A DNA stretch of 64,000 nucleotides from the NCBI GenBank assembly GCA_030148005.1, contig JASBUI010000006.1:62001-126000 (forward strand), in the 5' to 3' direction. Of the stretch, positions 1-64,000 are shown piece by piece. Within the stretch, counting starts at the first letter, position 1. Every line of letters begins with the position of its first letter. Under the pieces are notes generated by a model. The model had not been told where the DNA came from, ran no database searches, and saw only the letters and a list, made by a program, of their open reading frames with translations. The DNA comes from Paracoccaceae bacterium (GTDB lineage: Bacteria; Pseudomonadota; Alphaproteobacteria; Rhodobacterales; Rhodobacteraceae). The translations under genes were made by a program, and so were the position numbers.

Positions 1-285
1 CTCTCTGCCGTCAATCAGAATGTTGATCACGCCCGAATAATAGCCTTGCGCATAAAGCGCGCCCAAAAGCCTTGAGTAATCCGCGCGCGCGGCTGCAAAG
101 ATGTCCGTCGCGTTTGCGCCCGGATCACCTTGCGCGGCAAGAACAAGCGACGCCGACCTTAGCGCCGCTGACACTTCGGGATTTGCGCCGGGCGTGGCAA
201 AGCTGACCTCACTGGCTTGCGCCTGCAGGTTCCCCGCGAGCGCAAAGAAAAGCGCAAAGGCCACAACTTTGCTTAACCTGTCCAA
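1..285 (-). CDS. tamA: TamA-like outer-membrane assembly protein, 5' part only
   Basis: The first 95 codons are present; the gene runs off the left edge. It begins with TTG, seven bases from a strong GGGAGGA ribosome site and with no better upstream start. A hydrophobic signal peptide ending near QAQA is followed by a segment resembling the first POTRA repeat of TamA/BamA-family proteins (ADYSRLLGALYAQGYY, then GVINILIDGRE). TamA is an outer-membrane beta-barrel that acts with TamB in autotransporter and envelope assembly. The barrel lies outside the window, so the call rests on the signal peptide and first POTRA only. Confidence 0.7.
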   Translation of the reverse strand, partial: MDRLSKVVAFALFFALAGNLQAQASEVSFATPGANPEVSAALRSASLVLAAQGDPGANATDIFAAARADYSRLLGALYAQGYYSGVINILIDGRE

Positions 286-422
286 CTGATCCTCCCGGCG
301 ATGCGCAATTTTCGCACGCCCGCGACGCCACTGCAATGCGATCTGAACGCAGTCACCGCAAAGTCAGACACCGTTATACTTGGTGCCTTTGACAGGGCCG
401 TGGCATTGGTCTATCACAAATT

Positions 423-442
423 TTGTATCCGCGCGGATACAA
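423..442. promoter_or_regulatory. 20-bp perfect palindrome, probable GntR operator
   Basis: TTGTATCC-GCGC-GGATACAA is a perfect palindrome ending 18 bases before the GntR start codon. FCD-type GntR regulators commonly bind TTGT...ACAA palindromes at their own promoters, so autoregulation of this gene and the co-transcribed membrane protein is inferred. Confidence 0.6.
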
Positions 443-460
443 TGCATAGAAGGCCACCGA

Positions 461-1108
461 ATGCCCGAACAATCCGACAAACTTTCACAAGGCGCCGCAG
501 CCTATGAAAAGCTTTACGCAGCGATCCGCGAAGGCGCGCTGCAACCCGGAGAGCGTGTTCGCGAAGAAGACATCGCCGCGCGGTTTTCCCTTTCTCGCAC
601 CCCGATCCGCGAAGCGCTGCGCAAACTGGAAGCCGAAGGCATCGTCCAGCACAAGCCGCGTATCGGCGCCGTCATCCGCCGTCTGTCCCACACCGAAGTT
701 GTCGAGCTTTACGAGATGCGCGCGGTCCTTGAACGCACCGCAGCCCAACTGGCCGCAAAACACGCAAGCCCCGGCGAGATTGACGAGATGGAGGATCTTA
801 ACAGTGCGATCGCAGCCTCGATCGACGCGCCGATGAAGGCGGCCGCCATCAACCAAAGCTTTCACCGCTGCATCTATCTGGCCACCCGAAACCGTTTCCT
901 TCTGGATGCCGCCCGCTCACTAAACAACGCGCTGATGCTGCTGGGTCCGACGACGCTGGCCGACAAGGAACGGATCACCATTGTTTGTCAGCAACATCAA
1001 GATGTTATCGACGCCATCCGGCAGGGGGATGTTGAAAGGGCCGGCGCATGCGCCGAGGTGCATCTGCAGACCTCGCTGCGCCACCGCCTGAAGGTCATGC
1101 GCCAATGA
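461..1108 (+). CDS. GntR family regulator (FCD subfamily)
   Basis: A 215-residue DNA-binding regulator. Residues about 13-80 form the winged helix of the GntR family (RVREEDIAARF, then SRTPIREALRKLEAEGIV); the helical FCD domain follows and normally binds a small organic acid. A longer frame opens at 380, but the ATG at 461 has AAGG seven bases upstream and leaves the 423-442 palindrome outside the coding sequence, so 461 is preferred. The stop overlaps the next start (ATGA), so the two genes form an operon. It probably controls itself and the membrane protein; the ligand cannot be read from sequence. Confidence 0.9.
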   Translation: MPEQSDKLSQGAAAYEKLYAAIREGALQPGERVREEDIAARFSLSRTPIREALRKLEAEGIVQHKPRIGAVIRRLSHTEVVELYEMRAVLERTAAQLAAKHASPGEIDEMEDLNSAIAASIDAPMKAAAINQSFHRCIYLATRNRFLLDAARSLNNALMLLGPTTLADKERITIVCQQHQDVIDAIRQGDVERAGACAEVHLQTSLRHRLKVMRQ

Positions 1109-2133
1109 TCGCCCATATCTCTTCCTTTGTCGTTGCGGCGCTGGGCGTCCTAATCTTCAAGGTTTTGCATCTTCCATTGCCATGGCTTCTGGGCCCGATT
1201 GTCGCCTGCCTACTGGCCGCCCTTGCCGGCGTTCCGATGCAGGGCTTTCGGCTGCTCAATGAAGCGATGCGAAGCGTTCTGGGCGTGGCGGTTGGCGCTA
1301 CTTTTACCGTCTCGGTGGTTGCAACGATGGCTGGCATGTGGCCGACGCTTTTGATGATCCCGCTCATGGTCGCCGCGATCGGGGCGGTCGGCGTTCCCTA
1401 CTTTCAAAAGCTCTGGGGCTTTGACTTTGCCACCAGCTATTACGCTGCCATGCCGGGCGGTCTTCAGGATATGGTGGCCTTTGGCGAAGAGGCGGGGGGC
1501 GATGTGCGCGCCATGTCCCTGATCCACGCCACGCGCGTTATGGTGGTCGTGGTTATCCTTCCCTTCTTGCTGAAATGGAACTGGGACGCGAACCTCGACA
1601 ACCCGCCCGGCGCCATGGCCGCAACGATCGCCCCCTCGCAAATGGCCTTGATGGTGTTCTGCGGCCTGGTCGGCTGGCAGGTTGCCAAGGCGGCAGGGAT
1701 GTTCGGGGCATCGATACTTGGCCCGCTTCTTCTAACGGCGGTCTTTGCCTTGGGCGGGCTTTTGGAGCATCGCCCCCCGGCCGAGGCGATCTGGGCCGCG
1801 CAGTTCTTTATCGGCATGACCGTTGGCACCAAATATGCAGGCGTCACTGCCTCCGAGGTTCGCCGCATCGTCGTTGCCGCCTTGGGCTTTTGCCTGATCC
1901 TTCTTGTCCTGACCGTCATTTTTGCCGAGGCTATTCACCTTTTGAAGCTTGCCCCCGCGATGGAAACCGTTCTGGCATTCGCGCCCGGCGGTCAGGCCGA
2001 AATGACTGTCCTTGCGCTTATCGTCGGCGCAGATATGGCCTTTGTCATCGCGCATCACGTCCTGCGGATCTTTGTCGTGATCCTTGGCGCCCCATTGGCC
2101 GCCCGGTCGTTCCGTTCAGAGCCGGCAGAGTGA
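1105..2133 (+). CDS. AbrB-type integral membrane protein
   Basis: A 342-residue, very hydrophobic protein of the AbrB duplication family (COG3180; members are often mis-named ammonia monooxygenase). It has two repeats of roughly 150 residues, each with a LGP-containing membrane segment (LPWLLGPIVACLLAAL early, GASILGPLLL in the second half), and a central conserved AAMPGGLQDMVAFGE stretch repeated as APGGQAEMTVLAL near the end. No experimental role is established for the family. Its four-base overlap with the GntR gene suggests it moves or senses that regulator's ligand. Confidence 0.8.
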   Translation: MIAHISSFVVAALGVLIFKVLHLPLPWLLGPIVACLLAALAGVPMQGFRLLNEAMRSVLGVAVGATFTVSVVATMAGMWPTLLMIPLMVAAIGAVGVPYFQKLWGFDFATSYYAAMPGGLQDMVAFGEEAGGDVRAMSLIHATRVMVVVVILPFLLKWNWDANLDNPPGAMAATIAPSQMALMVFCGLVGWQVAKAAGMFGASILGPLLLTAVFALGGLLEHRPPAEAIWAAQFFIGMTVGTKYAGVTASEVRRIVVAALGFCLILLVLTVIFAEAIHLLKLAPAMETVLAFAPGGQAEMTVLALIVGADMAFVIAHHVLRIFVVILGAPLAARSFRSEPAE

Positions 2134-2309
2134 CGCCCAAGGCCCACCCGCACCCAAGGGCGCGCGGTTTTGGATTGCGTCCGGCAGGTGCCCCTGCGTA
2201 GTCTTTGGCAGGGCGCGCGGCAGATCACACCTTGCCGCCTGTCCGTACCTTGTTGAGCGCGCATGAATTTTTAGTTCGTTTTAAAGACCAGATCACGACG
2301 GAGCATTGG

Positions 2310-3011
2310 ATGACGGCGAAAGAATACACCTATCAGTCAATCCTAGAAGCGCTCGACACCCAAGCCTGGCAGGATGCCAAAAAGCGGTTCTATTCGCGCC
2401 AAGAGGCGCTAAGCGCCGTCGATGCCAAAACCTATCCTGCAAGACTTGATAAGAACTACTCCAAGTATTTCGACCTGACCGAATACGTGCGCGTGCATTT
2501 CAATCACGTCCGAAGGATCGGGCTTGAAAAAGAGACAGAGCCAAAGAACGTCCTCGACCTTGGCTGCGGATCGGGCCTTTTCCTTGCGATCTGCCAGCAC
2601 ATCGGCCACCGCGGCGTCGGCCTTGATGTCGGATCGGAAATGTACCGCGACATGGCCATTGCGCTGGGGGTCGAACGCCGCGTCGGGCTGATCCTGCCGC
2701 AAGAGCCGCTGCCGCAGGACCTTCAGGGATTTGACGTCATCACCGCCATGTCCACCAAGTTCGACCGCGAAGATTTCGCGAACCCCGGTGTGCCGACATG
2801 GACCGCCGCAGACTGGAAATTCTTCTTCACCGACCTTGCGCAGCGGCTGAACGAAGGCGGCATCATCTATGTCAGCCCCAACAAATGGCGCGAACCGGAC
2901 CGCTTTCCCGACCGCGACAACGTCATCGCCTATTTCGACCGGATGGCCGACACCAAGTTCGAACATGAAAAATTCATCTTCACGCGCGAAAAGATACTGG
3001 CCGATATGTAA
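2310..3011 (+). CDS. class I SAM-dependent methyltransferase
   Basis: A 233-residue cytoplasmic protein. Motif I of Rossmann methyltransferases is clear at residues 81-91 (VLDLGCGSGLF), followed by an acidic strand end (GVGLDVGSEMY) for the ribose of S-adenosylmethionine and a DVITAMSTKFD segment at motif IV. The start at 2310 has GGAG about seven bases upstream; a longer frame from 2205 has no ribosome site. The substrate is unknown. It converges on the SpsF/aminotransferase and aldo/keto reductase genes, so a role in modifying a surface sugar or an aglycone is possible but unproven. The 176 bases upstream show no clear feature. Confidence 0.8.
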   Translation: MTAKEYTYQSILEALDTQAWQDAKKRFYSRQEALSAVDAKTYPARLDKNYSKYFDLTEYVRVHFNHVRRIGLEKETEPKNVLDLGCGSGLFLAICQHIGHRGVGLDVGSEMYRDMAIALGVERRVGLILPQEPLPQDLQGFDVITAMSTKFDREDFANPGVPTWTAADWKFFFTDLAQRLNEGGIIYVSPNKWREPDRFPDRDNVIAYFDRMADTKFEHEKFIFTREKILADM

Positions 3012-3031
3012 GCTTATCTGGCCGGGGCCGG

Positions 3032-5062
3032 TTAGTTCAGCCGTTTGAAACCGGCATGACACACCGGTCCGTCCAACAGATCCTGAACCGATTTTTCGCC
3101 CGACTGGCAGGAATGGATCGCCCCGAAAACCGGATCAAGCGCCTCAAAAAGCCGATCAAGTTCTGGCTCTCCATGCGGCATGCTTGCGTAGAACGCCGTC
3201 GCGGCAAGGATGCCGCTTTTCAGTAGTTCCTGCGCGATCAGGGTTTTGTACTCCAAGGCGTCTGGCCCGACGATTGCATAGCTTGTCAGCGAAGGCAGGC
3301 CGCTGATCTGCACCTCGACCCCATGCTTTGATGCCATGGCCGACAAGCGTGCGCGATAGTTGTTGCCGATCTTGGTAATCTGCTCCCACGACTTTTCACG
3401 CTCCATCACTTCCAGCGTTTTCAGCGCGGCTGCCGGACCGATGCGTTCGGTCCAGAAGGTTGAGCTGATGAAAGTCGATTGCGCCGCTTCCATGACGGAC
3501 CGCCGCCCCACGACACCCGTAATGGCATAGCCGTTACCAAGCGTTTTTCCGTAGACGGCCATGTCCGGTTCAACGCTGTATTTCTTGTGCAGCCCGCCAA
3601 ATGTTTCGCGGAACCCCGAGGTGCATTCGTCAAAGATCAGGACAATGCCCTTGGCATCCGCCAGCGCGCGAACCTTCTCAAGAAAACCATCTGCCGGCTC
3701 GGCGTTGCGCAGAACCTCCATCTTGATCACGCCGATGTCGCGCTCTGCCACAAGCTTTTCTAGGCCAGCGAAATCGTTGTAATTGAAAGGAAAAGTGCTT
3801 GCCTTCAATGTCTTGGGAACACCCGCCGGACTTAGGCCCGGCAATAGGTGCCCGGCCAGATTTTCACTGTCGCCAAGGTTTGCCGAAAGGTACCAATCGT
3901 GCCAACCATGATACCCGCAGATCGCCACGTTATCGCGGCCTGACGCCGCCCGCGCGATGCGGATTGCAATGGAATTCGCCTCGCCGCCCGACCGCGCAAA
4001 ACGTGCCATGTCTGCCCATGGGTTAAGATCGACAAGCCGCTCGGCAAGGGCAACTTCTTCGGGGCAGTTCAGTGTCGACAGGTTTCCCTTGTCGATGACC
4101 GCGCGTACCGCATCGTCAACCTCCGGGTGGCTGTAGCCAAGCGTATTGGTCCCAACACCCATAAGCCCCATGTCCAGAAATTCGTTCCCGTCCAGATCCC
4201 AGACGCGGCAGCCCGACGTGCGGTCAAAGTAGGCAGGCCACTGATCGGGAAGGAACATCTCGGCGCGCTTTGACAAAAGCATGTTCCCGCCCGGAATTAA
4301 CTGCTTGGCACGCTTCCAAAGCTTTTGGCCCTTGCCCATCATAGCCCCTTCGTTTCGCGTCATATTGCTGTTGGCCTGAAAGATATCCGGCCTTGTGTCC
4401 CAAAGACCTGCCACCGCGTCCAGATCAAACTGTCTGTCCGGTGCAAAATGGTCCAGAACCGCCGAGATCACTTCAAGATCCGCAGGCTCATCGACCGTCA
4501 GGCGCATGTCCGACAAATCCCGCGGCCCGCTTACGTTAAGGCGGTCGAACCCATCTTCGCGCCTCAGAAACGGGGTGACATGTTCGCGGTCAAAATCTGT
4601 CTGGGCAAGCTTGTGTGCGCGCCGCAACGCATTGGCCGAAAACACTTCGGTATCCAGACCGTCGGGATAGCTGGGAGGCTGAGTGTTGGAAACATAGTCA
4701 TGACGGCCACTTGCAAAGGCCTCGACAACGCGGTCCACAACATCCGGCATGATCAACGGGCAGTCGCCGGTGATACGCACGATGACATCCGCGCCTGCCG
4801 CGTCTGCCGCCTTGCAAAACCGCCCCAGAACATCTGCCTCACTTCCCCGGACCACAAGATGGCCCAGGCTTTCTACATGGTGCGCCAAAACATCGTCCAC
4901 CGGCTGATCGGTTGTTGCCACCACGATCTGTGACAGGGACTTTGCCCGCCCCAGACGTTCAAGCAACAGATCGATGACCCGCACGCCAGACACCCGCGCC
5001 ATGACCTTGCCCGGAAGGCGGCTGGAGCCCATCCGCGCCTGAACGATTGCTACGATCTTCAA
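3032..5062 (-). CDS. SpsF-type cytidylyltransferase fused to class III aminotransferase
   Basis: A 676-residue fusion. Residues 1-235 match the SpsF/acylneuraminate cytidylyltransferase fold, with the nucleotide loop QARMGSSRLPGK at 8-19 and RITGDCPL at 96-103. Residues 245-676 are a PLP-dependent class III aminotransferase related to glutamate-1-semialdehyde aminomutase; the acid is D478 (FDEC) and the likely Schiff-base lysine is K506 (YGKTLGNG). The linker contains internal Met codons, where separate genes would start in relatives. The start is TTG in TTGA overlapping the stop of the upstream reductase gene. Together with that reductase it probably builds an activated amino sugar or polyol for the cell surface. 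The exact substrate is unknown. Confidence 0.85.
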   Translation of the reverse strand: MKIVAIVQARMGSSRLPGKVMARVSGVRVIDLLLERLGRAKSLSQIVVATTDQPVDDVLAHHVESLGHLVVRGSEADVLGRFCKAADAAGADVIVRITGDCPLIMPDVVDRVVEAFASGRHDYVSNTQPPSYPDGLDTEVFSANALRRAHKLAQTDFDREHVTPFLRREDGFDRLNVSGPRDLSDMRLTVDEPADLEVISAVLDHFAPDRQFDLDAVAGLWDTRPDIFQANSNMTRNEGAMMGKGQKLWKRAKQLIPGGNMLLSKRAEMFLPDQWPAYFDRTSGCRVWDLDGNEFLDMGLMGVGTNTLGYSHPEVDDAVRAVIDKGNLSTLNCPEEVALAERLVDLNPWADMARFARSGGEANSIAIRIARAASGRDNVAICGYHGWHDWYLSANLGDSENLAGHLLPGLSPAGVPKTLKASTFPFNYNDFAGLEKLVAERDIGVIKMEVLRNAEPADGFLEKVRALADAKGIVLIFDECTSGFRETFGGLHKKYSVEPDMAVYGKTLGNGYAITGVVGRRSVMEAAQSTFISSTFWTERIGPAAALKTLEVMEREKSWEQITKIGNNYRARLSAMASKHGVEVQISGLPSLTSYAIVGPDALEYKTLIAQELLKSGILAATAFYASMPHGEPELDRLFEALDPVFGAIHSCQSGEKSVQDLLDGPVCHAGFKRLN

Positions 5063-5928
5063 CTGGTTTCCCCTTCGCCGCGCGCGGGCCATGTTCGCGG
5101 GTCCAGAAGGTTCCGGTCACCGATCTCAAACGCCCCAAGTGACTTGGTTCCGCTGCATTCCATCGCGCCAAGTATTTCTTCAAACTGTGCAAGCGCATCG
5201 ACGCCCACGACAACCCGGCTGATCCTTGGGCTGGCTATAAGCGGACCAAGCGCGGCCTGCATCGGCGACAGACCCAGCACCTTGGCGCGTTCGCGAAATT
5301 CTTCCAGAACACCCCGCCATTTTTGGTGAAAGGGCGACAGGCGGGAAGGGTCACTCAAAAGAAATCCCTGCAGGAAGGCCGACCTAACATGGAGTTCAAA
5401 ACGCTGGTTGGAAGCTTCTTCTTCGAACCACGGGTCCAGAACGTTGGCGGGCAATTGCACCAGATCTATTGGATAGCGATCTGCCAGTTTTTCGACCACG
5501 GACCGATCGTATCCGGAAACCCCGATCTGCCGGGCGCGGCCCTGACTTTTAAGCGCCTCAAGGGCTTGCCAGATTTCGTCGCCCTGCGGCCCGATCAGAT
5601 CTTCGGCCCGATGAAGGATGTATCCGTCCAGACGCCCAGTGTTTAGCGCCTTGCACGACTGGTCCGCCGCCCTTTTCAGCGCATCCGCCGCCTGCGCGGT
5701 TTCGCCAAGCGGGGGGCTTTTCGTGACAATGCGAAACTTCTGCGCAGCGCCAAGACGCCCGAGAACCTCTTCGCTGTTTCCATAGGCGCGCGCCGTGTCC
5801 AGCGTGTCGATCTTTGCACCCTGCGCCCGGTCCAGAATTCGGGCAACCTGATCTTCGGCAACCTGACCCTTGTCGTTGAACGCACCATAGCCAAGTCCGA
5901 ACTGAACGGTGCCCAGTGCAATTTTCAT
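5059..5928 (-). CDS. aldo/keto reductase
   Basis: A 289-residue aldo/keto reductase. It begins MKIALGTVQFGLGYG and shows the DTARAYGNSEE segment with the family Asp and Tyr, TKSP with the Lys, and LHRAED with the His of the catalytic tetrad. Another Met lies three codons upstream (5937); neither has a strong ribosome site. The last four bases overlap the TTG start of the SpsF/aminotransferase fusion, so the two are translated together. Such reductases with SpsF neighbours occur in polysaccharide and flagellin-glycan clusters. The substrate is not identifiable. The 86 bases separating it from the transporter upstream hold no clear signal. Confidence 0.85.
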   Translation of the reverse strand: MKIALGTVQFGLGYGAFNDKGQVAEDQVARILDRAQGAKIDTLDTARAYGNSEEVLGRLGAAQKFRIVTKSPPLGETAQAADALKRAADQSCKALNTGRLDGYILHRAEDLIGPQGDEIWQALEALKSQGRARQIGVSGYDRSVVEKLADRYPIDLVQLPANVLDPWFEEEASNQRFELHVRSAFLQGFLLSDPSRLSPFHQKWRGVLEEFRERAKVLGLSPMQAALGPLIASPRISRVVVGVDALAQFEEILGAMECSGTKSLGAFEIGDRNLLDPRTWPARGEGETS

Positions 5929-6014
5929 GATCAACAACCCAACCGGCTTTCAGCACCAACTCTGGCCACCCTTAGTGACAGAAGCGCAAACCGGCAAGAG
6001 CCGCCAGCGCCGCC

Positions 6015-6890
6015 TTAAAGCGATTGGCGCACGTCCAGCGCATCACGCAGCCAGTCACCGATGAAGTTGATCGACAGAACCACCAGCATGATCGCAAGGC
6101 CCGGGAACACGCCCAGCCACCAAGCTTGCGTGATGAACCCGCGCCCGTCGGCAAGGATCAGCCCCCATGTCGGGGTGTTGGCGTCAACGCCAAGGCCAAG
6201 GAACGACAGGCTTGCCTCGCCAAGGATCGCATAGGAAATACTGACCGTTGCTTGCACGATGATCGGCGCAACGGCGTTTGGCAGGATATGCACAAAGAGC
6301 GTGCGAAGGTTGGAAAACCCAAGCGTTCGGGCGGCATCGACGTATTGTTCTTCGCGCAGGCTTAGCGTCATTGACCGGGCAATGCGGGCAAAGTCATCGA
6401 CGAAAGCCAGCGAGATCGCGACGATCACATTCAACAGCCCCGTGCCGAAAACGGCCACCAGATAGACCGCGATGATGAAGTTCGGAAATGCCCACTGAAG
6501 GTCGATGTAGCGCATGATGACCATGTCGATCCACCCGCCGAAGTACCCCGCGACAAGGCCCAGCGTGATCCCCGCGACAAGGGCGATCCCGACCGTTGAG
6601 ACACCGATGAAAAGCGAAACGCGCGTGCCATAAAGGATCCGGCTTAATAGGTCGCGCCCAAGGTCATCCGTGCCCAAGGGGTGCGACCACGATATCCCCG
6701 CCATCATGTCCAGCGTCATCTCGTTTGGATCATAGGCCGCCAGAAGCGGGGCCAGTATCCCGGCCAGAACAAAGAGGCCCAGAACGATCAGCCCAAGCTG
6801 AGCCTTGCGGTCCTGCGCCAGCGTCGCGCGCAACCGAGAGCGCGGTTTGGCATAGCTCGCAGCGGCGGGATCAATTGCGGTGTCGGTCAT
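6015..6890 (-). CDS. dppC: ABC transporter permease, DppC type
   Basis: A 291-residue inner-membrane permease of the dipeptide/oligopeptide/nickel family. A cytoplasmic N-terminus precedes the first membrane span (LGLIVLGLFVLAGILAPLLA), then a periplasmic stretch containing the HPLGTDDLGRD signature of OppC/DppC, then five spans with the EAA loop (ARTLGFSNLRTLFVHILPN). The start overlaps the stop of the DppB-type gene by one base. It is the last gene of the operon dppD-dppF-substrate protein-dppB-dppC. Confidence 0.92.
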   Translation of the reverse strand: MTDTAIDPAAASYAKPRSRLRATLAQDRKAQLGLIVLGLFVLAGILAPLLAAYDPNEMTLDMMAGISWSHPLGTDDLGRDLLSRILYGTRVSLFIGVSTVGIALVAGITLGLVAGYFGGWIDMVIMRYIDLQWAFPNFIIAVYLVAVFGTGLLNVIVAISLAFVDDFARIARSMTLSLREEQYVDAARTLGFSNLRTLFVHILPNAVAPIIVQATVSISYAILGEASLSFLGLGVDANTPTWGLILADGRGFITQAWWLGVFPGLAIMLVVLSINFIGDWLRDALDVRQSL

Positions 6891-7837
6891 CAGTTCAGCC
6901 TGATCCTTGGGTCGATCAGCCCGTAAAGCAGATCAACGATGAGATTTGAAAAGACGAAAATCGCCGAAACAACCAGAACCGCGCCCTGCACGACCGGGTA
7001 GTCGCGGTTCAGGATGCCTTCGATCAGCACCCGGCCCAGCCCCTTGATCGCAAAGACGTTTTCCACCACCACGGCGCCGGATATCAAAAGTGCAAAGGCG
7101 ATGCCGATCACCGTGATCACCGGGATCATCGCATTGGGCAGGGCGTGACCGAACATCAACATGCGCGGCGTCAGCCCCTTGGCGCGCGCCGTGCGCATGT
7201 AGTCCGAGTTGAGAACCTCCAGAAGCGAAGAGCGGATCATCCGCGCGATGATCGCCGAAAAGGCCGTTCCGATGGCAATCGCGGGAAGTATCAGGTGGCG
7301 GAACCATTGCCAGAGACCTTCGTCCATCGGGGTGTATCCGATCGCGGGCAGCCACTGAAGGTTGGCCGCAAAGATGATGATCAAGATGATCGCAAGCCAG
7401 AAGTCGGGCATCGAAAGGCCAAGGAAGGCAAAGAGCGATACTGTGTTGTCCGTCATCGTATTGCGCCGCGTGGCCGAGATGATGCCGGCCGGAATGGCGA
7501 TGACCATGGCGATGAGAAAGGCCAGCAATGACAGTGAAAGCGTGCGCGGCAACGCCTCTGCAATGATCCGCGCCACCTCGATACGGCTGCCATAGATCGA
7601 ACTGCCCAGATCACCCTGAAGCATGTTCGAAAACCAGATGCCGTATTGCACGAAAACCGACCGGTCGAGGCCAAGGCGTGCTTTCATCGCCGCGATCTCG
7701 TCGGGCCCGCCCGCATCCGCCAGCATCGCCGCCACCGGATCACCCGGAACAAGGCGCAGCATGAAGAAGACCAGCGTCGCAACCGCCCACATAACGATGA
7801 ACGATCCGATCAATCGGCGCAGCATGTAAGAGGTCAC
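6890..7837 (-). CDS. dppB: ABC transporter permease, DppB type
   Basis: A 315-residue inner-membrane permease. The first span begins with the family signature (MLRRLIGSFIVMWAVATLVFFMLRLVPGDP is the opening stretch, residues 5-34), then a periplasmic loop, five further spans, and the EAA loop near ARAKGLTPRMLMFGHALPN. It pairs with the downstream DppC-type permease. A stem-loop in the 69-base gap separates it from the substrate-binding gene, the usual arrangement for expressing more binding protein than permease. Confidence 0.92.
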   Translation of the reverse strand: MTSYMLRRLIGSFIVMWAVATLVFFMLRLVPGDPVAAMLADAGGPDEIAAMKARLGLDRSVFVQYGIWFSNMLQGDLGSSIYGSRIEVARIIAEALPRTLSLSLLAFLIAMVIAIPAGIISATRRNTMTDNTVSLFAFLGLSMPDFWLAIILIIIFAANLQWLPAIGYTPMDEGLWQWFRHLILPAIAIGTAFSAIIARMIRSSLLEVLNSDYMRTARAKGLTPRMLMFGHALPNAMIPVITVIGIAFALLISGAVVVENVFAIKGLGRVLIEGILNRDYPVVQGAVLVVSAIFVFSNLIVDLLYGLIDPRIRLN

Positions 7838-7860
7838 TTTGGCGGCTCCCTTAGGTTAAA

Positions 7861-7889
7861 CCCCGTCCGACAGCCTTTGCCGGGCGGGG
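7861..7889 (-). terminator. stem-loop between substrate-binding and permease genes
   Basis: On the transcribed strand CCCCGCCCG pairs with CGGACGGGG (one mismatch) around an 11-base loop and is followed by TTT. Placed just after the substrate-binding gene, it may act as a partial terminator or a 3' mRNA stabiliser giving unequal subunit levels. Confidence 0.5.
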
Positions 7890-7906
7890 CTATTTCGCGT
7901 GAGTGG

Positions 7907-9681
7907 TCAGTTCAGTGTGACCCGGTCAAGATCGGCAAGACCCGGGATGCGGTTGGCCGCCGGTACGTTGACGACCTTGGAATGCACCAGAACGTCGACC
8001 GGGTGGTAAAGGAACCCGCAGGTCACCTTGTCCGAGGTGATCTGGTTGGCCTCTTGAACCAGCATTTTGCGCTTTTCCAGATCAGCCGTTACCGATTCCT
8101 CATCGGTCAGACTGTCGACCAGATCGTTCGAGAAATAGCCGAACGGGTACTTGGCTTTGTCGCGCGTCCGCCCGTTGAACTTGGAAGTGGTCATCATCCA
8201 GTCGACAAGCCCGTCATCGGGGTCATAGTCGCCGCCCGATCCGCCAAGGCGCATATCGAACTCCATGTTGTTGAAGTCCTGAATGCCGACCGAAAACTCC
8301 TTGGGAACGACCTTGATGGTGATGCCCAGAACCTTCTTGTAGATGTTGGCCAGAACCAGCCCGTTGCGCTTGGATCCGGGCGTGACGATCATCTCAAGTT
8401 CGGGGAAACCCTTGCCGTCCGGGAACCCTGCTTCGGCAAGCAGTGCGCGCGCGCCATCGGGGTCAAAGGCCTGCTGGGATTTCTCGCCGATCTCCTGATC
8501 ATAGTAGAAAGCCATCGCAGGGTTGATCGACCCGTAACCGGGCACGGCATAGCCAAAGTGCGCCTGCTTGATATAGGTATCGCGGTCCAGCGCCTTGGCC
8601 AGCGCCAGACGCACCATGAAACCTTTGTCCTTCAGCATCTCGTCCATCGGCCTGTTAAAGTCGGTAACCTTCATCGGTTCGCGCCACGGGTTCAGCCAGA
8701 CAGACTGAAACCCCGGTCCCGGCTTGATATCGACTACAAGATCGGGGTTCGCCTTGAACCGGTCGATCAGCTGCGGTGCGATCGGGTTGCCGCCGATATA
8801 CTGAATGTCGCCTGCCTCTAGCGCGGCTGCGATGGGCTCTACCCCGTCGATCGGCCGGATGATGATCCGGTCCAGCTTTGGACGCTCAGGGTCATAGTAG
8901 TCGGCAAATTTCTCAAGCGTCACGCCCTGACCCAGAACATGTTCTGTCACCTTGAAGGGGCCGGTTCCAACCGGTGTCAGGCCATATTGCGCCGCGCCCA
9001 TCTTTTCGATGGCGCCGCGCGATACGATCGTCATTGCCCGCCCCGATGCACGCTCAAGCGTCTTGGTCAGGAACGAGGCCTGCGGGTTCTTGAGGGTAAA
9101 GCGCACCTCGTAGTCACCGATCTTTTCCAGACTGGCCACATTGGCCAGAACCTTGGAGTGGATGGAAATGTCGGGATTGCTGGACCGCTCGTAGGTGTAG
9201 ATCACATCGTCGGCGTTGAAAGGATCGCCGTTGTGGAACGTCAGACCCTGACGCAGCTTGAAGGTATAGGTCAGCCCGTCATCCGACACGACCCAGTCCT
9301 CGGCCAGATCGCCGCGCGGCACAAGGTTGTTGTCGATGTGCATAAGACCCGACAGAACGTTCGAAGTGATCTGGAACTGCAGGACCTGACCGATCTGCGC
9401 CGGATCAAGCGTCTGGATCTCGGCAACACCGGCCCAGCCACAGTTCAGCGTCCCGCCGCTTTTACCTTCGGCCTGCGCTGCGCCGGTCATGCCGCCGGGC
9501 ATCAGATGCGCCGCCGTCAGGGCGCCGCCCGCCGCCAAAAGCCGCAGCGTCGCACGCCGCGACAGGGCAGGGCCCGACATCTCGGCGGCTGTCAGACCGA
9601 ACATCGGGTCCTTGGGGTCAAAATCATGTGCGTCATCCCAGAGGGCGCGCATTCTTTTCAGAATATGTGCGTCAGATCGTT

Positions 9682-9685
<4 letters not shown>
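7907..9685 (-). CDS. ABC transporter substrate-binding protein (SBP family 5)
   Basis: A 592-residue periplasmic binding protein for peptides or similar solutes. A 40-residue leader precedes a twin-arginine motif (SRRATLRLL, residues 42-50) and a hydrophobic stretch ending GAAQA, so Tat export is likely; the long n-region is unusual but occurs in this family. The mature part has the family-5 hallmarks TLDPAQIG, LAEDWVVSDDGLTYTFKLR and ADDVIYTYER. Its start overlaps the DppF-type stop by four bases. The divergent gamma-glutamyltransferase gene suggests gamma-glutamyl peptides or glutathione as substrate. Confidence 0.9.
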
Positions 9686-11714
<2,029 letters not shown>

Positions 11715-11764
11715 GCCTTATTTAGGCTCCGTTGTGCGATGTCGGGCTGGACACCCGGGATTCG

Positions 11765-11784
11765 TATCGTTATCATTATCGATA
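11765..11784. promoter_or_regulatory. inverted repeat TATCG-N10-CGATA in divergent promoter
   Basis: Five-base arms flank a TTATCATTAT centre, giving a run of TATC-like repeats about 15 bases before the GntR start. It sits in the only gap between the transporter operon and the regulator, so it is a candidate operator. The arms are short and no footprint is implied. Confidence 0.35.
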
Positions 11785-11799
11785 TTAGAGGGAAGCGCC

Positions 11800-12540
11800 A
11801 TGTCCTTGTCAACGGCTACCAAAAACGACCTGATAGATTTGTTTCCCAGCACAGCGATCTGGGCCGGTAAAAAATCTGACTACGTCTATAAAGTAATCAA
11901 GTGGGCTATTTTATCGCGCCATTTTGAACCGGAAACCCAGTTTCTCGAACAGGACCTTGCCCGCCAGTTTTCCTGTAGCCAGGGCACCATCCGCGAGGCG
12001 CTTTTGCGGCTGGACGATGACGGTCTGGTCAAGCGTTCGGGCTATCGCGGAACCCGCGTGACAAACACAAGCCTTGATGAAGCGGTTCAGATGGTGCGCG
12101 TGCGCCTGACCATCGAAAGGGCCGTTGCCCGCACCCTGTCCCAGAACGGAATGCAGCGCGATCTGCCAGAGCTTGAGCGGATGATGGTGCAGATGGAAGA
12201 GGCGCGCAAAGCCGGTGACCTTTTCACCCGAAGCGAGCTTGACCGCACCTTTCATGCCAAGCTGGTCGAGGCGGCGGATATGGAGCTTTTGTCTCCGATC
12301 CTGCGCCGCTGCTCGCTGCATATCCACCGCTACACGATGGGCGGGCTAGAGGTGCCGCGCGACTTCTTCCAGGAATCGGGTGTCGGCGACGAGCATCGCA
12401 AGTTGCTGATTGAACTGACCGGTGGCGATGCCGCCCGTGCCGAGGCGGCAATGGCCGGCCACTTGGCGCATGTCCTTTCGCGCTGGGCGCCGTCGCTGCA
12501 CAAGGCAGTCGGCGCAGAGGCCTTCAAACCAACTTCTTGA
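11800..12540 (+). CDS. GntR family regulator (FCD subfamily)
   Basis: A 246-residue regulator with a winged helix (LEQDLARQFSCSQGTIREALLRLDDDGLVKRSGYRGTRV spans about residues 46-84) and an FCD ligand domain. The frame is open from 11437, but the ATG at 11800 follows AGAGGGAAG by seven bases and begins where homology begins. It is divergent from the dpp operon and lies just upstream of the gamma-glutamyltransferase gene, so it probably controls both. Its effector is likely a peptide or amino-acid breakdown product, which is an inference. Confidence 0.9.
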   Translation: MSLSTATKNDLIDLFPSTAIWAGKKSDYVYKVIKWAILSRHFEPETQFLEQDLARQFSCSQGTIREALLRLDDDGLVKRSGYRGTRVTNTSLDEAVQMVRVRLTIERAVARTLSQNGMQRDLPELERMMVQMEEARKAGDLFTRSELDRTFHAKLVEAADMELLSPILRRCSLHIHRYTMGGLEVPRDFFQESGVGDEHRKLLIELTGGDAARAEAAMAGHLAHVLSRWAPSLHKAVGAEAFKPTS

Positions 12541-12557
12541 GAACAGGATCAAAGCCA

Positions 12558-14351
12558 ATGGGCGCCTTTACCACTCGTCCGGAAATCACCGGCACCTTCG
12601 GGGTTGCGACCTCTACCCATTGGATCGCATCGGCGGTTGGCATGGGCATGCTCGAACGGGGCGGCAACGCCTTTGATGCGGCCGTGGCCATGGGGTTTGT
12701 CCTGCAGGTGGTTGAACCTCACCTGAACGGCCCGGCCGGTGAAGTGCCCTTGCTGATCCACACCGCCGCCGATGATCGCACGCGCGTGATCTGCGGTCAG
12801 GGGACCGCGCCCGCCGGGGCCACGATCGAACATTACCGCGCCGAGGGTCTGAAACTGATACCCGGCTCGGGCCTTTTGGCCACCGTCATCCCCGGCGCCT
12901 TTGATGCCTGGATGCTGACGTTGCGCGATCACGGTACGATGTCTCTGGGCGAAGTGCTTGCACCGGCCATCCACTATGCCCGCCACGGCCACCCGATGCT
13001 TGAACGCGTCGCGCTTGCCATCGAAGGTCTGGCGCCGATGTTCCGCAAGGAATGGCCAACCTCGGCAGAGGTCTGGTTGCCCGGCGGCAACGCGCCCAAG
13101 GCGGGCGCGCTCTTTTGCAACCCCGCGCTTGCAGACACATGGGAACGTCTTGTGCGCGAGGCGGAAACCGTATCGGGCCGCGAGGCGTCCATCGACAAGG
13201 CGCGACAAGTCTTTTCCAGCGGTTTTGTCGCCGAGGCGATCGACGACTATCTGCGCAGCGCCGAGGTGATGGACGGCTCTGGCGCGCGCCACCGCGGTGT
13301 TATGACCGGCGAAGATATGGCCGGGTGGCAGGCCAGCTATGAAGAGCCCCTGACAGGCGAATACGGCGGTTGGACCATCTCCAAGACCGGCCCATGGGGG
13401 CAGGGGCCTGTTCTTTTGCAAACCCTTGAAATTCTGAAGAATACCGGCCTGTCCGACATGGATGTCATGGGCGATGACTTTGTTCACACCACGATCGAGG
13501 CGATCAAACTGGCCTTTGCCGACCGCGAGGCTTATTACGGCGACCCCGATTTTTCGGACATCCCGCTAAAGCGGCTTTTGTCGGCTGAATACGCCGCCGA
13601 ACGCGCCGCCCTTATCGGCACGGACGCTTCGCACGCCACGCGCCCGGGCGATCTTGCGGGCCTCTCCGCGCAGGCTCAGGCCGCCATCGCGCGCGCCGAA
13701 AACCCGGCCGATGTCTCGGTGGGCGCGGACGCGGGTGAGCCGACAATGGCCCATCTGACCAACCGGCGCGGCGATACGGTGCATATCGACGTCATCGACC
13801 GCTGGGGCAATATGGTGTCGGCCACGCCTTCGGGCGGCTGGCTTCAGTCTTCGCCGATCGTGCCCGGCCTTGGATTTGCGCTGAATTCGCGCGCACAGAT
13901 GTTCTGGCTCGACCCCGATCTGCCGACAAGCCTAGCGCCCGGACGCCGCCCGCGCACGACGCTGACACCCTCAATGGCGCGGCGCGAGGATGGCACCCGC
14001 CTTGCCTTTGGCACACCCGGCGGCGATCAGCAGGACCAGTGGCAACTGATCTTCTTCTTGCGGATGCTGCACGGCAATATGAACCTGCAAGAGGCGATCG
14101 ATGCGCCGCTTTACCACTCGATGCATTTCACGCCCTCCTTCTTTCCCCGCAAGGCCCAGCCGGGGCACATGATGATTGAGGCAAGCGCAGGCGAGGATGT
14201 GATCAAGAACCTGCAGGCCCGTGGTCACCTTGTCGAAATTGCCAGCGAATGGAGCGTTGGGCGCCTGACGGCCGCCTCGCGCGATCCCGGGGGGATGCTG
14301 CGCGCCGCCGCAACGCCGCGCCTGATGCAGGCCTACGCGGTCGGGCGCTAA
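12558..14351 (+). CDS. ggt: gamma-glutamyltransferase family protein
   Basis: A 597-residue member of the gamma-glutamyltransferase Ntn-hydrolase family, which hydrolyses or transfers gamma-glutamyl groups. The N-terminal part has the ERGGNAFDAAVAM signature. The expected self-cleavage/nucleophile threonine is T407 in RRGDTVHIDV, followed by GNMVSATPSGG and a SLAPGRRPRTTLTPSM stretch. No signal peptide is visible, so it should be cytoplasmic, unlike periplasmic Ggt. The ATG at 12558 is preferred to a TTG at 12537 that overlaps the regulator stop. The adjacent peptide importer fits an import-then-hydrolyse route for gamma-glutamyl peptides. Confidence 0.88.
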   Translation: MGAFTTRPEITGTFGVATSTHWIASAVGMGMLERGGNAFDAAVAMGFVLQVVEPHLNGPAGEVPLLIHTAADDRTRVICGQGTAPAGATIEHYRAEGLKLIPGSGLLATVIPGAFDAWMLTLRDHGTMSLGEVLAPAIHYARHGHPMLERVALAIEGLAPMFRKEWPTSAEVWLPGGNAPKAGALFCNPALADTWERLVREAETVSGREASIDKARQVFSSGFVAEAIDDYLRSAEVMDGSGARHRGVMTGEDMAGWQASYEEPLTGEYGGWTISKTGPWGQGPVLLQTLEILKNTGLSDMDVMGDDFVHTTIEAIKLAFADREAYYGDPDFSDIPLKRLLSAEYAAERAALIGTDASHATRPGDLAGLSAQAQAAIARAENPADVSVGADAGEPTMAHLTNRRGDTVHIDVIDRWGNMVSATPSGGWLQSSPIVPGLGFALNSRAQMFWLDPDLPTSLAPGRRPRTTLTPSMARREDGTRLAFGTPGGDQQDQWQLIFFLRMLHGNMNLQEAIDAPLYHSMHFTPSFFPRKAQPGHMMIEASAGEDVIKNLQARGHLVEIASEWSVGRLTAASRDPGGMLRAAATPRLMQAYAVGR

Positions 14352-15361
14352 ACCTTGTAATAGTCGCGGTACCAGTCGACGAACTTCTGCACGCCCTCGG
14401 CGATGCCCGTCTGCGGCCGGTAACCGGTAAGCGATTGCAAAAGCGTGGCGTCGGCCCAAGTCGCCGGCACATCGCCCTTTTGCATTTCCATATAGTTGCG
14501 CTGCGCCTTTTTCCCGGTCGCAGCTTCAATCGCCTCGACAAAATCCAAAAGCCTGACCTTGTCCGAGTTGCCGATATTGACCACCCGGAAGGGCGCAACG
14601 GGTGACAGGCTGTCACCGGCCGCAATCTCGGCCCCCGCCTCGGGGCGCTCAGGCGGGGTGTCGATCAACAGGCGAATGCCGCGCACCAGATCGGTCACAT
14701 AAGTGAAATCGCGGAACATCTCTCCGTGATTGTAGATGTCGATCGGCGTGCCTTCCAAAATCCCCTTCGTGAACTTGAAAAGAGCCATATCCGGGCGCCC
14801 CCACGGGCCGTAGACCGTGAAAAAGCGGAACATGGTGACCGGCAGATCCCACAGATGCGCATAGGAATGGCCCATCGCCTCATTGGCCTTCTTGGTGGCC
14901 GCATAAATCGTCATCGGAAGATCGGCTTTATGCACCTCGGCATAAGGCATCTGTGTATTGGCGCCATAGACCGAACTGGTAGAGGCCATCAGAAGATGGC
15001 GAACCTTCAACTCGCGCGCGCATTCCATCACGTTGAAAGTGCCGGTGATATTGGTGTCGATATAGGCGCGCGGGTTCTCAAGGCTGTAACGCACCCCGGC
15101 TTGCGCGGCGAGGTGGACAATCACATCCGGCGCCTCTTTGCGCGCAAACTGCATCAGCGCCTCGGCGTCCTCTATCGTGCCTTGGATGCAGGAAAAGCCC
15201 GGCGATTGCAGCAACATCTGATGGCGCCGCTCTTTCAGGCGCACGTCATAGTAATCGGTCATCGCGTCGATGCCGACCACTTCGAACTCCTCGGCAAGCA
15301 AAAGGCGCGACAGGTGGTATCCGATAAAGCCGGCAGAGCCGGTCACAAGGATCTTGGTCAT
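14348..15361 (-). CDS. NAD-dependent epimerase, UDP-glucuronate 4-epimerase type
   Basis: A 337-residue extended short-chain dehydrogenase/epimerase. NAD binding is at GSAGFIGYHL (8-17), the catalytic Ser/Tyr/Lys lie in STSSVYG and YAATKK, and FRFFTVYGPWGRPDMA is characteristic of UDP-glucuronate 4-epimerases (CapI/LpsL), which make UDP-galacturonate. The ugd product two genes away would supply UDP-glucuronate. It is tail-to-tail with ggt, overlapping by four bases. The 201-base gap upstream, shared with galE, shows no distinct hairpin. Confidence 0.88.
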   Translation of the reverse strand: MTKILVTGSAGFIGYHLSRLLLAEEFEVVGIDAMTDYYDVRLKERRHQMLLQSPGFSCIQGTIEDAEALMQFARKEAPDVIVHLAAQAGVRYSLENPRAYIDTNITGTFNVMECARELKVRHLLMASTSSVYGANTQMPYAEVHKADLPMTIYAATKKANEAMGHSYAHLWDLPVTMFRFFTVYGPWGRPDMALFKFTKGILEGTPIDIYNHGEMFRDFTYVTDLVRGIRLLIDTPPERPEAGAEIAAGDSLSPVAPFRVVNIGNSDKVRLLDFVEAIEAATGKKAQRNYMEMQKGDVPATWADATLLQSLTGYRPQTGIAEGVQKFVDWYRDYYKV

Positions 15362-15562
15362 AAGGGGCCCGCCCGCCTTTGGTACTTAATTGCCCCGGCT
15401 TAGCCGCGCCCAGATCGCATTTCAACCCGCCCGTCCCGGCCCGGGGCCCCGCAAAGCGCCCCGATCGCGACAGAATTGCAGATCGGCGCCATCAGATGTT
15501 CCATTTAGGGATTTCGGCACTATTGTCGCGCACAAGGGGCGAAAGTTAAGACAAGGCAGACC

Positions 15563-16573
15563 ATGGCATCGATACTTCTGACAGGCGGGGCGGGCTATAT
15601 CGGCAGCCACACCTACGTCGCCCTGACCCAAGCTGGCCATGACGTTGTCATCATCGACAACTTCTCCAACGCAGGCCGCGGCGTGCCGGGCCGGCTTGCC
15701 CGGATCACCGGCGCCCCTGTGACCTGCCTTGAAGGCTCTGTTCTGGATGCGCAGTTTCTGGACGATGTCTTTGCCAAACACAGCTTTGACGCAGTCGTTC
15801 ATTTTGCCGCGCTCAAGGCGGTTGGCGAAAGCGTTGAAAAGCCGCTCGATTATATCGAAACCAACGGGCAGGGGCTTATCACCCTTTTGCGCGCCATGGA
15901 AAAGGCCAGCGTCTTTCGCCTTGTCTTTTCCTCATCGGCGACCGTCTACGGCATCCCCGATGAGACGCCAACGCCCGAAACCGCGCCGCGCCGCGCCATC
16001 AACCCCTATGGGTTCACCAAGATCATGGGCGAAGAGGTGCTTGAACAACTGGCCACCAATGACGCGCGATGGGCCTTTGGAACGCTGCGCTACTTCAACC
16101 CCGCCGGGGCGCATTCCTCGGGGCTGATCGGCGAAGATCCGGGCGATACCCCCAACAACCTGATGCCCTATATCGCCCGCGTCGCCACCGGCGATCTGCC
16201 GCAGATTTCGGTCTTTGGCGATGACTATGACACGCCCGATGGCACCGGCGTGCGCGACTACATCCATGTCGAGGATCTGGCCCAAGGCCATGTTCTGTCG
16301 CTGGATGCGCTTTTGCGCAGCTCTCAAAGCCATCTGGTCAACCTTGGCACCGGCCAGGGTTATTCGGTGCTTGAAATGCTCTCTGCCTATTCGGCCGCCT
16401 GTGGCCGCGATCTTCCCTATAAGATCGCCCCGCGCCGCAGCGGCGATGTACCCATCTACTGCGCCGCCCCTGAAAAAGCGAAAAAGCTTTTGGGCTTTGA
16501 GGCGCGCCGCACACTTCAGGACATGTGCAGCTCTAGCTGGAACTGGGTCGCGCAGCGCCCGCGCGGCAACTAG
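15563..16573 (+). CDS. galE: UDP-glucose 4-epimerase
   Basis: A 336-residue epimerase interconverting UDP-glucose and UDP-galactose. NAD loop GGAGYIGSH at residues 8-16, VHFAALKAVGES, SSSATVYG and the YxxxK pair in NPYGFTKIM are diagnostic, as is the RYFNPAGAH segment. It starts with ATG at 15563 in a gap shared with the divergent epimerase gene. Its stop lies in a hairpin that also carries the ugd stop. It belongs to the exopolysaccharide/LPS precursor group here. Confidence 0.93.
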   Translation: MASILLTGGAGYIGSHTYVALTQAGHDVVIIDNFSNAGRGVPGRLARITGAPVTCLEGSVLDAQFLDDVFAKHSFDAVVHFAALKAVGESVEKPLDYIETNGQGLITLLRAMEKASVFRLVFSSSATVYGIPDETPTPETAPRRAINPYGFTKIMGEEVLEQLATNDARWAFGTLRYFNPAGAHSSGLIGEDPGDTPNNLMPYIARVATGDLPQISVFGDDYDTPDGTGVRDYIHVEDLAQGHVLSLDALLRSSQSHLVNLGTGQGYSVLEMLSAYSAACGRDLPYKIAPRRSGDVPIYCAAPEKAKKLLGFEARRTLQDMCSSSWNWVAQRPRGN

Positions 16574-16589
16574 GCCCGCCGGGGCCTAG
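16570..16589. terminator. bidirectional hairpin over galE and ugd stops
   Basis: CTAGGCCC-GCCG-GGGCCTAG is a perfect 8-bp stem with a four-base loop. It includes the TAG stop codons of both convergent genes. There is no clear T-tract on either side, so termination strength is uncertain. Confidence 0.5.
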
Positions 16590-17890
16590 CGGCCAACAGC
16601 GTCATAGGCCTCAAACCCCGCGCGCTTGGCATCCTTGGCCGAATAGATGTTGCGCAGATCGGCCAGCCGCGGCCTTGCCATCTTTTTCGCGATCTTCTTC
16701 AGATCAAGCGCACGAAACTCGTTCCATTCGGTCAGGATCACCAAAAGATCGGCGTTCTGCGCCGCCTTGTAAGCGTCCTGCATCCAGTTGACCCCGGGCA
16801 GCAAAGCCTCACCCTCGCGCATTCCCTGCGGATCGACGACCCGCACCTTGGCGCCCCCGCCCACAAGGGCCGGCACGATGGTCAGGCTGGGCGCATCGCG
16901 CATGTCATCGGTGTTGGGCTTGAAGGTCACCCCAAGGATCGCGATCGTCTTGCCATTGAACGATCCCTCGCAAAGATCGCGCAGCTTTTCGATCATCCGC
17001 CGCTTGATCTCATCATTGACCTTTATGACGGTCTCGGTGATCTGCATCGGCACGGCAAGTTCCTGCCCGATCCGCGCCAAGGCGCTGGTATCCTTAGGAA
17101 AACACGAACCGCCATAGCCGGGACCTGCATGCAGGAACTTGTTTCCGATCCGCCCGTCCAGCCCCATGCCCTTTGACACCTGCTTGACGTCCGCACCGAC
17201 CTTTTCGCAAAGCGCGGCGATCTCGTTGATAAAGGTGATCTTGGTCGCCAGAAATGCGTTGGCGGCGTATTTGATCATCTCGGCGCTTTCCAGATCGGTC
17301 GTCACGATCGGAAAATCGCGCAGGAAAAGCGGGCGATAGACATCCTGCATCACCTCTGCCGCGCGCTCGCTTTGCACGCCAACAATCACCCGGTCAGGGC
17401 GCATGAAATCGTCAATCGCCGCGCCCTCGCGCAAAAACTCGGGGTTTGAGGCGACATCGAACTCGGCATCGGGGTTGGCCTTCAGGATCACCTGTTTGAC
17501 GCGCCGGTTCGTGCCCAGCGGAACCGTCGATTTGGTGACCACGACGGTATAGCCGTCAATGGCGCCCGCGATCTCTTCGGCGGCGGCAAAGACAAAGGTC
17601 AAATCGGCGTGGCCATCGCCCCGCCGCGTCGGTGTGCCAACAGCTATGAAAACCGCATCGGCCCCCTGCACGGCGCTTTTCAGATCACCGCTGAAGGTCA
17701 GCCGCCCGGCGGCCACGTTCTTGGCCATAAGCTGATCCAGCCCAGGCTCATAGATCGGCACCTTGCCGGCCTCCAGCATGTCGATCTTTGCAGGGTCCTT
17801 GTCGACACAGACAACCTCATGTCCGAAATCCTAGAAACAAACGCCCGAAACCAACCCGACATACCCTGTCCCGATCATCGCAATGCGCAT
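16586..17890 (-). pseudogene. ugd: UDP-glucose 6-dehydrogenase interrupted by TAG at codon 20
   Basis: The full reading frame would encode 434 residues. It opens with ATG at 17890, AAGGGC five bases upstream, and the NAD-binding loop GTGYVGLVSGVCF, then hits TAG (17833-17831) before DFGHEVVCVDKD. Relatives have Ser or Ala at this position, and TCG to TAG is a single change. The rest is intact: substrate-binding EFLREG, catalytic Cys in YGGSCFPKD, and GVTFKPNTDDMRDAP. A restart at ATG 17779 would lack the Rossmann loop and should not bind NAD. It is either a true null allele or a one-base sequence error. The enzyme oxidises UDP-glucose to UDP-glucuronate, feeding the neighbouring epimerase. 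Confidence 0.85.
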
Positions 17891-18068
17891 CTGCTGCCCT
17901 TCTCGCCTTTTTGCCTGTTGGTTTGTCTATGCAACATGGCGCCCCGGCAAGCAATTGTTCTGCGCGCGCAAAAACGCAGGCTTGGTTTTCCCACCCGCCT
18001 TTGGGTATGAGGGGAAGGGGGCGGTTTTCGGGCCGCCCCGGCTTTGTGGTGAATTGAAAGTGACCCTG

Positions 18069-19502
18069 ATGGCAACTGACCCGATGATCTACCCCGTCAT
18101 CCTATGTGGCGGATCGGGAACCCGGCTGTGGCCGGCCTCGCGCAAGTCCTACCCCAAACAATTTTCGTCCCTGACCGGCGATGTCAGCCTGTTTCAGGCC
18201 TCGGCCCGCCGCTTTAGCGGCCCCGGCTTTGCACCGCCCATCGCCGTCAGCGCCGACCGGTTCAGGTTCATCGTCACCGAACAGCTTGCCGCGCTTGAAA
18301 TGTCGCCCTCGGCGATCCTGATCGAACCTGATGGGCGCAACACCGCGCCTGCGGTTCTGGCCAGCGCCCTTTGGCTTGAGGACCGCGCGCCGGACGCCTT
18401 CATGCTGGTCGCGCCTTCGGACCACGTGATATCCGATGGCGCTGCGTTTCAGGAAACCGTCCGCGCCGCGATGGGGCGGGCAGGGGCGGGCGATATCGTC
18501 ACCTTCGGCATTCACGCAGACCGCCCCGAAACCGGCTATGGCTATCTAGAGGTGGACCCGGCCGAACGTCAGGGCGACGGCCCCTTTCCCCTGCGCCGCT
18601 TTGTTGAAAAGCCGGGCGCCGAAACCGCCGCCGATATGATTGAGGCAGGCAACTACTTCTGGAACGCGGGGATCTTTCTTTTCAGCGTTCAGACGATCCT
18701 CAAGGCCTATCGCGACTGCGCCCCGGGTCTGGTCAAGGCGGTCGCGCCAGCGGTCACAGGCGCGCTCAACGATCTGGGCTTTACCCGGCTTGACCCCGAA
18801 GCATGGGCGCAGGTTCAGGACATTTCTATCGACTACGCGGTCATGGAAAAAGCCCGCAACCTTAGCGTCATGCCCTATTTCAGCGGCTGGTCCGACCTTG
18901 GCGGATGGGAAGCGGTCTGGCAGGAAAGCGGCCCCGACGATGCGGGCAACGTCCACTCAGAGAACGTCACCGCCATTGACTGCAAGAACACGCTTTTACG
19001 CTCCGAAGCCGAAGGTATGGAACTTGTGGCCATCGGGCTTGAAGACATCGTCGCTGTGGCCATGCCCGATGCCGTTCTGGTTGCGAAAAAGTCGCAAAGT
19101 CAACAGGTTAAGGATGCTGTCAGCGCCATGAAGGCGCGCAAGGTGGCCCAGTCCGAACAGTTCCCGCGCGACTATCGCCCTTGGGGCTGGTTCGAAAGCC
19201 TTGCCGCCTCGGACCGCTTTCAGGTCAAGCGCATCGTCGTCAAACCCGGCGCGGCGCTGAGCCTGCAAAGTCACCACCACCGGGCCGAACACTGGGTCGT
19301 TGTCGCGGGCACCGCGCGCGTGACCATCGATGGCACCGAAACGCTTTTGTCGGAAAATCAGTCCATCTACATCCCGCTTGGCGCCGTCCACCGGCTGGAA
19401 AATCCCGGCAAGGTGCCGATGGTCCTGATCGAGATTCAGACCGGCACCTATCTGGGCGAAGATGACATCATCCGCTACGAAGACCTTTACGCGCGCTCAT
19501 AG
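18069..19502 (+). CDS. manC: mannose-1-phosphate guanylyltransferase / mannose-6-phosphate isomerase
   Basis: A 477-residue bifunctional enzyme of the ManC/AlgA/XanB type. The nucleotidyltransferase half has CGGSGTRLWP (residues 11-20), PKQF, and the FVEKP motif; the C-terminal cupin half (from about 360) has RPWGWFE and the metal-binding QSHHHRAEHW cluster. It makes GDP-mannose from fructose-6-phosphate via mannose-6-phosphate for surface polysaccharide. The ATG at 18069 is preferred, although a GTG at 18060 is possible. The 178-base gap to ugd contains no clear hairpin. Confidence 0.93.
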   Translation: MATDPMIYPVILCGGSGTRLWPASRKSYPKQFSSLTGDVSLFQASARRFSGPGFAPPIAVSADRFRFIVTEQLAALEMSPSAILIEPDGRNTAPAVLASALWLEDRAPDAFMLVAPSDHVISDGAAFQETVRAAMGRAGAGDIVTFGIHADRPETGYGYLEVDPAERQGDGPFPLRRFVEKPGAETAADMIEAGNYFWNAGIFLFSVQTILKAYRDCAPGLVKAVAPAVTGALNDLGFTRLDPEAWAQVQDISIDYAVMEKARNLSVMPYFSGWSDLGGWEAVWQESGPDDAGNVHSENVTAIDCKNTLLRSEAEGMELVAIGLEDIVAVAMPDAVLVAKKSQSQQVKDAVSAMKARKVAQSEQFPRDYRPWGWFESLAASDRFQVKRIVVKPGAALSLQSHHHRAEHWVVVAGTARVTIDGTETLLSENQSIYIPLGAVHRLENPGKVPMVLIEIQTGTYLGEDDIIRYEDLYARS

Positions 19503-19514
19503 CGCCGCGCCGGC

Positions 19515-20885
19515 TTAGCGATCGGCGGGCTGGGTTGCCTCGCGCAGATAGGCAATCAGATCAGCGCGGTCATCGGCGCTGTTGATCTTTTGCATCGGCA
19601 TCTTTGATCCGGGGATGAAATGGTCAGGGCCCATTTCGAACAGGTCGTTGATCGTGTCGGGCGACCATATGATCTTGGACCCATCAAGCGTCGACGAATA
19701 GCGATAGCCCGGAACCGTGCCCGCGCGCCGCCCGAAAAGCCCCGCCAGCGTGGGCCCCGCCCGCCGCGCGCCTTCCGCGCCTGCCGTATCGCTTAGCGTA
19801 TGGCAGATCGAACATTTGCGCATGAACTGACGCTCGCCATTGGGCATTGTCGCCGGATCACGCAGGAAACTTCGCGCGCCGGTCGTCATCTGCTGCTGCT
19901 CGTCCAGCGTCTCGACGGGCCAAGCGAACATCGCATCGTCCAGCCCGCCTGCATAAATGCTTGTGCCACCCGGCGAAAACGCCAGCGCCCAGATCGGCCC
20001 GCGCGCGGTTGCGCGAAAATCGCGGCGGATCTGCCAGCGTTCGGTGTCGATCACCATGATGAACCCCTCGCCATCGCCCACGGCCAGTTGCGCCCCATCG
20101 GGCGATGCGGCCAGCGCAAGGATCGGGCGGCGGTCGCGGGTGAACTCGGCCATCTCGCTGCCATCTTTCAGCGACAGGATCCGCGTGACCCCATCGACCG
20201 CCCCATAGGCCAGCCACCCGGCCCCCGGAGCTGGCAAAAGGCGGTTCACCCCAAAGCCATGGCGCGCCATCACGCCGGTTTCATCGCCGCTTGCCACGTC
20301 CCATGTGCGGATCGTGCCATCGCTGGAGGCCGAATAAAGCGTGCCGCCATCGCCCGAAAAGGCGACATCGTTAACCCCCGACCCATGCCCCGAAAGAAAC
20401 CGCGGCGCCGCGCCGTCCAGAGGCCAAAGCCCGATCGTCCCGTCCCAACTGGCCGAAGCCAGCAAGCGCCCATCGGGCGATGCGGTGACCGCCATGACCT
20501 TGCCCTGATGCCCCTCCATCCGCTGCGTGGTAAAACCATCCGCGCCCGGCGTCCAAAGAATGACCGCAAAATCATCCCCGCCCGAGGCAAGCCGCCCACC
20601 GGCCAGAAGCGTCACGTCATTGACCGCGGCGCGATGCCCTTCAAGCCATGTGGCCCGGCGATCCCGCCACAGGCCCACCGAATTGTCGAAACTGGCCGTG
20701 GCGATGCGCCCCTCATCGGCTGCGATCCCCATGATCGGCCCGCCGTGGCCCTTAAGGGTAAAGAACTCTTCGCTTTGCCCCCGGTCGGGCGTCAAAGCCA
20801 CAAGCGCCGCTGGGATCAGCCAAAGCCCAAGCCCCGCGCCAAGCCCGCGCAAGCGCCCGCCGAGAAGTGCAAAAACCATGCCCAT
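19515..20885 (-). CDS. WD40-repeat protein with C-terminal c-type cytochrome domain
   Basis: A 456-residue exported protein. The N-terminal hydrophobic segment (GLGAGLGLWLIPAALVAL) is a signal peptide or anchor. Residues about 45-330 carry six or seven WD40-like blades (SFDNSVGLW, SWDGTIGLW, SSDGTIRTWD). The C-terminal domain has one haem site, CSICH, with a distal Met in PGSKMPMQ as in class I cytochromes c. The start at 20885 follows GGGAGG by eight bases. It probably acts in periplasmic electron transfer. Its position next to DUF3306 suggests a link to the formate dehydrogenase block, but that is inference. Confidence 0.8.
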   Translation of the reverse strand: MGMVFALLGGRLRGLGAGLGLWLIPAALVALTPDRGQSEEFFTLKGHGGPIMGIAADEGRIATASFDNSVGLWRDRRATWLEGHRAAVNDVTLLAGGRLASGGDDFAVILWTPGADGFTTQRMEGHQGKVMAVTASPDGRLLASASWDGTIGLWPLDGAAPRFLSGHGSGVNDVAFSGDGGTLYSASSDGTIRTWDVASGDETGVMARHGFGVNRLLPAPGAGWLAYGAVDGVTRILSLKDGSEMAEFTRDRRPILALAASPDGAQLAVGDGEGFIMVIDTERWQIRRDFRATARGPIWALAFSPGGTSIYAGGLDDAMFAWPVETLDEQQQMTTGARSFLRDPATMPNGERQFMRKCSICHTLSDTAGAEGARRAGPTLAGLFGRRAGTVPGYRYSSTLDGSKIIWSPDTINDLFEMGPDHFIPGSKMPMQKINSADDRADLIAYLREATQPADR

Positions 20886-20955
20886 ATCCGGTGCCTCCCT
20901 CTGGAAAGTCCTGATAGCCGGCCCCGAAGGGCGCAAAGCAAAAGATCACGCGCCG

Positions 20956-21537
20956 TTATTGCTGGATACGAAACTGCATGCGCCGCGGGCGGGGCAGGGC
21001 GGGCGCGTCTTCCGCCTCTGCCTCGGCAAATTCCTCTTCGGCGCCCTGCTCTTCGGGCTCTGCGCCGTCACTTTCGGTCTCATCGTTCTCTGCCGCATCG
21101 CTTGCCGCTGCGTCCTCTGCCTCGGCCATGTCCTCAGGCTCGGGGATATCCGCCAGCGCCTTGGGCATTCCCTTGCCCACCTCGTAAAGCGTCTGCATGT
21201 TTTCGATCACGGTCGCCGCATCGGTGTAATCTTCACCGTATTCCAAAAGGCCATCGACATTGGCCAGCGCCGGGTTGCTAAGCCACAGCCGCCGAAGCGC
21301 CCTTCGGCGAAGCCTGTCGGGAACCGCGCGCGACATGAAGGCGGTGAAATCATCGCCTTGTCCAAGGCTGTCAGGATCGGGCAGGCCCAGTTCGGCAAGG
21401 ATCTCTTCATCGCTCTGCTCGGCGCGCTCGGCTTCAAGTTTGGCTTCGCTTTCCTGCAAACGCGCACGTTGCTCGGCGGCTTCTTCTGCCTTGACGCCTT
21501 CGCGGCGCTTTGACCAGAAATCCTTGGGGCGGCTCAA
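20956..21537 (-). CDS. DUF3306 domain-containing protein
   Basis: A 193-residue soluble protein. It opens with the family's FWSKRR stretch and has a predicted helical region with RLRRRALRRLWLSNP at about 75-89. The last 60 residues are a low-complexity run of Glu, Ala and Asp ending in a basic RPRRMQFRIQQ tail. DUF3306 genes regularly accompany formate dehydrogenase accessory genes (multi-cluster ferredoxin, DUF3305, TorD-like chaperone). The molecular role is unknown. It is divergent from the ferredoxin-like gene across a 240-base AT-richer promoter region (21538-21776). Confidence 0.82.
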   Translation of the reverse strand: MSRPKDFWSKRREGVKAEEAAEQRARLQESEAKLEAERAEQSDEEILAELGLPDPDSLGQGDDFTAFMSRAVPDRLRRRALRRLWLSNPALANVDGLLEYGEDYTDAATVIENMQTLYEVGKGMPKALADIPEPEDMAEAEDAAASDAAENDETESDGAEPEEQGAEEEFAEAEAEDAPALPRPRRMQFRIQQ

Positions 21538-21776
21538 ACTGGCTTCTCCTGTGTTCGGCTTCGCCGATGACGCATCCTTGCGGCCATGCTGCCTTAGCGC
21601 GGCGCATTTCGAAAGCTGAAACTGGTGCGGGCACCCGTCTCTTTCCTATAAAGAAATATCAAAGCGGAAAAAAATCAAAATAACTTTTTCGGTTTGCGAT
21701 CCCCCGGTTTCCCGCCTAGCTTGATCAGCGTTCGAAGCGCCCGGCCAGATTGGTGCGCTCCGGCAAGGGAGAGAAA

Positions 21777-23756
21777 ATGACCAAGACGCTGGTTCTTTGC
21801 GACTGCCTGGCAAGCCAGGAAGTTGACGCCAAGGGTATCGAAAAATCGACCGGTCTGAAGTGTTCGCGCGTTTACAATTTTCTATGTGGTGACCAGCTGG
21901 CCGATGCCGCTGGATTGTTAGCGCAGGGCGATGTCATCATCGCCTGTCAGCAGGAACGCCAGACCTTTGAAGATCTCGCAGAAGAGGTCGAAGCGCCCCA
22001 GCCGGGGTTCGTCGATCTGCGCGATCGCGCCGGATGGGGAGATGACGGCGCCTCTGCCCTTCCCAAGATGGCCGCCCTTGTGGCCGAGGCGGCGCTGCCC
22101 GCCCAGCCGATCAAATCGCTTGATATCGTCTCGGAAGGGACCTGCCTGATCGTCGGCGCCTCTGATGCCGTGTTGCCCGCCGCGGCCCAGCTTTGCGGCA
22201 CGCTTGCCGTGACCGCGCTTTTGACCGACGCGGGCGAGCCGCCGCAGGACCGCCGCTTTGACGTCGTGCATGGCCGCCTTTCGCGTGTTTCAGGCTCACT
22301 GGGCCAGTTCGAGGTTGAGATTGATGGCTTCCGCGCGCTCATTCCAGCCGGGCGCGGCGCCCCGCAGATGACCGCCCCGCAGGATGGCGCCATTTCCGAA
22401 TGCGATATCCTGATCGATCTAACCGGCGGTCAACCCTTTGTTTCCGCACCGCAAAAGCGTGACGGATACCTGCGCGCCGATCCCAAGGGGGCAACCGTCG
22501 TCGCCGCCACACTGATGGAAGCGGCGCAGATGGTCGGCACCTTTGAAAAGCCGCTCTACGTCGCGCTAGAGCCATCGCTTTGCGCCCATTCGCGGGCCGA
22601 AAAACCGGCCTGTTCGCGCTGTCTGGACCTTTGCCCGACCGGCGCGATTACCCCCGATGGGGAACATGTCGCGATCGATCCGCTGATCTGCGCGGGCTGC
22701 GGCGCCTGTTCGGCGGTCTGCCCCTCGGGCGCAATCACCTATGACGCTCCGGCCGTCGATACCACCTTCCGCCGCCTCTGGACGCTGGCGAATACCTACC
22801 GTGCGGCCGGCGGCAAGGCGCCCCGGCTTTTGGTGCATGATGACGATCACGGCGCCCAGATGATCCAGCTTGCCGCGCGCTATGGCCGCGGCCTTCCGGC
22901 CGATGTCATCCCCTTTGAAACCACCGCGCTGGCCGGGTTCGGCCATGCCGAGATGCTGGCCGCCATGGCCGCCGGCTTTTCAACGGTTGAGCTGCTGCTC
23001 AGCCCCACGACCGAAAAAGACGCCCCGCTGGCCGAACTGGCCCTTGCCCAGGCCCTGTCGGGCAAGGCCAGCGCCGCCCTGATCGAACCTGCGGACCCCG
23101 ACGCCTTGTGCGCGCATCTCTTTGACGATGCCGCCCCGGCAAAGGCAAAAGCCAAGGACATGCCCGATCCTTCCATGCCGCTTGGAACCCGCCGTCAGGT
23201 CGCCCGCGTGGCCGCCCAGGCCCTCAACCCCGGCGCAGACCATATCGATCTGCCCGATGGCGCCCCCTATGGCGCTGTCCTTGTCGATACCGGCGCCTGC
23301 TCGCTTTGCCTTTCCTGCGTTTCGCTTTGCCCCGCAGGCGCTCTGGGCGACAACCCCGACAGGCCGCAACTGCGCTTTCAGGAAGACGCCTGCCTGCAGT
23401 GCGGGCTTTGCGCCAACATCTGCCCCGAGGATGCAATCACCTACCAGCCGCGCATGAACCTTGCCGACAGCGCCCTTTCGCAGGTCGTCCTGCACGAGGA
23501 AGAGCCCTTTGCCTGCATCGAATGCGGATCGCTCTTTGGCGTGAAATCCACCGTCGACAAAGTGGTCGAGAAACTGGCAGGCAAGCATTCGATGTTCGCC
23601 ACCACGCAAGCCTCGCGCATGATCCAGATGTGCGACAACTGCCGGATCAACGCGCAGATGCACCTTGAAGGAAACCCCTTTTCAATGGGCTCAGGCCCCG
23701 GCGTAAATCCGGGCCCACTGGCCAATACGCCCCCATCCAAACGTCGTGACCATTAA
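21777..23756 (+). CDS. multi-[4Fe-4S] ferredoxin-like protein of formate dehydrogenase clusters
   Basis: A 659-residue cytoplasmic iron-sulphur protein. Classical CxxCxxCxxxCP sites are at C305/308/311/315, C508/511/514/518 and C539/542/545/549. A partial one is at C279/282/286 with C269 nearby, and CxxC pairs occur at C580/583 and C619/622. Five more Cys occur in the first 60 residues. The layout resembles HdrA/ferredoxin fusions without an obvious FAD site. Homologues sit in alphaproteobacterial formate dehydrogenase loci and are thought to shuttle electrons or aid maturation. It starts 27 bases inside the longest frame, at the ATG after AAGGGAGAGAA. Confidence 0.82.
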   Translation: MTKTLVLCDCLASQEVDAKGIEKSTGLKCSRVYNFLCGDQLADAAGLLAQGDVIIACQQERQTFEDLAEEVEAPQPGFVDLRDRAGWGDDGASALPKMAALVAEAALPAQPIKSLDIVSEGTCLIVGASDAVLPAAAQLCGTLAVTALLTDAGEPPQDRRFDVVHGRLSRVSGSLGQFEVEIDGFRALIPAGRGAPQMTAPQDGAISECDILIDLTGGQPFVSAPQKRDGYLRADPKGATVVAATLMEAAQMVGTFEKPLYVALEPSLCAHSRAEKPACSRCLDLCPTGAITPDGEHVAIDPLICAGCGACSAVCPSGAITYDAPAVDTTFRRLWTLANTYRAAGGKAPRLLVHDDDHGAQMIQLAARYGRGLPADVIPFETTALAGFGHAEMLAAMAAGFSTVELLLSPTTEKDAPLAELALAQALSGKASAALIEPADPDALCAHLFDDAAPAKAKAKDMPDPSMPLGTRRQVARVAAQALNPGADHIDLPDGAPYGAVLVDTGACSLCLSCVSLCPAGALGDNPDRPQLRFQEDACLQCGLCANICPEDAITYQPRMNLADSALSQVVLHEEEPFACIECGSLFGVKSTVDKVVEKLAGKHSMFATTQASRMIQMCDNCRINAQMHLEGNPFSMGSGPGVNPGPLANTPPSKRRDH

Positions 23757-23815
23757 TGTGTAACCGCAAGTAAGATGTACCACTCACCTGACCACCACAG
23801 ACCGGAGTTCACAAG

Positions 23816-24010
23816 ATGAGCGATGACTTCAACATGTCGATGCGCAAATTCCTCAAACAGGTCGGCGTCACCTCGCAGCAGGCCATCGAAGAGGCGCTGC
23901 GCAAGGCGGGCGACACCACTGGCGAGACGTTTGAGGCAAAGATGGTCCTGACCATTGACGGGCTGGACCTGACCCATGTGGTCAAAGGCAAGATCGAAGG
24001 AAACTCATAA
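23816..24010 (+). CDS. DUF6494 family small protein
   Basis: A 64-residue protein (MSDDFNMSMRKFLKQVGVTS...) with CGGAG eight bases before the ATG. It is predicted to be a helix followed by two short strands, with no Cys and no membrane segment. It matches the DUF6494 family, found next to Mrp-type ATPases in Rhodobacterales formate dehydrogenase loci. It ends one base before the GTG start of mrp, so the two are translationally coupled. Its role is unknown; a small partner or adaptor for the ATPase is plausible. Confidence 0.75.
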   Translation: MSDDFNMSMRKFLKQVGVTSQQAIEEALRKAGDTTGETFEAKMVLTIDGLDLTHVVKGKIEGNS

Positions 24011-24011
24011 C

Positions 24012-25079
24012 GTGGCATTGACTCGAGAAGACGTGCTTGCCGCCCTGCGCGGCATAACCGACCCTGCCTCTGGCACAGATATCGTCACCGGCGGGCTGGT
24101 GCGCGCCCTTACTGTCGACGATGGCGCCGTGCGCTTCGTGATCGAGATTAACCCGGCCCGCGCCGCTGAATACGAAACCGTCCGCGAAGCCGCGCAAGGC
24201 GCCATCGAGGCGCTGGATGGCGCGCAAAGCGTCAGCGCCGTTCTGACCGCGCATAGCACGCCAAAGGCGCCGCCCGATCTTAAACCCTCGCGCCGCGCCG
24301 AACCGGCAGGCCCTGAAAAGATCCCCGGCGTGGCCCGCATCTATGCCATTGCCTCGGGCAAGGGCGGGGTTGGCAAATCCACCGTCGCCTCGAACCTTGC
24401 CTGCGCGCTTGCCGCCGAAGGCTGGCGCGTCGGGCTTCTGGACGCCGATGTCTATGGCCCCTCACAGCCGCGCATGCTTGGCGTCTCGGGGCGCCCGGCC
24501 TCTCCGGATGGCAAGACCATCCTGCCAAAGCGCAACTTCGGCGTCACCATGATGTCGATCGGCCTTATGACCAACGAGGATCAGGCCGTCGTCTGGCGCG
24601 GCCCGATGCTTATGGGCGCGCTGCAACAGATGCTGACGCAGGTGCAATGGGGCGCCTTGGATGTGCTTTTGGTCGACCTGCCGCCGGGCACCGGCGATGT
24701 TCAGATGACGCTGGCGCAAAAGGCGCATCTGGACGGGGCGATCATCGTCTCCACGCCTCAGGACGTGGCCCTGATGGACGCGCGCAAGGGCATCGATATG
24801 TTCAATCAGCTCAAGACGCCGATCCTTGGCATGATCGAAAACATGTCGACCCACATCTGTTCATCCTGCGGCCATGAAGAGCATGTCTTTGGCCATGGCG
24901 GCGTGGCGACAGAAGCGGAAAAGCTTGGCGTGCCGCTTTTGGCGGAAATCCCGCTCCACCTTGATATCCGTCTGGCCGCCGATGGCGGCGCGCCGATCGT
25001 GGTTTCCAAACCCGACAGCGCCCAGGCCGCCGGCTTTCGAAGCGTCGCGCGCCAGCTTATCGAAAGCGCGGCCAAGTGA
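24012..25079 (+). CDS. mrp: Mrp/NBP35-type iron-sulphur cluster carrier ATPase
   Basis: A 355-residue Mrp/ApbC protein that delivers Fe-S clusters. An N-terminal MIP18-like domain (TREDVLAALRGITDPASGTDIV) precedes the deviant Walker A GKGGVGKS, the switch LLDADVYGPSQPRML, and the cluster-binding CxxC in HICSSCGHEEHVFGHGG. The start is GTG at 24012; the larger frame opens inside DUF6494. Its position between the multi-cluster ferredoxin and two DUF genes implies dedicated Fe-S loading for this locus, probably in addition to a housekeeping copy elsewhere. Confidence 0.92.
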   Translation: MALTREDVLAALRGITDPASGTDIVTGGLVRALTVDDGAVRFVIEINPARAAEYETVREAAQGAIEALDGAQSVSAVLTAHSTPKAPPDLKPSRRAEPAGPEKIPGVARIYAIASGKGGVGKSTVASNLACALAAEGWRVGLLDADVYGPSQPRMLGVSGRPASPDGKTILPKRNFGVTMMSIGLMTNEDQAVVWRGPMLMGALQQMLTQVQWGALDVLLVDLPPGTGDVQMTLAQKAHLDGAIIVSTPQDVALMDARKGIDMFNQLKTPILGMIENMSTHICSSCGHEEHVFGHGGVATEAEKLGVPLLAEIPLHLDIRLAADGGAPIVVSKPDSAQAAGFRSVARQLIESAAK

Positions 25080-25795
25080 CAGAGACGCGCGCGGATCCGG
25101 TTTTTCCGCCGCTTCTGACGGGCTTGGCGGTTGCACCCGGGGCAGACCCCTTTGAAACGGCGATCCAGACCGCGCAAAGCGGCTGTGACGGCGGGCTGAT
25201 CCTATACGCCCCGGATGCCGCCGATCTTCAGATGGCGATCGTTCTGGCGCCCGAGGTGACACTTTCCAAGGCGGCGGTGATGCTGCCCCTCTGTGCCCTT
25301 GGCTTTCACAACGCCCTTGGCGCACTGGCCCCGCCCGAGGTGGCGGTCCAACTGACATGGGCGGGCGGCATCCGCATCAATGACGCCGAATGCGGAAAGC
25401 TGCGCATCGCCGCCCCAACGGCGGATCCCGTGGCGGTCCCCGACTGGCTTGTCATCGGCGTTCAGGTGCCGCTCTGGCCGCAAAGCGACAACCCCGGCGA
25501 CACCCCCGATCAGACCTCGCTTTACGCCGAGGGCTGCGGCGATGTCGATCCGGTCGAACTGCTAGAGTTTTGGGCCCGGCACACGCTGGTTCTGATCAAC
25601 CACTGGGCCGAAGACGGCACCCGCACGCTGCACCGCGACTGGAGCGAACTGGCCTATGCCATGGGCCAAGAGATGACCATCGTAGGCCAGAGCGGTACCT
25701 TTCTTGGGCTGGATGAGGACTTTGGCCTCTTGCTCAAGTCAGGCGATACCACCACAGTTATCCCGCTGACCACTCTACTGGAGACGCCTGCATGA
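25076..25795 (+). CDS. biotin/lipoate ligase-like protein with DUF4444 domain
   Basis: A 239-residue protein. The N-terminal 170 residues resemble a biotin/lipoate protein ligase fold (VQLTWAGGIRINDAECGKLRIA, where Gly and Lys correspond to the ligase core) and the last 55 residues match DUF4444 (SGTFLGLDEDFGLLLKSGDTTTVIPL). The start is GTG, overlapping the mrp stop by four bases. Whether it still transfers a cofactor is unknown. Conservation beside formate dehydrogenase genes suggests a maturation role. Confidence 0.72.
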   Translation: MTETRADPVFPPLLTGLAVAPGADPFETAIQTAQSGCDGGLILYAPDAADLQMAIVLAPEVTLSKAAVMLPLCALGFHNALGALAPPEVAVQLTWAGGIRINDAECGKLRIAAPTADPVAVPDWLVIGVQVPLWPQSDNPGDTPDQTSLYAEGCGDVDPVELLEFWARHTLVLINHWAEDGTRTLHRDWSELAYAMGQEMTIVGQSGTFLGLDEDFGLLLKSGDTTTVIPLTTLLETPA

Positions 25796-26286
25796 AACTG
25801 GCCCGCGCCATTCACTTCGATGACAGCGACCGAAACGTCTTTCACGCCCCCGCCCGCACCGGCGAATGGTGCATCTCGGGCGGGTTCGAATTTTCCAACT
25901 GGACCGAAGATGAAATCGCCGGAAAGGCGGGGCAGGCCTTTGTGAACGGCTGGCTTGGGCTGGAAACCTTTGGCCGCGTCACCTTTGTCGCCGTCACCCG
26001 GCTTGAACCGAACGAACGCGAGGTGCTTGTCGAACAACTGGCCCAGCATTTCGTCAACGTCTACGGCGCCCCCTCGCTTGAGGCCGCGCGCGGTGTGGCA
26101 CAAGAAGAGGTCAGCCAGATGGCCGATCTTTGCGACGAGCATCGCTCAAACACGCTTTTGACGGTCGAGCGCACCCTGACCGAAGCGGGCGTGCGCGAAA
26201 GCTATCGCGTGATCGAGGCGCAAGAGGCAAGCCTTGAACAATTTGCGATCCACGGGTCACTGGACGACGATCCGCATCAGCACTGA
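25792..26286 (+). CDS. DUF6505 family protein
   Basis: A 164-residue soluble protein beginning MKLARAIHFDDSDRNVFHAPARTGEWCISGGF. It has two Cys, a FVAVTRLEP strand and a helical C-terminal half ending in HQH. It overlaps the DUF4444 gene by four bases and ends the operon from 21777. It appears to match DUF6505, another family confined to this gene neighbourhood. No catalytic motif is apparent. Confidence 0.68.
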   Translation: MKLARAIHFDDSDRNVFHAPARTGEWCISGGFEFSNWTEDEIAGKAGQAFVNGWLGLETFGRVTFVAVTRLEPNEREVLVEQLAQHFVNVYGAPSLEAARGVAQEEVSQMADLCDEHRSNTLLTVERTLTEAGVRESYRVIEAQEASLEQFAIHGSLDDDPHQH

Positions 26287-26310
26287 CCGTCGCCCGCCGT
26301 GTTAGAACGC

Positions 26311-27150
26311 CTAGCGTTTGGCGTTGAAAACAAACAGCTTTTCGCCGTTTATCTCATAGTCATTGATCAGCTTCTCCGCCTTGGGCGAGGTCAGCCAATC
26401 CTCAAGCCGCGCGACATCGGCGGTCTTGACCTGCGGATGCAGCTTGGGGTTCACCGGGATAAAGGCGTACTGGTTGAAAAGGATCGGATCGCCCGAATAC
26501 AAAAGCTTCAGATCGCCCTTGTTGCCGAACTTCAGCCAACTGGCCCGGTCCGACATGATATAGGCGTTCATGCCCGACGCGGTGTTCAGGCTGGCGCCCA
26601 TGCCCGCCCCCACGGCCCGGTACCACGGCCCGAAAGCAGCGCTGTCCATATCCGCCTTCTTCCAAAGGCTCAGCTCTTTCTTGTTGGTGCCGCTGTCATC
26701 ACCGCGGCTGACAAAGGGAACCTTTGCCGCGGCAATCTTTTTCAGCGCCTCCACGGCCGAGCCCGAACCGGCAATACCGGCCGGATCACCCGATGGCCCG
26801 ATCAGGACGAAATCATTATACATGATCTCGCGCCGGTGCGTGCCATATCCGGCCGCCAGAAACGCCTCTTCCGCTGCGCGCGAATGGACAAGAACGGCAT
26901 CGACATCGCCCGCCTGTCCAAGGCGAAGCGCCTGACCCGTGCCCACGATCAGAAGCTGAACATCAAGGTCCAGATCCTTCTTGATCTGCGGCAAAAGGAT
27001 GTCGGAAAGGCCCGAGTTGTTGAAAGAGGTCGTCACGGCCAGCTTGAGCGTCTCGGCGCTGGCGGAAAGGGGGGCAAACACCCCGGTGGCAAGAATAAAA
27101 GTCACAAACACATACCGGGCAATAGCCCGTACCAAGCTTGTGAAGCTCAT
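26311..27150 (-). CDS. tupA: tungstate ABC transporter substrate-binding protein
   Basis: A 279-residue periplasmic oxyanion-binding protein with a Sec signal peptide ending SASAE. The TTSFNNSG stretch just after it and VGTGQALRLGQAGDVDAVLVH are typical of TupA/WtpA-like proteins, which bind tungstate (and molybdate). It overlaps tupC by four bases and is last in a tupB-tupC-tupA order. It converges on the DUF6505 gene, 24 bases away. Dedicated tungstate uptake fits a W-containing formate dehydrogenase. Confidence 0.88.
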   Translation of the reverse strand: MSFTSLVRAIARYVFVTFILATGVFAPLSASAETLKLAVTTSFNNSGLSDILLPQIKKDLDLDVQLLIVGTGQALRLGQAGDVDAVLVHSRAAEEAFLAAGYGTHRREIMYNDFVLIGPSGDPAGIAGSGSAVEALKKIAAAKVPFVSRGDDSGTNKKELSLWKKADMDSAAFGPWYRAVGAGMGASLNTASGMNAYIMSDRASWLKFGNKGDLKLLYSGDPILFNQYAFIPVNPKLHPQVKTADVARLEDWLTSPKAEKLINDYEINGEKLFVFNAKR

Positions 27151-27863
27151 AGTATGATGTCTCCTTTCAGGAAGGATTTGGTTTCGGATGTCACAGGCGC
27201 ATCGAAAAAGCCGGGCGCTTCGCCCGTTTCATGCACAGCGCCATTGATAAGCAGGATCGCGTCAGTTGCAAGGCGCCGCGCCTGCGCAATGTCATGCGTG
27301 GCCATGACAATCCGCGTGCCCGCCGCGCGCGCCTCAAGCAGCATCTCTTCGATTGCCCGGGTCGAGCGGCCATCAAGGTTTGCACAAGGCTCATCCAGAA
27401 ACAAAAGCTCGGGCTTGCGGATCAGCGCCCGCGCCAGCGCAAGTTTCTGTTTCTCGCCCCCCGAAAGGCGCGTGGCCGGACTGCTGAGCGCCCCGCCAAG
27501 ACCGATCCTTTCGGCCCATTCGCCAGCGCGGCGTCGTATCTCATCCCTTGGTCGCCCGATCAGCTCCAGCGGATAGGCAAGGTTCTGCTGCACCGACCGG
27601 CGCAGCACAATCGGCGTCTGAAAGACATAAGCCTGCCGCCGCTCAGCCTCGGCGCGCGCAAGCCCATAGCTGATCTTGCCCTCGCTCGGACGCTCAAGCC
27701 CGTGCATCACCTTCAAAAGGGTGGTCTTGCCCGATCCGTTCGGCCCCAGAACCATGGTCAGACCGGTCCCCTCGATCGTCAGGTCTATGGGCCCCAGCAA
27801 ATGCCGCGCCCCGCGCCGCACTGACACGCCGCGCACCTTGAGGGGAAGAACCGGGCTTACCAT
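27147..27863 (-). CDS. tupC: tungstate ABC transporter ATP-binding protein
   Basis: A 238-residue ATPase. It has Walker A GPNGSGKTT, Q-loop VFQTPIVLRRS, signature LSGGEKQKLALARAL, Walker B LLFLDEPCANLD and switch His in MATHD. The short length, with no C-terminal regulatory TOBE/MOP domain, distinguishes it from ModC. It overlaps tupB by seven bases at one end and tupA by four at the other. Confidence 0.9.
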   Translation of the reverse strand: MVSPVLPLKVRGVSVRRGARHLLGPIDLTIEGTGLTMVLGPNGSGKTTLLKVMHGLERPSEGKISYGLARAEAERRQAYVFQTPIVLRRSVQQNLAYPLELIGRPRDEIRRRAGEWAERIGLGGALSSPATRLSGGEKQKLALARALIRKPELLFLDEPCANLDGRSTRAIEEMLLEARAAGTRIVMATHDIAQARRLATDAILLINGAVHETGEAPGFFDAPVTSETKSFLKGDIIL

Positions 27864-28561
27864 CGGCCCTCACGCTCTGTCTGCGACAGCCAGTGGGTGA
27901 TTAAGCTGACCATCAGCGCCAGCGCAATCAGAACAAACCCCAGGCCAAGCGCGAGCGCAAAATCGCCCTTGCCGGTCTCCAGCGCGATCGCGGTCGTCAG
28001 AACCCGCGTTGCATGGTCGATGTTGCCGCCCACGATCATGATCGCCCCAACCTCGCCGATGGCGCGGCCAAAACCGGCAAGCGCCGCGGTCAAAAGCGTG
28101 CGCCGCCCGTCCCAGATCAGGGTGCGAACCCGCTGCACCTTGGTGGTTTTGAGCGAGATCAGAAGGTCGTGATACTCGGCCCAGAGATCGCGCATCGCCT
28201 GATGTGTTATTGATGCGATAAGCGGGGTGATGATCACCACCTGCGCGATGATCATCGCGGTGGGCGTGAACAAAAGCCCCAGAACCCCAAAGGGCCCCGA
28301 GCGCGAGAAAAGGATATAGACGATCAGCCCCACAACGACCGGCGGCAGCCCCATCAGCGCGTTCAGCGTGGCGATGGTGACGCGCCTGTAGCGAAAGCGC
28401 TGAACCGCAAGCCATGTGCCAAGCGGCAGCGCGATGGCACAGGCCACCGCCAGCGCTGTCAGGCTGACCTGCAGCGAGCGCAGGCTGATCTCGACAAGGT
28501 TCGGCTCAAGCGTGACAAGCAGCCAGAAAGCGGCGGCCAGACCGTCGAAGATATCGCTCAT
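27857..28561 (-). CDS. tupB: tungstate ABC transporter permease
   Basis: A 234-residue inner-membrane permease with five or six spans and the EAA loop region around RTLIWDGRRTLLTAALAGFGRAIGEVGAIMIVGGN. This GRAIGEVGA form is characteristic of TupB-type tungstate permeases. It is the first gene of the tup operon. A TTGACA box about 110 bases upstream and a leader with end-pairing arms precede it. Confidence 0.88.
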   Translation of the reverse strand: MSDIFDGLAAAFWLLVTLEPNLVEISLRSLQVSLTALAVACAIALPLGTWLAVQRFRYRRVTIATLNALMGLPPVVVGLIVYILFSRSGPFGVLGLLFTPTAMIIAQVVIITPLIASITHQAMRDLWAEYHDLLISLKTTKVQRVRTLIWDGRRTLLTAALAGFGRAIGEVGAIMIVGGNIDHATRVLTTAIALETGKGDFALALGLGFVLIALALMVSLITHWLSQTEREGRW

Positions 28562-28645
28562 CGCGGCAGCATCGGCAGGGGCCGAACCGGGTGGGGTGCA
28601 CAGCGCAGGTCAGGCGTGATCATGGGCCCTTCACTTTCGTGCCGC

Positions 28646-28674
28646 AGATTTTCAGCGGCCCCGGCGCTTGTCAA
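28646..28674 (-). promoter_or_regulatory. candidate tup promoter
   Basis: TTGACA (28674-28669) lies 17 bases from AAATCT (28651-28646) on the tup strand. The -35 is perfect but the -10 is poor. It would give a leader of roughly 75-80 bases whose ends can pair (TGCCGC at 28640-28645 with GCGGCA at 28563-28568). Confidence 0.35.
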
Positions 28675-28701
28675 CCAAAGGCCCGGATTTGCAATGGTGA
28701 A

Positions 28702-28740
28702 TTTCGCCTTCGGCGAGAGTATTTGCGGCAAAGAAGAAAT
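28702..28740 (+). repeat. intergenic stem-loop repeat, copy 1
   Basis: A small hairpin (CGCCTTCGGCG) is followed by AGAGTATTTGCGGCAAAGAAGAA. Two relatives occur at 30548-30581 (opposite strand) and 34519-34568. It lies between metG and tupB. Confidence 0.55.
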
Positions 28741-28759
28741 GCAGGGCGCCTTGCCCGCA

Positions 28760-30478
28760 TCAGTCCCTTGTGCCCGAGAAACGCGCTTGCCAATCATCGC
28801 GATCCTCATCGCTGATCTTTGCGAACAGAACCTCTGGCACAGCAAACTCGTGCCCCGGCGCCAAGGCTTCAAGCGCGCTTGCCACATCCGTTGGCCAGTC
28901 GACGTCCATCGTGTTCATCGCCGAGAAAAGCCGCGCCGCGGCATCGGGAATGAAAGGCGCGGACAGAACCGCGTATAGCCGGATGAGGTTCAGCGACAGG
29001 CGCACGATGGCCGCGGCTTGATCAGGGTCGGTCTTGAAAACCGACCAGGGCGCCGCCGCCTGCAGGTACTCATTGCCCAGAACCCAGATCGCGCGAAGCT
29101 CTGCTGCCGATTTGCGGATCTCCATCGCCTGCATATGGACTTCATAGGCGCGCACGCGGGTTTCAAGCTCGGCAATCAGCGCCGTCTCTGCTGCGCCGAA
29201 CGCGCCGCCTTGCGGCACGACCTCTCCGAATTTGGAGCGCGCGAATTTGGTCACGCGGCTGACGAAATTGCCTAAGACATCCGCCAGATCCTTGTTGACC
29301 CCGGCCTGGAAGTTTTCCCACGTGAACTCGCTGTCCGAGTTTTCGGGCGCGTGGCTAAGAAGCCACCAACGCCAGTAGTCGGCCGGCAATAGTTCAAGCG
29401 CCTGATCCTGAAAGATGCCGCGCCCCTGACTGGTTGAAAACTGGCCGCCGTCATAGTTGAGGTAGTTGAACGATTTGATGTAATCGACCAGCTTCCACGG
29501 CTCGCGGCTTCCCATGATCGTGGCCGGGAAGGAAAGCGTATGGAACGGCACGTTGTCCTTGCCCATGAACTGCACATAGCGCACGTCGCCCGCGCCCTTG
29601 TCGGTGCGCCACCAACGCTCCCACTCGGCATCGCCAGCGCCGCGCGCATTGGTCCATTCATTGGCCGAGGCGATGTATTCGATGGGCGCGTCGAACCAGA
29701 CGTAAAAGACCTTGCCTTCCATGCCCGGCCATTCCTGGTCGCCCTTCCTGACCGGCACGCCCCAGCTTAGATCGCGCGTGATCCCCCGATCCTGAAGCCC
29801 GTCCCCATCGTGCAGCCACTTCTTGGCAATCGATGTGGTCAGTATGGGCCAGTCCTTCTGGCTGTCGATCCACGCGTCCAGATCATCGCGCAAAAGCGAC
29901 TGGCGCAGGTAAAGGTGCTTGGTCTCGCGCACTTCCAGATCAGTTGATCCCGAAATGGCGCTGCGCGGCTCGATCAGATCGGTGGGGTCCAGCTGCTTGG
30001 TGCAGTTCTCGCACTGATCGCCGCGCGCCTTGTCATATCCGCAGTTGGGGCAGGTCCCCTCGATATAGCGATCGGGCAGGAACCGGCCGTCGGCCTTTGA
30101 ATAAACCTGCCGCTCGCTGCGCTCTTCGATCAGCCCCGCATCGGCGAGCCGCCCGGCAAAATGCTGCGTCAGCGCCCGGTTCTCGGCCGAGGATGAGCGC
30201 CCGAAATGATCAAACGAAAGGCGAAACCCTTCGGCCAGCCGCGCCTGAACCTGATGCATCTCTGCGCAGAACTCTTCGACCGGCTTGCCCGCCTTCGCCG
30301 CGGCAAGCTCTGCAGGCGTCCCGTGCTCATCAGTGGCACAAAGAAACAGAACCTCGTGACCGCGCGCGCGCATGTACCGCGCATAAAGATCCGCCGGAAG
30401 CTGGGAACCGACAAGGTTTCCAAGGTGTTTGATCCCATTGATATAGGGAATGGCCGAGGTGATCAGAATGCGTTCCAT
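28760..30478 (-). CDS. metG: methionyl-tRNA synthetase
   Basis: A 572-residue class I aminoacyl-tRNA synthetase charging tRNA-Met. The HIGH-type motif is HLGN (residues 18-21) in [14 protein letters not shown] zinc knuckle ([17 protein letters not shown]) is in the connecting domain, and the KMSKS loop is replaced by FSTSQGRG, as in the alphaproteobacterial MetG group. The C-terminal anticodon domain contains the W in [10 protein letters not shown]. No C-terminal tRNA-binding extension is present. It is the likely housekeeping copy. Confidence 0.95.
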
Positions 30479-30547
30479 GTGCCGTCCAACTTGCTGCTGC
30501 GCGTTCTCCTAACCCAGCACGCAGGCAAGGGCCAGAACCCAGCTGAC

Positions 30548-30581
30548 TTCTTTGTGGCAGAAATATCCCCGCCGGAGGCGG
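30548..30581 (-). repeat. intergenic stem-loop repeat, copy 2
   Basis: Read on the minus strand, a CGCCTCCGGCG-type hairpin is followed by GGGATATTTCTGCCACAAAGAAG, the same layout as copies at 28702 and 34519. It lies between the MFS gene stop and the metG start. Confidence 0.55.
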
Positions 30582-30612
30582 AAAATGACCCCCCCGCGGG
30601 CCCGGCCCTGCG

Positions 30613-31860
30613 TCAATCCTGCGCTTTATTGCCTTGCGGGTCGGGTTTGCGCGCCGACTGCCAAAGCCGCCCGATAAGGAAAGTGGTGCGCGGCGCATAG
30701 ACATAGCGCGTGCGCTTTGCCACCGTCGGGCGCGCCCGCATCCGCACAAGGCTGATCGCCACCAAAAGAGCATGGCCCAGCCCGATAAAGGCGAAAAGCG
30801 CGTAAGGTCCGAAGCCGTCGATCAGCCATGAGGCGACAAGCGGCGATGCAATGGCCCCCACCGCGTAAAAGAACATAAGCGCCGCCGAAAGTTCGACCCG
30901 CTCTTCGGTTGTCGCAAAATCATGGGCATGGGCGGCAGCGATCGAAAAGATCGGAAAGGTGGTAAAGCCAAAGAAGGCCGCCGCCAGCATCACGCCCAGC
31001 GTTCCGGTTCCCCCCGCCAGCACCGTTGTCGCCGACGATACGATCGCCGCGATCGACAGCCAGATCAGAACCCAGCGCCGGTCGTATTTATCCGCCAGCC
31101 ATCCAGCGGGGTACTGCGCCAGCGCCCCGCCCGCCACGAAGGCGGCAAGGAAAAAGGCGATCTGCCCGGCCGCAAGCCCGACCTCCTGACCATAGACCGG
31201 CCCGACCATTCGAAAAGCGGCGGCGGTCAGACCTGCCACCACGATCGCCGCTGCCGCCAGCGGGGATCGAGCGATCGCAAGGCGCGGGCGCAGCCGCGGC
31301 GCGGCGGGGGTGATCGGCTGTTCGACCCGCGTCAGCGTCAGCGGCAAAAGACAGGCGCAGCACAAAAGCGCCAAAAGGTTGTAGGAAACGTATGACGCAG
31401 GCTCCAGCACCCCGATCAAAAGCTGCGCCACCAGCGATGCGCCCATGTCCACCACCCGGTAGCTGCCCATCGCCCGCCCGCGCGTCTCATTGGTGACCTT
31501 GGCGTGAAGCCATGCCTCGATCACCGTGTAACAGCCCGCAACGCAAAGCCCCGTGCCGATCCGCATCAGCGCCCATGCATAGGGGTCGATGACCAGCATA
31601 TGGGCCAAAAGCCCGATCGCCCCCATCGACGTAAAGGCCGCAAAGGCGCGCACATGGCCGACATCGCCCATAAGCCGCGGCGCCCACCAGCAGCCGATGA
31701 AAAACCCAAAGAAATGCGCCGAACCCAAAAGGCCGACCTGCCCGGTGGTGAAATTCAGCTGCAGCCCCGACAACGCATCCAGTGGCCCGACGCCGCCCGA
31801 GGAAAGCTGCAAAAGGATGACCGACAGGAAAAGGGACAGAAAGGAAATGATCAGGCGCAT
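30613..31860 (-). CDS. MFS transporter (YcaD-like)
   Basis: A 415-residue integral membrane protein with 12 predicted spans and a central cytoplasmic loop. MFS motif A is recognisable after span 2 (APRLMGDVGHVRAF) and in the second half (GWLADKYDRRWVL). The overall pattern (IEAWLHAKVTNETRGRAMG) resembles the YcaD/UMF-type MFS proteins common in Rhodobacterales. The substrate is unknown. The 134 bases separating it from metG contain an intergenic stem-loop. Confidence 0.85.
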   Translation of the reverse strand: MRLIISFLSLFLSVILLQLSSGGVGPLDALSGLQLNFTTGQVGLLGSAHFFGFFIGCWWAPRLMGDVGHVRAFAAFTSMGAIGLLAHMLVIDPYAWALMRIGTGLCVAGCYTVIEAWLHAKVTNETRGRAMGSYRVVDMGASLVAQLLIGVLEPASYVSYNLLALLCCACLLPLTLTRVEQPITPAAPRLRPRLAIARSPLAAAAIVVAGLTAAAFRMVGPVYGQEVGLAAGQIAFFLAAFVAGGALAQYPAGWLADKYDRRWVLIWLSIAAIVSSATTVLAGGTGTLGVMLAAAFFGFTTFPIFSIAAAHAHDFATTEERVELSAALMFFYAVGAIASPLVASWLIDGFGPYALFAFIGLGHALLVAISLVRMRARPTVAKRTRYVYAPRTTFLIGRLWQSARKPDPQGNKAQD

Positions 31861-31967
31861 GGGGCCACCCTGCGCCAGCCATTGGCCCGCGCTTGCTGAA
31901 ATTCGACAGTTTGGGTCGTTTTAAGGCGGCCCGGCTTATCTCAGGGATCACGGATTACCCGGCGCCG

Positions 31968-32549
31968 TCAATTGTCTTGGGCAAGGGCGGCGGTGATTTC
32001 CAGCCGGATCTCGTCGCCCACAAGCTCACGATAGCCCGTGGCGCCAAACTCCGCGCGCGACAGCTTGCCCGACATGCGCACCACAAGGCGCGAAAAGTCC
32101 TGCTCGGTCGTGCCGGGCGCCCGGAAAAGGCGCGCGCGCAAGGTAATGGGCCGTGTTTGCCCGCGCAGGGTCAGCATGCCGCTGACAAGCGCAATGTTTC
32201 CGCTTTGCACAAAGCGCGTTGCGCTGAACGTCATCTGGGGATGGTTCTGCGCATCCAGAACACTTGGGTCTTTCATTGCCTGCGTGGCAAAGACAAACCC
32301 CGCCCGCGCCCCGGTGACATCCAGAACCACATCAACCTTTGAACGTCTTACATCCTGAAAATCCAGCAAAAGCCGGGTGCTGGTGACCGGGATGGTGCCC
32401 AGCACCTCATTGCCGCCGAACTGATAGTAGAACTCAACCCGCGATCCTTCAGGCTCCAGCCTGTAACTGGCCGGGTCCGCCCATATGGCGCTGGTGCTCA
32501 GGATCAGCAAAAGGGCGATCCGGGCAAGATATGTGATGCTCTGCCTCAT
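31968..32549 (-). CDS. YceI family periplasmic protein
   Basis: A 193-residue protein with a signal peptide (ARIALLLILSTSAIWA). It has the YceI lipocalin-like beta-barrel pattern: YRLEPEGSRVEFYYQFGG, strands around KVDVVLDVTGARAG, then HPQMTFSATRF and GMLTLRGQTRPITLRARL. Family members bind isoprenoid-type lipids and are often induced by stress. The ATG at 32549 begins the signal peptide; the frame further upstream has no support. It lies 68 bases after the ImuA-like gene on the same strand and may share its transcript. Confidence 0.88.
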   Translation of the reverse strand: MRQSITYLARIALLLILSTSAIWADPASYRLEPEGSRVEFYYQFGGNEVLGTIPVTSTRLLLDFQDVRRSKVDVVLDVTGARAGFVFATQAMKDPSVLDAQNHPQMTFSATRFVQSGNIALVSGMLTLRGQTRPITLRARLFRAPGTTEQDFSRLVVRMSGKLSRAEFGATGYRELVGDEIRLEITAALAQDN

Positions 32550-32617
32550 GTGCCCAAACCTAATGCGCTTTTGCCGCCCGGCACGAAAACCTTTCGTGAT
32601 CGCGCGCCCACGCGGTT

Positions 32618-33238
32618 TCAGAGGGCCCCATCGGCGGTGGCCGCTGGCCGGGGTGTCAAAGTCCAGCCGGGGGTCAGCTCCCACGTCTTTGGCGGCTCCA
32701 TCCGGGCGCGCCGCCGCTCCAGCCTCCATGCCCTTTTGCCGGGGGTATGCGCCCCGGCGATATGCCAGCGCGTCTCGACCCCCGCAGAGCCGCCATCGCC
32801 GGGGGACAATAAAAGCCCCATCGTGGTCTTCATCCGCTCTTGCATCGCCGCTTCGGCCGCAAGGTTCAGACGCCGCACCGGGGTCAGATCGGCCGGGGCA
32901 TGAAAGTCACCGACCACCAGCGGCGCCGATCCATCGCGCAGGCACTCTTCCATCGTCCACAGGAAATCCTCGACCCGGTTGGGACGCAGGATCGTCAGCC
33001 GCCCCGGATTGAAGAACCGCGCCACCGTCGGCAGGTAAAGCTCATCTGGATGCCAAGCGGGATGAATCCAGAAAACCGGCCCGTCGATCCGCCCCGCCAC
33101 AAGACAGGCCAGCATCCGCCGCGCAGGGCCGCAAAACTCATGCACCCGGCCAGTGGTCAGTTGGATGTCCGGCAGAACCGGGATCATCGGCCGGCTGGAC
33201 CGCCGGTGGGTGTCGCGTGTCAAAAGAGGGTGGCTCAT
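32618..33238 (-). CDS. ImuA-like (RecA-fold) protein under a LexA box
   Basis: A 206-residue protein. It resembles the short ImuA-like/RecA-fold proteins of Rhodobacterales (GRVHEFCGPARRMLACLVAGRIDGPVFWI, LVVGDFHAPADLTPVRRLNLAAEA and ETRWHIAGAHTPGKRAWRLERRRAR regions). No complete Walker A is present. The longest frame opens at 33265, but that ATG lies inside the LexA box, so the ATG at 33238 is the better start. ImuA proteins work with ImuB and DnaE2 in damage-induced mutagenesis; neither partner is adjacent here. Confidence 0.7.
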   Translation of the reverse strand: MSHPLLTRDTHRRSSRPMIPVLPDIQLTTGRVHEFCGPARRMLACLVAGRIDGPVFWIHPAWHPDELYLPTVARFFNPGRLTILRPNRVEDFLWTMEECLRDGSAPLVVGDFHAPADLTPVRRLNLAAEAAMQERMKTTMGLLLSPGDGGSAGVETRWHIAGAHTPGKRAWRLERRRARMEPPKTWELTPGWTLTPRPAATADGAL

Positions 33239-33256
33239 GTCAGGAGAGATTAAAAT

Positions 33257-33271
33257 GTTCCGCATTTGTTC
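33257..33271 (-). promoter_or_regulatory. LexA (SOS) box GTTC-N7-GTTC
   Basis: GTTC-CGCATTT-GTTC is an exact match to the alphaproteobacterial LexA box. It lies 19-33 bases upstream of the chosen ImuA-like start, the expected place for SOS repression. Confidence 0.72.
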
Positions 33272-33343
33272 TCAAGGAAAAACAAAGCGGGGATCGGCGA
33301 AAAATTGGCGCGCCGGGGCACCTGCGAAAATGGCCGAATTCCC

Positions 33344-33358
33344 GGTACAAAATGTACC
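33344..33358. promoter_or_regulatory. perfect inverted repeat GGTACA-AAA-TGTACC
   Basis: Six-base arms around AAA, about 106 bases upstream of the aldo/keto reductase start. A second palindrome, ATTGC-AA-GCAAT (33360-33371), follows immediately. These are probable operator sites in the shared 225-base gap; the regulator is unknown. Confidence 0.45.
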
Positions 33359-33463
33359 TATTGCAAGCAATTTCGCCGACAGGGTGAAATCCGCGCCGCC
33401 ATCGCCTTGCCACCCGGGCCCGGTCCGCTAGTCTCGCCCGCAACCAGAACGGAGAGATGACGC

Positions 33464-34507
33464 ATGCGCATGACAACACTTGGACGGACCGACCTGAAAG
33501 TCTCCGAACTTTGCCTGGGGTCGATGACCTGGGGCACGCAGAACACGCAGGAAGAGGCGCATCAGCAGATTGACTATGCGCTGGATCAGGGCGTCAACTT
33601 CATCGACACCGCCGAGATGTATCCGGTGAACCCGATTTCCAAGGAAACTATTGGAAAGACAGAAGAAATCATCGGTGAATGGATCGCCGCATCCGGCCGC
33701 CGGGATGAGGTGATCATCGCCACGAAACATTCCGGCGAGGGCCAGAAGGCGGTCCGCGACGGCGCGCCCATATCGGCCCAGACCATCGCCCAGACCCTTG
33801 AAGGATCGCTGAAACGCCTCGAGACGGACGTCATCGACCTTTACCAGTTTCACTGGCCCAACCGGGGCAGCTACATGTTCCGCAAGAACTGGACCTACGA
33901 TCCCTCGGCCCAGAACCGCCAAGAGACGCTCGACCATATGCACGAGGCAATGGAAGTTCTGAAAGGCTTTGTAAAACAAGGGAAAATTCGCCATTTCGGG
34001 CTTTCGAACGAAAGCGCCTGGGGCACCGCAAACTGGCTTGCCGCCGCCGAGAAAACCGGCGGCCCGCGCGTTGCAACGGTGCAAAACGAATACTCTTTGA
34101 TGTGCCGCCTCTATGACACCGACATGGCCGAGCTGTCGGTCAACGAGGATGTCACGCTACTGGCCTTTTCGCCCTTGGCCGCAGGGCTTTTGACCGGGAA
34201 ATATCAGGGCGGGGCCGTCCCCAAAGGATCGCGCCGCGACCTCAACCCCGGCCTTGGGGGCCGCATCACTGACAGGGTTTTCCCGGCCGCCCAGGCCTAT
34301 CTGGACGTTGCGCGCAAGCACGGGCTGAACCCCGCGCAGATGGCCATCGCATGGTGCCTGCGCCGCCCCTTCCATACCGTTCCGATCTTTGGGGCGACCT
34401 CTATGGAGCAGCTTAAAACGGCCCTCGGTTCGAGCGAGATAACTCTTTCAGATGAGGCGCTTAAGGATATCTCGGACGCGCACCGCGCCCATCCGATGCC
34501 CTACTGA
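33464..34507 (+). CDS. aldo/keto reductase (Tas-like)
   Basis: A 347-residue NADPH-dependent reductase. The catalytic tetrad can be seen as Asp and Tyr in DTAEMY, Lys in ATKHSG and His in YQFHWPN; the cofactor site appears in LLAFSPLAAGLLTGKY and PIFGATSMEQL. The sequence closely follows the Tas/YghZ-like group (CLGSMTWGTQNT). The start has GGAGAG seven bases upstream. Its substrate is unknown. A GC-rich hairpin ends the gene. Confidence 0.9.
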   Translation: MRMTTLGRTDLKVSELCLGSMTWGTQNTQEEAHQQIDYALDQGVNFIDTAEMYPVNPISKETIGKTEEIIGEWIAASGRRDEVIIATKHSGEGQKAVRDGAPISAQTIAQTLEGSLKRLETDVIDLYQFHWPNRGSYMFRKNWTYDPSAQNRQETLDHMHEAMEVLKGFVKQGKIRHFGLSNESAWGTANWLAAAEKTGGPRVATVQNEYSLMCRLYDTDMAELSVNEDVTLLAFSPLAAGLLTGKYQGGAVPKGSRRDLNPGLGGRITDRVFPAAQAYLDVARKHGLNPAQMAIAWCLRRPFHTVPIFGATSMEQLKTALGSSEITLSDEALKDISDAHRAHPMPY

Positions 34508-34518
34508 TACCGGACCGA

Positions 34519-34568
34519 CCGGGGGCTTTGCGCCCCCGGACCCCCGCAGAGTATTTTCGCAAAGAAGA
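34519..34568 (+). repeat. intergenic stem-loop repeat, copy 3 (possible terminator)
   Basis: CCGGGGGC-TTTGC-GCCCCCGG (34519-34539) is a perfect 8-bp stem 11 bases after the aldo/keto reductase stop. It is followed by AGAGTATTTTCGCAAAGAAGA, shared with copies at 28702 and 30548. The stem itself could terminate transcription. Confidence 0.6.
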
Positions 34569-34641
34569 TACAACAAGTCGCAAACCAGCGCGCAGCGGAC
34601 AGGGCGGGCGGGTTGGTCTTGGGCAAAGGGGAGGGCTCTGC

Positions 34642-35556
34642 ATGCCGCTTGAAATGAACCGCGAGGTTTTCGTGACCTGCGCCGTGACCGGATCGGGAGC
34701 AACCCAAGACCGAAGCCCGCATGTGCCGCGCTCGCCGCGCGAGATTGCCCAAAGCGCCATCGAGGCGGCCAAGGCCGGGGCGGCCGTGGTGCATTGCCAC
34801 GTGCGCGATCCCGATACCGGTGCCCCGTCCCGCAAGCTTGAGTACTACCGCGAGGTGACCGACCGCATTCGCGCATCAGACGTCGATGTCGTGTTGAACC
34901 TGACCGCCGGCATGGGCGGCGACATTGTTTTTGGCGGAACCCAGGCGCCGCTGCCACCGGCGGCGGGAACCGATATGGTTGGCGCCGCCGAACGGCTGGC
35001 CCATGTGGCCGAATGCCTGCCCGAGATATGTACGCTGGATTGCGGCACGATGAACTTTGCCGAAGCCGACTATGTGATGACGAACACGCCCGGCATGTTG
35101 CAGGCCATGGGGCGGATGATCACCGAACTGGGCGTAAAGCCGGAAATAGAGGCCTTTGATAGCGGGCATCTTTGGTATGCAAAACAACTGGTTGCGGACG
35201 GCGTGCTAAAGCCCGACGCTTTGGTGCAGCTATGTATGGGCGTGCCATGGGGCGCGCCGGATGACCTTGGGACCTTCATGGCGATGGTTGGAAATGTGCC
35301 AAGCGACTGGACCTTTTCGGCCTTTGCGCTGGGCCGCCACCAGATGCCTTATGTTGCCGCGGCCGTTCTGGCGGGCGGCAACGTGCGCGTGGGGCTTGAG
35401 GACAACCTGATGCTGGATCGCGGCGTTCTGGCCGAAAACTGGCAACTGGTCGAACGGGCAACCGGGATCATCGAAAATCTCGGCGCGCGGGTGATCGGGC
35501 CGGCCGAGGTTCGCCAAAAGCTGGGCCTGACAAAGCGCGCGCCGGTGGCAAAGTAG
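34642..35556 (+). CDS. beta-keto acid cleavage enzyme (BKACE)
   Basis: A 304-residue metal-dependent TIM-barrel enzyme. It shows FVTCAVTGSG at the N-terminus, the zinc site HCHVRDPDTG, and EAFDSGHLWYAKQL and GLEDNL typical of BKACE (formerly 3-keto-5-aminohexanoate cleavage enzyme). BKACEs condense a beta-keto acid with acetyl-CoA. Next to an L-carnitine dehydrogenase, the substrate is most likely 3-dehydrocarnitine, giving betainyl-CoA and acetoacetate. The ATG at 34642 follows GGGGAGGG; the frame is open upstream without homology. Confidence 0.9.
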   Translation: MPLEMNREVFVTCAVTGSGATQDRSPHVPRSPREIAQSAIEAAKAGAAVVHCHVRDPDTGAPSRKLEYYREVTDRIRASDVDVVLNLTAGMGGDIVFGGTQAPLPPAAGTDMVGAAERLAHVAECLPEICTLDCGTMNFAEADYVMTNTPGMLQAMGRMITELGVKPEIEAFDSGHLWYAKQLVADGVLKPDALVQLCMGVPWGAPDDLGTFMAMVGNVPSDWTFSAFALGRHQMPYVAAAVLAGGNVRVGLEDNLMLDRGVLAENWQLVERATGIIENLGARVIGPAEVRQKLGLTKRAPVAK

Positions 35557-35566
35557 ATGGATGCGC

Positions 35567-35600
35567 GCCCAAGCGCTTTTGGGCCTCAAAGACACTGAGG
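35567..35600 (+). promoter_or_regulatory. tandem short hairpins between BKACE and carnitine dehydrogenase genes
   Basis: GCCCAA-GCGCTT-TTGGGC (35567-35584) is directly followed by CCTCA-N7-TGAGG (35584-35600), ending seven bases before the next start. It could tune expression or mRNA stability of the downstream gene. Confidence 0.35.
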
Positions 35601-35607
35601 GATTGAG

Positions 35608-37074
35608 ATGACAAAGACAGCGGCAATCATCGGCGGCGGCGTCATTGGCGGCGGCTGGGCGGCGCGGTTTCTGCTTATGGGGTGGAACGTGCGCTTGTTC
35701 GACCCAGACCCAGAGGCCCGGCGCAAGATGGGTGAAGTTCTGGACAACGCGCGCCGGTCGATGCCGGGGCTTTTCGACATCGCGCTGCCCGATGAGGGCC
35801 AGTTGACCTTTCACGACAGTATCAAAGACGCCGTTGCGGGCGCATCGTGGATACAGGAAAGCGTGCCAGAGCGGCTTGACCTCAAGCACGAGGTCTTTCA
35901 AAGCGTTGAGGCCGCCTGTGAGCCGTCGGCGATTGTCGGATCATCCACAAGCGGCTTTCGCCCCTCGCAGCTTCAGCAGGGGGCAAAGCGCCCGGGCCAG
36001 ATCGTGGTCACCCATCCCTTTAACCCGGTCTATCTTTTGCCGCTGGTCGAGCTGGTGACGACCAAGGCAAACACCTCTGCCATGGCCGAGCAGGCGAAAG
36101 AGACCCTGACCAGCATCGGATTTTATCCCCTTCATATCAAAAAAGAAATTGACGCCCATGTCGCCGATCGCCTGCTAGAGGCCGTTTGGCGCGAGGCGCT
36201 TTGGCTGGTGCGCGACGGGATTGCGACCACCGAAGAGATCGACAATTCGATCCGCTATGGCTTTGGCATCAGATGGGCGCAGATGGGTCTTTTTGAAACC
36301 TATCGCGTCGCGGGCGGCGAGGCGGGGATGAAGCATTTCATCGCCCAGTTCGGACCGGCGCTGAAATGGCCATGGACAAAGCTGATGGATGTGCCCGATC
36401 TGACGGATGAGCTTGTCGATACCATCGCGGGCCAGTCCGATGATCAATCCGGCGCCTATTCCATCCGAGAGCTTGAGCGCATTCGCGATGCGAACCTAGT
36501 TGCGATGATGCGGGCGCTGAAAGGGCAGGGCTGGGGCGCGGGGGCCTTGCTGAACGCCGCCGATCGCGCAGGCGAGAAATTGGCGCGCAGTCTGGATCAG
36601 ATCGCCGACCCCGCCCAGCCGATCCTGACCGTCCACCGCGCGGTTCCTCTGGACTGGACCGACTACAACGGCCACATGAACGAAGCCAAATACCTGCAGG
36701 CCTTTGGCGATGCGACGGACCGCTTTATGGAGATCATCGGTTGCAACGCCGACTACATTGCCAAGGGCGGCAGCTTTTTCACGGCCGAGACGCATATCCG
36801 CCATATCGATGAGGTTCATGCAGGGGCGGTCATTTCCGTTCAGACCCGCTGTCTGATGGGCGCGGGCAAGAAGATGCACCTTTGGCATGAGATGTATGAG
36901 GGCGCGCGTCTTTTGGCGACGTCCGAGCATATGCTGATCCATGTCAGCCTTGAGACCCGCAAAGCATCACCGCCGGGCCCCGAAATTGCCAGCGCCCTGA
37001 CAAGGATCGCTTCGGCCCATGCGGACCTGCCCATGCCGGAAGGCGCGGGGCGTTTTGTGGGGCAGGGGCGGTAG
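35608..37074 (+). CDS. lcdH: L-carnitine dehydrogenase fused to betainyl-CoA thioesterase
   Basis: A 488-residue fusion. Residues 1-320 are a 3-hydroxyacyl-CoA dehydrogenase-type enzyme: NAD loop GGGVIGGGWA (9-18), STSGFRPS, and the THPFNPVYLLPLVE active-site segment. Residues about 340-488 are a hot-dog thioesterase (PLDWTDYNGHMNEAKYLQAFGDATD). This domain order is known for L-carnitine dehydrogenase/betainyl-CoA thioesterase. With the BKACE 51 bases upstream, it would convert carnitine to 3-dehydrocarnitine and release glycine betaine. It converges on the XRE regulator gene. Confidence 0.92.
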   Translation: MTKTAAIIGGGVIGGGWAARFLLMGWNVRLFDPDPEARRKMGEVLDNARRSMPGLFDIALPDEGQLTFHDSIKDAVAGASWIQESVPERLDLKHEVFQSVEAACEPSAIVGSSTSGFRPSQLQQGAKRPGQIVVTHPFNPVYLLPLVELVTTKANTSAMAEQAKETLTSIGFYPLHIKKEIDAHVADRLLEAVWREALWLVRDGIATTEEIDNSIRYGFGIRWAQMGLFETYRVAGGEAGMKHFIAQFGPALKWPWTKLMDVPDLTDELVDTIAGQSDDQSGAYSIRELERIRDANLVAMMRALKGQGWGAGALLNAADRAGEKLARSLDQIADPAQPILTVHRAVPLDWTDYNGHMNEAKYLQAFGDATDRFMEIIGCNADYIAKGGSFFTAETHIRHIDEVHAGAVISVQTRCLMGAGKKMHLWHEMYEGARLLATSEHMLIHVSLETRKASPPGPEIASALTRIASAHADLPMPEGAGRFVGQGR

Positions 37075-37086
37075 GGCTTTTGCCCG

Positions 37087-37944
37087 TCAGGTGATCTTTT
37101 CGCGTAGCAGCATCAGATGCGCCGGGATGTCGTGATCGGGGACATCCGCCTCGCGCACAAGCTGATTGAAATGGGTGGTCAGGGCGGCAATGCGATCGGG
37201 GTCGCGGAAAGCAAGGTAGTTCCGGCCAAGGTAGATGACCGCAAGAAGCGGGCCGAAAACGGTGATCGGCGCCGAGTAAAGCCGCCGCGCATCGAAAAGC
37301 GTGATGCGAACGGCCGGGTATAGCTGACGGTGCAGGGCAAGAATGCGGTCGATCTGTTGCAGTCGAAGCTGCGCTGGAAGGCCGTGATAATACCCTTCGC
37401 CGCGGGCAAAGGACGACATTTCATGCAGCGGGATTGCGATCTCGAAATCCGACTTGGCGCTGCGCATCCAGTTCAGACGGTCTTCGCTGGCGCCAATCGC
37501 CTGCTCTGTCGTGCGGCCCAGTTCAGGCGCATATTCCCAGCGCAGAAAATCTGGCGTCTTTAGCATATCGGGCAGGCCTGCAGGCACGTGCCGGATCTTG
37601 TAGCCCGCCGCCTCTTGATGCCATGTAAAGATCTGCTCATCGACAAGCGCCCGCGGCGCGGCGGTCATCGAGATGGCGGCAGCGACAAGATCGGCGGCCA
37701 GTTCCGGCAGTTCCGTCAGCCCCAAAAGCCAGTCGGCCGAAACCCCAAGCGCGCTGGCGCATTCCCCCACAACCTGCGCATTGGGAAGGCGCGTTTCCTG
37801 CGCTGCCAAAAGCTGCGAGACCGTCGAGCGATCAACGCCGATGCGGCGGGCAAGGGCGCTTTGGTTCAGCCCTGCCTGAGCCATTGCCTGCGCCAGCCTT
37901 TCCCGAAACAGGCGTGCGCGCTGCCTTTTGTCGATCTTATGCAT
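37087..37944 (-). CDS. XRE family transcriptional regulator with C-terminal sensory domain
   Basis: A 285-residue regulator. Residues about 13-75 form a helix-turn-helix (MAQAGLNQSALARRIGVDRSTVSQLLAAQ); the remaining 200 residues are an uncharacterised ligand-type domain with WEYAPELGR and DARRLYSAPITVFG stretches. Directly upstream lies a near-perfect palindrome, indicating autorepression. It is divergent from a desaturase gene and may control membrane-lipid or fatty-acid genes. Confidence 0.85.
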   Translation of the reverse strand: MHKIDKRQRARLFRERLAQAMAQAGLNQSALARRIGVDRSTVSQLLAAQETRLPNAQVVGECASALGVSADWLLGLTELPELAADLVAAAISMTAAPRALVDEQIFTWHQEAAGYKIRHVPAGLPDMLKTPDFLRWEYAPELGRTTEQAIGASEDRLNWMRSAKSDFEIAIPLHEMSSFARGEGYYHGLPAQLRLQQIDRILALHRQLYPAVRITLFDARRLYSAPITVFGPLLAVIYLGRNYLAFRDPDRIAALTTHFNQLVREADVPDHDIPAHLMLLREKIT

Positions 37945-37946
37945 AA

Positions 37947-37961
37947 TTGTTAACTTAACAA
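37947..37961. promoter_or_regulatory. operator-like palindrome TTGTTAA-C-TTAACAA
   Basis: Perfect seven-base arms around one base, starting two bases upstream of the XRE start codon and about 100 bases from the desaturase start. It is a likely self-binding site of the XRE regulator. Confidence 0.6.
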
Positions 37962-38062
37962 AACAAGTGTGACTTTATGTTGTGCATCTTCCGAATTTTA
38001 ACGCAGGCGCGCAAGTGTTAGCTGAAGTCAGGAAGTTTTTCTTATAAGTTCTGGAGGTTTAG

Positions 38063-38968
38063 GTGCGAACGCACAGGCGCGCCAAGGGGGCCGAATGGCC
38101 GACCCTTGGACTGATCATATCCTGCTATGCCCTCTGGGCCGTGGCAACCAGCTGGCTGGCCCAAATGCATATGGGCGCGGCGGTTGTGCTGACGGCGGTT
38201 GCGGTGGCGCTTTACTCATCTCTGCAGCATGAGATCATTCACGGCCACCCTTTCGCAAATCGCCGCCTGAACGAGGCGCTGGTTTTTCCCGGGCTGTCGG
38301 TCCTGATCCCCTATGTCAGGTTCCGCGATACCCATCTGGCGCACCACCGCGACGCGGTTCTGACCGACCCTTTCGACGATCCCGAGGCGAACTATCTTGA
38401 TGGCGCAACTTGGGAAAAACTGCCCGCGCCGCTGCGGCTGATCCTAAGCCTCAACAACACGCTGCTTGGGCGCGTGACGATCGGCGTTGCCGTGTCGCAG
38501 GCGGTTTTCATGTACTCAGACGCCAAGGCGGTAATGCGCGGTGACCGGCAGGTGCTGATGGGCTGGCTTTGGCACATCCCGGCGGTCGCTTTGGTTGGTA
38601 TCTGGCTTTGGCTTGCCGGGTCGATGACGCTTGGCACCTATATGATCGCTGCCTATGCCGGTCTGTCGCTGATCAAGATACGCACCTTTCTGGAGCATCA
38701 GGCGCATGAGCGCGCGCGCGGGCGCACGGTGATCATCGAAGATCGCGGGCCGCTGGCGCTTTTGTTTCTCAACAACAACCTGCATGTCGTGCACCACATG
38801 CACCCCGCCGTGCCTTGGTACCGCCTGCAAAAGCTTTATCGCCAGAACCGCGAACGCTACCAAAGCCGGAACGGCGGATATGTCTATCGCTCATATGCGC
38901 AGGTTTTCCGCCGCCACCTGATCCGCGCCAAAGACCCTGTGGCCCACCCGCTTTGGCGGCGCGGATGA
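38063..38968 (+). CDS. membrane fatty-acid desaturase
   Basis: A 301-residue integral membrane di-iron enzyme. The three His boxes are HEIIHGH (residues about 56-62), HLAHHR and HVVHHMHP, with four or five hydrophobic spans between. The start is GTG with TGGAGG eight bases upstream. It would introduce a double bond or hydroxyl into a fatty acyl chain. It is divergent from the XRE gene with a palindrome between them. Confidence 0.88.
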   Translation: MRTHRRAKGAEWPTLGLIISCYALWAVATSWLAQMHMGAAVVLTAVAVALYSSLQHEIIHGHPFANRRLNEALVFPGLSVLIPYVRFRDTHLAHHRDAVLTDPFDDPEANYLDGATWEKLPAPLRLILSLNNTLLGRVTIGVAVSQAVFMYSDAKAVMRGDRQVLMGWLWHIPAVALVGIWLWLAGSMTLGTYMIAAYAGLSLIKIRTFLEHQAHERARGRTVIIEDRGPLALLFLNNNLHVVHHMHPAVPWYRLQKLYRQNRERYQSRNGGYVYRSYAQVFRRHLIRAKDPVAHPLWRRG

Positions 38969-39011
38969 AACTTGGCTTGCCACCCGCCTGAGCGGCGTGT
39001 CAGTGGGTGGC

Positions 39012-39920
39012 ATGGAAGCATGGATCTACCTGACAATTGCCGCGGCGCTTTTTCAGACGCTGCGCTTTATGCTGCAAAAGCAACTGGCAACGGCGGGCCT
39101 TTCGCCCACCGGGGCGACCTTTGCGCGTTTCGTGTTCTCGGCCCCTGTCATCGCGGTCGGCGTTGGGATTTACCTTGTCGCCTCTGCCCAAGTGTTGCCG
39201 CGCTTTGCGCCGGCTTTCTGGGGCTACGCCTTTGTCGGCGGGCTTTCCCAGATACTGGCAACCGTGGCGGTCGTCGCCCTTTTCGCGCAGCGCAATTTTG
39301 CCGTCGGCATCACCTTCAAAAAGACCGAGGTTATCCAGACCGCATTGGTCGGTTTTCTGCTGCTGGGGGAGCGTGTGACCGCCCCGGCGCTTGGCGCGCT
39401 TGTCGCGGGGCTGGCCGGTGTGCTGCTTTTGTCGGATGCGCAAGGCGGGGCCCGGCCTGAACGTGGCCTGCGCCGGTTCTTCAACCGGGCGGCAGGTCTG
39501 GGGCTGTTGTCAGGGGTATTTTTTGCCTTTGCGGCCGTCGGCTATCGCGCCGCATCGCTTTCGCTGGAAAGCGGGGATGTGGCGCTTCGCGCAGGCCTGA
39601 CGCTGGCGGTCGTGACATTGGGCCAATCAGCGGCGCTTGCGCTTTGGCTATGGTTTCGCGCGCGCCCAGAGATCGGACGCATCTTTCGAAACTGGCGCAA
39701 AACAGCGCTGGTTGGCATGGCCTCTATGGCCGGAAGCTATTGCTGGTTCGCCGCCTTCACATTGCAAAGCGCGGCTTATGTCTATGCGGTCGGGCAGATA
39801 GAGGTGATCTTTGGCTTTCTCATTGGCATCGCCGTCTTTGGCGAGAAAAGCACGCCGCGCGAATTGGGCGGCATCGCGCTTTTGACCGTCAGTATCGTCG
39901 GCCTTATTCTGGTAGCCTGA
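39012..39920 (+). CDS. EamA/DMT family transporter
   Basis: A 302-residue inner-membrane protein with ten predicted spans in two EamA repeats (first ending VAGLAGVLLLSD, second ending IALLTVSIVGLILVA). The duplicated signature is seen around GITFKKTEVIQTALVGFLLLGERVT and YAVGQIEVIFGFLIGIAVFGEK. The ATG at 39012 is chosen over GTG codons at 38997 and 39003. The substrate is unknown. Its 3' end overlaps the convergent NUDIX gene by 17 bases. Confidence 0.85.
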   Translation: MEAWIYLTIAAALFQTLRFMLQKQLATAGLSPTGATFARFVFSAPVIAVGVGIYLVASAQVLPRFAPAFWGYAFVGGLSQILATVAVVALFAQRNFAVGITFKKTEVIQTALVGFLLLGERVTAPALGALVAGLAGVLLLSDAQGGARPERGLRRFFNRAAGLGLLSGVFFAFAAVGYRAASLSLESGDVALRAGLTLAVVTLGQSAALALWLWFRARPEIGRIFRNWRKTALVGMASMAGSYCWFAAFTLQSAAYVYAVGQIEVIFGFLIGIAVFGEKSTPRELGGIALLTVSIVGLILVA

Positions 39921-40599
39921 CGCCCGGCCCATAGATCCGCTGAAAAAGGCTTGCCTCATCAGTGTTGTTGAAAAACGGCACAGAGGCGGGCGGGCCAGCC
40001 TTATCCACAAGCGCCGAAACCTCGGCCAGAACAACTTCTGTTATAAAGGGCAGGTCCAGATCGCGCGCTTCATCGAGCGCAATCCACTGCAGATGCGAAA
40101 GTTCGTCCGAAGCGGCCGAAAAGTCATCAAGATCACCCGCGACATGCGCTGCATCCGCCAGAAAAAAGCGCGCATCGAACCGGCGCGGGCGGCCGGGCGG
40201 GGTAATTGCGCGAAAGACAAAGGTCAGCGCGGCAGCACTGGGCAAAAGCTTGCGGCGGTCAAAATCGCGCCAGTCGCGGGGCGCGGGGTGCCCCCAGCTT
40301 CCCGGCTGCGCCAGCATCAGCCCTGTCTCTTCCCAAAGCTCCCGAATTGCCGCCGCCGGAAGCGCCGCGGCGCGGTCCGGATCGGGGGCCTCTGAAAGGC
40401 GCTTGGCACAGGTTTCATTGATCGGCTCGGCCAGTTCAATGTCCAGATCGCCCTCATCCAGCGCGCCGCCGGGAAAGACGAACTTGTTCGGCATAAAGGC
40501 CGCCTTGGCGCCGCGTTGGCCCATCAGGATACGGGCCTTGCCAGCGCCGCGCCGCAAAAGGATCAGCGTGGCAGCGTCGCGAACAGGTACATCATTCAT
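39904..40599 (-). CDS. NUDIX hydrolase
   Basis: A 231-residue pyrophosphohydrolase. The Nudix box is split by an insertion: GGALDEGD is separated by about 35 residues from RELWEETGL, as in the NUDT19/RP2-like group, some members of which hydrolyse CoA derivatives. The start at 40599 is the first Met of the homologous region. It lies 32 bases after the DUF983 gene on the same strand, so the two are probably co-transcribed. Confidence 0.85.
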   Translation of the reverse strand: MNDVPVRDAATLILLRRGAGKARILMGQRGAKAAFMPNKFVFPGGALDEGDLDIELAEPINETCAKRLSEAPDPDRAAALPAAAIRELWEETGLMLAQPGSWGHPAPRDWRDFDRRKLLPSAAALTFVFRAITPPGRPRRFDARFFLADAAHVAGDLDDFSAASDELSHLQWIALDEARDLDLPFITEVVLAEVSALVDKAGPPASVPFFNNTDEASLFQRIYGPGVRLPE

Positions 40600-40631
40600 C
40601 GGCCGGCCCCTCCGCAAGGGATGGCCCCGCG

Positions 40632-41045
40632 TTAACCGCTGCCGCCGAACCCGTGCATGCGTTTGGCCCATTGGATCGCAACGATGAGCCCCTTCAATCT
40701 GGGCAGAAGGTAGAGCGATAGGGTGACCGAGCCAACCGCGAAAATCGCGAAAAGCGTCAGCGGCTCGGGCCGGAAGGTTGTGAAGACGATCAAAAGCGCC
40801 GGGGCGATGATATGCCCCACGATCAGGATCGTCAGATACGCCGGTCCGTCATCGGCCCGGTGGTGGTAAAGGTCCTGCGCGCAGGACGGGCAGGTGCGGC
40901 GCACCTTAAGATAGCTTTCCAGCATGGGCCCCGCCCCGCAACTGGGGCAGCGGCGCCGCCATCCGCGCCACATGGCCGGTTTAAGCGGGCGTTCGTCTTC
41001 GGCCATGGTGGTCACCTGAGGCGCTGAAGGGGCAGTATCTGTCAT
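40632..41045 (-). CDS. DUF983 family membrane protein
   Basis: A 137-residue protein. It has an N-terminal zinc-ribbon-like pair of CPSCG/CPSC motifs (RRRCPSCGAGPML and RRTCPSCAQDLY) followed by two membrane spans (LTILIVGHIIAPALLIVF and LFAIFAVGSVTLSLYLLP). This is the DUF983 layout; function is unknown. The start at 41045 has AAGAGG upstream. The divergent 191-base gap to the EF-hand gene has no strong hairpin. Confidence 0.85.
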   Translation of the reverse strand: MTDTAPSAPQVTTMAEDERPLKPAMWRGWRRRCPSCGAGPMLESYLKVRRTCPSCAQDLYHHRADDGPAYLTILIVGHIIAPALLIVFTTFRPEPLTLFAIFAVGSVTLSLYLLPRLKGLIVAIQWAKRMHGFGGSG

Positions 41046-41236
41046 GAGGGGTACCTCTTTGGGTCGCTTGCAATCTAGTCCTTTTGCCGCGCTGTGACAG
41101 GGGTAAGCGGGCGCTTGCGGCGGCATGTCGCAAATATTTCGCACCCGCCGCGACGGAAAACCGGCGCCGGGCCGTTTGATGCTTTGAACGCAGCAACAAT
41201 GTGTTCACCCGATTTTGGAAACGAAAGGAAAGTCGA

Positions 41237-41722
41237 GTGGAAAAGTCTACAATTCTGGCAGGTATCACGATCATGGCGCTGGGCGCGGCAAGCCTTGGAA
41301 CGGTCGCAATGGCCGACGGGCGCAAGGGCATGGAGGGACGCGGCGACCGGCCCGACTTTACCCAGCTTGACGCCAACAGTGACGGGCAGATCACCCAAGC
41401 CGACATTGATCAGCTTCGCGAACAGCGTTTTGCCGCAGCTGACGCCAACGGCGACGGTGCGCTGTCACCCGAAGAGATGCTTGCCGCCGCAGAAGGCAAA
41501 GCCGCAGAGCGCATGAAAAAGCGCACCGAGGCGGTTTTTGAGCGCCGGGATGCAAACGGCGACGGCCTTCTTAGCCCCGATGAGATGAAACCGCAGGACA
41601 GCGCGCGGATGTTCAAGCGGTTTGACAAGGACGGCGATGGCGCGATCTCCAAGGCAGAGTTCGAGGCCGCAAAGGAAGGTCGCGGCGGACACCGCAAGGG
41701 CAAGCGCGGCCAAAAGGGCTAA
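41237..41722 (+). CDS. exported EF-hand calcium-binding protein
   Basis: A 161-residue protein with a signal peptide (ILAGITIMALGAASLGTVAMA). Four EF-hand loops are visible: DANSDGQITQAD, DANGDGALSPEE, DANGDGLLSPDE and DKDGDGAISKAE. The tail is basic (HRKGKRGQKG). The start is GTG after AAAGGAAAG. It lies 78 bases before an ECF sigma factor operon and may be its target or a calcium sensor upstream of it. Confidence 0.88.
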   Translation: MEKSTILAGITIMALGAASLGTVAMADGRKGMEGRGDRPDFTQLDANSDGQITQADIDQLREQRFAAADANGDGALSPEEMLAAAEGKAAERMKKRTEAVFERRDANGDGLLSPDEMKPQDSARMFKRFDKDGDGAISKAEFEAAKEGRGGHRKGKRGQKG

Positions 41723-41800
41723 CCCTGCGTGCGCGCGCCTGCGGATATGCAAGGCGCGCGCATTGCGATCACGTCGTGCTGGCGATAGATCAACCGGATA

Positions 41801-42385
41801 ATGGATATGCCCCTTGATGCCATGGACGAGGTGACGGACGACGCGCTGTTGGTGCTTTACGCCAATGGCGACGCAGGCGCGGCGCGTGCCCTGACGCTTC
41901 GCCTGACGCCGCGTGTTCTGGCCCATTCCTATCGTTTGCTGGGCGATAGGGCCGAGGCCGAGGATGTGGCGCAGGATGCAATGATGCGTCTGTGGAAAAT
42001 CGCGCCGCACTGGCGGCAGGGCGAGGCGAAGGTGACAACCTGGCTTTACCGTGTGGTCGCCAACTTGTGCACCGACCGGCTTCGCAAAGCGCGCGGCGTC
42101 GGGCTGGACACGATCCCCGAGCCGGCGGACGAGACGCCGGGACCGGCGGACAACATGGTGGATGCGGCCCGCGCAAAGGCCCTGCAGCAGGCGCTGCAGA
42201 CGCTGCCAGAGCGCCAGAGGCAAGCGGTTGTCCTGCGCCATATTGAAGGGTTCCAGAACCCGCAGATTGCGGAGATCATGGAAATAAGCGTGGAAGCGGT
42301 TGAAAGTCTGACCGCAAGGGGAAAAAGGGCGCTGGCGGCCGAACTTGCCGGGCGCCGCGATGAATTGGGGTACTACGATGGCTGA
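41801..42385 (+). CDS. ECF-type RNA polymerase sigma factor
   Basis: A 194-residue sigma-70 family protein with only regions 2 and 4. Region 2 includes EAEDVAQDAMMRLWK and TTWLYRVVANLCTDRLRK; region 4 includes LPERQRQAVVLRHIEGF and the helix-turn-helix IAEIMEISVEAVESLTARGKRAL. The next gene overlaps by eight bases, and a heavy-metal-sensor-like gene follows, so this is probably an envelope or metal stress sigma factor held by an anti-sigma protein. Confidence 0.88.
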   Translation: MDMPLDAMDEVTDDALLVLYANGDAGAARALTLRLTPRVLAHSYRLLGDRAEAEDVAQDAMMRLWKIAPHWRQGEAKVTTWLYRVVANLCTDRLRKARGVGLDTIPEPADETPGPADNMVDAARAKALQQALQTLPERQRQAVVLRHIEGFQNPQIAEIMEISVEAVESLTARGKRALAAELAGRRDELGYYDG

Positions 42386-42749
42386 CAAGACCCAACCAAA
42401 AGACGACGGCCTTGATCTGCAGGCGTTCTTTGATGCCGCGCAAGGCCAAGGGCCAGAGGCCTCGCCCGATCTGCTGGCGCGGGTTCTGGCCGATGCCGAG
42501 GATCAGCGCGCCGCGCCCGTTGCGCCGGCGCGCCGCCCGCGTCTGCCGCGCCTTCGCGCCCTTGCCGCGGCGCTGGGCGGCTGGCCGGCCTTTGCCGGTC
42601 TTGCGACGGCGGCGGTCACAGGTGTCTGGATCGGGTTCTCGGCGCCAGATACGGTCGATGATCTGACGGCCGGCTATCTTGGCATTGCCGAGACACCGCA
42701 GTTTGCCGATCTGATGCCCCAGTTCGACATGTTCATGACGGAAGGTTGA
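42378..42749 (+). CDS. small membrane protein, possible anti-sigma factor
   Basis: A 123-residue protein overlapping the sigma gene by eight bases. An acidic/polar cytoplasmic N-terminus with an RRPRLPRLRAL basic patch precedes one predicted span (GWPAFAGLATAAVTGVWIGF) and a short C-terminal segment. No named domain is recognised. Overlap with the sigma gene and one-span topology suggest an anti-sigma role by analogy. Confidence 0.6.
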   Translation: MADKTQPKDDGLDLQAFFDAAQGQGPEASPDLLARVLADAEDQRAAPVAPARRPRLPRLRALAAALGGWPAFAGLATAAVTGVWIGFSAPDTVDDLTAGYLGIAETPQFADLMPQFDMFMTEG

Positions 42750-42751
42750 AA

Positions 42752-43240
42752 ATGGCTGAAGCACCTCAAAAGAACGGCAAAGGCCTTGTGATCGCTCTGG
42801 CCCTGTCGATGTCACTGAACCTCTTGATTGCCGGCGCCGTTGCCGGAGCCATGCTTGCAGGCGGCCCGCGCGGCGCTCGGGACGCGGGCCAGCCCCGGGC
42901 CGAGGGACTTGGCGCCTTCAACGTCTTTGCCCAGGCGATGACCGAAGGGGACCGGCGGGCAATCGGCAAAGAGCTAAGGCAGAACCGCGGCGTCTTTCGT
43001 CAGGCAAGGCGCGATGCGCGCGCCGAGGTGTCGAAGGTTGTCGAAGCTTTGCGGCGCGAACCTTTCGATGCGGCCGCCCTGAACGCGGTCTTTGCGGCGC
43101 AGCAGACCCGCGCAGCCGATCGCGTCGCATTGGGCCAAAGGATGTTGCTGGAGCGCGTCACGGCGATGAACGAAGCGCAGCGCCGCGACTACGCCGACCG
43201 GTTGGAAGCCATCTCAAAGCGCGGGCCTGCGCGCCGCTGA
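42752..43240 (+). CDS. periplasmic heavy-metal sensor-like protein (CnrR/ZraP type)
   Basis: A 162-residue protein anchored by one N-terminal span (GLVIALALSMSLNLLIAGAV). The rest is helical and Arg-rich (FRQARRDARAEVSKVVEALRREPFD and a QQTRAADRVALGQRMLLERV helix), matching the Metal_resist family that includes CnrX and ZraP. No His/Met cluster typical of a metal site stands out, so it may sense stress other than metal. The start has GGAAGG six bases upstream. Confidence 0.75.
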   Translation: MAEAPQKNGKGLVIALALSMSLNLLIAGAVAGAMLAGGPRGARDAGQPRAEGLGAFNVFAQAMTEGDRRAIGKELRQNRGVFRQARRDARAEVSKVVEALRREPFDAAALNAVFAAQQTRAADRVALGQRMLLERVTAMNEAQRRDYADRLEAISKRGPARR

Positions 43241-43296
43241 CTGGCGCCTTGGCGGGCCAAAGCGGCCGGGTTTGCATCGGTTTTGCAAAGGGTTTG

Positions 43297-44697
43297 TCAG
43301 GCGGCCGTCCGGCTGACGGTGACCTGATCGCGCCCTTCGGACTTGGACCGATAAAGCGCCTGATCGGCTGCATGCAGCAAAGCCTCGACCGGGCTGGGGC
43401 AAATCGCGGACGTCTGGCCCGCCGGAACCGGACCCATGGCGATCCCGATGCTCATGGTCACGGGAACCTCGGTGCGCCCATCCTTTAAAAGCACCGGTTT
43501 CTCGCGCATGATCCGGCATAGCCTTTCGGCGGCAATGCGCGCCTTTTCAAGGCTGGTTTCCGGCATGGCGATCAGGAACTCTTCGCCGCCCAGCCGCGCC
43601 ACAAGATCGACGCTGCGCAGGTTGTCCAGAAGACGGCGCGCCACCTCGACCAGAACATCGTCGCCGCCGCTGTGGCCATAGGTGTCGTTCACCGATTTAA
43701 AGCGATCAAGATCGGCGATCATGACCGCAAAACCGCGATCAAGGCTTTGGGCCCGCGCCGCCATGCGTCCCAGATGCGGCAGCGCATAGCGGCGATTGAA
43801 CAGGCCCGTCAGCGGATCGGTCATGGCCAGTTTCAGCCCGTCGCGCACCGAGGTGCGAAGCCGGTCAGCATCGCGTTTCCGCTGGACCTGAACGCCAAGC
43901 CGCAGCGCAAGTTCGGCCGCATCAAAGCCGCTGCACATTACATCGCTTGCCCCAAGATCCAGCGCCATCACGGCGGCTGCGGGGTTGTCCACCGTCAGAA
44001 CGGCCAGAACCGCCGCGTGGCGGCTTCCCTTGCGGCTGCGAAGTTCGGGAAGAATTGTCAGCGCAGATCCGGGGCGTCCGGCGCAATCGACCGCAAGGAT
44101 CAGCGCATCCGCCCCATTTGCGCCGGTGTCCGAAAGCAGCGCCTCTTCCGGCGACCACACTTCGACCGAATGCCCGGTCTTGGCCTGAAGCGCCCGCCGC
44201 CATGCCGTAGCCTCGACAAGATCGCTTGCCACGATGGCAACGCGCGCGGGCGGCTCAAATGTGGCGGCGCCTTCGTAAAAGCCCAGTGCCTTGTTCGTGC
44301 CATCGCGCAGCCGAAGCTCTTCGGTGGCATCGCGCGCGCGCAAAAGACTGCGCAGACGCGCCAGCAAAAAGGCGTCATCCATGGGCCGCTCAATGACGTC
44401 CTCGGCCCCGGCGCGCAACAAATCCAGCCGGCCCTGAGTGTCGGTTTCCGTCGAAATGGCAACAACCGGCACGGTCGCGAAAAGATCGGCGTTCTTGATG
44501 CGGGAAATGGCTTCGACGCCCGACGCATTGCCGGATACACCGACAATCACAAGATCGGGCGGCAGCGCGGAGGACGCGATCAACGCCTCGGAGAACCCGG
44601 TGGCAAGACCGGCGTCATACCTTGCGGCCGAAAGTTTCACTTTCAGCGTGATCCGATTTGTCGCAACCGGATCTACGATTAAGATGCGGCCCGCCAT
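43297..44697 (-). CDS. pleD: PleD-like diguanylate cyclase with degenerate receiver domains
   Basis: A 466-residue protein of two receiver domains and a C-terminal GGDEF domain. The active site is GGEEF, preceded by DPLTGLFNRR and an intact RxxD inhibitory site (RSVD) five residues upstream, so it should make c-di-GMP with product inhibition. The first receiver has Gly at position 53, where the phosphorylated Asp is expected (PDLVIVGVSGN), and RP in place of the conserved KP. The second receiver also lacks a clear acceptor context. Control is therefore probably not by classical phosphorylation. It is divergent from DUF3572. Confidence 0.88.
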   Translation of the reverse strand: MAGRILIVDPVATNRITLKVKLSAARYDAGLATGFSEALIASSALPPDLVIVGVSGNASGVEAISRIKNADLFATVPVVAISTETDTQGRLDLLRAGAEDVIERPMDDAFLLARLRSLLRARDATEELRLRDGTNKALGFYEGAATFEPPARVAIVASDLVEATAWRRALQAKTGHSVEVWSPEEALLSDTGANGADALILAVDCAGRPGSALTILPELRSRKGSRHAAVLAVLTVDNPAAAVMALDLGASDVMCSGFDAAELALRLGVQVQRKRDADRLRTSVRDGLKLAMTDPLTGLFNRRYALPHLGRMAARAQSLDRGFAVMIADLDRFKSVNDTYGHSGGDDVLVEVARRLLDNLRSVDLVARLGGEEFLIAMPETSLEKARIAAERLCRIMREKPVLLKDGRTEVPVTMSIGIAMGPVPAGQTSAICPSPVEALLHAADQALYRSKSEGRDQVTVSRTAA

Positions 44698-44812
44698 TCT
44701 TGGCCTCCGTTTGCTGCTCGCGTTGCGTCTTGTGCCTCGGGCTTTGCTCAGTATTTATTGACAGAAGTTAAGAAAACCTTTCGGGCAGCATTAAAATTGG
44801 AGGAAAACTTGA

Positions 44813-45094
44813 GTGAATGAGCGGGATCGTGCCGAATGGATTGCAATCCGGGCACTGGGCTGGCTGGCCTCAAACGAAGAGGTGATGCCGGTCTTTCTGG
44901 CCGCAACGGGCGCAGCGGCCGATGAATTGCGCCAAAGAGCGAATGAACCGGCGTTTCTGGTGTCGGTTCTGGACTTTCTGATGATGAATGACGACTGGGT
45001 CGTCAATTTCTGCGATGGCGAGGCCATCAGCTATGACAGCCCGATGCGCGCGCGCCATGCGCTTCCCGGCGGCGAAGAGGTGAATTGGACCTAG
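44813..45094 (+). CDS. DUF3572 family protein
   Basis: A 93-residue soluble helical protein (AIRALGWLASNEEVMPVFLAATG, then a conserved FLMMNDDWVVNFC). DUF3572 genes are typically beside divK/pleD in alphaproteobacteria, as here. The start is GTG with a GGAGG site upstream. Function is unknown. It converges on the reductive dehalogenase gene, seven bases away. Confidence 0.85.
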   Translation: MNERDRAEWIAIRALGWLASNEEVMPVFLAATGAAADELRQRANEPAFLVSVLDFLMMNDDWVVNFCDGEAISYDSPMRARHALPGGEEVNWT

Positions 45095-45101
45095 GCGGCG
45101 C

Positions 45102-48100
45102 TTAAAGGTCTATTTCAATGACCCCGCCTGCATTCTCTGCACGTGATTGGCACAGGATCATCGCCCCCTTGCGTTCGGCATTGGACAGAACGAAGTCGCG
45201 GTGTTGCACCTCGCCAGACGTCACCGTGCATTTGCACACCCCGCAAAGCCCGTCCGCGCATTTGACGTCGACATGCACGCCAGCGGCCAAAAGCGCGTCA
45301 CTTGCGCTTTGCTCGGCGCTGACGCGAACTTCTTTTCCCGATCTGGCAAGCCGCAGCGTAAACTCATGGTTTTCATACTCTGGCTGCTCGGGAACCGAGA
45401 AATACTCCAGATGCCGCGCCTCTTCGGGGAAACCGGCGTCTGTTGCGGCCGTAAGAACGGACGACATGTAACTGTCCGGCCCGCAGGTATAGACATGCGC
45501 GCCTGCGTCGTGGCGCAGGATTTGCGCCAGATCCGCGCGCGTGCCTTCATCCGAAAAGTGATAGTGTACCCGCCCGGCCCACGGAACCTGTGCCAAATCG
45601 TCCAGAAACCCCGCGTTTGCACGGCTTGAGCAACTGTAGTGCAGGGCAAATTCTGCGCCGATACGGTGCAGCCGTTGCGCCATCGCGATCATCGGCGTCA
45701 CGCCGATACCGCCGCCCATAAGGTAGGTGAATGCCGCCTCTTCATTCAGCTCGAAATGGTTGATCGGCCGCGAGACGAAGACCCTTCGGCCGGGCTCAAA
45801 AATACGGTGCATCAGCTTTGAACCACCGCGCCCGCCATCCTCTCGCAGGACCGCGATCTGATAGCGAGAGCGATCATGCGGATCGCCTGACAGCGAGTAC
45901 TGGCGAAAGAACTCTGGCGCGACGACCACATCGATATGCGCGCCCGCTGTCGCGGCGGGCAGGGGCGATCCGTCCGGCATCGAAAATTCGTATTTGGTCA
46001 CATTGCTGGTCATCTTCTCGGCCTTCGAGACGACGACACCGATGACGGGGGATGCGCCCTTGTCGGCTGTATAGACATGCTCGGGCGGCAGGCCAGCGGC
46101 GCGGCGGCGCTGGTGCTCTTTTGCCGGGATCATGTCGCGATAGGCCTCTATCCCTGCCTCGCGGTCCATCGGAAAGGGATAGCCCCAGGGCGGGGGCGCA
46201 AGCGGCGCAGGATAGACCGCCAGTGTCTGATCCTCGAACTTCAGATTCAGATCCTTGGAAAGGCTTCGCGCATTCACCGGATGGCGCGAGCGGTGGTAGG
46301 CCCCGTCATCGACCATCTCAAGATCCCACCACCATTTCTTTGCGCCGTTGATCTCACCGCGCCCGGCAAGATCATCCAGCCGCGCCAGCGCCCGCGCCGC
46401 GCGCGGCATCTTCATCGCCGCCCACCTGAAGGGCGCTTCGGAAAAGAGCCCTTCAAGGTTCCACGGGCAGGTCTTCATGCAGCGCCCGCACATCGCGCCG
46501 TTCTTTTGCGCAACGCGGTAGGTCGTGCATTTCTGGCTGTCCGATTTCCAGATCTCATAGCCGTTGAACATCAGCTTTGGACCGGCCGTGATCGCGCCCG
46601 ACGGGCATTCGCGCGCGCATTTGTTGCAGGCCTCGCAGAACCGCTGAAGCCCGAAATCGATGGGCTTGTCATGCTCCATCGGCATATCGGTGGTCACCAC
46701 CCCGGATTTGAGCCGCGGGCCGAGGAACGGGTTCAGGATCACCTCGCCGATGCGGCTGACCTCACCCAGCCCCGAAAGCAGCAGAAGCGGCGGGTGCAGC
46801 ACCTCGTCATCCATGACCGAATGCACCCGCGCGGTATAGCCAAGGCGCCGGATATGCTGGGCCAGTACGCCGCCAAGAAGCGAAAAACGAAGGTAGGCGC
46901 GCATCGACTGCGCACAAGCGATCCAGTCGTCACCGCTTGCCCCCTCCATCGTCTCATGCCCCTGATCGATGATCATCGAGATGGCGTTGTCGTGGTAGGG
47001 CGCAATCGGCTGCCCCGCCGCGTCGTGGCTGTAGTAGGTCCAGTCCGGGCAGGCGGAAAGGCCTACCGCATCCACCCCAAGGTAGTAAAGCGCAGCCTTG
47101 ATGTTGCGGGCATTGCGCGCCGGATCATCGGTTGAGGCGTGGCGCGGTGCGGCCTCGCCATCCTGCAACAGGACAAAGGCCCCCAGAGAGGGGCGAAAGG
47201 CAAAGGCGGCGGCGGATTTGCGCACGTAGTTGCCGTTCTTGGTCGCCTCTTGTGCAACAGGGCCCAGATCACCAAAAAGCGCGCGCGCGAACATGTTAGC
47301 GCGTTTGGGAACGCGCGCCACATTGGGCGCATCGATATAGGTTGTCGGCGTCTCAACGCGCTTCAGCGTCTCGAAGGGATGCGCGCCGTCAACGTAGTTG
47401 CGCGCGCGAAAGGGATCGCGGTTGCGGTGCGACTTTGCATGCGTTCCAAACCCGGTGAAATAGCTGGCCGGCGGGCGCTGGCCCGGAACAAGCGGAAGAT
47501 CGGCGGCAAGATCCAGCGTGGTTGTCACGACCGCAAGGCCAAAGGCGCGGCCCACGAAAGGGTTGCTGGCGCCATCCGGCCCCGCGGTGGCCAGCCCGGC
47601 CTGAACCGCAAGCTGGCCAAGATGAACATCCGTGGCGGCCTGCGAATGGGCGCGCGCCTCGTAGCCCAAAAGCCGGATGTAGCTGGCAAGCGTGACGGCG
47701 GTTTCCATACCGCGCAGGCAACTGCGCTGCGCCTCGGCGTCCTTGATCCAGTCGGTGCCCGGCTCATCCGGGCGCGGCGCCCGCGGGTGGTCATAAAGGA
47801 AGATCAGCGCATGGGTGTGATGGCGGCAATCGGCGGGCGGGACGCGCATCGCCTCTTTCAGGCCGGCCATGATGACATCAATCCCCGAAGCCAGCGTCTT
47901 GGGCTGCATCGTTTCGATCTTGGCGGCAAGGCGCCCGACATCGGGATTGGCAATGGGCTGATCCAGCCATGCGCCGTCCGGGATGGCGCAGGTTCCGACC
48001 ATTGCCGCGTCGCAGTAATAGCCAAAGGCCTTTAGATGGTCGGCCCGTTCCTGCGGGTCTTGGGGTATCTCGGCGCGTTCGGCCTTGACCAGCCCGTCGC

Positions 48101-48293
48101 GGGTGGCATCCAGCATCGCCTGATATTCCTGCATCGCGTTCACGATCGACAGCGGATCATCCGTGCGAAACGGCAGCGCGCCCTGCGGCGGCAGCAAGTG
48201 AAGGCCCGCCGCCTCTTTTGTTCGCGCCAGTTTCTCCAACGGGTAGGGGCCCTGATGCATCGGGCGGTTCTTGTAAGAGCGCCATTTGTTCAT
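45102..48293 (-). CDS. self-sufficient reductive dehalogenase (RdhA fused to ferredoxin reductase)
   Basis: A 1063-residue cytoplasmic protein in the style of catabolic BhbA/NpRdhA enzymes. Residues about 200-262 and 474-536 are two copies of a cobalamin-domain-like unit (IRLLGYEARAHS...GLAVVTT and IRRLGYTARVHS...SGVVTTD); the second leads into ferredoxin clusters C553/556/559/563 and C589/602/605/609. Residues 745-970 are an FNR reductase (RQYSLSG at 797, GGGIGVTPM at 860, CGPDSYM at 937). The C-terminal [2Fe-2S] domain has C1012, C1017, C1020, C1048. There is no Tat leader or membrane anchor. It should remove halogen from an organic substrate, probably aromatic, using NAD(P)H and cobalamin. 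The start lies four bases after the MarR stop. Confidence 0.88.
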   Translation of the reverse strand: MNKWRSYKNRPMHQGPYPLEKLARTKEAAGLHLLPPQGALPFRTDDPLSIVNAMQEYQAMLDATRDGLVKAERAEIPQDPQERADHLKAFGYYCDAAMVGTCAIPDGAWLDQPIANPDVGRLAAKIETMQPKTLASGIDVIMAGLKEAMRVPPADCRHHTHALIFLYDHPRAPRPDEPGTDWIKDAEAQRSCLRGMETAVTLASYIRLLGYEARAHSQAATDVHLGQLAVQAGLATAGPDGASNPFVGRAFGLAVVTTTLDLAADLPLVPGQRPPASYFTGFGTHAKSHRNRDPFRARNYVDGAHPFETLKRVETPTTYIDAPNVARVPKRANMFARALFGDLGPVAQEATKNGNYVRKSAAAFAFRPSLGAFVLLQDGEAAPRHASTDDPARNARNIKAALYYLGVDAVGLSACPDWTYYSHDAAGQPIAPYHDNAISMIIDQGHETMEGASGDDWIACAQSMRAYLRFSLLGGVLAQHIRRLGYTARVHSVMDDEVLHPPLLLLSGLGEVSRIGEVILNPFLGPRLKSGVVTTDMPMEHDKPIDFGLQRFCEACNKCARECPSGAITAGPKLMFNGYEIWKSDSQKCTTYRVAQKNGAMCGRCMKTCPWNLEGLFSEAPFRWAAMKMPRAARALARLDDLAGRGEINGAKKWWWDLEMVDDGAYHRSRHPVNARSLSKDLNLKFEDQTLAVYPAPLAPPPWGYPFPMDREAGIEAYRDMIPAKEHQRRRAAGLPPEHVYTADKGASPVIGVVVSKAEKMTSNVTKYEFSMPDGSPLPAATAGAHIDVVVAPEFFRQYSLSGDPHDRSRYQIAVLREDGGRGGSKLMHRIFEPGRRVFVSRPINHFELNEEAAFTYLMGGGIGVTPMIAMAQRLHRIGAEFALHYSCSSRANAGFLDDLAQVPWAGRVHYHFSDEGTRADLAQILRHDAGAHVYTCGPDSYMSSVLTAATDAGFPEEARHLEYFSVPEQPEYENHEFTLRLARSGKEVRVSAEQSASDALLAAGVHVDVKCADGLCGVCKCTVTSGEVQHRDFVLSNAERKGAMILCQSRAENAGGVIEIDL

Positions 48294-48297
48294 CGCA

Positions 48298-48753
48298 TCA
48301 GATCCTTTGCAGCGACGGCGGTGCATCGCCCTTGAGTTTTTCAAGGATCGCAACAAGGCTGGCGCGTTCCTCGGCGCTTAGACGCTCTTCGAAGTGCTGG
48401 GCGTTCCGGGCGGCAAGCGGCGTTGCTTCATTCAGCGCCCGGCGGCCCGCACCCGTGATCGCCACAAGCGTCGTGCGACCGTCACCGCGCCCTTCAGAGC
48501 GGCTGATAAGCCCGCCTTTTTCCATCTGCCGAAGTGCGCGCGATGTCGCTGTCCGGTCAATCCCGATGAAATGGGCGATGTCCGACGGGCGCGACAACCG
48601 CTCAACCCCCACTGCAAGCAGGACACACCACGTTGTGCGCGTCAGGCCCAACGCGCGCAGAGCCTCATCAAAGGGGCGCTCATTGAGGCGGGCAACAACC
48701 GTAAGCTGGTAGCCCAGAGAGGCGTGAAGATCATAGGCGGCGAGTCGGGACAT
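48298..48753 (-). CDS. MarR family regulator of the dehalogenase
   Basis: A 151-residue winged-helix regulator (LTVVARLNERPFDEALRALGLT, then SRPSDIAHFIGIDRTATSRALRQMEKGGLISR). A GTG at 48789 is in frame, but it lies within a palindrome, so the ATG at 48753 is preferred. It is co-transcribed with the reductive dehalogenase. MarR proteins of this kind usually release DNA when they bind the aromatic substrate. Confidence 0.87.
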   Translation of the reverse strand: MSRLAAYDLHASLGYQLTVVARLNERPFDEALRALGLTRTTWCVLLAVGVERLSRPSDIAHFIGIDRTATSRALRQMEKGGLISRSEGRGDGRTTLVAITGAGRRALNEATPLAARNAQHFEERLSAEERASLVAILEKLKGDAPPSLQRI

Positions 48754-48776
48754 GGCGAAAGCGTTGCGCCTTTTAG

Positions 48777-48789
48777 TTGTCACTGTCAA
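48777..48789. promoter_or_regulatory. MarR operator candidate TTGTCA-C-TGTCAA
   Basis: A 13-base inverted repeat, TTG.CA.TG.CAA, lies 24-36 bases upstream of the MarR start and about 90 bases before the divergent HAD gene. It fits self-repression of the marR-rdh operon. Confidence 0.5.
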
Positions 48790-48875
48790 TTAAATTTAGA
48801 CGCCGTTCAGGGCGCATTCCCGCTGGCACCCGGCGCTGCAACGCATAAGGTGCGGGGAAATGGAAGGAACGGTGT

Positions 48876-49601
48876 TTGACCATGACCAACAGCAGAAATC
48901 CCATCGAAGGCATCATCTTTGACAAGGACGGAACGCTTTTGGATTTTGAAGCGACATGGGGCCTTTGGGCGCAAGGGTTTCTGACCCAGATTGCCGAGGA
49001 CGATAACGCGCTTGCGATCAAGCTGGGGCAGGCCATTGGCTTTGATCACCCAAGCGCGCGCTTTCTTCCCGCCAGCCTTGCCATCGCTGGCAGTCAAGGA
49101 GAGGTCGCGGCGGCGCTGGCCGCCCATTTGCCGGGAGTTTCAAAGGACGCGATGATCGAGCGGATGAACACCTCGTCCGAGGATATACCGCTGGCCGAGG
49201 TTGTGCCCCTGCGCCCGCTGATCAAGGGGCTGAGTGACCGGGGTCTGCGCCTTGGCGTGGCAACGAACGATGCCGAGGCCCCCGCGCGCGCCCATTTGCA
49301 GGCCGCGGGTGTTCTTGAGTACTTTCCCTTCGTTGCGGGTTTTGACACCGGATTTGGGTACAAACCCGACCCCGGCCAGCTTTTGGGTTTTATCGCTAAG
49401 TTTGATCTGGACCCGGCGCGGGTCTTGATGGTCGGTGACAGCACCCATGATCTTCATGCCGGGCGCGCGGCGGGGATGATCGCCGTTGCGGTGCTGAGCG
49501 GGCCCTCAGGGGCCGAAGAGCTTGCCCCGCACGCCGATGTCGTGATCGGCGACATTAGCGAGCTGCCACAATGGCTTAACCGGCGCGAGGCCGCTGAGTA
49601 A
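48876..49601 (+). CDS. HAD family hydrolase (Gph-like)
   Basis: A 241-residue HAD-IA phosphatase. It has DxD motif FDKDGTLLD (near residue 16), the Thr/Ser motif in GVATNDAEA, Lys in YKPDPGQLL and the acidic motif VGDSTHDLHAG. It resembles phosphoglycolate phosphatase but the substrate is unproven. The start is TTG at 48876, seven bases from GGAAGGA; an ATG two codons later (48882) is the alternative. Confidence 0.85.
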   Translation: MTMTNSRNPIEGIIFDKDGTLLDFEATWGLWAQGFLTQIAEDDNALAIKLGQAIGFDHPSARFLPASLAIAGSQGEVAAALAAHLPGVSKDAMIERMNTSSEDIPLAEVVPLRPLIKGLSDRGLRLGVATNDAEAPARAHLQAAGVLEYFPFVAGFDTGFGYKPDPGQLLGFIAKFDLDPARVLMVGDSTHDLHAGRAAGMIAVAVLSGPSGAEELAPHADVVIGDISELPQWLNRREAAE

Positions 49602-49624
49602 GTGCAAGAAGGGACACATGCAAG

Positions 49625-50314
49625 ATGACCGACAAACCCAAGATCAGACATTTCTCGGACATTCTTTGTGTCTGGGCCTATGTGGCAAACATCAGGCTGG
49701 AAAAGCTTGCGGCAGAGTTCAGCGATCAGGTCGCCCTTTCTTTGCACTATTGCTCGGTCTTTCCTGACGCGGTCGGCAAGATCGAAACGGGCTGGAAGGA
49801 TCGCGGCGGCCCGGCCGCTTACGGCGCGCATGTTCAGGGCGTTGCCGATGGCTTTGATCACATCACCGTTCACCCCGATGTCTGGACGAAAACGCGGCCT
49901 CACTCTTCCACAGCGGCGCATCTTTTTCTGTGTGCGGCCCGTCAGCTTGATGCAGAGGCAGGCAGCGGCGCCGGGCCACTTCCGGGGACGGAATACGCGT
50001 TAAGCTGGGCCCTGCGGCAGGCATTCTTTGCCGAGGGGCGCGATGTGTCGTCCTGGGCCGTTCAGGCCGATTGCGCCGCCAGTATCGGGCTTGACCCGGA
50101 CGCCCTGCGCGCGGTGATCGATAGCGGAAAGGCCGCGGCGGTGCTGGACCGCGACGTCAAGCTTTGCCAGTCGATGGCAATAAACGGCAGCCCCACCTTC
50201 GTGATGAACGACGCCCGCCAGACGCTTTACGGAAACGTCGGCTATCACCTTTTGAAGGCCAATGTTGACGAGATGCTACGCTCGCGCGGCAAGAACGAGG
50301 CCAGCTGGTGCTGA
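49625..50314 (+). CDS. DsbA family protein (HCCA isomerase-like)
   Basis: A 229-residue thioredoxin-fold protein. SDILCVWAYVAN has a single Cys rather than CxxC, and the cis-Pro region is NGSPTFVMN, so it is more like glutathione-dependent isomerases or FrnE-type proteins than disulphide-forming DsbA. No signal peptide is visible. It lies 23 bases after the HAD gene. A GC-rich hairpin follows. Confidence 0.8.
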   Translation: MTDKPKIRHFSDILCVWAYVANIRLEKLAAEFSDQVALSLHYCSVFPDAVGKIETGWKDRGGPAAYGAHVQGVADGFDHITVHPDVWTKTRPHSSTAAHLFLCAARQLDAEAGSGAGPLPGTEYALSWALRQAFFAEGRDVSSWAVQADCAASIGLDPDALRAVIDSGKAAAVLDRDVKLCQSMAINGSPTFVMNDARQTLYGNVGYHLLKANVDEMLRSRGKNEASWC

Positions 50315-50316
50315 TA

Positions 50317-50343
50317 CGGGCCGGCCGCGGGGGCCTAGGCCCG
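50317..50343 (+). terminator. GC-rich hairpin after DsbA-like gene
   Basis: CGGGCC (50317-50322) pairs with GGCCCG (50338-50343), and the GGGCCTAGGCCC palindrome lies inside. There is no T-tract, so termination is likely but weak or Rho-assisted. Confidence 0.4.
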
Positions 50344-50435
50344 GCAGCGATCCCCAATATTTAGGCTGGTTTCGCCGCCTCGGCGCTGAAAACGACATTG
50401 GCGGTCGCTTTCAAAAGTCATGCAGCGCAAAAGCG

Positions 50436-50462
50436 GTGTCATTTATTGGGCCTCAATGACAC
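50436..50462. promoter_or_regulatory. inverted repeat GTGTCATT-N11-AATGACAC upstream of mttB-like gene
   Basis: Perfect eight-base arms ending 16 bases before the start codon of the methyltransferase. It is either an operator or a leader hairpin near the ribosome site. Confidence 0.45.
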
Positions 50463-50478
50463 TGATCCGAGGTTGACC

Positions 50479-52035
50479 ATGCCACAAAGCGCATCACGCC
50501 GCCGGCGTCACGGGGGACGGGCAGGGGCCGCGGATCGACGCGGCAGCGCGGTGATAGACCAGATGCCCTGGCGTCTGCCGGTCAATACGGACCGGCCAAC
50601 CGAACCTCTGCCGCCCGAAGGCGTTCAGGCGATCCACGATGGCGCCATGCGCATTCTTGAAGAGATCGGCATCGAGTTTCTGAACCTTGAATCGCTTGAG
50701 ATTTTCAAAGAGGCGGGCGCCCGCGTTGATGGCACCAACGTGCGGTTGGATCGCGACTGGGTGATGGAAATGGTTGCCAAGGCGCCGGCGCAGTTTGACA
50801 TCACGCCGCGCAACCTTGACCGCAAGATCACGATCGGCGGGCCCTACATCCTTTTTGGCAACGTCTCATCCCCGCCCAACTACTGGGATCTGACCACCGG
50901 CAAAGTGCCCGGCACACGCCAGCAATGCGCGGATCTTCTGAAGCTTACCCAGTACTTCAACTGCATCCATTTCGCCGGCGGCTATCCGGTCGAACCTGTC
51001 GACATCCATGCACGTGAAAGGCACCTCGATGTGGTCTTTGACAAGCTGACGCTTACCGACAAGGTGGCCCATGCCTATTCGCTTGGAAAAGAGCGGGTCG
51101 AGGATGTGATGGAGATGGTGCGCATCGCAGGCGGGCTGAGCGAAGAGGAGTTTCAGGCCGAGCCGCGGATGTACACCAACATCAACTCAACCTCGCCGCT
51201 TAAACATGATGTGCCGATGATCGACGGCTGCCTGCGCTGTGTGCGGCGCGGTCAGGCGGTGATTGTAACGCCCTTTACGCTGGCCGGTGCGATGGCGCCG
51301 GTGACCATGGCAGGCGCCGTGGCGCAATCAGTGGCCGAGGCGCTTTCGGCGATTGCGCTGTTTCAATACGTGCGCCCCGGATGCCCCTGCGCGATCGGAA
51401 CCTTTACATCCAACGTCGACATGAAATCAGGTGCCCCCGCCTTTGGAACGCCTGAATACATGCGCGCCACGCAGATGACCGGCCAGATGGCGCGGTTCTA
51501 CGGCTTGCCGCTGCGATCCTCGGGGTCCAGCGCGGCCAACGTGCCCGACGGACAGGCCATGTGGGAGACATCGAATAGCCTTTGGGCCGCTGTGCAGTCA
51601 GGAACCAACGTCGTCTATCACGCCGCCGGTTGGCTTGAAGGCGGGCTGATCGCCAGCCCGGAAAAGTTCATCATGGATTGCGAAGTGATCCAGATGATCC
51701 AGCGATACTTTGAGCCGGAGATTTGCGCCACCGGCCCCGATGAAATCGCGCTTGAAGCGATCAGGGATGTCGGAAATCAGGGCCACTTCTTTGGCATCCA
51801 GCACACGCAGGACCGCTATACCACCGTCTTTTATCAGCCCTTCCTGTCGGACTGGCGCAACTACGAAGGATGGGAGCTTGCGGGCGGCGTCTGGACGGCT
51901 GAGCGTGCGCATCAGAAATTCAAAGAGATCATTGCCAGCTTCGAAGCCCCCGAACTGGATATCGCGATCCGCGATGAGCTGGCCGATTTTGTGGCCCGCC
52001 GCAAGGCCGAGGGCGGCGCGCCAACCGATTTCTGA
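50479..52035 (+). CDS. MttB-family (trimethylamine methyltransferase-like) protein, non-pyrrolysine
   Basis: A 518-residue TIM-barrel protein of the MttB superfamily. The whole frame has no internal TAG, so it is a non-pyrrolysine member like glycine betaine:corrinoid methyltransferases. The N-terminus is basic and Arg-rich; conserved stretches include GAMRILEEIGIEFLN and FGNVSSPPNYWD. The partner corrinoid protein is not adjacent. Substrate is likely a quaternary amine, possibly related to the carnitine/betaine genes 13 kb upstream. The start has GAGG seven bases upstream. Confidence 0.85.
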   Translation: MPQSASRRRRHGGRAGAADRRGSAVIDQMPWRLPVNTDRPTEPLPPEGVQAIHDGAMRILEEIGIEFLNLESLEIFKEAGARVDGTNVRLDRDWVMEMVAKAPAQFDITPRNLDRKITIGGPYILFGNVSSPPNYWDLTTGKVPGTRQQCADLLKLTQYFNCIHFAGGYPVEPVDIHARERHLDVVFDKLTLTDKVAHAYSLGKERVEDVMEMVRIAGGLSEEEFQAEPRMYTNINSTSPLKHDVPMIDGCLRCVRRGQAVIVTPFTLAGAMAPVTMAGAVAQSVAEALSAIALFQYVRPGCPCAIGTFTSNVDMKSGAPAFGTPEYMRATQMTGQMARFYGLPLRSSGSSAANVPDGQAMWETSNSLWAAVQSGTNVVYHAAGWLEGGLIASPEKFIMDCEVIQMIQRYFEPEICATGPDEIALEAIRDVGNQGHFFGIQHTQDRYTTVFYQPFLSDWRNYEGWELAGGVWTAERAHQKFKEIIASFEAPELDIAIRDELADFVARRKAEGGAPTDF

Positions 52036-52118
52036 CAGGCGCCGGGTCAGCTATTCCGGACTGGAGAATTCGAACCATCTTGCCTAGGCTTGCGCCAATT
52101 GTTGGTGGAGTTGGTGTT

Positions 52119-53870
52119 ATGATGTTCAGTGATGTGATCAACCGGCGTTTTTTGCTGGGCCTGATCGGCGCCGTTGCCGGTCTTTGCTTTTGGGTGCTCT
52201 TCGATGTTCTGGCCCATGATGTCTTGCTGGAACGTATCGTTCTGGGCGCAACCGCCCTTAGCATAAGTTTCTTCGGTCCGCTTTTGGGTCTGATCGGCCC
52301 GCTCAGACCGGGCAAGGCGCTGACGGCAACTCTTATGGTGTCGATACCTGCAAGCGCGCTTTTCTTCTGGGCCAGCTTTCGTTTTCAGGAGGTCGATGAC
52401 TATCTTTCGTCCGGATTGCCGATCACCGCTTTTGCGCTTTTGATCACACTGCCGCTGCCGTTCCTCATTTCATGGGGGCGCGGGCGCGGCTGGCTTCACT
52501 ACCCGACACTTTTCATGGAGGCATGGGGCTTTGCGGTGCGCTATGCCGCGGCGTGGGTCTTTGTGCTTTTGTTCTGGCTGGTCCTGCTTCTCAGCGACGG
52601 GCTTTTGGAGCTCGTCGGCGTGACGCTGATCGACTATCTGCTCGACGTCGACTGGTTTATATTTGCCTTGATGGGCGGGGTTCTGGGCCTTGCCATCGCC
52701 GTCGTGGATGAACTTTCGGACTATGTATCGCCAAACCTGATCATTCGCCTTTTGCGGCTTTTGATGCCGCTTTTGTTGGGGATATTCGTGATCTTTGTCG
52801 CGGCAATTCCATTTCGCGGGCTTGCTGATCTTTTTGGAAGCTTTTCGGCCGCAACCGTTCTGACCGCCATCGTCATCGTCGCCGCAACGCTGATCACCAC
52901 CGCGCTGGACACGGCCAACCCCGATGCCGTCAGATCGCCAGTCAAGCGCGTCTCGGCGCAGATGCTGGCGCTGCTGATGCCGGTGCTTTCCGGCCTTGCA
53001 AGCTATGCCGTCTGGCTTCGCGTTGACCAATACGGATGGACCCCGAACAGGTTGGGCGCAGCGGCCTTGGCGCTCGTGTTCCTTGGCTACTCGGTTCTTT
53101 ATGCGCTGGCGGTTCTGCGGCGCGGGGATTGGATGGAAAACATCCGCCGCGCCAATATCGTCAAGGCCTTGGTGATCGTCACGGTCGCAGCGCTATGGCT
53201 GACGCCGATCCTTAACGTCAACCGGATCAGCGCCAACTCACAGCTTGCGCGGCTGGAGGCCGGAAAGGTCACGCCGCAGGCATTTGACGTCTGGGCCTTG
53301 GCCCGAGAGTGGGGCCGCGATGGCGAAAGGGTCGCGGATGGCCTTTTGGCGGGCGACTATGGGCCGGTTGATCCGGCGGTCCTGACCCGGCTGACGGAGG
53401 CGCAAAGCGCAACTTCACGCTATGCCTTTTCCCGGGATGAGCTGACCGGAGACATCAAGGCAAAACGCAAAACCCTGGCGCAGGATTTGCGGGTCTTCCC
53501 ACAAGGAACGGCGCTGGATCCTGCGGAGATCGCAAAGATCAAGGATATGGATATTAAGGCCATCATTGACGCCTGCGCGCGAAAAACATCCGCTGGCAAC
53601 CCCGCCTGTGTGGCCGTCTCGGGCATGTTCCGCCCGGCCGTGGGGCGCAGCGAAACGATCATCTTCTATCTTGGCACGCGCGACAGGCTGTACGCCATGG
53701 TTCCCGGCAAGCGTTCTTACCAAGCCTCTGTCGCGACCAGTGACGGCCGGGCCGCCAGCAAGCTGGACATCGGCGTAATCGATGCGGTTTTCGCCGGTGA
53801 GTTCAAGATTTCGACGCCAAATCTCAATGCGCTGGACGTAATGGGAAGTGAAATTTTCATCATCCCCTAG
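52119..53870 (+). CDS. DUF4153 family integral membrane protein
   Basis: A 583-residue protein with about 11 hydrophobic spans in the first 380 residues and a soluble, probably periplasmic, C-terminal domain (VNRISANSQLARLEAGKVTPQAFD and later). The pattern matches DUF4153 proteins. Function is unknown. The start at 52119 follows GGAG in a G/T-rich stretch; a longer frame from 52080 has no homology. Confidence 0.75.
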   Translation: MMFSDVINRRFLLGLIGAVAGLCFWVLFDVLAHDVLLERIVLGATALSISFFGPLLGLIGPLRPGKALTATLMVSIPASALFFWASFRFQEVDDYLSSGLPITAFALLITLPLPFLISWGRGRGWLHYPTLFMEAWGFAVRYAAAWVFVLLFWLVLLLSDGLLELVGVTLIDYLLDVDWFIFALMGGVLGLAIAVVDELSDYVSPNLIIRLLRLLMPLLLGIFVIFVAAIPFRGLADLFGSFSAATVLTAIVIVAATLITTALDTANPDAVRSPVKRVSAQMLALLMPVLSGLASYAVWLRVDQYGWTPNRLGAAALALVFLGYSVLYALAVLRRGDWMENIRRANIVKALVIVTVAALWLTPILNVNRISANSQLARLEAGKVTPQAFDVWALAREWGRDGERVADGLLAGDYGPVDPAVLTRLTEAQSATSRYAFSRDELTGDIKAKRKTLAQDLRVFPQGTALDPAEIAKIKDMDIKAIIDACARKTSAGNPACVAVSGMFRPAVGRSETIIFYLGTRDRLYAMVPGKRSYQASVATSDGRAASKLDIGVIDAVFAGEFKISTPNLNALDVMGSEIFIIP

Positions 53871-53932
53871 GCTTTTCGGCATTTCTTAACTCTGTCGCCC
53901 TAGCTTTGCTTGAAGAAGTAAAGGGAAATGGC

Positions 53933-54526
53933 ATGCATGGGTTGATGAACCGTGCCGTCCAATGTTTTGTGCGTGACACATACGGGCCTAAGGTCTGGGC
54001 GGAGGTCGTTTTAAGGGCCGATATCGGTCTCGATAACTTCGAGGCGATGTTTTCCTATGATGATCGCACAACCTTTTGTGTGCTTGATACCATCTGCGAG
54101 ATGCGCGCCAAGCCGCGCGATGCCTTGCTAGAGGATATTGGCACCTATCTCGTCTCTCACCCCAATGTCGAAGCGCTGCGCCGCCTTTTGCGCTTTGGCG
54201 GCGCGGGGTTTGCCGATTTTCTGCACTCTCTCGACGATCTTCACGACCGCGCAAAGCTGGCGGTGCCCGACCTTGAACTGCCCAAGCTGGAACTGCGCGC
54301 CCACACCGCCGATATGTTTTCGCTTTCGGTCACTTCGGCCCACCCGGGCTTTGGCAACGTCATGGTCGGCGTGTTGCAGGCCATGGCCGACGACTATGGC
54401 GCGCTGGCGCTTCTTGAGTTCAAGGGGCGCAGACAAACGGTTGAAACGATAGAGATCCGCATCCTTGAGACAAGCTTTGCCGAAGGGCGCAGCTTTGAAC
54501 TTGTCTCGGCCGGGGCAAAACCATGA
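53933..54526 (+). CDS. H-NOX (haem NO-binding) domain protein
   Basis: A 197-residue haem-domain protein. It opens MHGLMNRAVQCFVRDTYG like other H-NOX, and H104 (LDDLHDRAK) is at the expected proximal-ligand place. The usual YxSxR haem-propionate motif reads V-T-S-A-H (133-137), so Tyr and Arg are replaced while Ser is kept. It overlaps the GGDEF gene by four bases, so it probably reports nitric oxide to that cyclase. Start: ATG after AAAGGGA. Confidence 0.85.
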   Translation: MHGLMNRAVQCFVRDTYGPKVWAEVVLRADIGLDNFEAMFSYDDRTTFCVLDTICEMRAKPRDALLEDIGTYLVSHPNVEALRRLLRFGGAGFADFLHSLDDLHDRAKLAVPDLELPKLELRAHTADMFSLSVTSAHPGFGNVMVGVLQAMADDYGALALLEFKGRRQTVETIEIRILETSFAEGRSFELVSAGAKP

Positions 54527-55566
54527 AACGGGAAACAGTTGAGTTATCCCTTGCCGGCCTCGATCAGGTTATGCCGATGCATATTGTGTTGGATCGCACA
54601 GGGCATATACGGCACGCCGGACCGACCCTGACAAAGCTCTGCCCGGATCTGCCCTTGGTCGGCAAGCGCCTCTTGGAGGTGTTCGAACTTCGTCGCCCGC
54701 GCCCTGTGGCATCGCTGAAAGAGTTGATGAACCTCTGCGGCAGGCCGCTGCATTTCATGCTGCGCTCTGAGGCGGCAACGCGGCTGACCGGCATTGTCGT
54801 GGGCACCCATGACGGGGGCGCTTTGCTGAACATGTCCTTTGGCATCGCGGTGGTCGATGCGGTCCGCGACTTCGGGCTGACCAATGCCGACTTTGCGCCC
54901 ACCGATCTGGCGGTAGAGATGTTGTATCTGGTCGAGGCGAAATCCGCCGCGATGGACGAAAGCCGTGATTTGAACAGCCGCCTGCAAGGGGCAAAGATCG
55001 CGGCCGAAGAGCAGGCCTATACCGACACGCTGACCGGCCTGAAGAACCGCCGCGCGATGGATCACATTCTGGGCCGAATGGTGATGTCGGGCGCGCGTTT
55101 TTCGCTCATGAACCTTGATCTGGATTTCTTCAAGCTGATCAACGACACGATGGGCCATGCCGCCGGCGACCATGTTCTTCAGGTCGCGGCAAAGATCATG
55201 GTCGCGGCGGCCCGCGCCGAAGATACGGTCGCAAGGGTTGGCGGAGATGAGTTCGTGCTGTTGTTCCAAGGGCTTGTCAAGGAAGAGCGGTTGATGCAGA
55301 TCGCCAACAACATGATCAGAGAACTGGAAAAGCCGATCCCCTTCAATGGCCGCAGCTGCCGCATCTCTGGCAGTATCGGAATTTCAAGATCGACATCCTA
55401 CGAGGTGCCCCAACCCGAACAGATGATGCATGACGCAGACCTTGCCCTTTATGCTTCAAAGAACAAGGGCCGCGCCTGCGCGACAATCTTTTCAAAGGAT
55501 TTGTTGGACCGCCCAGACCTGACCACCCCGCCGGTCGGACATGCTGAACCACCCGTTTTCTTTTGA
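54523..55566 (+). CDS. H-NOX-associated GGDEF diguanylate cyclase
   Basis: A 347-residue protein. Residues 1-165 match the H-NOX-associated (HNOBA) sensory region (PMHIVLDRTGHIRHAGPTL, MNLCGRPLHFML) with a coiled stretch SRDLNSRLQGAKIAAEEQA. The C-terminal domain has DTLTGLKNRR, an RAED inhibitory site and GGDEF, so c-di-GMP synthesis is expected. Its start overlaps the H-NOX stop (ATGA). Such pairs couple NO to biofilm or motility switching. Confidence 0.9.
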   Translation: MKRETVELSLAGLDQVMPMHIVLDRTGHIRHAGPTLTKLCPDLPLVGKRLLEVFELRRPRPVASLKELMNLCGRPLHFMLRSEAATRLTGIVVGTHDGGALLNMSFGIAVVDAVRDFGLTNADFAPTDLAVEMLYLVEAKSAAMDESRDLNSRLQGAKIAAEEQAYTDTLTGLKNRRAMDHILGRMVMSGARFSLMNLDLDFFKLINDTMGHAAGDHVLQVAAKIMVAAARAEDTVARVGGDEFVLLFQGLVKEERLMQIANNMIRELEKPIPFNGRSCRISGSIGISRSTSYEVPQPEQMMHDADLALYASKNKGRACATIFSKDLLDRPDLTTPPVGHAEPPVFF

Positions 55567-55588
55567 AACCGAACGGAGTTTTGCGAAT

Positions 55589-55686
55589 GCATGACCCGTT
55601 TCTTGCGCCTTCCGGCGAGCAAGAGCCGCTAGCGCATGAAACGGGTCGCCGCGACATAGGTTGAAGCCATAGTTCCCGGGTCATGC
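55589..55686 (+). promoter_or_regulatory. long three-part hairpin with an alternative pairing upstream of the SDR gene
   Basis: GACCCGTTTC (55593-55602) pairs with GAAACGGGTC (55638-55647). Inside it GCGC pairs with GCGC, and CGGC (55613-55616) with GCCG (55625-55628). GCATGACCC (55589-55597) can instead pair with GGGTCATGC (55678-55686), next to the SDR ribosome site. It may be a GGDEF terminator or a switching leader. Confidence 0.45.
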
Positions 55687-55706
55687 AATTTAAGGAAGGC
55701 ATGGCT

Positions 55707-56462
55707 ATGGAACTAAAAAACAAAACAATTATCGTCACTGGTTCAAGCAGCGGCATAGGCGCCGCAGCAGCGCTTTTGTTTGCGGCAGAAGGCGCAAACG
55801 TCGTGCTTGGCGCCCGGCGCGAGGCCGAACTGGCAGTGATTGCCGGGCAGATAAATCAAAGCAACGGCAACGCGGTCTATCTGGCCGGAGACGTAACCGA
55901 CTACGCCTTTGCGGCTGCGCTGGTCGGTTTGGCCGATGAAAAGTTCGGCGGCCTTGACGGGGCTTTCAATAACGCGGGCATTCTGGGCGAAATGGCTTCG
56001 GTTGCGGATATGGAAATAGTAAACTGGCAGACCGTGCTTGATACAAATCTGACTGCGGCTTTTCTTGCGGCCAAGACCCAGATCCCTGCATTGAAAAAGC
56101 GCGGCGGTGGCGCAATCGTCTTCACCGGCTCTTTCGTGGGCTATAGCAATGGCGGCATGCCGGGAATGGGCGCCTATGCTGCGTCAAAGGCTGGGCTGGT
56201 CGGGCTGACACAATCGCTGGCCTCCGATCACGCCGCAGAAGGCATCCGGGTTAACGCGGTTCTGCCGGGCGGAACGATGACGGCGATGGCAGGCGAGGAT
56301 GCAGAGGCGCATCGCTTTATCGCTGGCCTGCATCCCGCAAAACGCATGGCAGAGCCGAAAGAAATTGCTCAGGCGGCAATGTTTTTGCTGTCGGATCGCG
56401 CAGGCTTTGTCACTGGCGCCCCGATGGCCGTCGACGGCGGCATTGCGGTTAGGCTTCTTTAA
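55707..56462 (+). CDS. short-chain dehydrogenase/reductase
   Basis: A 251-residue classical SDR. NAD(P) loop TGSSSGIG, NNAG (AFNNAGILG), Ser in FTGSFVG and YxxxK (YAASKAG) are present, as is the C-terminal GFVTGAPMAVDGG. Start at 55707 has GGAAGG seven bases upstream; ATGs at 55701 and 55683 are alternatives. A strong hairpin ends it. The substrate is unknown. Confidence 0.88.
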   Translation: MELKNKTIIVTGSSSGIGAAAALLFAAEGANVVLGARREAELAVIAGQINQSNGNAVYLAGDVTDYAFAAALVGLADEKFGGLDGAFNNAGILGEMASVADMEIVNWQTVLDTNLTAAFLAAKTQIPALKKRGGGAIVFTGSFVGYSNGGMPGMGAYAASKAGLVGLTQSLASDHAAEGIRVNAVLPGGTMTAMAGEDAEAHRFIAGLHPAKRMAEPKEIAQAAMFLLSDRAGFVTGAPMAVDGGIAVRLL

Positions 56463-56468
56463 ACCAAT

Positions 56469-56503
56469 GCCGTTGGCGGTCTTACTGCCAACGGCGCTTT
56501 CGT
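56469..56503 (+). terminator. terminator hairpin after the SDR gene
   Basis: GCCGTTGGC (56469-56477) pairs with GCCAACGGC (56487-56495), followed by GCTTTCGTC. It is a good stem with a weak T-tract, 7 bases after the stop. Confidence 0.6.
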
Positions 56504-56622
56504 CTAAATCTGGTCGGGGGCTTGTGCGCGCGCGCCTGCCTGGCGGGCAAAGGCACTGGATTTCCGCGCAATCTGCCAGGGAAATCTTTGCGGGCGCAAT
56601 CAAACACCGAATTTCATAGTAG

Positions 56623-56646
56623 GTGGCAGCCCGTCGGGGTCGAGCC
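56623..56646. repeat. partial duplicate of the tRNA-Glu 3' end
   Basis: GTGGCAGCCCGT is identical to the tRNA-Glu 3' end region at 56722-56733 and is followed by a related CGGGGTCGAGCC (versus AGGGGAATCGAACC). It lies 99 bases from the intact tRNA end and includes the CCA-equivalent. It may be an att-site scar or decayed second tRNA. Confidence 0.45.
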
Positions 56647-56673
56647 TTGATAGCAATATCATAGGCTTCCGAA

Positions 56674-56694
56674 GGCTAACCTAGGGCTAACCTA
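56674..56694. repeat. two tandem copies of GGCTAACCTA
   Basis: GGCTAACCTA occurs at 56674-56683 and 56685-56694, separated by one G. It lies between the two tRNA-Glu 3'-end copies. No other function is suggested. Confidence 0.4.
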
Positions 56695-56722
56695 CGCTCA
56701 AATGCCAGTAGAATAACGGAAG

Positions 56723-56797
56723 TGGCAGCCCGTAGGGGAATCGAACCCCTCTTTCCAGGTTGAAAACCTGGCGTCCTAACCGATAGACGAACGGGCC
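56723..56797 (-). tRNA. tRNA-Glu (anticodon TTC)
   Basis: On the minus strand a 75-base cloverleaf can be drawn. The acceptor stem is GGCCCGT/ACGGGCT (the first pair is G-U), the anticodon arm CCAGG-TTTTCAA-CCTGG has TTC at positions 34-36, and the T arm is AGGGG-TTCGATT-CCCCT. CCA is encoded. It follows recJ on the same strand with a 163-base gap. Confidence 0.95.
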
Positions 56798-56960
56798 ACA
56801 GTGCGGGGGTATTAGGCAAAGCTGCGGCAACGCGCAAGGGGTTTCTTGCGCTCTTTTTCAGCTTTTTTCCCGCGCCCGTCAGGCAAGGGCGCAATCGGGG
56901 GTGTGCGGCTGGAAATTTCGGTCAGGCGCGCAGTGAACGGCGGGCTTTGCCGCCGGAGCC

Positions 56961-58700
56961 TTACGCCGGTGCGGCATCTTCCAGTCGAAGCTGCGGAATT
57001 TCGCGCCCGCCCCAGCGGTTGAGTTCCAGCCGTCCGGCCAGATGAAACCTTGCCCGGCCATGGTTTTCGATCGCAGGGCCAATGGGGCCGTCAAAAGCGC
57101 CGAACGCGATGGCCTCAAGCCGCGGGCCAGAGCCGTCGGAAAAGACGACCTTGAGATGGCTCGTCCCGACCCGGCGGACCGAGGCTATGGCCTGATCGGC
57201 GAATGCAAAACGCGGGGCAGGGGCGCTTGCGCCGTAAGGGCCCGCGGCCTCAATCTGGGTAATCAGCTCGGGCGTTGCAGCCCCCGTCATCAGCATCCCG
57301 TCAAGCGCCAGATCGCGGGGGCCAGCCGTGCCCGCGCCTTGCCGCGCCAAAAGCTCTGCCAGACGCGCCATCGCCGCTTCAAGGTCGTCTCGCGTCAAGC
57401 TTAGGCCCGCGGCCATCTTATGCCCGCCGCCTTTTGTCAAAAGCCCCTCGGCCACAAGGCGCTGAACGGCAGCGCCCAGATCGACACCGCTGACCGAGCG
57501 GCCCGATCCCTTGCCCTCATCCCCTTCAAAACCGATCACGACCGATGGCCGGTTCGTCAGCTCTTTGAGGCGCGAGGCGACGATGCCCACAACGCCGGGG
57601 TGCCAGCCTTCACCTGCCGCCCAGATAAGCGGCGCGTCCAGCCCGCGCTCTTCGGCCTGCGCGATGGCGGCATCACGGACCGATGCCTCGATCTCGCGCC
57701 GCTCAGTGTTAAGCTGATCCAGCCGGTCGGCCATCGCCGCCGCCTCTTGCGGATCGGATGTGGCCAAAAGCCGTGCGCCCAGATCCGCTTTTCCGATGCG
57801 CCCGCCCGCGTTGACGCGCGGGCCCAGAACGAAACCAAGGCTATAGGCGCTCGGCACCCCTTCCATGCGCGCGGCATCGGCCAGCGCGGCAAGGCCGGGG
57901 CGCTGGCGGCGGGCCATGATGACAAGCCCCTGACGCACAAAGGCCCGGTTGACGCCGATCAGCGGCGCCACATCCGCCACCGTCGCCAGCGCCACAAGGT
58001 CAAGAAACGACATAAGATCGGGGCCCGTCTGGCCCGCCTCGCGCATTTGCCGGTTCACCTCTACCAGCACCAGAAAGACGACCCCGGCGGCACAAAGATG
58101 GGCCAGATCGCCCGTTTCATCCTGTCGGTTGGGATTAACCACGGCCATCGCCGGGGGAAGCGTTTCGCCCCCAAGGTGGTGGTCCAGAACGATCACATCG
58201 GCGCCGCTTGCGGCCTCTATCGGGCCATGCGACAGCGTCCCGCAATCGACACAGACGATCAGGTCGTGGTTTTGTGCAAGCTCGGCCATCGCCGCTTCGT
58301 TCGGGCCATAGCCCTCGTCGATCCGGTCGGGCACATAAAGCGTTGCGCTGCGCCCCAACTCGCCCAGCCAGTTGATCAAAAGCGCCGCCGAAGACCCGCC
58401 ATCGACATCGTAATCGGCGAAAATGGCGATGCGCTGATTGTTCCGGGCGGCCTCAAGAAAGCGCGCGGCGGCCTTTTCAAGATCTTTAAGGCCCCGAGGA
58501 TCGGGCAGAAGATCGCGCAGCGAAGGGGCAAGAAACCGTTCGGCATCCGGCGCCGCCACGCCGCGCCGCACCAGTGTCTGGCACAAGGGGCGCGGCAGGC
58601 CGGTGTCCTGTTCCATGGCCTCTGCAAGGCGCAAAAACTCGTCCGATGGGCCGATCCAGCGGCGCCCTGTCAGTGAGTTTTCAACGCCCAGAAACCCCAT
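56961..58700 (-). CDS. recJ: single-stranded-DNA-specific exonuclease RecJ
   Basis: A 579-residue 5'-3' exonuclease of the DHH family, used in mismatch and recombination repair. The metal motifs are DYDVDG (residues about 95-100), the CVDCG strand and DHHLGG; the C-terminal half has GRSVSGVDL and GGGHKMAAG of DHHA1. The start at 58700 (MGFLGVENSLTGRRW) is the usual N-terminus in relatives and lies three bases after the glpX stop. Confidence 0.95.
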   Translation of the reverse strand: MGFLGVENSLTGRRWIGPSDEFLRLAEAMEQDTGLPRPLCQTLVRRGVAAPDAERFLAPSLRDLLPDPRGLKDLEKAAARFLEAARNNQRIAIFADYDVDGGSSAALLINWLGELGRSATLYVPDRIDEGYGPNEAAMAELAQNHDLIVCVDCGTLSHGPIEAASGADVIVLDHHLGGETLPPAMAVVNPNRQDETGDLAHLCAAGVVFLVLVEVNRQMREAGQTGPDLMSFLDLVALATVADVAPLIGVNRAFVRQGLVIMARRQRPGLAALADAARMEGVPSAYSLGFVLGPRVNAGGRIGKADLGARLLATSDPQEAAAMADRLDQLNTERREIEASVRDAAIAQAEERGLDAPLIWAAGEGWHPGVVGIVASRLKELTNRPSVVIGFEGDEGKGSGRSVSGVDLGAAVQRLVAEGLLTKGGGHKMAAGLSLTRDDLEAAMARLAELLARQGAGTAGPRDLALDGMLMTGAATPELITQIEAAGPYGASAPAPRFAFADQAIASVRRVGTSHLKVVFSDGSGPRLEAIAFGAFDGPIGPAIENHGRARFHLAGRLELNRWGGREIPQLRLEDAAPA

Positions 58701-58703
58701 CTA

Positions 58704-59669
58704 TCAGTTGGTTGGGTTGCGATAGGTCATCCGCCGGACCGACCCGGTCTTGGACCGCATCAGGATCGTCTCGGCCGTCAGGGCGTCAACCTCGCGCTTG
58801 ATGCCGGAGAGGATCGAACCATCGGTGACGCCAGTTGCGGCAAAGATCACATCGCCGGTCACCATGTCATCGCGCGTATAGACGCGGTCAAAATCGGTGA
58901 TGCCGGCGCTGCTTGCGCGGCCACGCTCATCATCGTTGCGGAACATCAGCCGACCAAGGATCTGGCCCCCCATGCATTTCAGCGCAGCGGCGGCCAGTAC
59001 GCCCTCTGGCGCGCCGCCAGAGCCCATGTACATGTCGATGCCCGTCTTTTCAGGTTCCGCGCAGTGGATGATCCCGGCCACATCGCCGTCTGTGATCAGG
59101 CGGATGGCGGCGCCCGTCGTGCGCAGCTCGGCGATCATGTCTTCGTGGCGCGGCCGTTCGAGAACACAAACGGTGATATCTTCGGTCGAGCATCCCTTTG
59201 CGGCTGCCAGCGCGCTGACCCTTTCCGATGCGGTCATGTCCAGCGTGACGACACCGGGAAGATAGCCCGGCCCGATTGCCAGCTTGTCCATGTAGACGTC
59301 CGGGGCGTGCAACATCGATCCTCGCGGCCCCATCGCAATCACCGCAAGCGCGTTTGGCATATCCTTCGCCGTCAGCGTCGTTCCCTCAAGCGGGTCCAGC
59401 GCAATATCGACCGCCGGGCCGTTACCGGTGCCGACCTCTTCGCCGATAAACAGCATCGGCGCCTCGTCGCGCTCACCCTCGCCAATGACGACAACACCGG
59501 CGATATCCAGAAGGTTCAGCTGGGTGCGCATCGCATCGACGGCCGCCTGATCGGCCGCCTTTTCGTCGCCGCGCCCAATCAGCTTGGCAGATGCAAGAGC
59601 GGCCGCTTCGGAAACGCGGGCAAGCCCCAGCGAAAGCATGCGGTCGTGAAATTCAAGGGCTGAGGTCAT
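58704..59669 (-). CDS. glpX: class II fructose-1,6-bisphosphatase
   Basis: A 321-residue GlpX enzyme for gluconeogenesis. The metal-binding GEGERDEAPMLF and DPLEGTT (typical of the lithium-sensitive phosphatase superfamily), and GSGGAPEGVLAAAAL are present. It lies between hom and recJ on the same strand, 43 bases after hom, an arrangement common in alphaproteobacteria. Confidence 0.95.
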   Translation of the reverse strand: MTSALEFHDRMLSLGLARVSEAAALASAKLIGRGDEKAADQAAVDAMRTQLNLLDIAGVVVIGEGERDEAPMLFIGEEVGTGNGPAVDIALDPLEGTTLTAKDMPNALAVIAMGPRGSMLHAPDVYMDKLAIGPGYLPGVVTLDMTASERVSALAAAKGCSTEDITVCVLERPRHEDMIAELRTTGAAIRLITDGDVAGIIHCAEPEKTGIDMYMGSGGAPEGVLAAAALKCMGGQILGRLMFRNDDERGRASSAGITDFDRVYTRDDMVTGDVIFAATGVTDGSILSGIKREVDALTAETILMRSKTGSVRRMTYRNPTN

Positions 59670-59712
59670 GAGTTATTCCCGGTTTGAACTGAAGTATGCG
59701 GCCAGAAACAGC

Positions 59713-60999
59713 CTAGAGGTTTTCGATGCGCAGCGCGACAGGGCGCCCGGCAACGACGTCGGTTCTTTCAAAGGCGTCCAGCGCATGCTCCATCGCTTCG
59801 CGTTGGGTCTTGTGGGTGACGATCAGGACAGGGGCCGTCGTTTCCTGATGGCTGTACTGACGCATGCGGTTGATCGAGATACCCGAAGCCCCGAGGATCG
59901 TCGCAACCTTGGCAAGCGCGCCGGGCTTATCTTCCAGCGCCATGCGCAGGTAATAGGGGGCCGGCGTGGCCGAATGGGCCGCGACCGGTTCATCCAGCTG
60001 ATCAGCCGGGCGCCCGAAAGTCGGCACGCGGATGCCGCGCGCAATATCGACGATGTCGGCCATGACCGCGCTTGCTGTTGGCCCTTCGCCAGCGCCAGCG
60101 CCGCGCAGCACGATCTGTCCAACCGCGTCGCCTTCAAGCACCGCCATGTTGGTTGCATTCTCAAGCTGGCCAAGGGGCGATCCGCTTGGAACAAGGCAGG
60201 GGCTCATCCTTTGTTCAAGGCCGCGGCCCGTCTTTTGTGCCACACCCAAAAGCTTGATCCGGTATCCCATGTCGGCAGCTTGGCGAATGTCCTCAATCGT
60301 GACCTGTTCGATCCCCTCAAGTTCCATCGCATCAAAGCTTACCCGCGTTCCAAAGGCGATCGCGGCCAGCAGCGCCAGCTTGTGACCGGCGTCAATTCCG
60401 CCGACATCCAGCGTCGGGTCCGCCTCAAGATAGCCCAGCTTGTTGGCTTCCTCGAAAACCTCGGCATAAGACAGCCCGGAACTTTCCATCCGCGTCAGGA
60501 TGTAGTTGCAGGTGCCGTTCATAACGCCCATCACGCGCGTCATGTCATTGCCCGTCAAGCCTTCGGTCAGTGCCTTCACGACCGGAATGCCGCCGGCAAC
60601 GGCCGCCTCGAACCGGATCACCCGGTTCTGTTTCTCTGCCGCAAGGGCAAGCTCATGCCCATGCACGGCAAGCATCGCCTTGTTGGCGGTGACCACATCC
60701 TTGCCTGCCGCTATCGCAGCTTCGCTTGCGGCCTTGGCAGGGCCATCGGTGCCGCCCATAAGCTCGACAAAGACATCGACATCATCGCGGCGGGCCAGCG
60801 CCACCGGGTCATCCACCCAATCATAACCGCTGATCGGAACGCCGCGATCCTTGCCCTTTGAACGCGCTGAAACGGCGCTGATGACAATCTCGCGTCCTGC
60901 GCGCGCTTCCAGCATATCCCGGTGGCGGCGGACGATCTTGATCACGCCGGTTCCCACGGTTCCAAGGCCGGCAATGCCAAGGCGAAGTGGTGCGGTCAT
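59713..60999 (-). CDS. hom: homoserine dehydrogenase
   Basis: A 428-residue NAD(P)-dependent enzyme converting aspartate semialdehyde to homoserine, for threonine and methionine. It has the nucleotide loop GLGTVGTGV near the N-terminus, the catalytic TANKAML and MNGTCNYIL segment, and a C-terminal ACT domain (YYLRMALEDKPGALAKVATIL) for threonine feedback. The ATG at 60999 has AAGGA upstream; the longer frame from 61077 has no homology. Confidence 0.95.
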   Translation of the reverse strand: MTAPLRLGIAGLGTVGTGVIKIVRRHRDMLEARAGREIVISAVSARSKGKDRGVPISGYDWVDDPVALARRDDVDVFVELMGGTDGPAKAASEAAIAAGKDVVTANKAMLAVHGHELALAAEKQNRVIRFEAAVAGGIPVVKALTEGLTGNDMTRVMGVMNGTCNYILTRMESSGLSYAEVFEEANKLGYLEADPTLDVGGIDAGHKLALLAAIAFGTRVSFDAMELEGIEQVTIEDIRQAADMGYRIKLLGVAQKTGRGLEQRMSPCLVPSGSPLGQLENATNMAVLEGDAVGQIVLRGAGAGEGPTASAVMADIVDIARGIRVPTFGRPADQLDEPVAAHSATPAPYYLRMALEDKPGALAKVATILGASGISINRMRQYSHQETTAPVLIVTHKTQREAMEHALDAFERTDVVAGRPVALRIENL

Positions 61000-61073
61000 C
61001 TGGGCTTCCTTCAGGGCTGATTTCGTCCGGAACCTGTTATCCGCTTCGGACCGGCGCTGCAACGCGCGAGATG

Positions 61074-61355
61074 TCACCTGCCAATGGCACTTTGCAGCTG
61101 AATTTTCTCATCCCCGTCGAACACAGGGCGGCGAAGGGCCGCCGCGCGGCGTTTCAGCCTGGCAACGCGGGCCTGCAAGGCGCTGACGTCATCGGGCGTC
61201 AGGCGCGGCTGGTCCGGCGGCACGAGAATCGCATCAAGCGGCACCAACTTGGGGTAGGGCGCGGCGCGTGCGGCGGGCGATGTTTTACCGTCAAGCGCCG
61301 GAAATTCGGTGCAGGCAGCCAGCAAGGCAACAAAAAGGAGGGTAAAACGCCACAT
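61074..61355 (-). CDS. small lipoprotein, function unknown
   Basis: A 93-residue protein. A signal with lipobox LLAAC (residues about 10-14) precedes a Pro/Ala-rich region and a C-terminal helix DDVSALQARVARLKRRAAALRRP resembling a coiled coil. Start at 61355 gives a normal lipoprotein signal. It is 74 bases upstream of hom on the same strand and divergent from the TetR gene. Confidence 0.7.
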   Translation of the reverse strand: MWRFTLLFVALLAACTEFPALDGKTSPAARAAPYPKLVPLDAILVPPDQPRLTPDDVSALQARVARLKRRAAALRRPVFDGDEKIQLQSAIGR

Positions 61356-61404
61356 GTGCCATCCATACATCGGTGCTGTATCGGTGGGCAAGTTAGGATT
61401 GAAA

Positions 61405-61418
61405 TGAACAGACGTTCA
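61405..61418. promoter_or_regulatory. TetR operator candidate TGAAC-N4-GTTCA
   Basis: An inverted repeat with perfect five-base arms ends 14 bases before the TetR start in the 77-base divergent gap. It probably binds the TetR regulator, affecting both it and the lipoprotein gene. Confidence 0.45.
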
Positions 61419-61432
61419 GATACTTTGGACCC

Positions 61433-62020
61433 ATGGCACGCAAGATCGGATCGCATTCGGAAATAACCGGCCCAAGGGTTCGGCAAGCTGCGTTAACGCT
61501 GTTTGCCCGGCACGGCTATGCGGCGGTCTCGATGCGTCAAATTGCGGCAGAGGTCGGCGTACAGGCAGGGGCGCTGTACAATTACACCGCGGACAAGCAG
61601 GCGCTTTTGTTCGATTTGATGCAAACGCACATGAAGGATCTTCTGGTCGCGCTTGATGCCTGTTCCGATACCGGCAATGCCCTGCGCCGGCTTGAGACGT
61701 TTTCACGCTTTCACATCCGCTATCACCTGGACCGGCCGGATCTGGTCTTTATCGCCTATATGGAACTGCGCAACCTCTCGGATGAGAACTTTGCCGCCGT
61801 TGAAGCCCTGCGCGGCCGGTATGAGGCGCGGCTACGCGATATCCTGACCCAAGGAATAGACGAGCGGGCCTTTAGCGTGCCCGACGTCAAGGTGGCTTCG
61901 ATGGCGATCATCGCGATGCTGACAGGCATCACCACATGGTACCGCGAAGAGGGGCGCTTAAGCCGCGCCGAAGTTGAAGAGATCTATTGGCAGATGGTGC
62001 GAAAGGCCGTCAGCGCCTGA
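61433..62020 (+). CDS. TetR/AcrR family regulator
   Basis: A 195-residue repressor. The N-terminal HTH is LTLFARHGYAAVSMRQIAAEVGVQAGALYNYTADKQALLF (about residues 21-61). The ligand domain resembles TetR_C_33 regulators that control fatty-acid or acyl-CoA genes (RYHLDRPDLVFIAYMELRNL). It ends 22 bases before the convergent pirin gene. Targets are unknown apart from the likely self-operator. Confidence 0.88.
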   Translation: MARKIGSHSEITGPRVRQAALTLFARHGYAAVSMRQIAAEVGVQAGALYNYTADKQALLFDLMQTHMKDLLVALDACSDTGNALRRLETFSRFHIRYHLDRPDLVFIAYMELRNLSDENFAAVEALRGRYEARLRDILTQGIDERAFSVPDVKVASMAIIAMLTGITTWYREEGRLSRAEVEEIYWQMVRKAVSA

Positions 62021-62042
62021 ACGATGGCGGCCAGTCGCAGGT

Positions 62043-62954
62043 TTAATGTGCCGGGCGAATGAAAGTGCCGTTTCGCAGCTCACTCATCGCCTGCATCAAT
62101 TCGGACTGCGTGTTCATCACGATCGGCCCGTGCCATGCGATCGGCTCTTGGATGGGCGCGCCCGAAATAAGCAGAAACCGTATCCCCTTGGGCCCGGCCT
62201 GAACCGTGACCTCATCGCCCGTTCCAAAACGCACCAGCGTGCGGTCGCCCGAAAGATCGCGGATGTTAAGCTCTTGCCCCATCACTTCTTTTTCCAAAAG
62301 AACGCCCGTTGGCTGGGCGGCGTCGCGAAAGGTTCCGCTTCCGTCAAAGATATAGGCAAAGGCGCGGCGGTAGGTGTCGACCTTGAAGGTCTTCCTGACA
62401 CCGGCGGGGACAAAGATGTCCAGATACTGTGGATCGGCGGCGATGCCGTCGACGGGACCACTTTTGCCCCAGAACGAGCCGACGATCACTTTGACCTGCG
62501 TGCCGTCGTCATCGATGATCTGGGGGATATCCTTGCCCTGAACGTCCTGATAGCGCGGCGCGGTCATCTTCAACGATGACGGCAGGTTCGCCCAAAGCTG
62601 AAACCCGTGCATCTGGCCCCGGTCGTTCCCCTTGGGCATTTCCTGATGCATGATGCCGGAACCTGCGGTCATCCACTGAACGTCGCCGCCGCCCAATGTT
62701 CCGGTGTTGCCAAGGCTGTCGCCATGTTCAACCGTGCCGTTCAGCACATAGGTAATCGTTTCGATGCCGCGATGTGGATGCCATGGAAAGCCGGCGGCGA
62801 AATCGCGCGGGTTCTCATTTCGGAAATCATCGAACAGCAGGAACGGATCCAGCATGTCAGGTTCCTGAAAACCAAAGGCGCGGTGCAACTTCACACCTGC
62901 GCCTTCCATGGTGGGCTGGGCCGGGGTCGTGTGGGTGACGGGGCGGATAGACAT
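62043..62954 (-). CDS. pirin family protein
   Basis: A 303-residue bicupin. The N-terminal cupin has the metal ligands HPHRGIETITYVLNG and the HGDSLGNTGTLGGGDVQWM stretch; HQEM adds further ligands. Bacterial pirins can be quercetinase-like or bind redox partners. The ATG at 62954 has AAAGGAGG five bases upstream. The 224-base gap with the next gene contains a GC-rich hairpin (63063-63083). Confidence 0.9.
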   Translation of the reverse strand: MSIRPVTHTTPAQPTMEGAGVKLHRAFGFQEPDMLDPFLLFDDFRNENPRDFAAGFPWHPHRGIETITYVLNGTVEHGDSLGNTGTLGGGDVQWMTAGSGIMHQEMPKGNDRGQMHGFQLWANLPSSLKMTAPRYQDVQGKDIPQIIDDDGTQVKVIVGSFWGKSGPVDGIAADPQYLDIFVPAGVRKTFKVDTYRRAFAYIFDGSGTFRDAAQPTGVLLEKEVMGQELNIRDLSGDRTLVRFGTGDEVTVQAGPKGIRFLLISGAPIQEPIAWHGPIVMNTQSELMQAMSELRNGTFIRPAH

Positions 62955-63062
62955 GAAAGCCTCCTTTGAATTGGCTTGCCCAAAGATAGGGCGCCCCCCG
63001 CAAATCGGCAATTGCCGCAAGGGCCGGGGCAAAGCGCAGGCCACGTGCAAATATGCGCAATG

Positions 63063-63083
63063 GCCCCGGGCGCGCGCCGGGGC
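63063..63083. other. GC-rich hairpin in pirin/HIBADH divergent gap
   Basis: GCCCCGG (63063-63069) pairs with CCGGGGC (63077-63083) around GCGCGCG. It lies between divergent genes, so it does not follow any gene end. Function unknown; it may be a remnant of a transcription end or a neutral palindrome. Confidence 0.35.
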
Positions 63084-63178
63084 GCTTAAGTCCGCAAGAG
63101 GCGCAAAGCCTGTCGCACATGGAACAGACCGGTCGCGGGTGATCTTTGAGGCTGGGCCAAACAAGAGAGGGACGGGAT

Positions 63179-64000
63179 ATGAAAACAGGGTTCATCGGAC
63201 TGGGGAACGTGGGCGGCAAGCTGTCGGGAAGCCTTTTGCGAAACGGCGCAAATGTGATGGTTCACGATCTGGATCCGGCGCTGGTTGATGCAATGGTTGC
63301 CAAGGGCGCGAGCGCGGGGGAAAGCCCGGCCCGGATCATGCGCGAATGCGATGTGGTGATTACCTGCCTGCCCAGCCCCGCCGCAAGCGATGCGGTTCTA
63401 AGCGAGATGCTGGACGAGGTGACAACCGGCAAAACCTGGCTTGAGATGTCGACGACGGATGAGGCAGAGGTCAAACGCCTTGGCGCCCTTGTTCAGGCGC
63501 GCGGCGGCAGCGCGGTCGACTGTCCCGTCTCGGGCGGCTGCCACCGCGCGGACACAGGCAACATCGCCATTTTTGCAGGCTGCGACCGCGAAACCTTTGA
63601 ACGGGTTCTGCCGCTTCTGACCATCATGGGCCGGCGCGTTCTGCATACCGGCGATCTGGGCTCTGCCTCTGTCCTGAAGGTTCTGACCAACTTTCTTGCG
63701 ACCGCCAACCTTTTGTCGGTGGCCGAGGCGCTGACCGTCGCAAAGGGGGCGGGCATGGATCTGGGCGTCGCCTATGAAGCGGTGCGAATCTCCAGCGGCA
63801 ACTCTTTCGTTCATGAAACTGAAAGTCAGGTCATCCTGAACGGATCGCGCGATATCAGCTTTACGATGGATCTTGTCCTCAAGGACATCGGCCTTTTCCA
63901 ACAGGTCGCGGACCGCGCCGGCGTGCCGCTGGAAATGAACCCGCTGATGATCGATATTTTCAAGGATGGTATCGCCCGCTACGGCGAACGAGAGCTGTCG
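63179..64000 (+). CDS. 3-hydroxyisobutyrate dehydrogenase-like protein, 3' end missing
   Basis: The first 274 codons are present; the gene runs off the right edge. It has the NAD(P) loop GFIGLGNVGGKL at residues 4-15, the substrate segment DCPVSGG and the Lys context VLKVLTNFLATAN, all typical of beta-hydroxyacid dehydrogenases (HIBADH, GarR, tartronate-semialdehyde reductase). The missing part is probably about 20 residues. Substrate unresolved. It is divergent from pirin. Confidence 0.88.
   Translation, partial: MKTGFIGLGNVGGKLSGSLLRNGANVMVHDLDPALVDAMVAKGASAGESPARIMRECDVVITCLPSPAASDAVLSEMLDEVTTGKTWLEMSTTDEAEVKRLGALVQARGGSAVDCPVSGGCHRADTGNIAIFAGCDRETFERVLPLLTIMGRRVLHTGDLGSASVLKVLTNFLATANLLSVAEALTVAKGAGMDLGVAYEAVRISSGNSFVHETESQVILNGSRDISFTMDLVLKDIGLFQQVADRAGVPLEMNPLMIDIFKDGIARYGERELS

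Follow-up and report, generated by a model that had tools for sequence, protein, structure and literature searches.

A predicted self-sufficient reductive dehalogenase with a candidate MarR operator in a Paracoccaceae bacterium

What reaction does a 1063-residue protein encoded directly downstream of a MarR-family gene perform in a Paracoccaceae bacterium, and does the regulator control it? The gene, rdhA (45102–48293, minus strand), lies in a window of 64,000 nucleotides, which is the whole stretch of DNA analysed. Its reading frame is open throughout, from the ATG at 48293 to the stop at 45102, and the 1063 aa product matches the NCBIfam model TIGR02486, 'reductive dehalogenase', at 210 bits (cut-off 160.35). 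The top PDB relative by sequence is NpRdhA from Nitratireductor pacificus pht-3B (4ras, 6zxu; E ~1e-164). The literature on NpRdhA and BhbA is cited here through PMC10463259, PMC7565698 and PMC13101508. The family score, the PDB match, the active-site residues kept and the fused reductase support the proposal of the first-pass annotation that RdhA belongs to the self-sufficient catabolic type, kin to BhbA and NpRdhA. The N-terminus (MNKWRSYKNRP...), read by eye, has no twin-arginine motif and thus lacks the Tat signal of the respiratory (PceA) type, and the reductase at residues 747–1063 sets RdhA apart from the unfused NpRdhA type. Ten neighbouring proteins were scanned (39.9–54.5 kb), and were of the NUDIX, DUF983, sigma-70, GGDEF response regulator, DUF3572, HAD, DsbA-like, MTTB, DUF4153 and HNOB types. 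None of the ten was an RdhB-type anchor, as the first-pass annotation had also noted, and none was an aromatic-catabolism enzyme.

The protein contains two related units, as had been read from the sequence. Profile–profile comparison with hhalign of unit 1 (approximately residues 80–275; 47469–48056, minus strand) and unit 2 (approximately residues 385–545; 46659–47141, minus strand) gave an E of 5e-20 over 162 columns with 32% identity. The residue map to NpRdhA suggests that unit 2 is the functional cobalamin-binding domain. Unit 1 has Cys192 and Gly252 where unit 2 has Tyr467 and Lys529. Together with the column counts, these replacements agree with the earlier view of the first unit as a vestigial copy, and unit 1 is predicted to be structural, its catalytic residues having been lost. 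Two [4Fe-4S] sites follow (C553, C556, C559 and C563; C589, C602, C605 and C609; 46458–46637, minus strand), where the Pfam 4Fe-4S dicluster model matches residues 553–612 above its cut-off. At the C-terminus is a [2Fe-2S] ferredoxin (residues 978–1063; C1012, C1017, C1020 and C1048; 45105–45362, minus strand), with Fer2 above cut-off at residues 983–1052. All twelve cluster cysteines, including all eight of the [4Fe-4S] sites, are invariant in the 49-row alignment A2. Between the [4Fe-4S] sites and the ferredoxin lies a flavin/NAD(P)H module (residues 747–966; 45396–46055, minus strand) that had been called an FNR domain. A fused NAD(P)H-type reductase is indeed present, but its type is that of phthalate dioxygenase reductase (PDOR), which it resembles both by sequence and by fold (2pia, Z 28.0). 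The rmsd to 2pia was 12.6 over 302 residues, suggesting that the sub-domains of the reductase are placed differently.

The first-pass annotation had proposed a structural comparison with NpRdhA. The AlphaFold model of RdhA was of moderate quality (mean pLDDT 76.8, with stretches of unit 2 and of the cluster region below 60) and matched the NpRdhA fold with a Z of 34.6 and an rmsd of 2.8 over 659 residues; in the sequence alignment, 268 of 571 aligned residues were identical. Unit 2 keeps the proton-donor residues, the loss of which from both units would have spoken against the assignment. Tyr467 (46893–46895, minus strand), the predicted catalytic proton donor, corresponds to NpRdhA Tyr426, Lys529 (46707–46709, minus strand) to Lys488, and Arg593 (46515–46517, minus strand) to Arg552; with Ser463, they reproduce the Ser, Tyr, Lys and Arg of the NpRdhA active site. 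These four residues, M464 and F335 are present in 49/49 rows of A2 and in 11/11 rows of alignment A1, which includes BhbA, and Tyr467 is kept in all 80 named loci (the best 80 of 524 confirmed relatives, a set outside which JtRdhA falls). The segment CPDWTYY (residues 415–421; 47031–47051, minus strand), put forward earlier as the site of the catalytic tyrosine, was rejected, since NpRdhA S422, M423 and Y426 align instead with S463, M464 and Y467. Within that segment, Y421 is present in 49/49 rows of A2, and position 420 is split between Tyr (26 rows) and Trp (23 rows). The pocket also departs from that of NpRdhA at some positions (A419 to C460, N452 to V493 and, in a gappy part of the alignment, F310 to Y356), so the preferred substrate may differ too. 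NpRdhA Lys307 contacts the carboxylate of 3-bromo-4-hydroxybenzoate in one bound form; we do not claim its loss from RdhA, because the alignment is gappy there and the adjacent residue 352 is Lys in 36/49 rows.

Among the closest known systems is JtRdhA of Jhaorihella thermophila (Rhodobacterales, Paracoccaceae). By the published description, it has the same domain order, with a duplicated cobalamin domain, two [4Fe-4S] clusters, a fused PDOR and no Tat signal, and the same key residues (Y426, K488 and R552 in NpRdhA numbering) (PMC10463259). With NADPH as reductant, JtRdhA strips bromine and iodine from phenols in air with 1:1 coupling, and chlorinated analogues act as inhibitors only; the same source calls it unclear whether the fused subfamily is restricted to brominated compounds (PMC10463259). 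BhbA, encoded on plasmid pBHB of Comamonas sp. 7D-2, is a full-length match at 49% identity with the same catalytic residues, but has Ser at position 460 and Ala at 493 where RdhA has Cys and Val. Some RdhA homologues elsewhere also sit on plasmids. Ros_A3X954 from Roseobacter sp. MED193 is a marine debrominase that, like RdhA, lacks a Tat signal (PMC13101508). Its cluster motifs are given there at residues 283–294 and 337–345, indicating that the region up to the clusters is laid out differently and is shorter; the protein is therefore distinct from the fused MED193 homologue L105 (66% identity in A2) and was ruled out as a near-identical characterised protein.

From these relatives we infer how RdhA would work. 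It would be a single polypeptide, soluble and cytoplasmic, with cobalamin and iron-sulfur cofactors, in which electrons would pass from NAD(P)H to the PDOR flavin, expected to be FMN, the [2Fe-2S] ferredoxin, the two [4Fe-4S] clusters and finally base-off cobalamin in unit 2. The phenol oxygen of an ortho-halophenol would be held by Ser463, Lys529 and Arg593, with the halogen directly engaged by cobalt, and a proton from Tyr467, with Lys529, would allow release of halide and the dehalogenated phenol. The natural substrates are likely bromo- or iodophenols. RdhA is thus probably a one-protein enzyme that uses vitamin B12 and NADPH to remove bromine or iodine from phenols, even in air. The genome encodes CbiC, one cobalamin-synthesis enzyme. 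As a whole, the reading of RdhA as a cytoplasmic, single-chain, NAD(P)H-driven ortho-halophenol dehalogenase, repressed by MarR through the palindrome described below, appears very likely to be correct.

What the reaction is for is a separate matter. RdhA may dehalogenate in order to detoxify halophenols or halogenated metabolites of neighbouring organisms rather than to supply carbon for growth, and we give this nearly, though not quite, even chances. The ten neighbouring proteins scanned include no catabolic enzyme, and the neighbourhood is common to many relatives. By contrast, BhbA and the Nitratireductor OM-1 homologue lie close to ring-cleavage genes, the former on a conjugative plasmid where a protocatechuate 4,5-dioxygenase and a protein of a tripartite tricarboxylate transporter are encoded nearby. 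No 4-hydroxybenzoate 3-monooxygenase (PobA) was found above cut-off in the genome, which is 76% complete. However, ring-cleavage enzymes are encoded elsewhere in it (protocatechuate 3,4-dioxygenase beta and homogentisate dioxygenase), an Aminobacter homologue lies near a TRAP transporter, and JtRdhA let E. coli W grow on 3-bromo-4-hydroxyphenylacetate (PMC10463259).

Control of rdhA by the MarR protein, also proposed at first pass, gains support from a conserved palindrome. The regulator gene (48298–48753, minus strand; 151 aa) ends 4 bases upstream of rdhA, and its product matches PF12802 at 41.1 bits (cut-off 27) and PF01047 at 35.9 bits (cut-off 24.6). An imperfect palindrome, TTAATTGACAGTGACAACTAA on the minus strand (48773–48793), lies 19 bases before the marR ATG and is a candidate MarR operator; the sole sigma-70-like match in the promoter scan (48758–48730) lies off it. 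The palindrome is of the type TTGACA-N-TGTCAA, which is also present in relatives: counted by eye, it occurs in 12 of 13 neighbourhoods with MarR; L042 lacks it. That the window holds it once (0.02 expected) has no value as a test, because the site itself supplied the pattern. Among the best 80 of 524 relatives, 22 have a MarR gene immediately upstream in the same orientation, and a site with at most 2 mismatches precedes rdhA in 20 of these 22 against 2 of the other 58. The 22 regions hold 23 sites, against a background, taken from the same loci, of 0.03 per region of equal size. Cochlodiniinecator piscidefendens and Leisingera sp. ANG59 are cultured relatives that share the marR–rdhA arrangement. 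Fisher's p was 1.4e-14, a value that does not come from independent loci, because the 80 are related and overlap the genomes in which the motif was first noticed. The two MarR loci with no upstream site at that threshold are L060 and L087, the latter having one at 3 mismatches. L088, counted among the 58, is no true negative, because its 1-mismatch site, roughly 1 kb ahead of rdhA, falls beyond the scanned region, with MarR 553 bases off. In the flank scan, L124 had no upstream bases and L097 had 598 only.

MarR might instead be a chance neighbour without a role in rdhA expression. In the same best 80 of 524, 56 have no MarR match in the flank, a divergent LysR gene lies upstream in 16, and several close relatives (~75–77% identity) carry rdhA without a MarR match. 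Against this stand the recurrent pairing with its palindrome and the 4-base spacing, and we consider a chance neighbour improbable. In the likeliest scheme, MarR occupies the palindrome at its own promoter and represses the marR–rdhA pair, and a phenolic ligand would release it. The available part of PMC10463259 yielded no mention of a regulator for JtRdhA, a text search for 'MarR' matching an unrelated word only. Among the open-access papers listed, none dealt with a catabolic rdhA controlled by MarR, and we do not claim that such control is unpublished.

A slightly less probable alternative still is that the RdhA fold here serves a substrate other than a halophenol: the enzyme might act on a phenol with a different ortho substituent or catalyse a different reductive cleavage. 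The residue at pocket position 460 differs between clades, halogen-specific context was not seen at the locus, and within one family the gene is very widespread, with an RdhA match in 115 of 295 sampled genomes (108 full length). The phenol-oxygen-binding and proton-donor residues of NpRdhA are nonetheless kept, and a reductase-fused relative dehalogenates bromo- and iodophenols (PMC10463259). Misreading of an epoxyqueuosine reductase (QueG) or other class III cobalamin enzyme can be dismissed almost entirely: the QueG model (TIGR00276) matches residues 481–612 weakly, at 23 bits against its own cut-off of 200, compared with 210 bits for the dehalogenase model, a separate QueG in the genome scores 438 bits, and the fold match is NpRdhA. 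The placement among epoxyqueuosine reductases that would have counted against the first-pass annotation did not occur.

If RdhA is a halophenol dehalogenase, the family-wide count suggests that dehalogenation driven by NAD(P)H and tolerant of oxygen may be nothing unusual in the family. The enzyme type is less novel than first implied: its architecture is already in the literature for BhbA and, since 2023, for the J. thermophila enzyme (PMC10463259), and many members of the family carry the gene. A marine setting is plausible from the named relatives, abundant bromophenols have been reported from marine ecosystems (PMC13101508), and RdhA-type dehalogenation may be part of bromine and iodine cycling.

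Residue 460 is a candidate, testable substrate marker among these relatives. Cys460 (46914–46916, minus strand) aligns with NpRdhA Ala419 of the second-bromine pocket; among the best 80 of 524 relatives, 34 carry Cys at this position and 44 carry Val, the Ruegeria TM1040 homologue being one with Val. Tentatively, and with the expectation that it will sooner fail than hold, we suggest that the Cys460 clade, often with MarR directly upstream, is a distinct, mainly vertical branch that has a substrate range of its own and a MarR dedicated to sensing halophenols through the TTGACA-N-TGTCAA operator, and that the Val460 clade, partly with LysR, acts on different halophenols. If so, aerobic reductive dehalogenation would be a standing function of Rhodobacterales, many of them marine. 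The predicted operator and residue 460 offer handles on the induction and on the substrates of such enzymes. A mobile marR–rdhA cassette was considered and is unsupported for the window's clade, as many relatives have the same neighbourhood. In a tree of 41 of 102 core sequences, RdhA fell in a 13-row clade (support 99/95). The root and the exact place of NpRdhA are not trusted, because of the extreme length of the QueG and PceA branches, the coverage of less than half of the columns by the PceA rows and an unsettled bootstrap. BhbA grouped with Nitratireductor OM-1.

The window carries rdhA as a single ORF of 1063 residues (45102-48293, minus strand), with a MarR-family gene identified by ORF and domain match (151 residues; 48298-48753, minus strand) 4 bases upstream. 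RdhA exceeded the cut-off of the reductive dehalogenase model TIGR02486 (210 bits vs 160.35), and domain matches cover a 4Fe-4S dicluster (residues 553-612) and a 2Fe-2S ferredoxin (residues 983-1052). The closest solved structure by sequence was that of NpRdhA, the unfused enzyme of Nitratireductor pacificus (E about 1e-164). A predicted model of moderate quality (mean pLDDT 76.8; second cobalamin unit worse predicted than the first) matched NpRdhA with Z 34.6 and rmsd 2.8 across 659 residues, and Foldseek gave a TM-score of 0.85 on the target's length. Residues 747-1063 resembled phthalate dioxygenase reductase (2pia; Z 28.0, rmsd 12.6) and also matched reductase parts of self-sufficient P450s. 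The window protein is a new, well-formed representative of a published type, the self-sufficient catabolic reductive dehalogenases. The first-pass annotation had made a sound observation and read it largely correctly, with one residue wrong and the novelty overstated. The duplication that it claimed is real, as units 1 and 2 of the cobalamin domain aligned at E 5e-20. In an alignment of the window protein with 48 of the 80 named relatives, the unit 1 position of the catalytic Tyr is Cys192 (Cys in 42/49 rows, Ala in 7/49) and that of the catalytic Lys is Gly252 (44/49). Since both residues are replaced, unit 1 looks vestigial, as is described for catabolic RdhAs (PMC10463259).

Residue roles reported for NpRdhA (PMC7565698) were transferred by alignment. 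NpRdhA S422, M423, Y426, K488, R552 and F291 map to S463, M464, Y467, K529, R593 and F335, and all six are kept in 49/49 rows of the alignment with the 48 relatives and in 11/11 rows of another that includes BhbA, the fused relative from the Comamonas sp. 7D-2 plasmid. Tyr467 is present in all 80 named loci, the best 80 of 524 confirmed relatives. The segment CPDWTYY (residues 415-421), initially proposed to hold the catalytic Tyr, was not borne out: Y421 is invariant, yet does not align with NpRdhA Tyr426, and the 49 rows have either Tyr (26) or Trp (23) at position 420. The surroundings of the halogen pocket differ from NpRdhA at A419 (C460), N452 (V493) and F290 (M334), and at F310 (Y356), where the alignment is gappy.

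By analogy with relatives, electrons would pass from NADPH through flavin, [2Fe-2S] and two [4Fe-4S] clusters to cobalamin, the cobalt would touch the halogen directly and Tyr would supply the proton (PMC7565698, PMC10463259); we infer the whole dehalogenation mechanism of the window protein on this basis. JtRdhA of Jhaorihella thermophila, which has the same architecture, is reported to reduce brominated and iodinated phenols with NADPH in air with 1:1 coupling, and to be inhibited by chlorinated analogues (PMC10463259). Ros_A3X954, a marine relative with a different layout, is reported to be highly oxygen-sensitive (PMC13101508), and oxygen tolerance is therefore not to be assumed for every marine member. 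The host genome (2.54 Mb draft, 76% complete) encodes CbiC, making cobalamin supply plausible from this one step of its synthesis. It also has over-cut-off matches to protocatechuate 3,4-dioxygenase beta and to homogentisate dioxygenase, so the host could use the dehalogenated ring; no PobA over cut-off was found in the 76% complete genome (best 33 bits vs 538.7). A search of this genome with the window protein returned two matches, rdhA itself and a protein on another contig matching the reductase part only.

The widespread occurrence of bhbA homologues in the Roseobacter clade has already been stated (PMC13101508). With a threshold of E 1e-80, matches were present in 115 of the 295 genomes of the family (own included). 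Full-length rows exist for 108 of these, with identities of 53-82% when the window's own row is set apart; the remaining seven are partial, split or unfused. The nearest named relative among the best 80 of 524, at 82% identity, is from a metagenome-assembled Paracoccaceae bacterium. A class-wide draw gave 31 matches in 385 genomes, five from the window's family (own included); the other 26 comprise four full-length fusions and 22 matches only up to about residue 759. Two rdhA copies are split in two (G269:C1, G099:C4) and two partial copies have in-frame stops (G193:C12, a second copy, and G096:C17), reflecting either gene decay or assembly error. The record of Roseobacter sp. MED193 (L105) carries a fused RdhA, and the differently laid out Ros_A3X954 is assigned to the same strain (PMC13101508); if so, MED193 has two RdhA kinds.

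Within the window's clade rdhA has a common setting, flanked by HAD and MTTB genes in one direction and by DUF3572 and GGDEF response regulator genes in the other. A 92-residue cluster and a HAD-like cluster each occur in 27 of the best 80 of 524 relatives, and in L041 a comparable layout is found on a contig of 4.3 Mb. No aromatic-catabolism enzyme was found among ten neighbouring window proteins scanned, whereas BhbA (49% identity) and the Nitratireductor OM-1 homologue (50%) have ring-cleavage genes nearby. The MTTB-family methyltransferase (50398-52035, plus strand; PF06253, 731 bits) is presumably corrinoid-dependent; its 253 bits on the trimethylamine equivalog fall short of the required 525. 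Upstream of rdhA, 23 of the best 80 have a 518-residue cluster that, on reading, looks like this same methyltransferase. The HAD-superfamily hydrolase adjoining marR (48876-49601, plus strand) bears the Pfam name 'haloacid dehalogenase-like'; this was rejected as dehalogenation evidence, its NCBIfam matches being mostly phosphatases. A Haem-NO-binding protein gene (53906-54526, plus strand) lies about 9 kb from the GGDEF response regulator gene (43297-44697).

Testable predictions arise from a candidate operator and from pocket position 460. The candidate operator, TTAATTGACAGTGACAACTAA (48773-48793), is 21 bases long and imperfectly palindromic, and it precedes the marR ATG by 19 bases. Among 21 neighbourhoods compared (the window, 15 nearest relatives and five more distant), 13 had a MarR match, and by eye 12 of these match TTGACANTGTCAA with at most two mismatches where marR starts, L042 being the sole one that does not. 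Among the best 80 of 524 relatives, MarR is directly upstream on the same strand in 22, further off in two and unmatched in 56, some close relatives included; an upstream site within two mismatches occurs in 20 of the 22 vs 2 of the remaining 58. Upstream regions of the 22 contain 23 sites, against 11 in the 251,089 other bases of these loci (background 0.03 per region), while the two sites in the other 58 regions are about background (0.02 per region). The palindrome loci are mutually related and overlap with those where the motif was first seen, so these counts show strong conservation and are no independent test.

Among the best 80 of 524, residue 460 is mostly Val (44) or Cys (34), with one Ser and one Thr. 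It is Cys in 20, Ser in one and Thr in one of the 22 loci with adjacent MarR, Val in 43 and Cys in 13 of the 56 without a match, and Cys and Val in the two with more distant MarR; BhbA has Ser and NpRdhA Ala. Because A419M in NpRdhA is reported to make mono-halogenated phenols more preferred without raising activity on them (PMC7565698), it is a fair guess that position 460 tunes substrate choice. Its link to the regulator tracks the tree and may reflect shared ancestry alone.

A divergent LysR gene lies upstream in 16 of the best 80 of 524 relatives, and other relatives therefore probably have a different regulator. The LysR group (L111, L110, L133 and L128 among others) includes many Ruegeria and has molybdenum-hydroxylase-like genes downstream of rdhA at 14 loci. 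Jannaschia M317 and Aminobacter SS-2016 likewise have an annotated MarR gene next to rdhA, divergent in the former and, in the latter, on the same strand with a TRAP transporter nearby.
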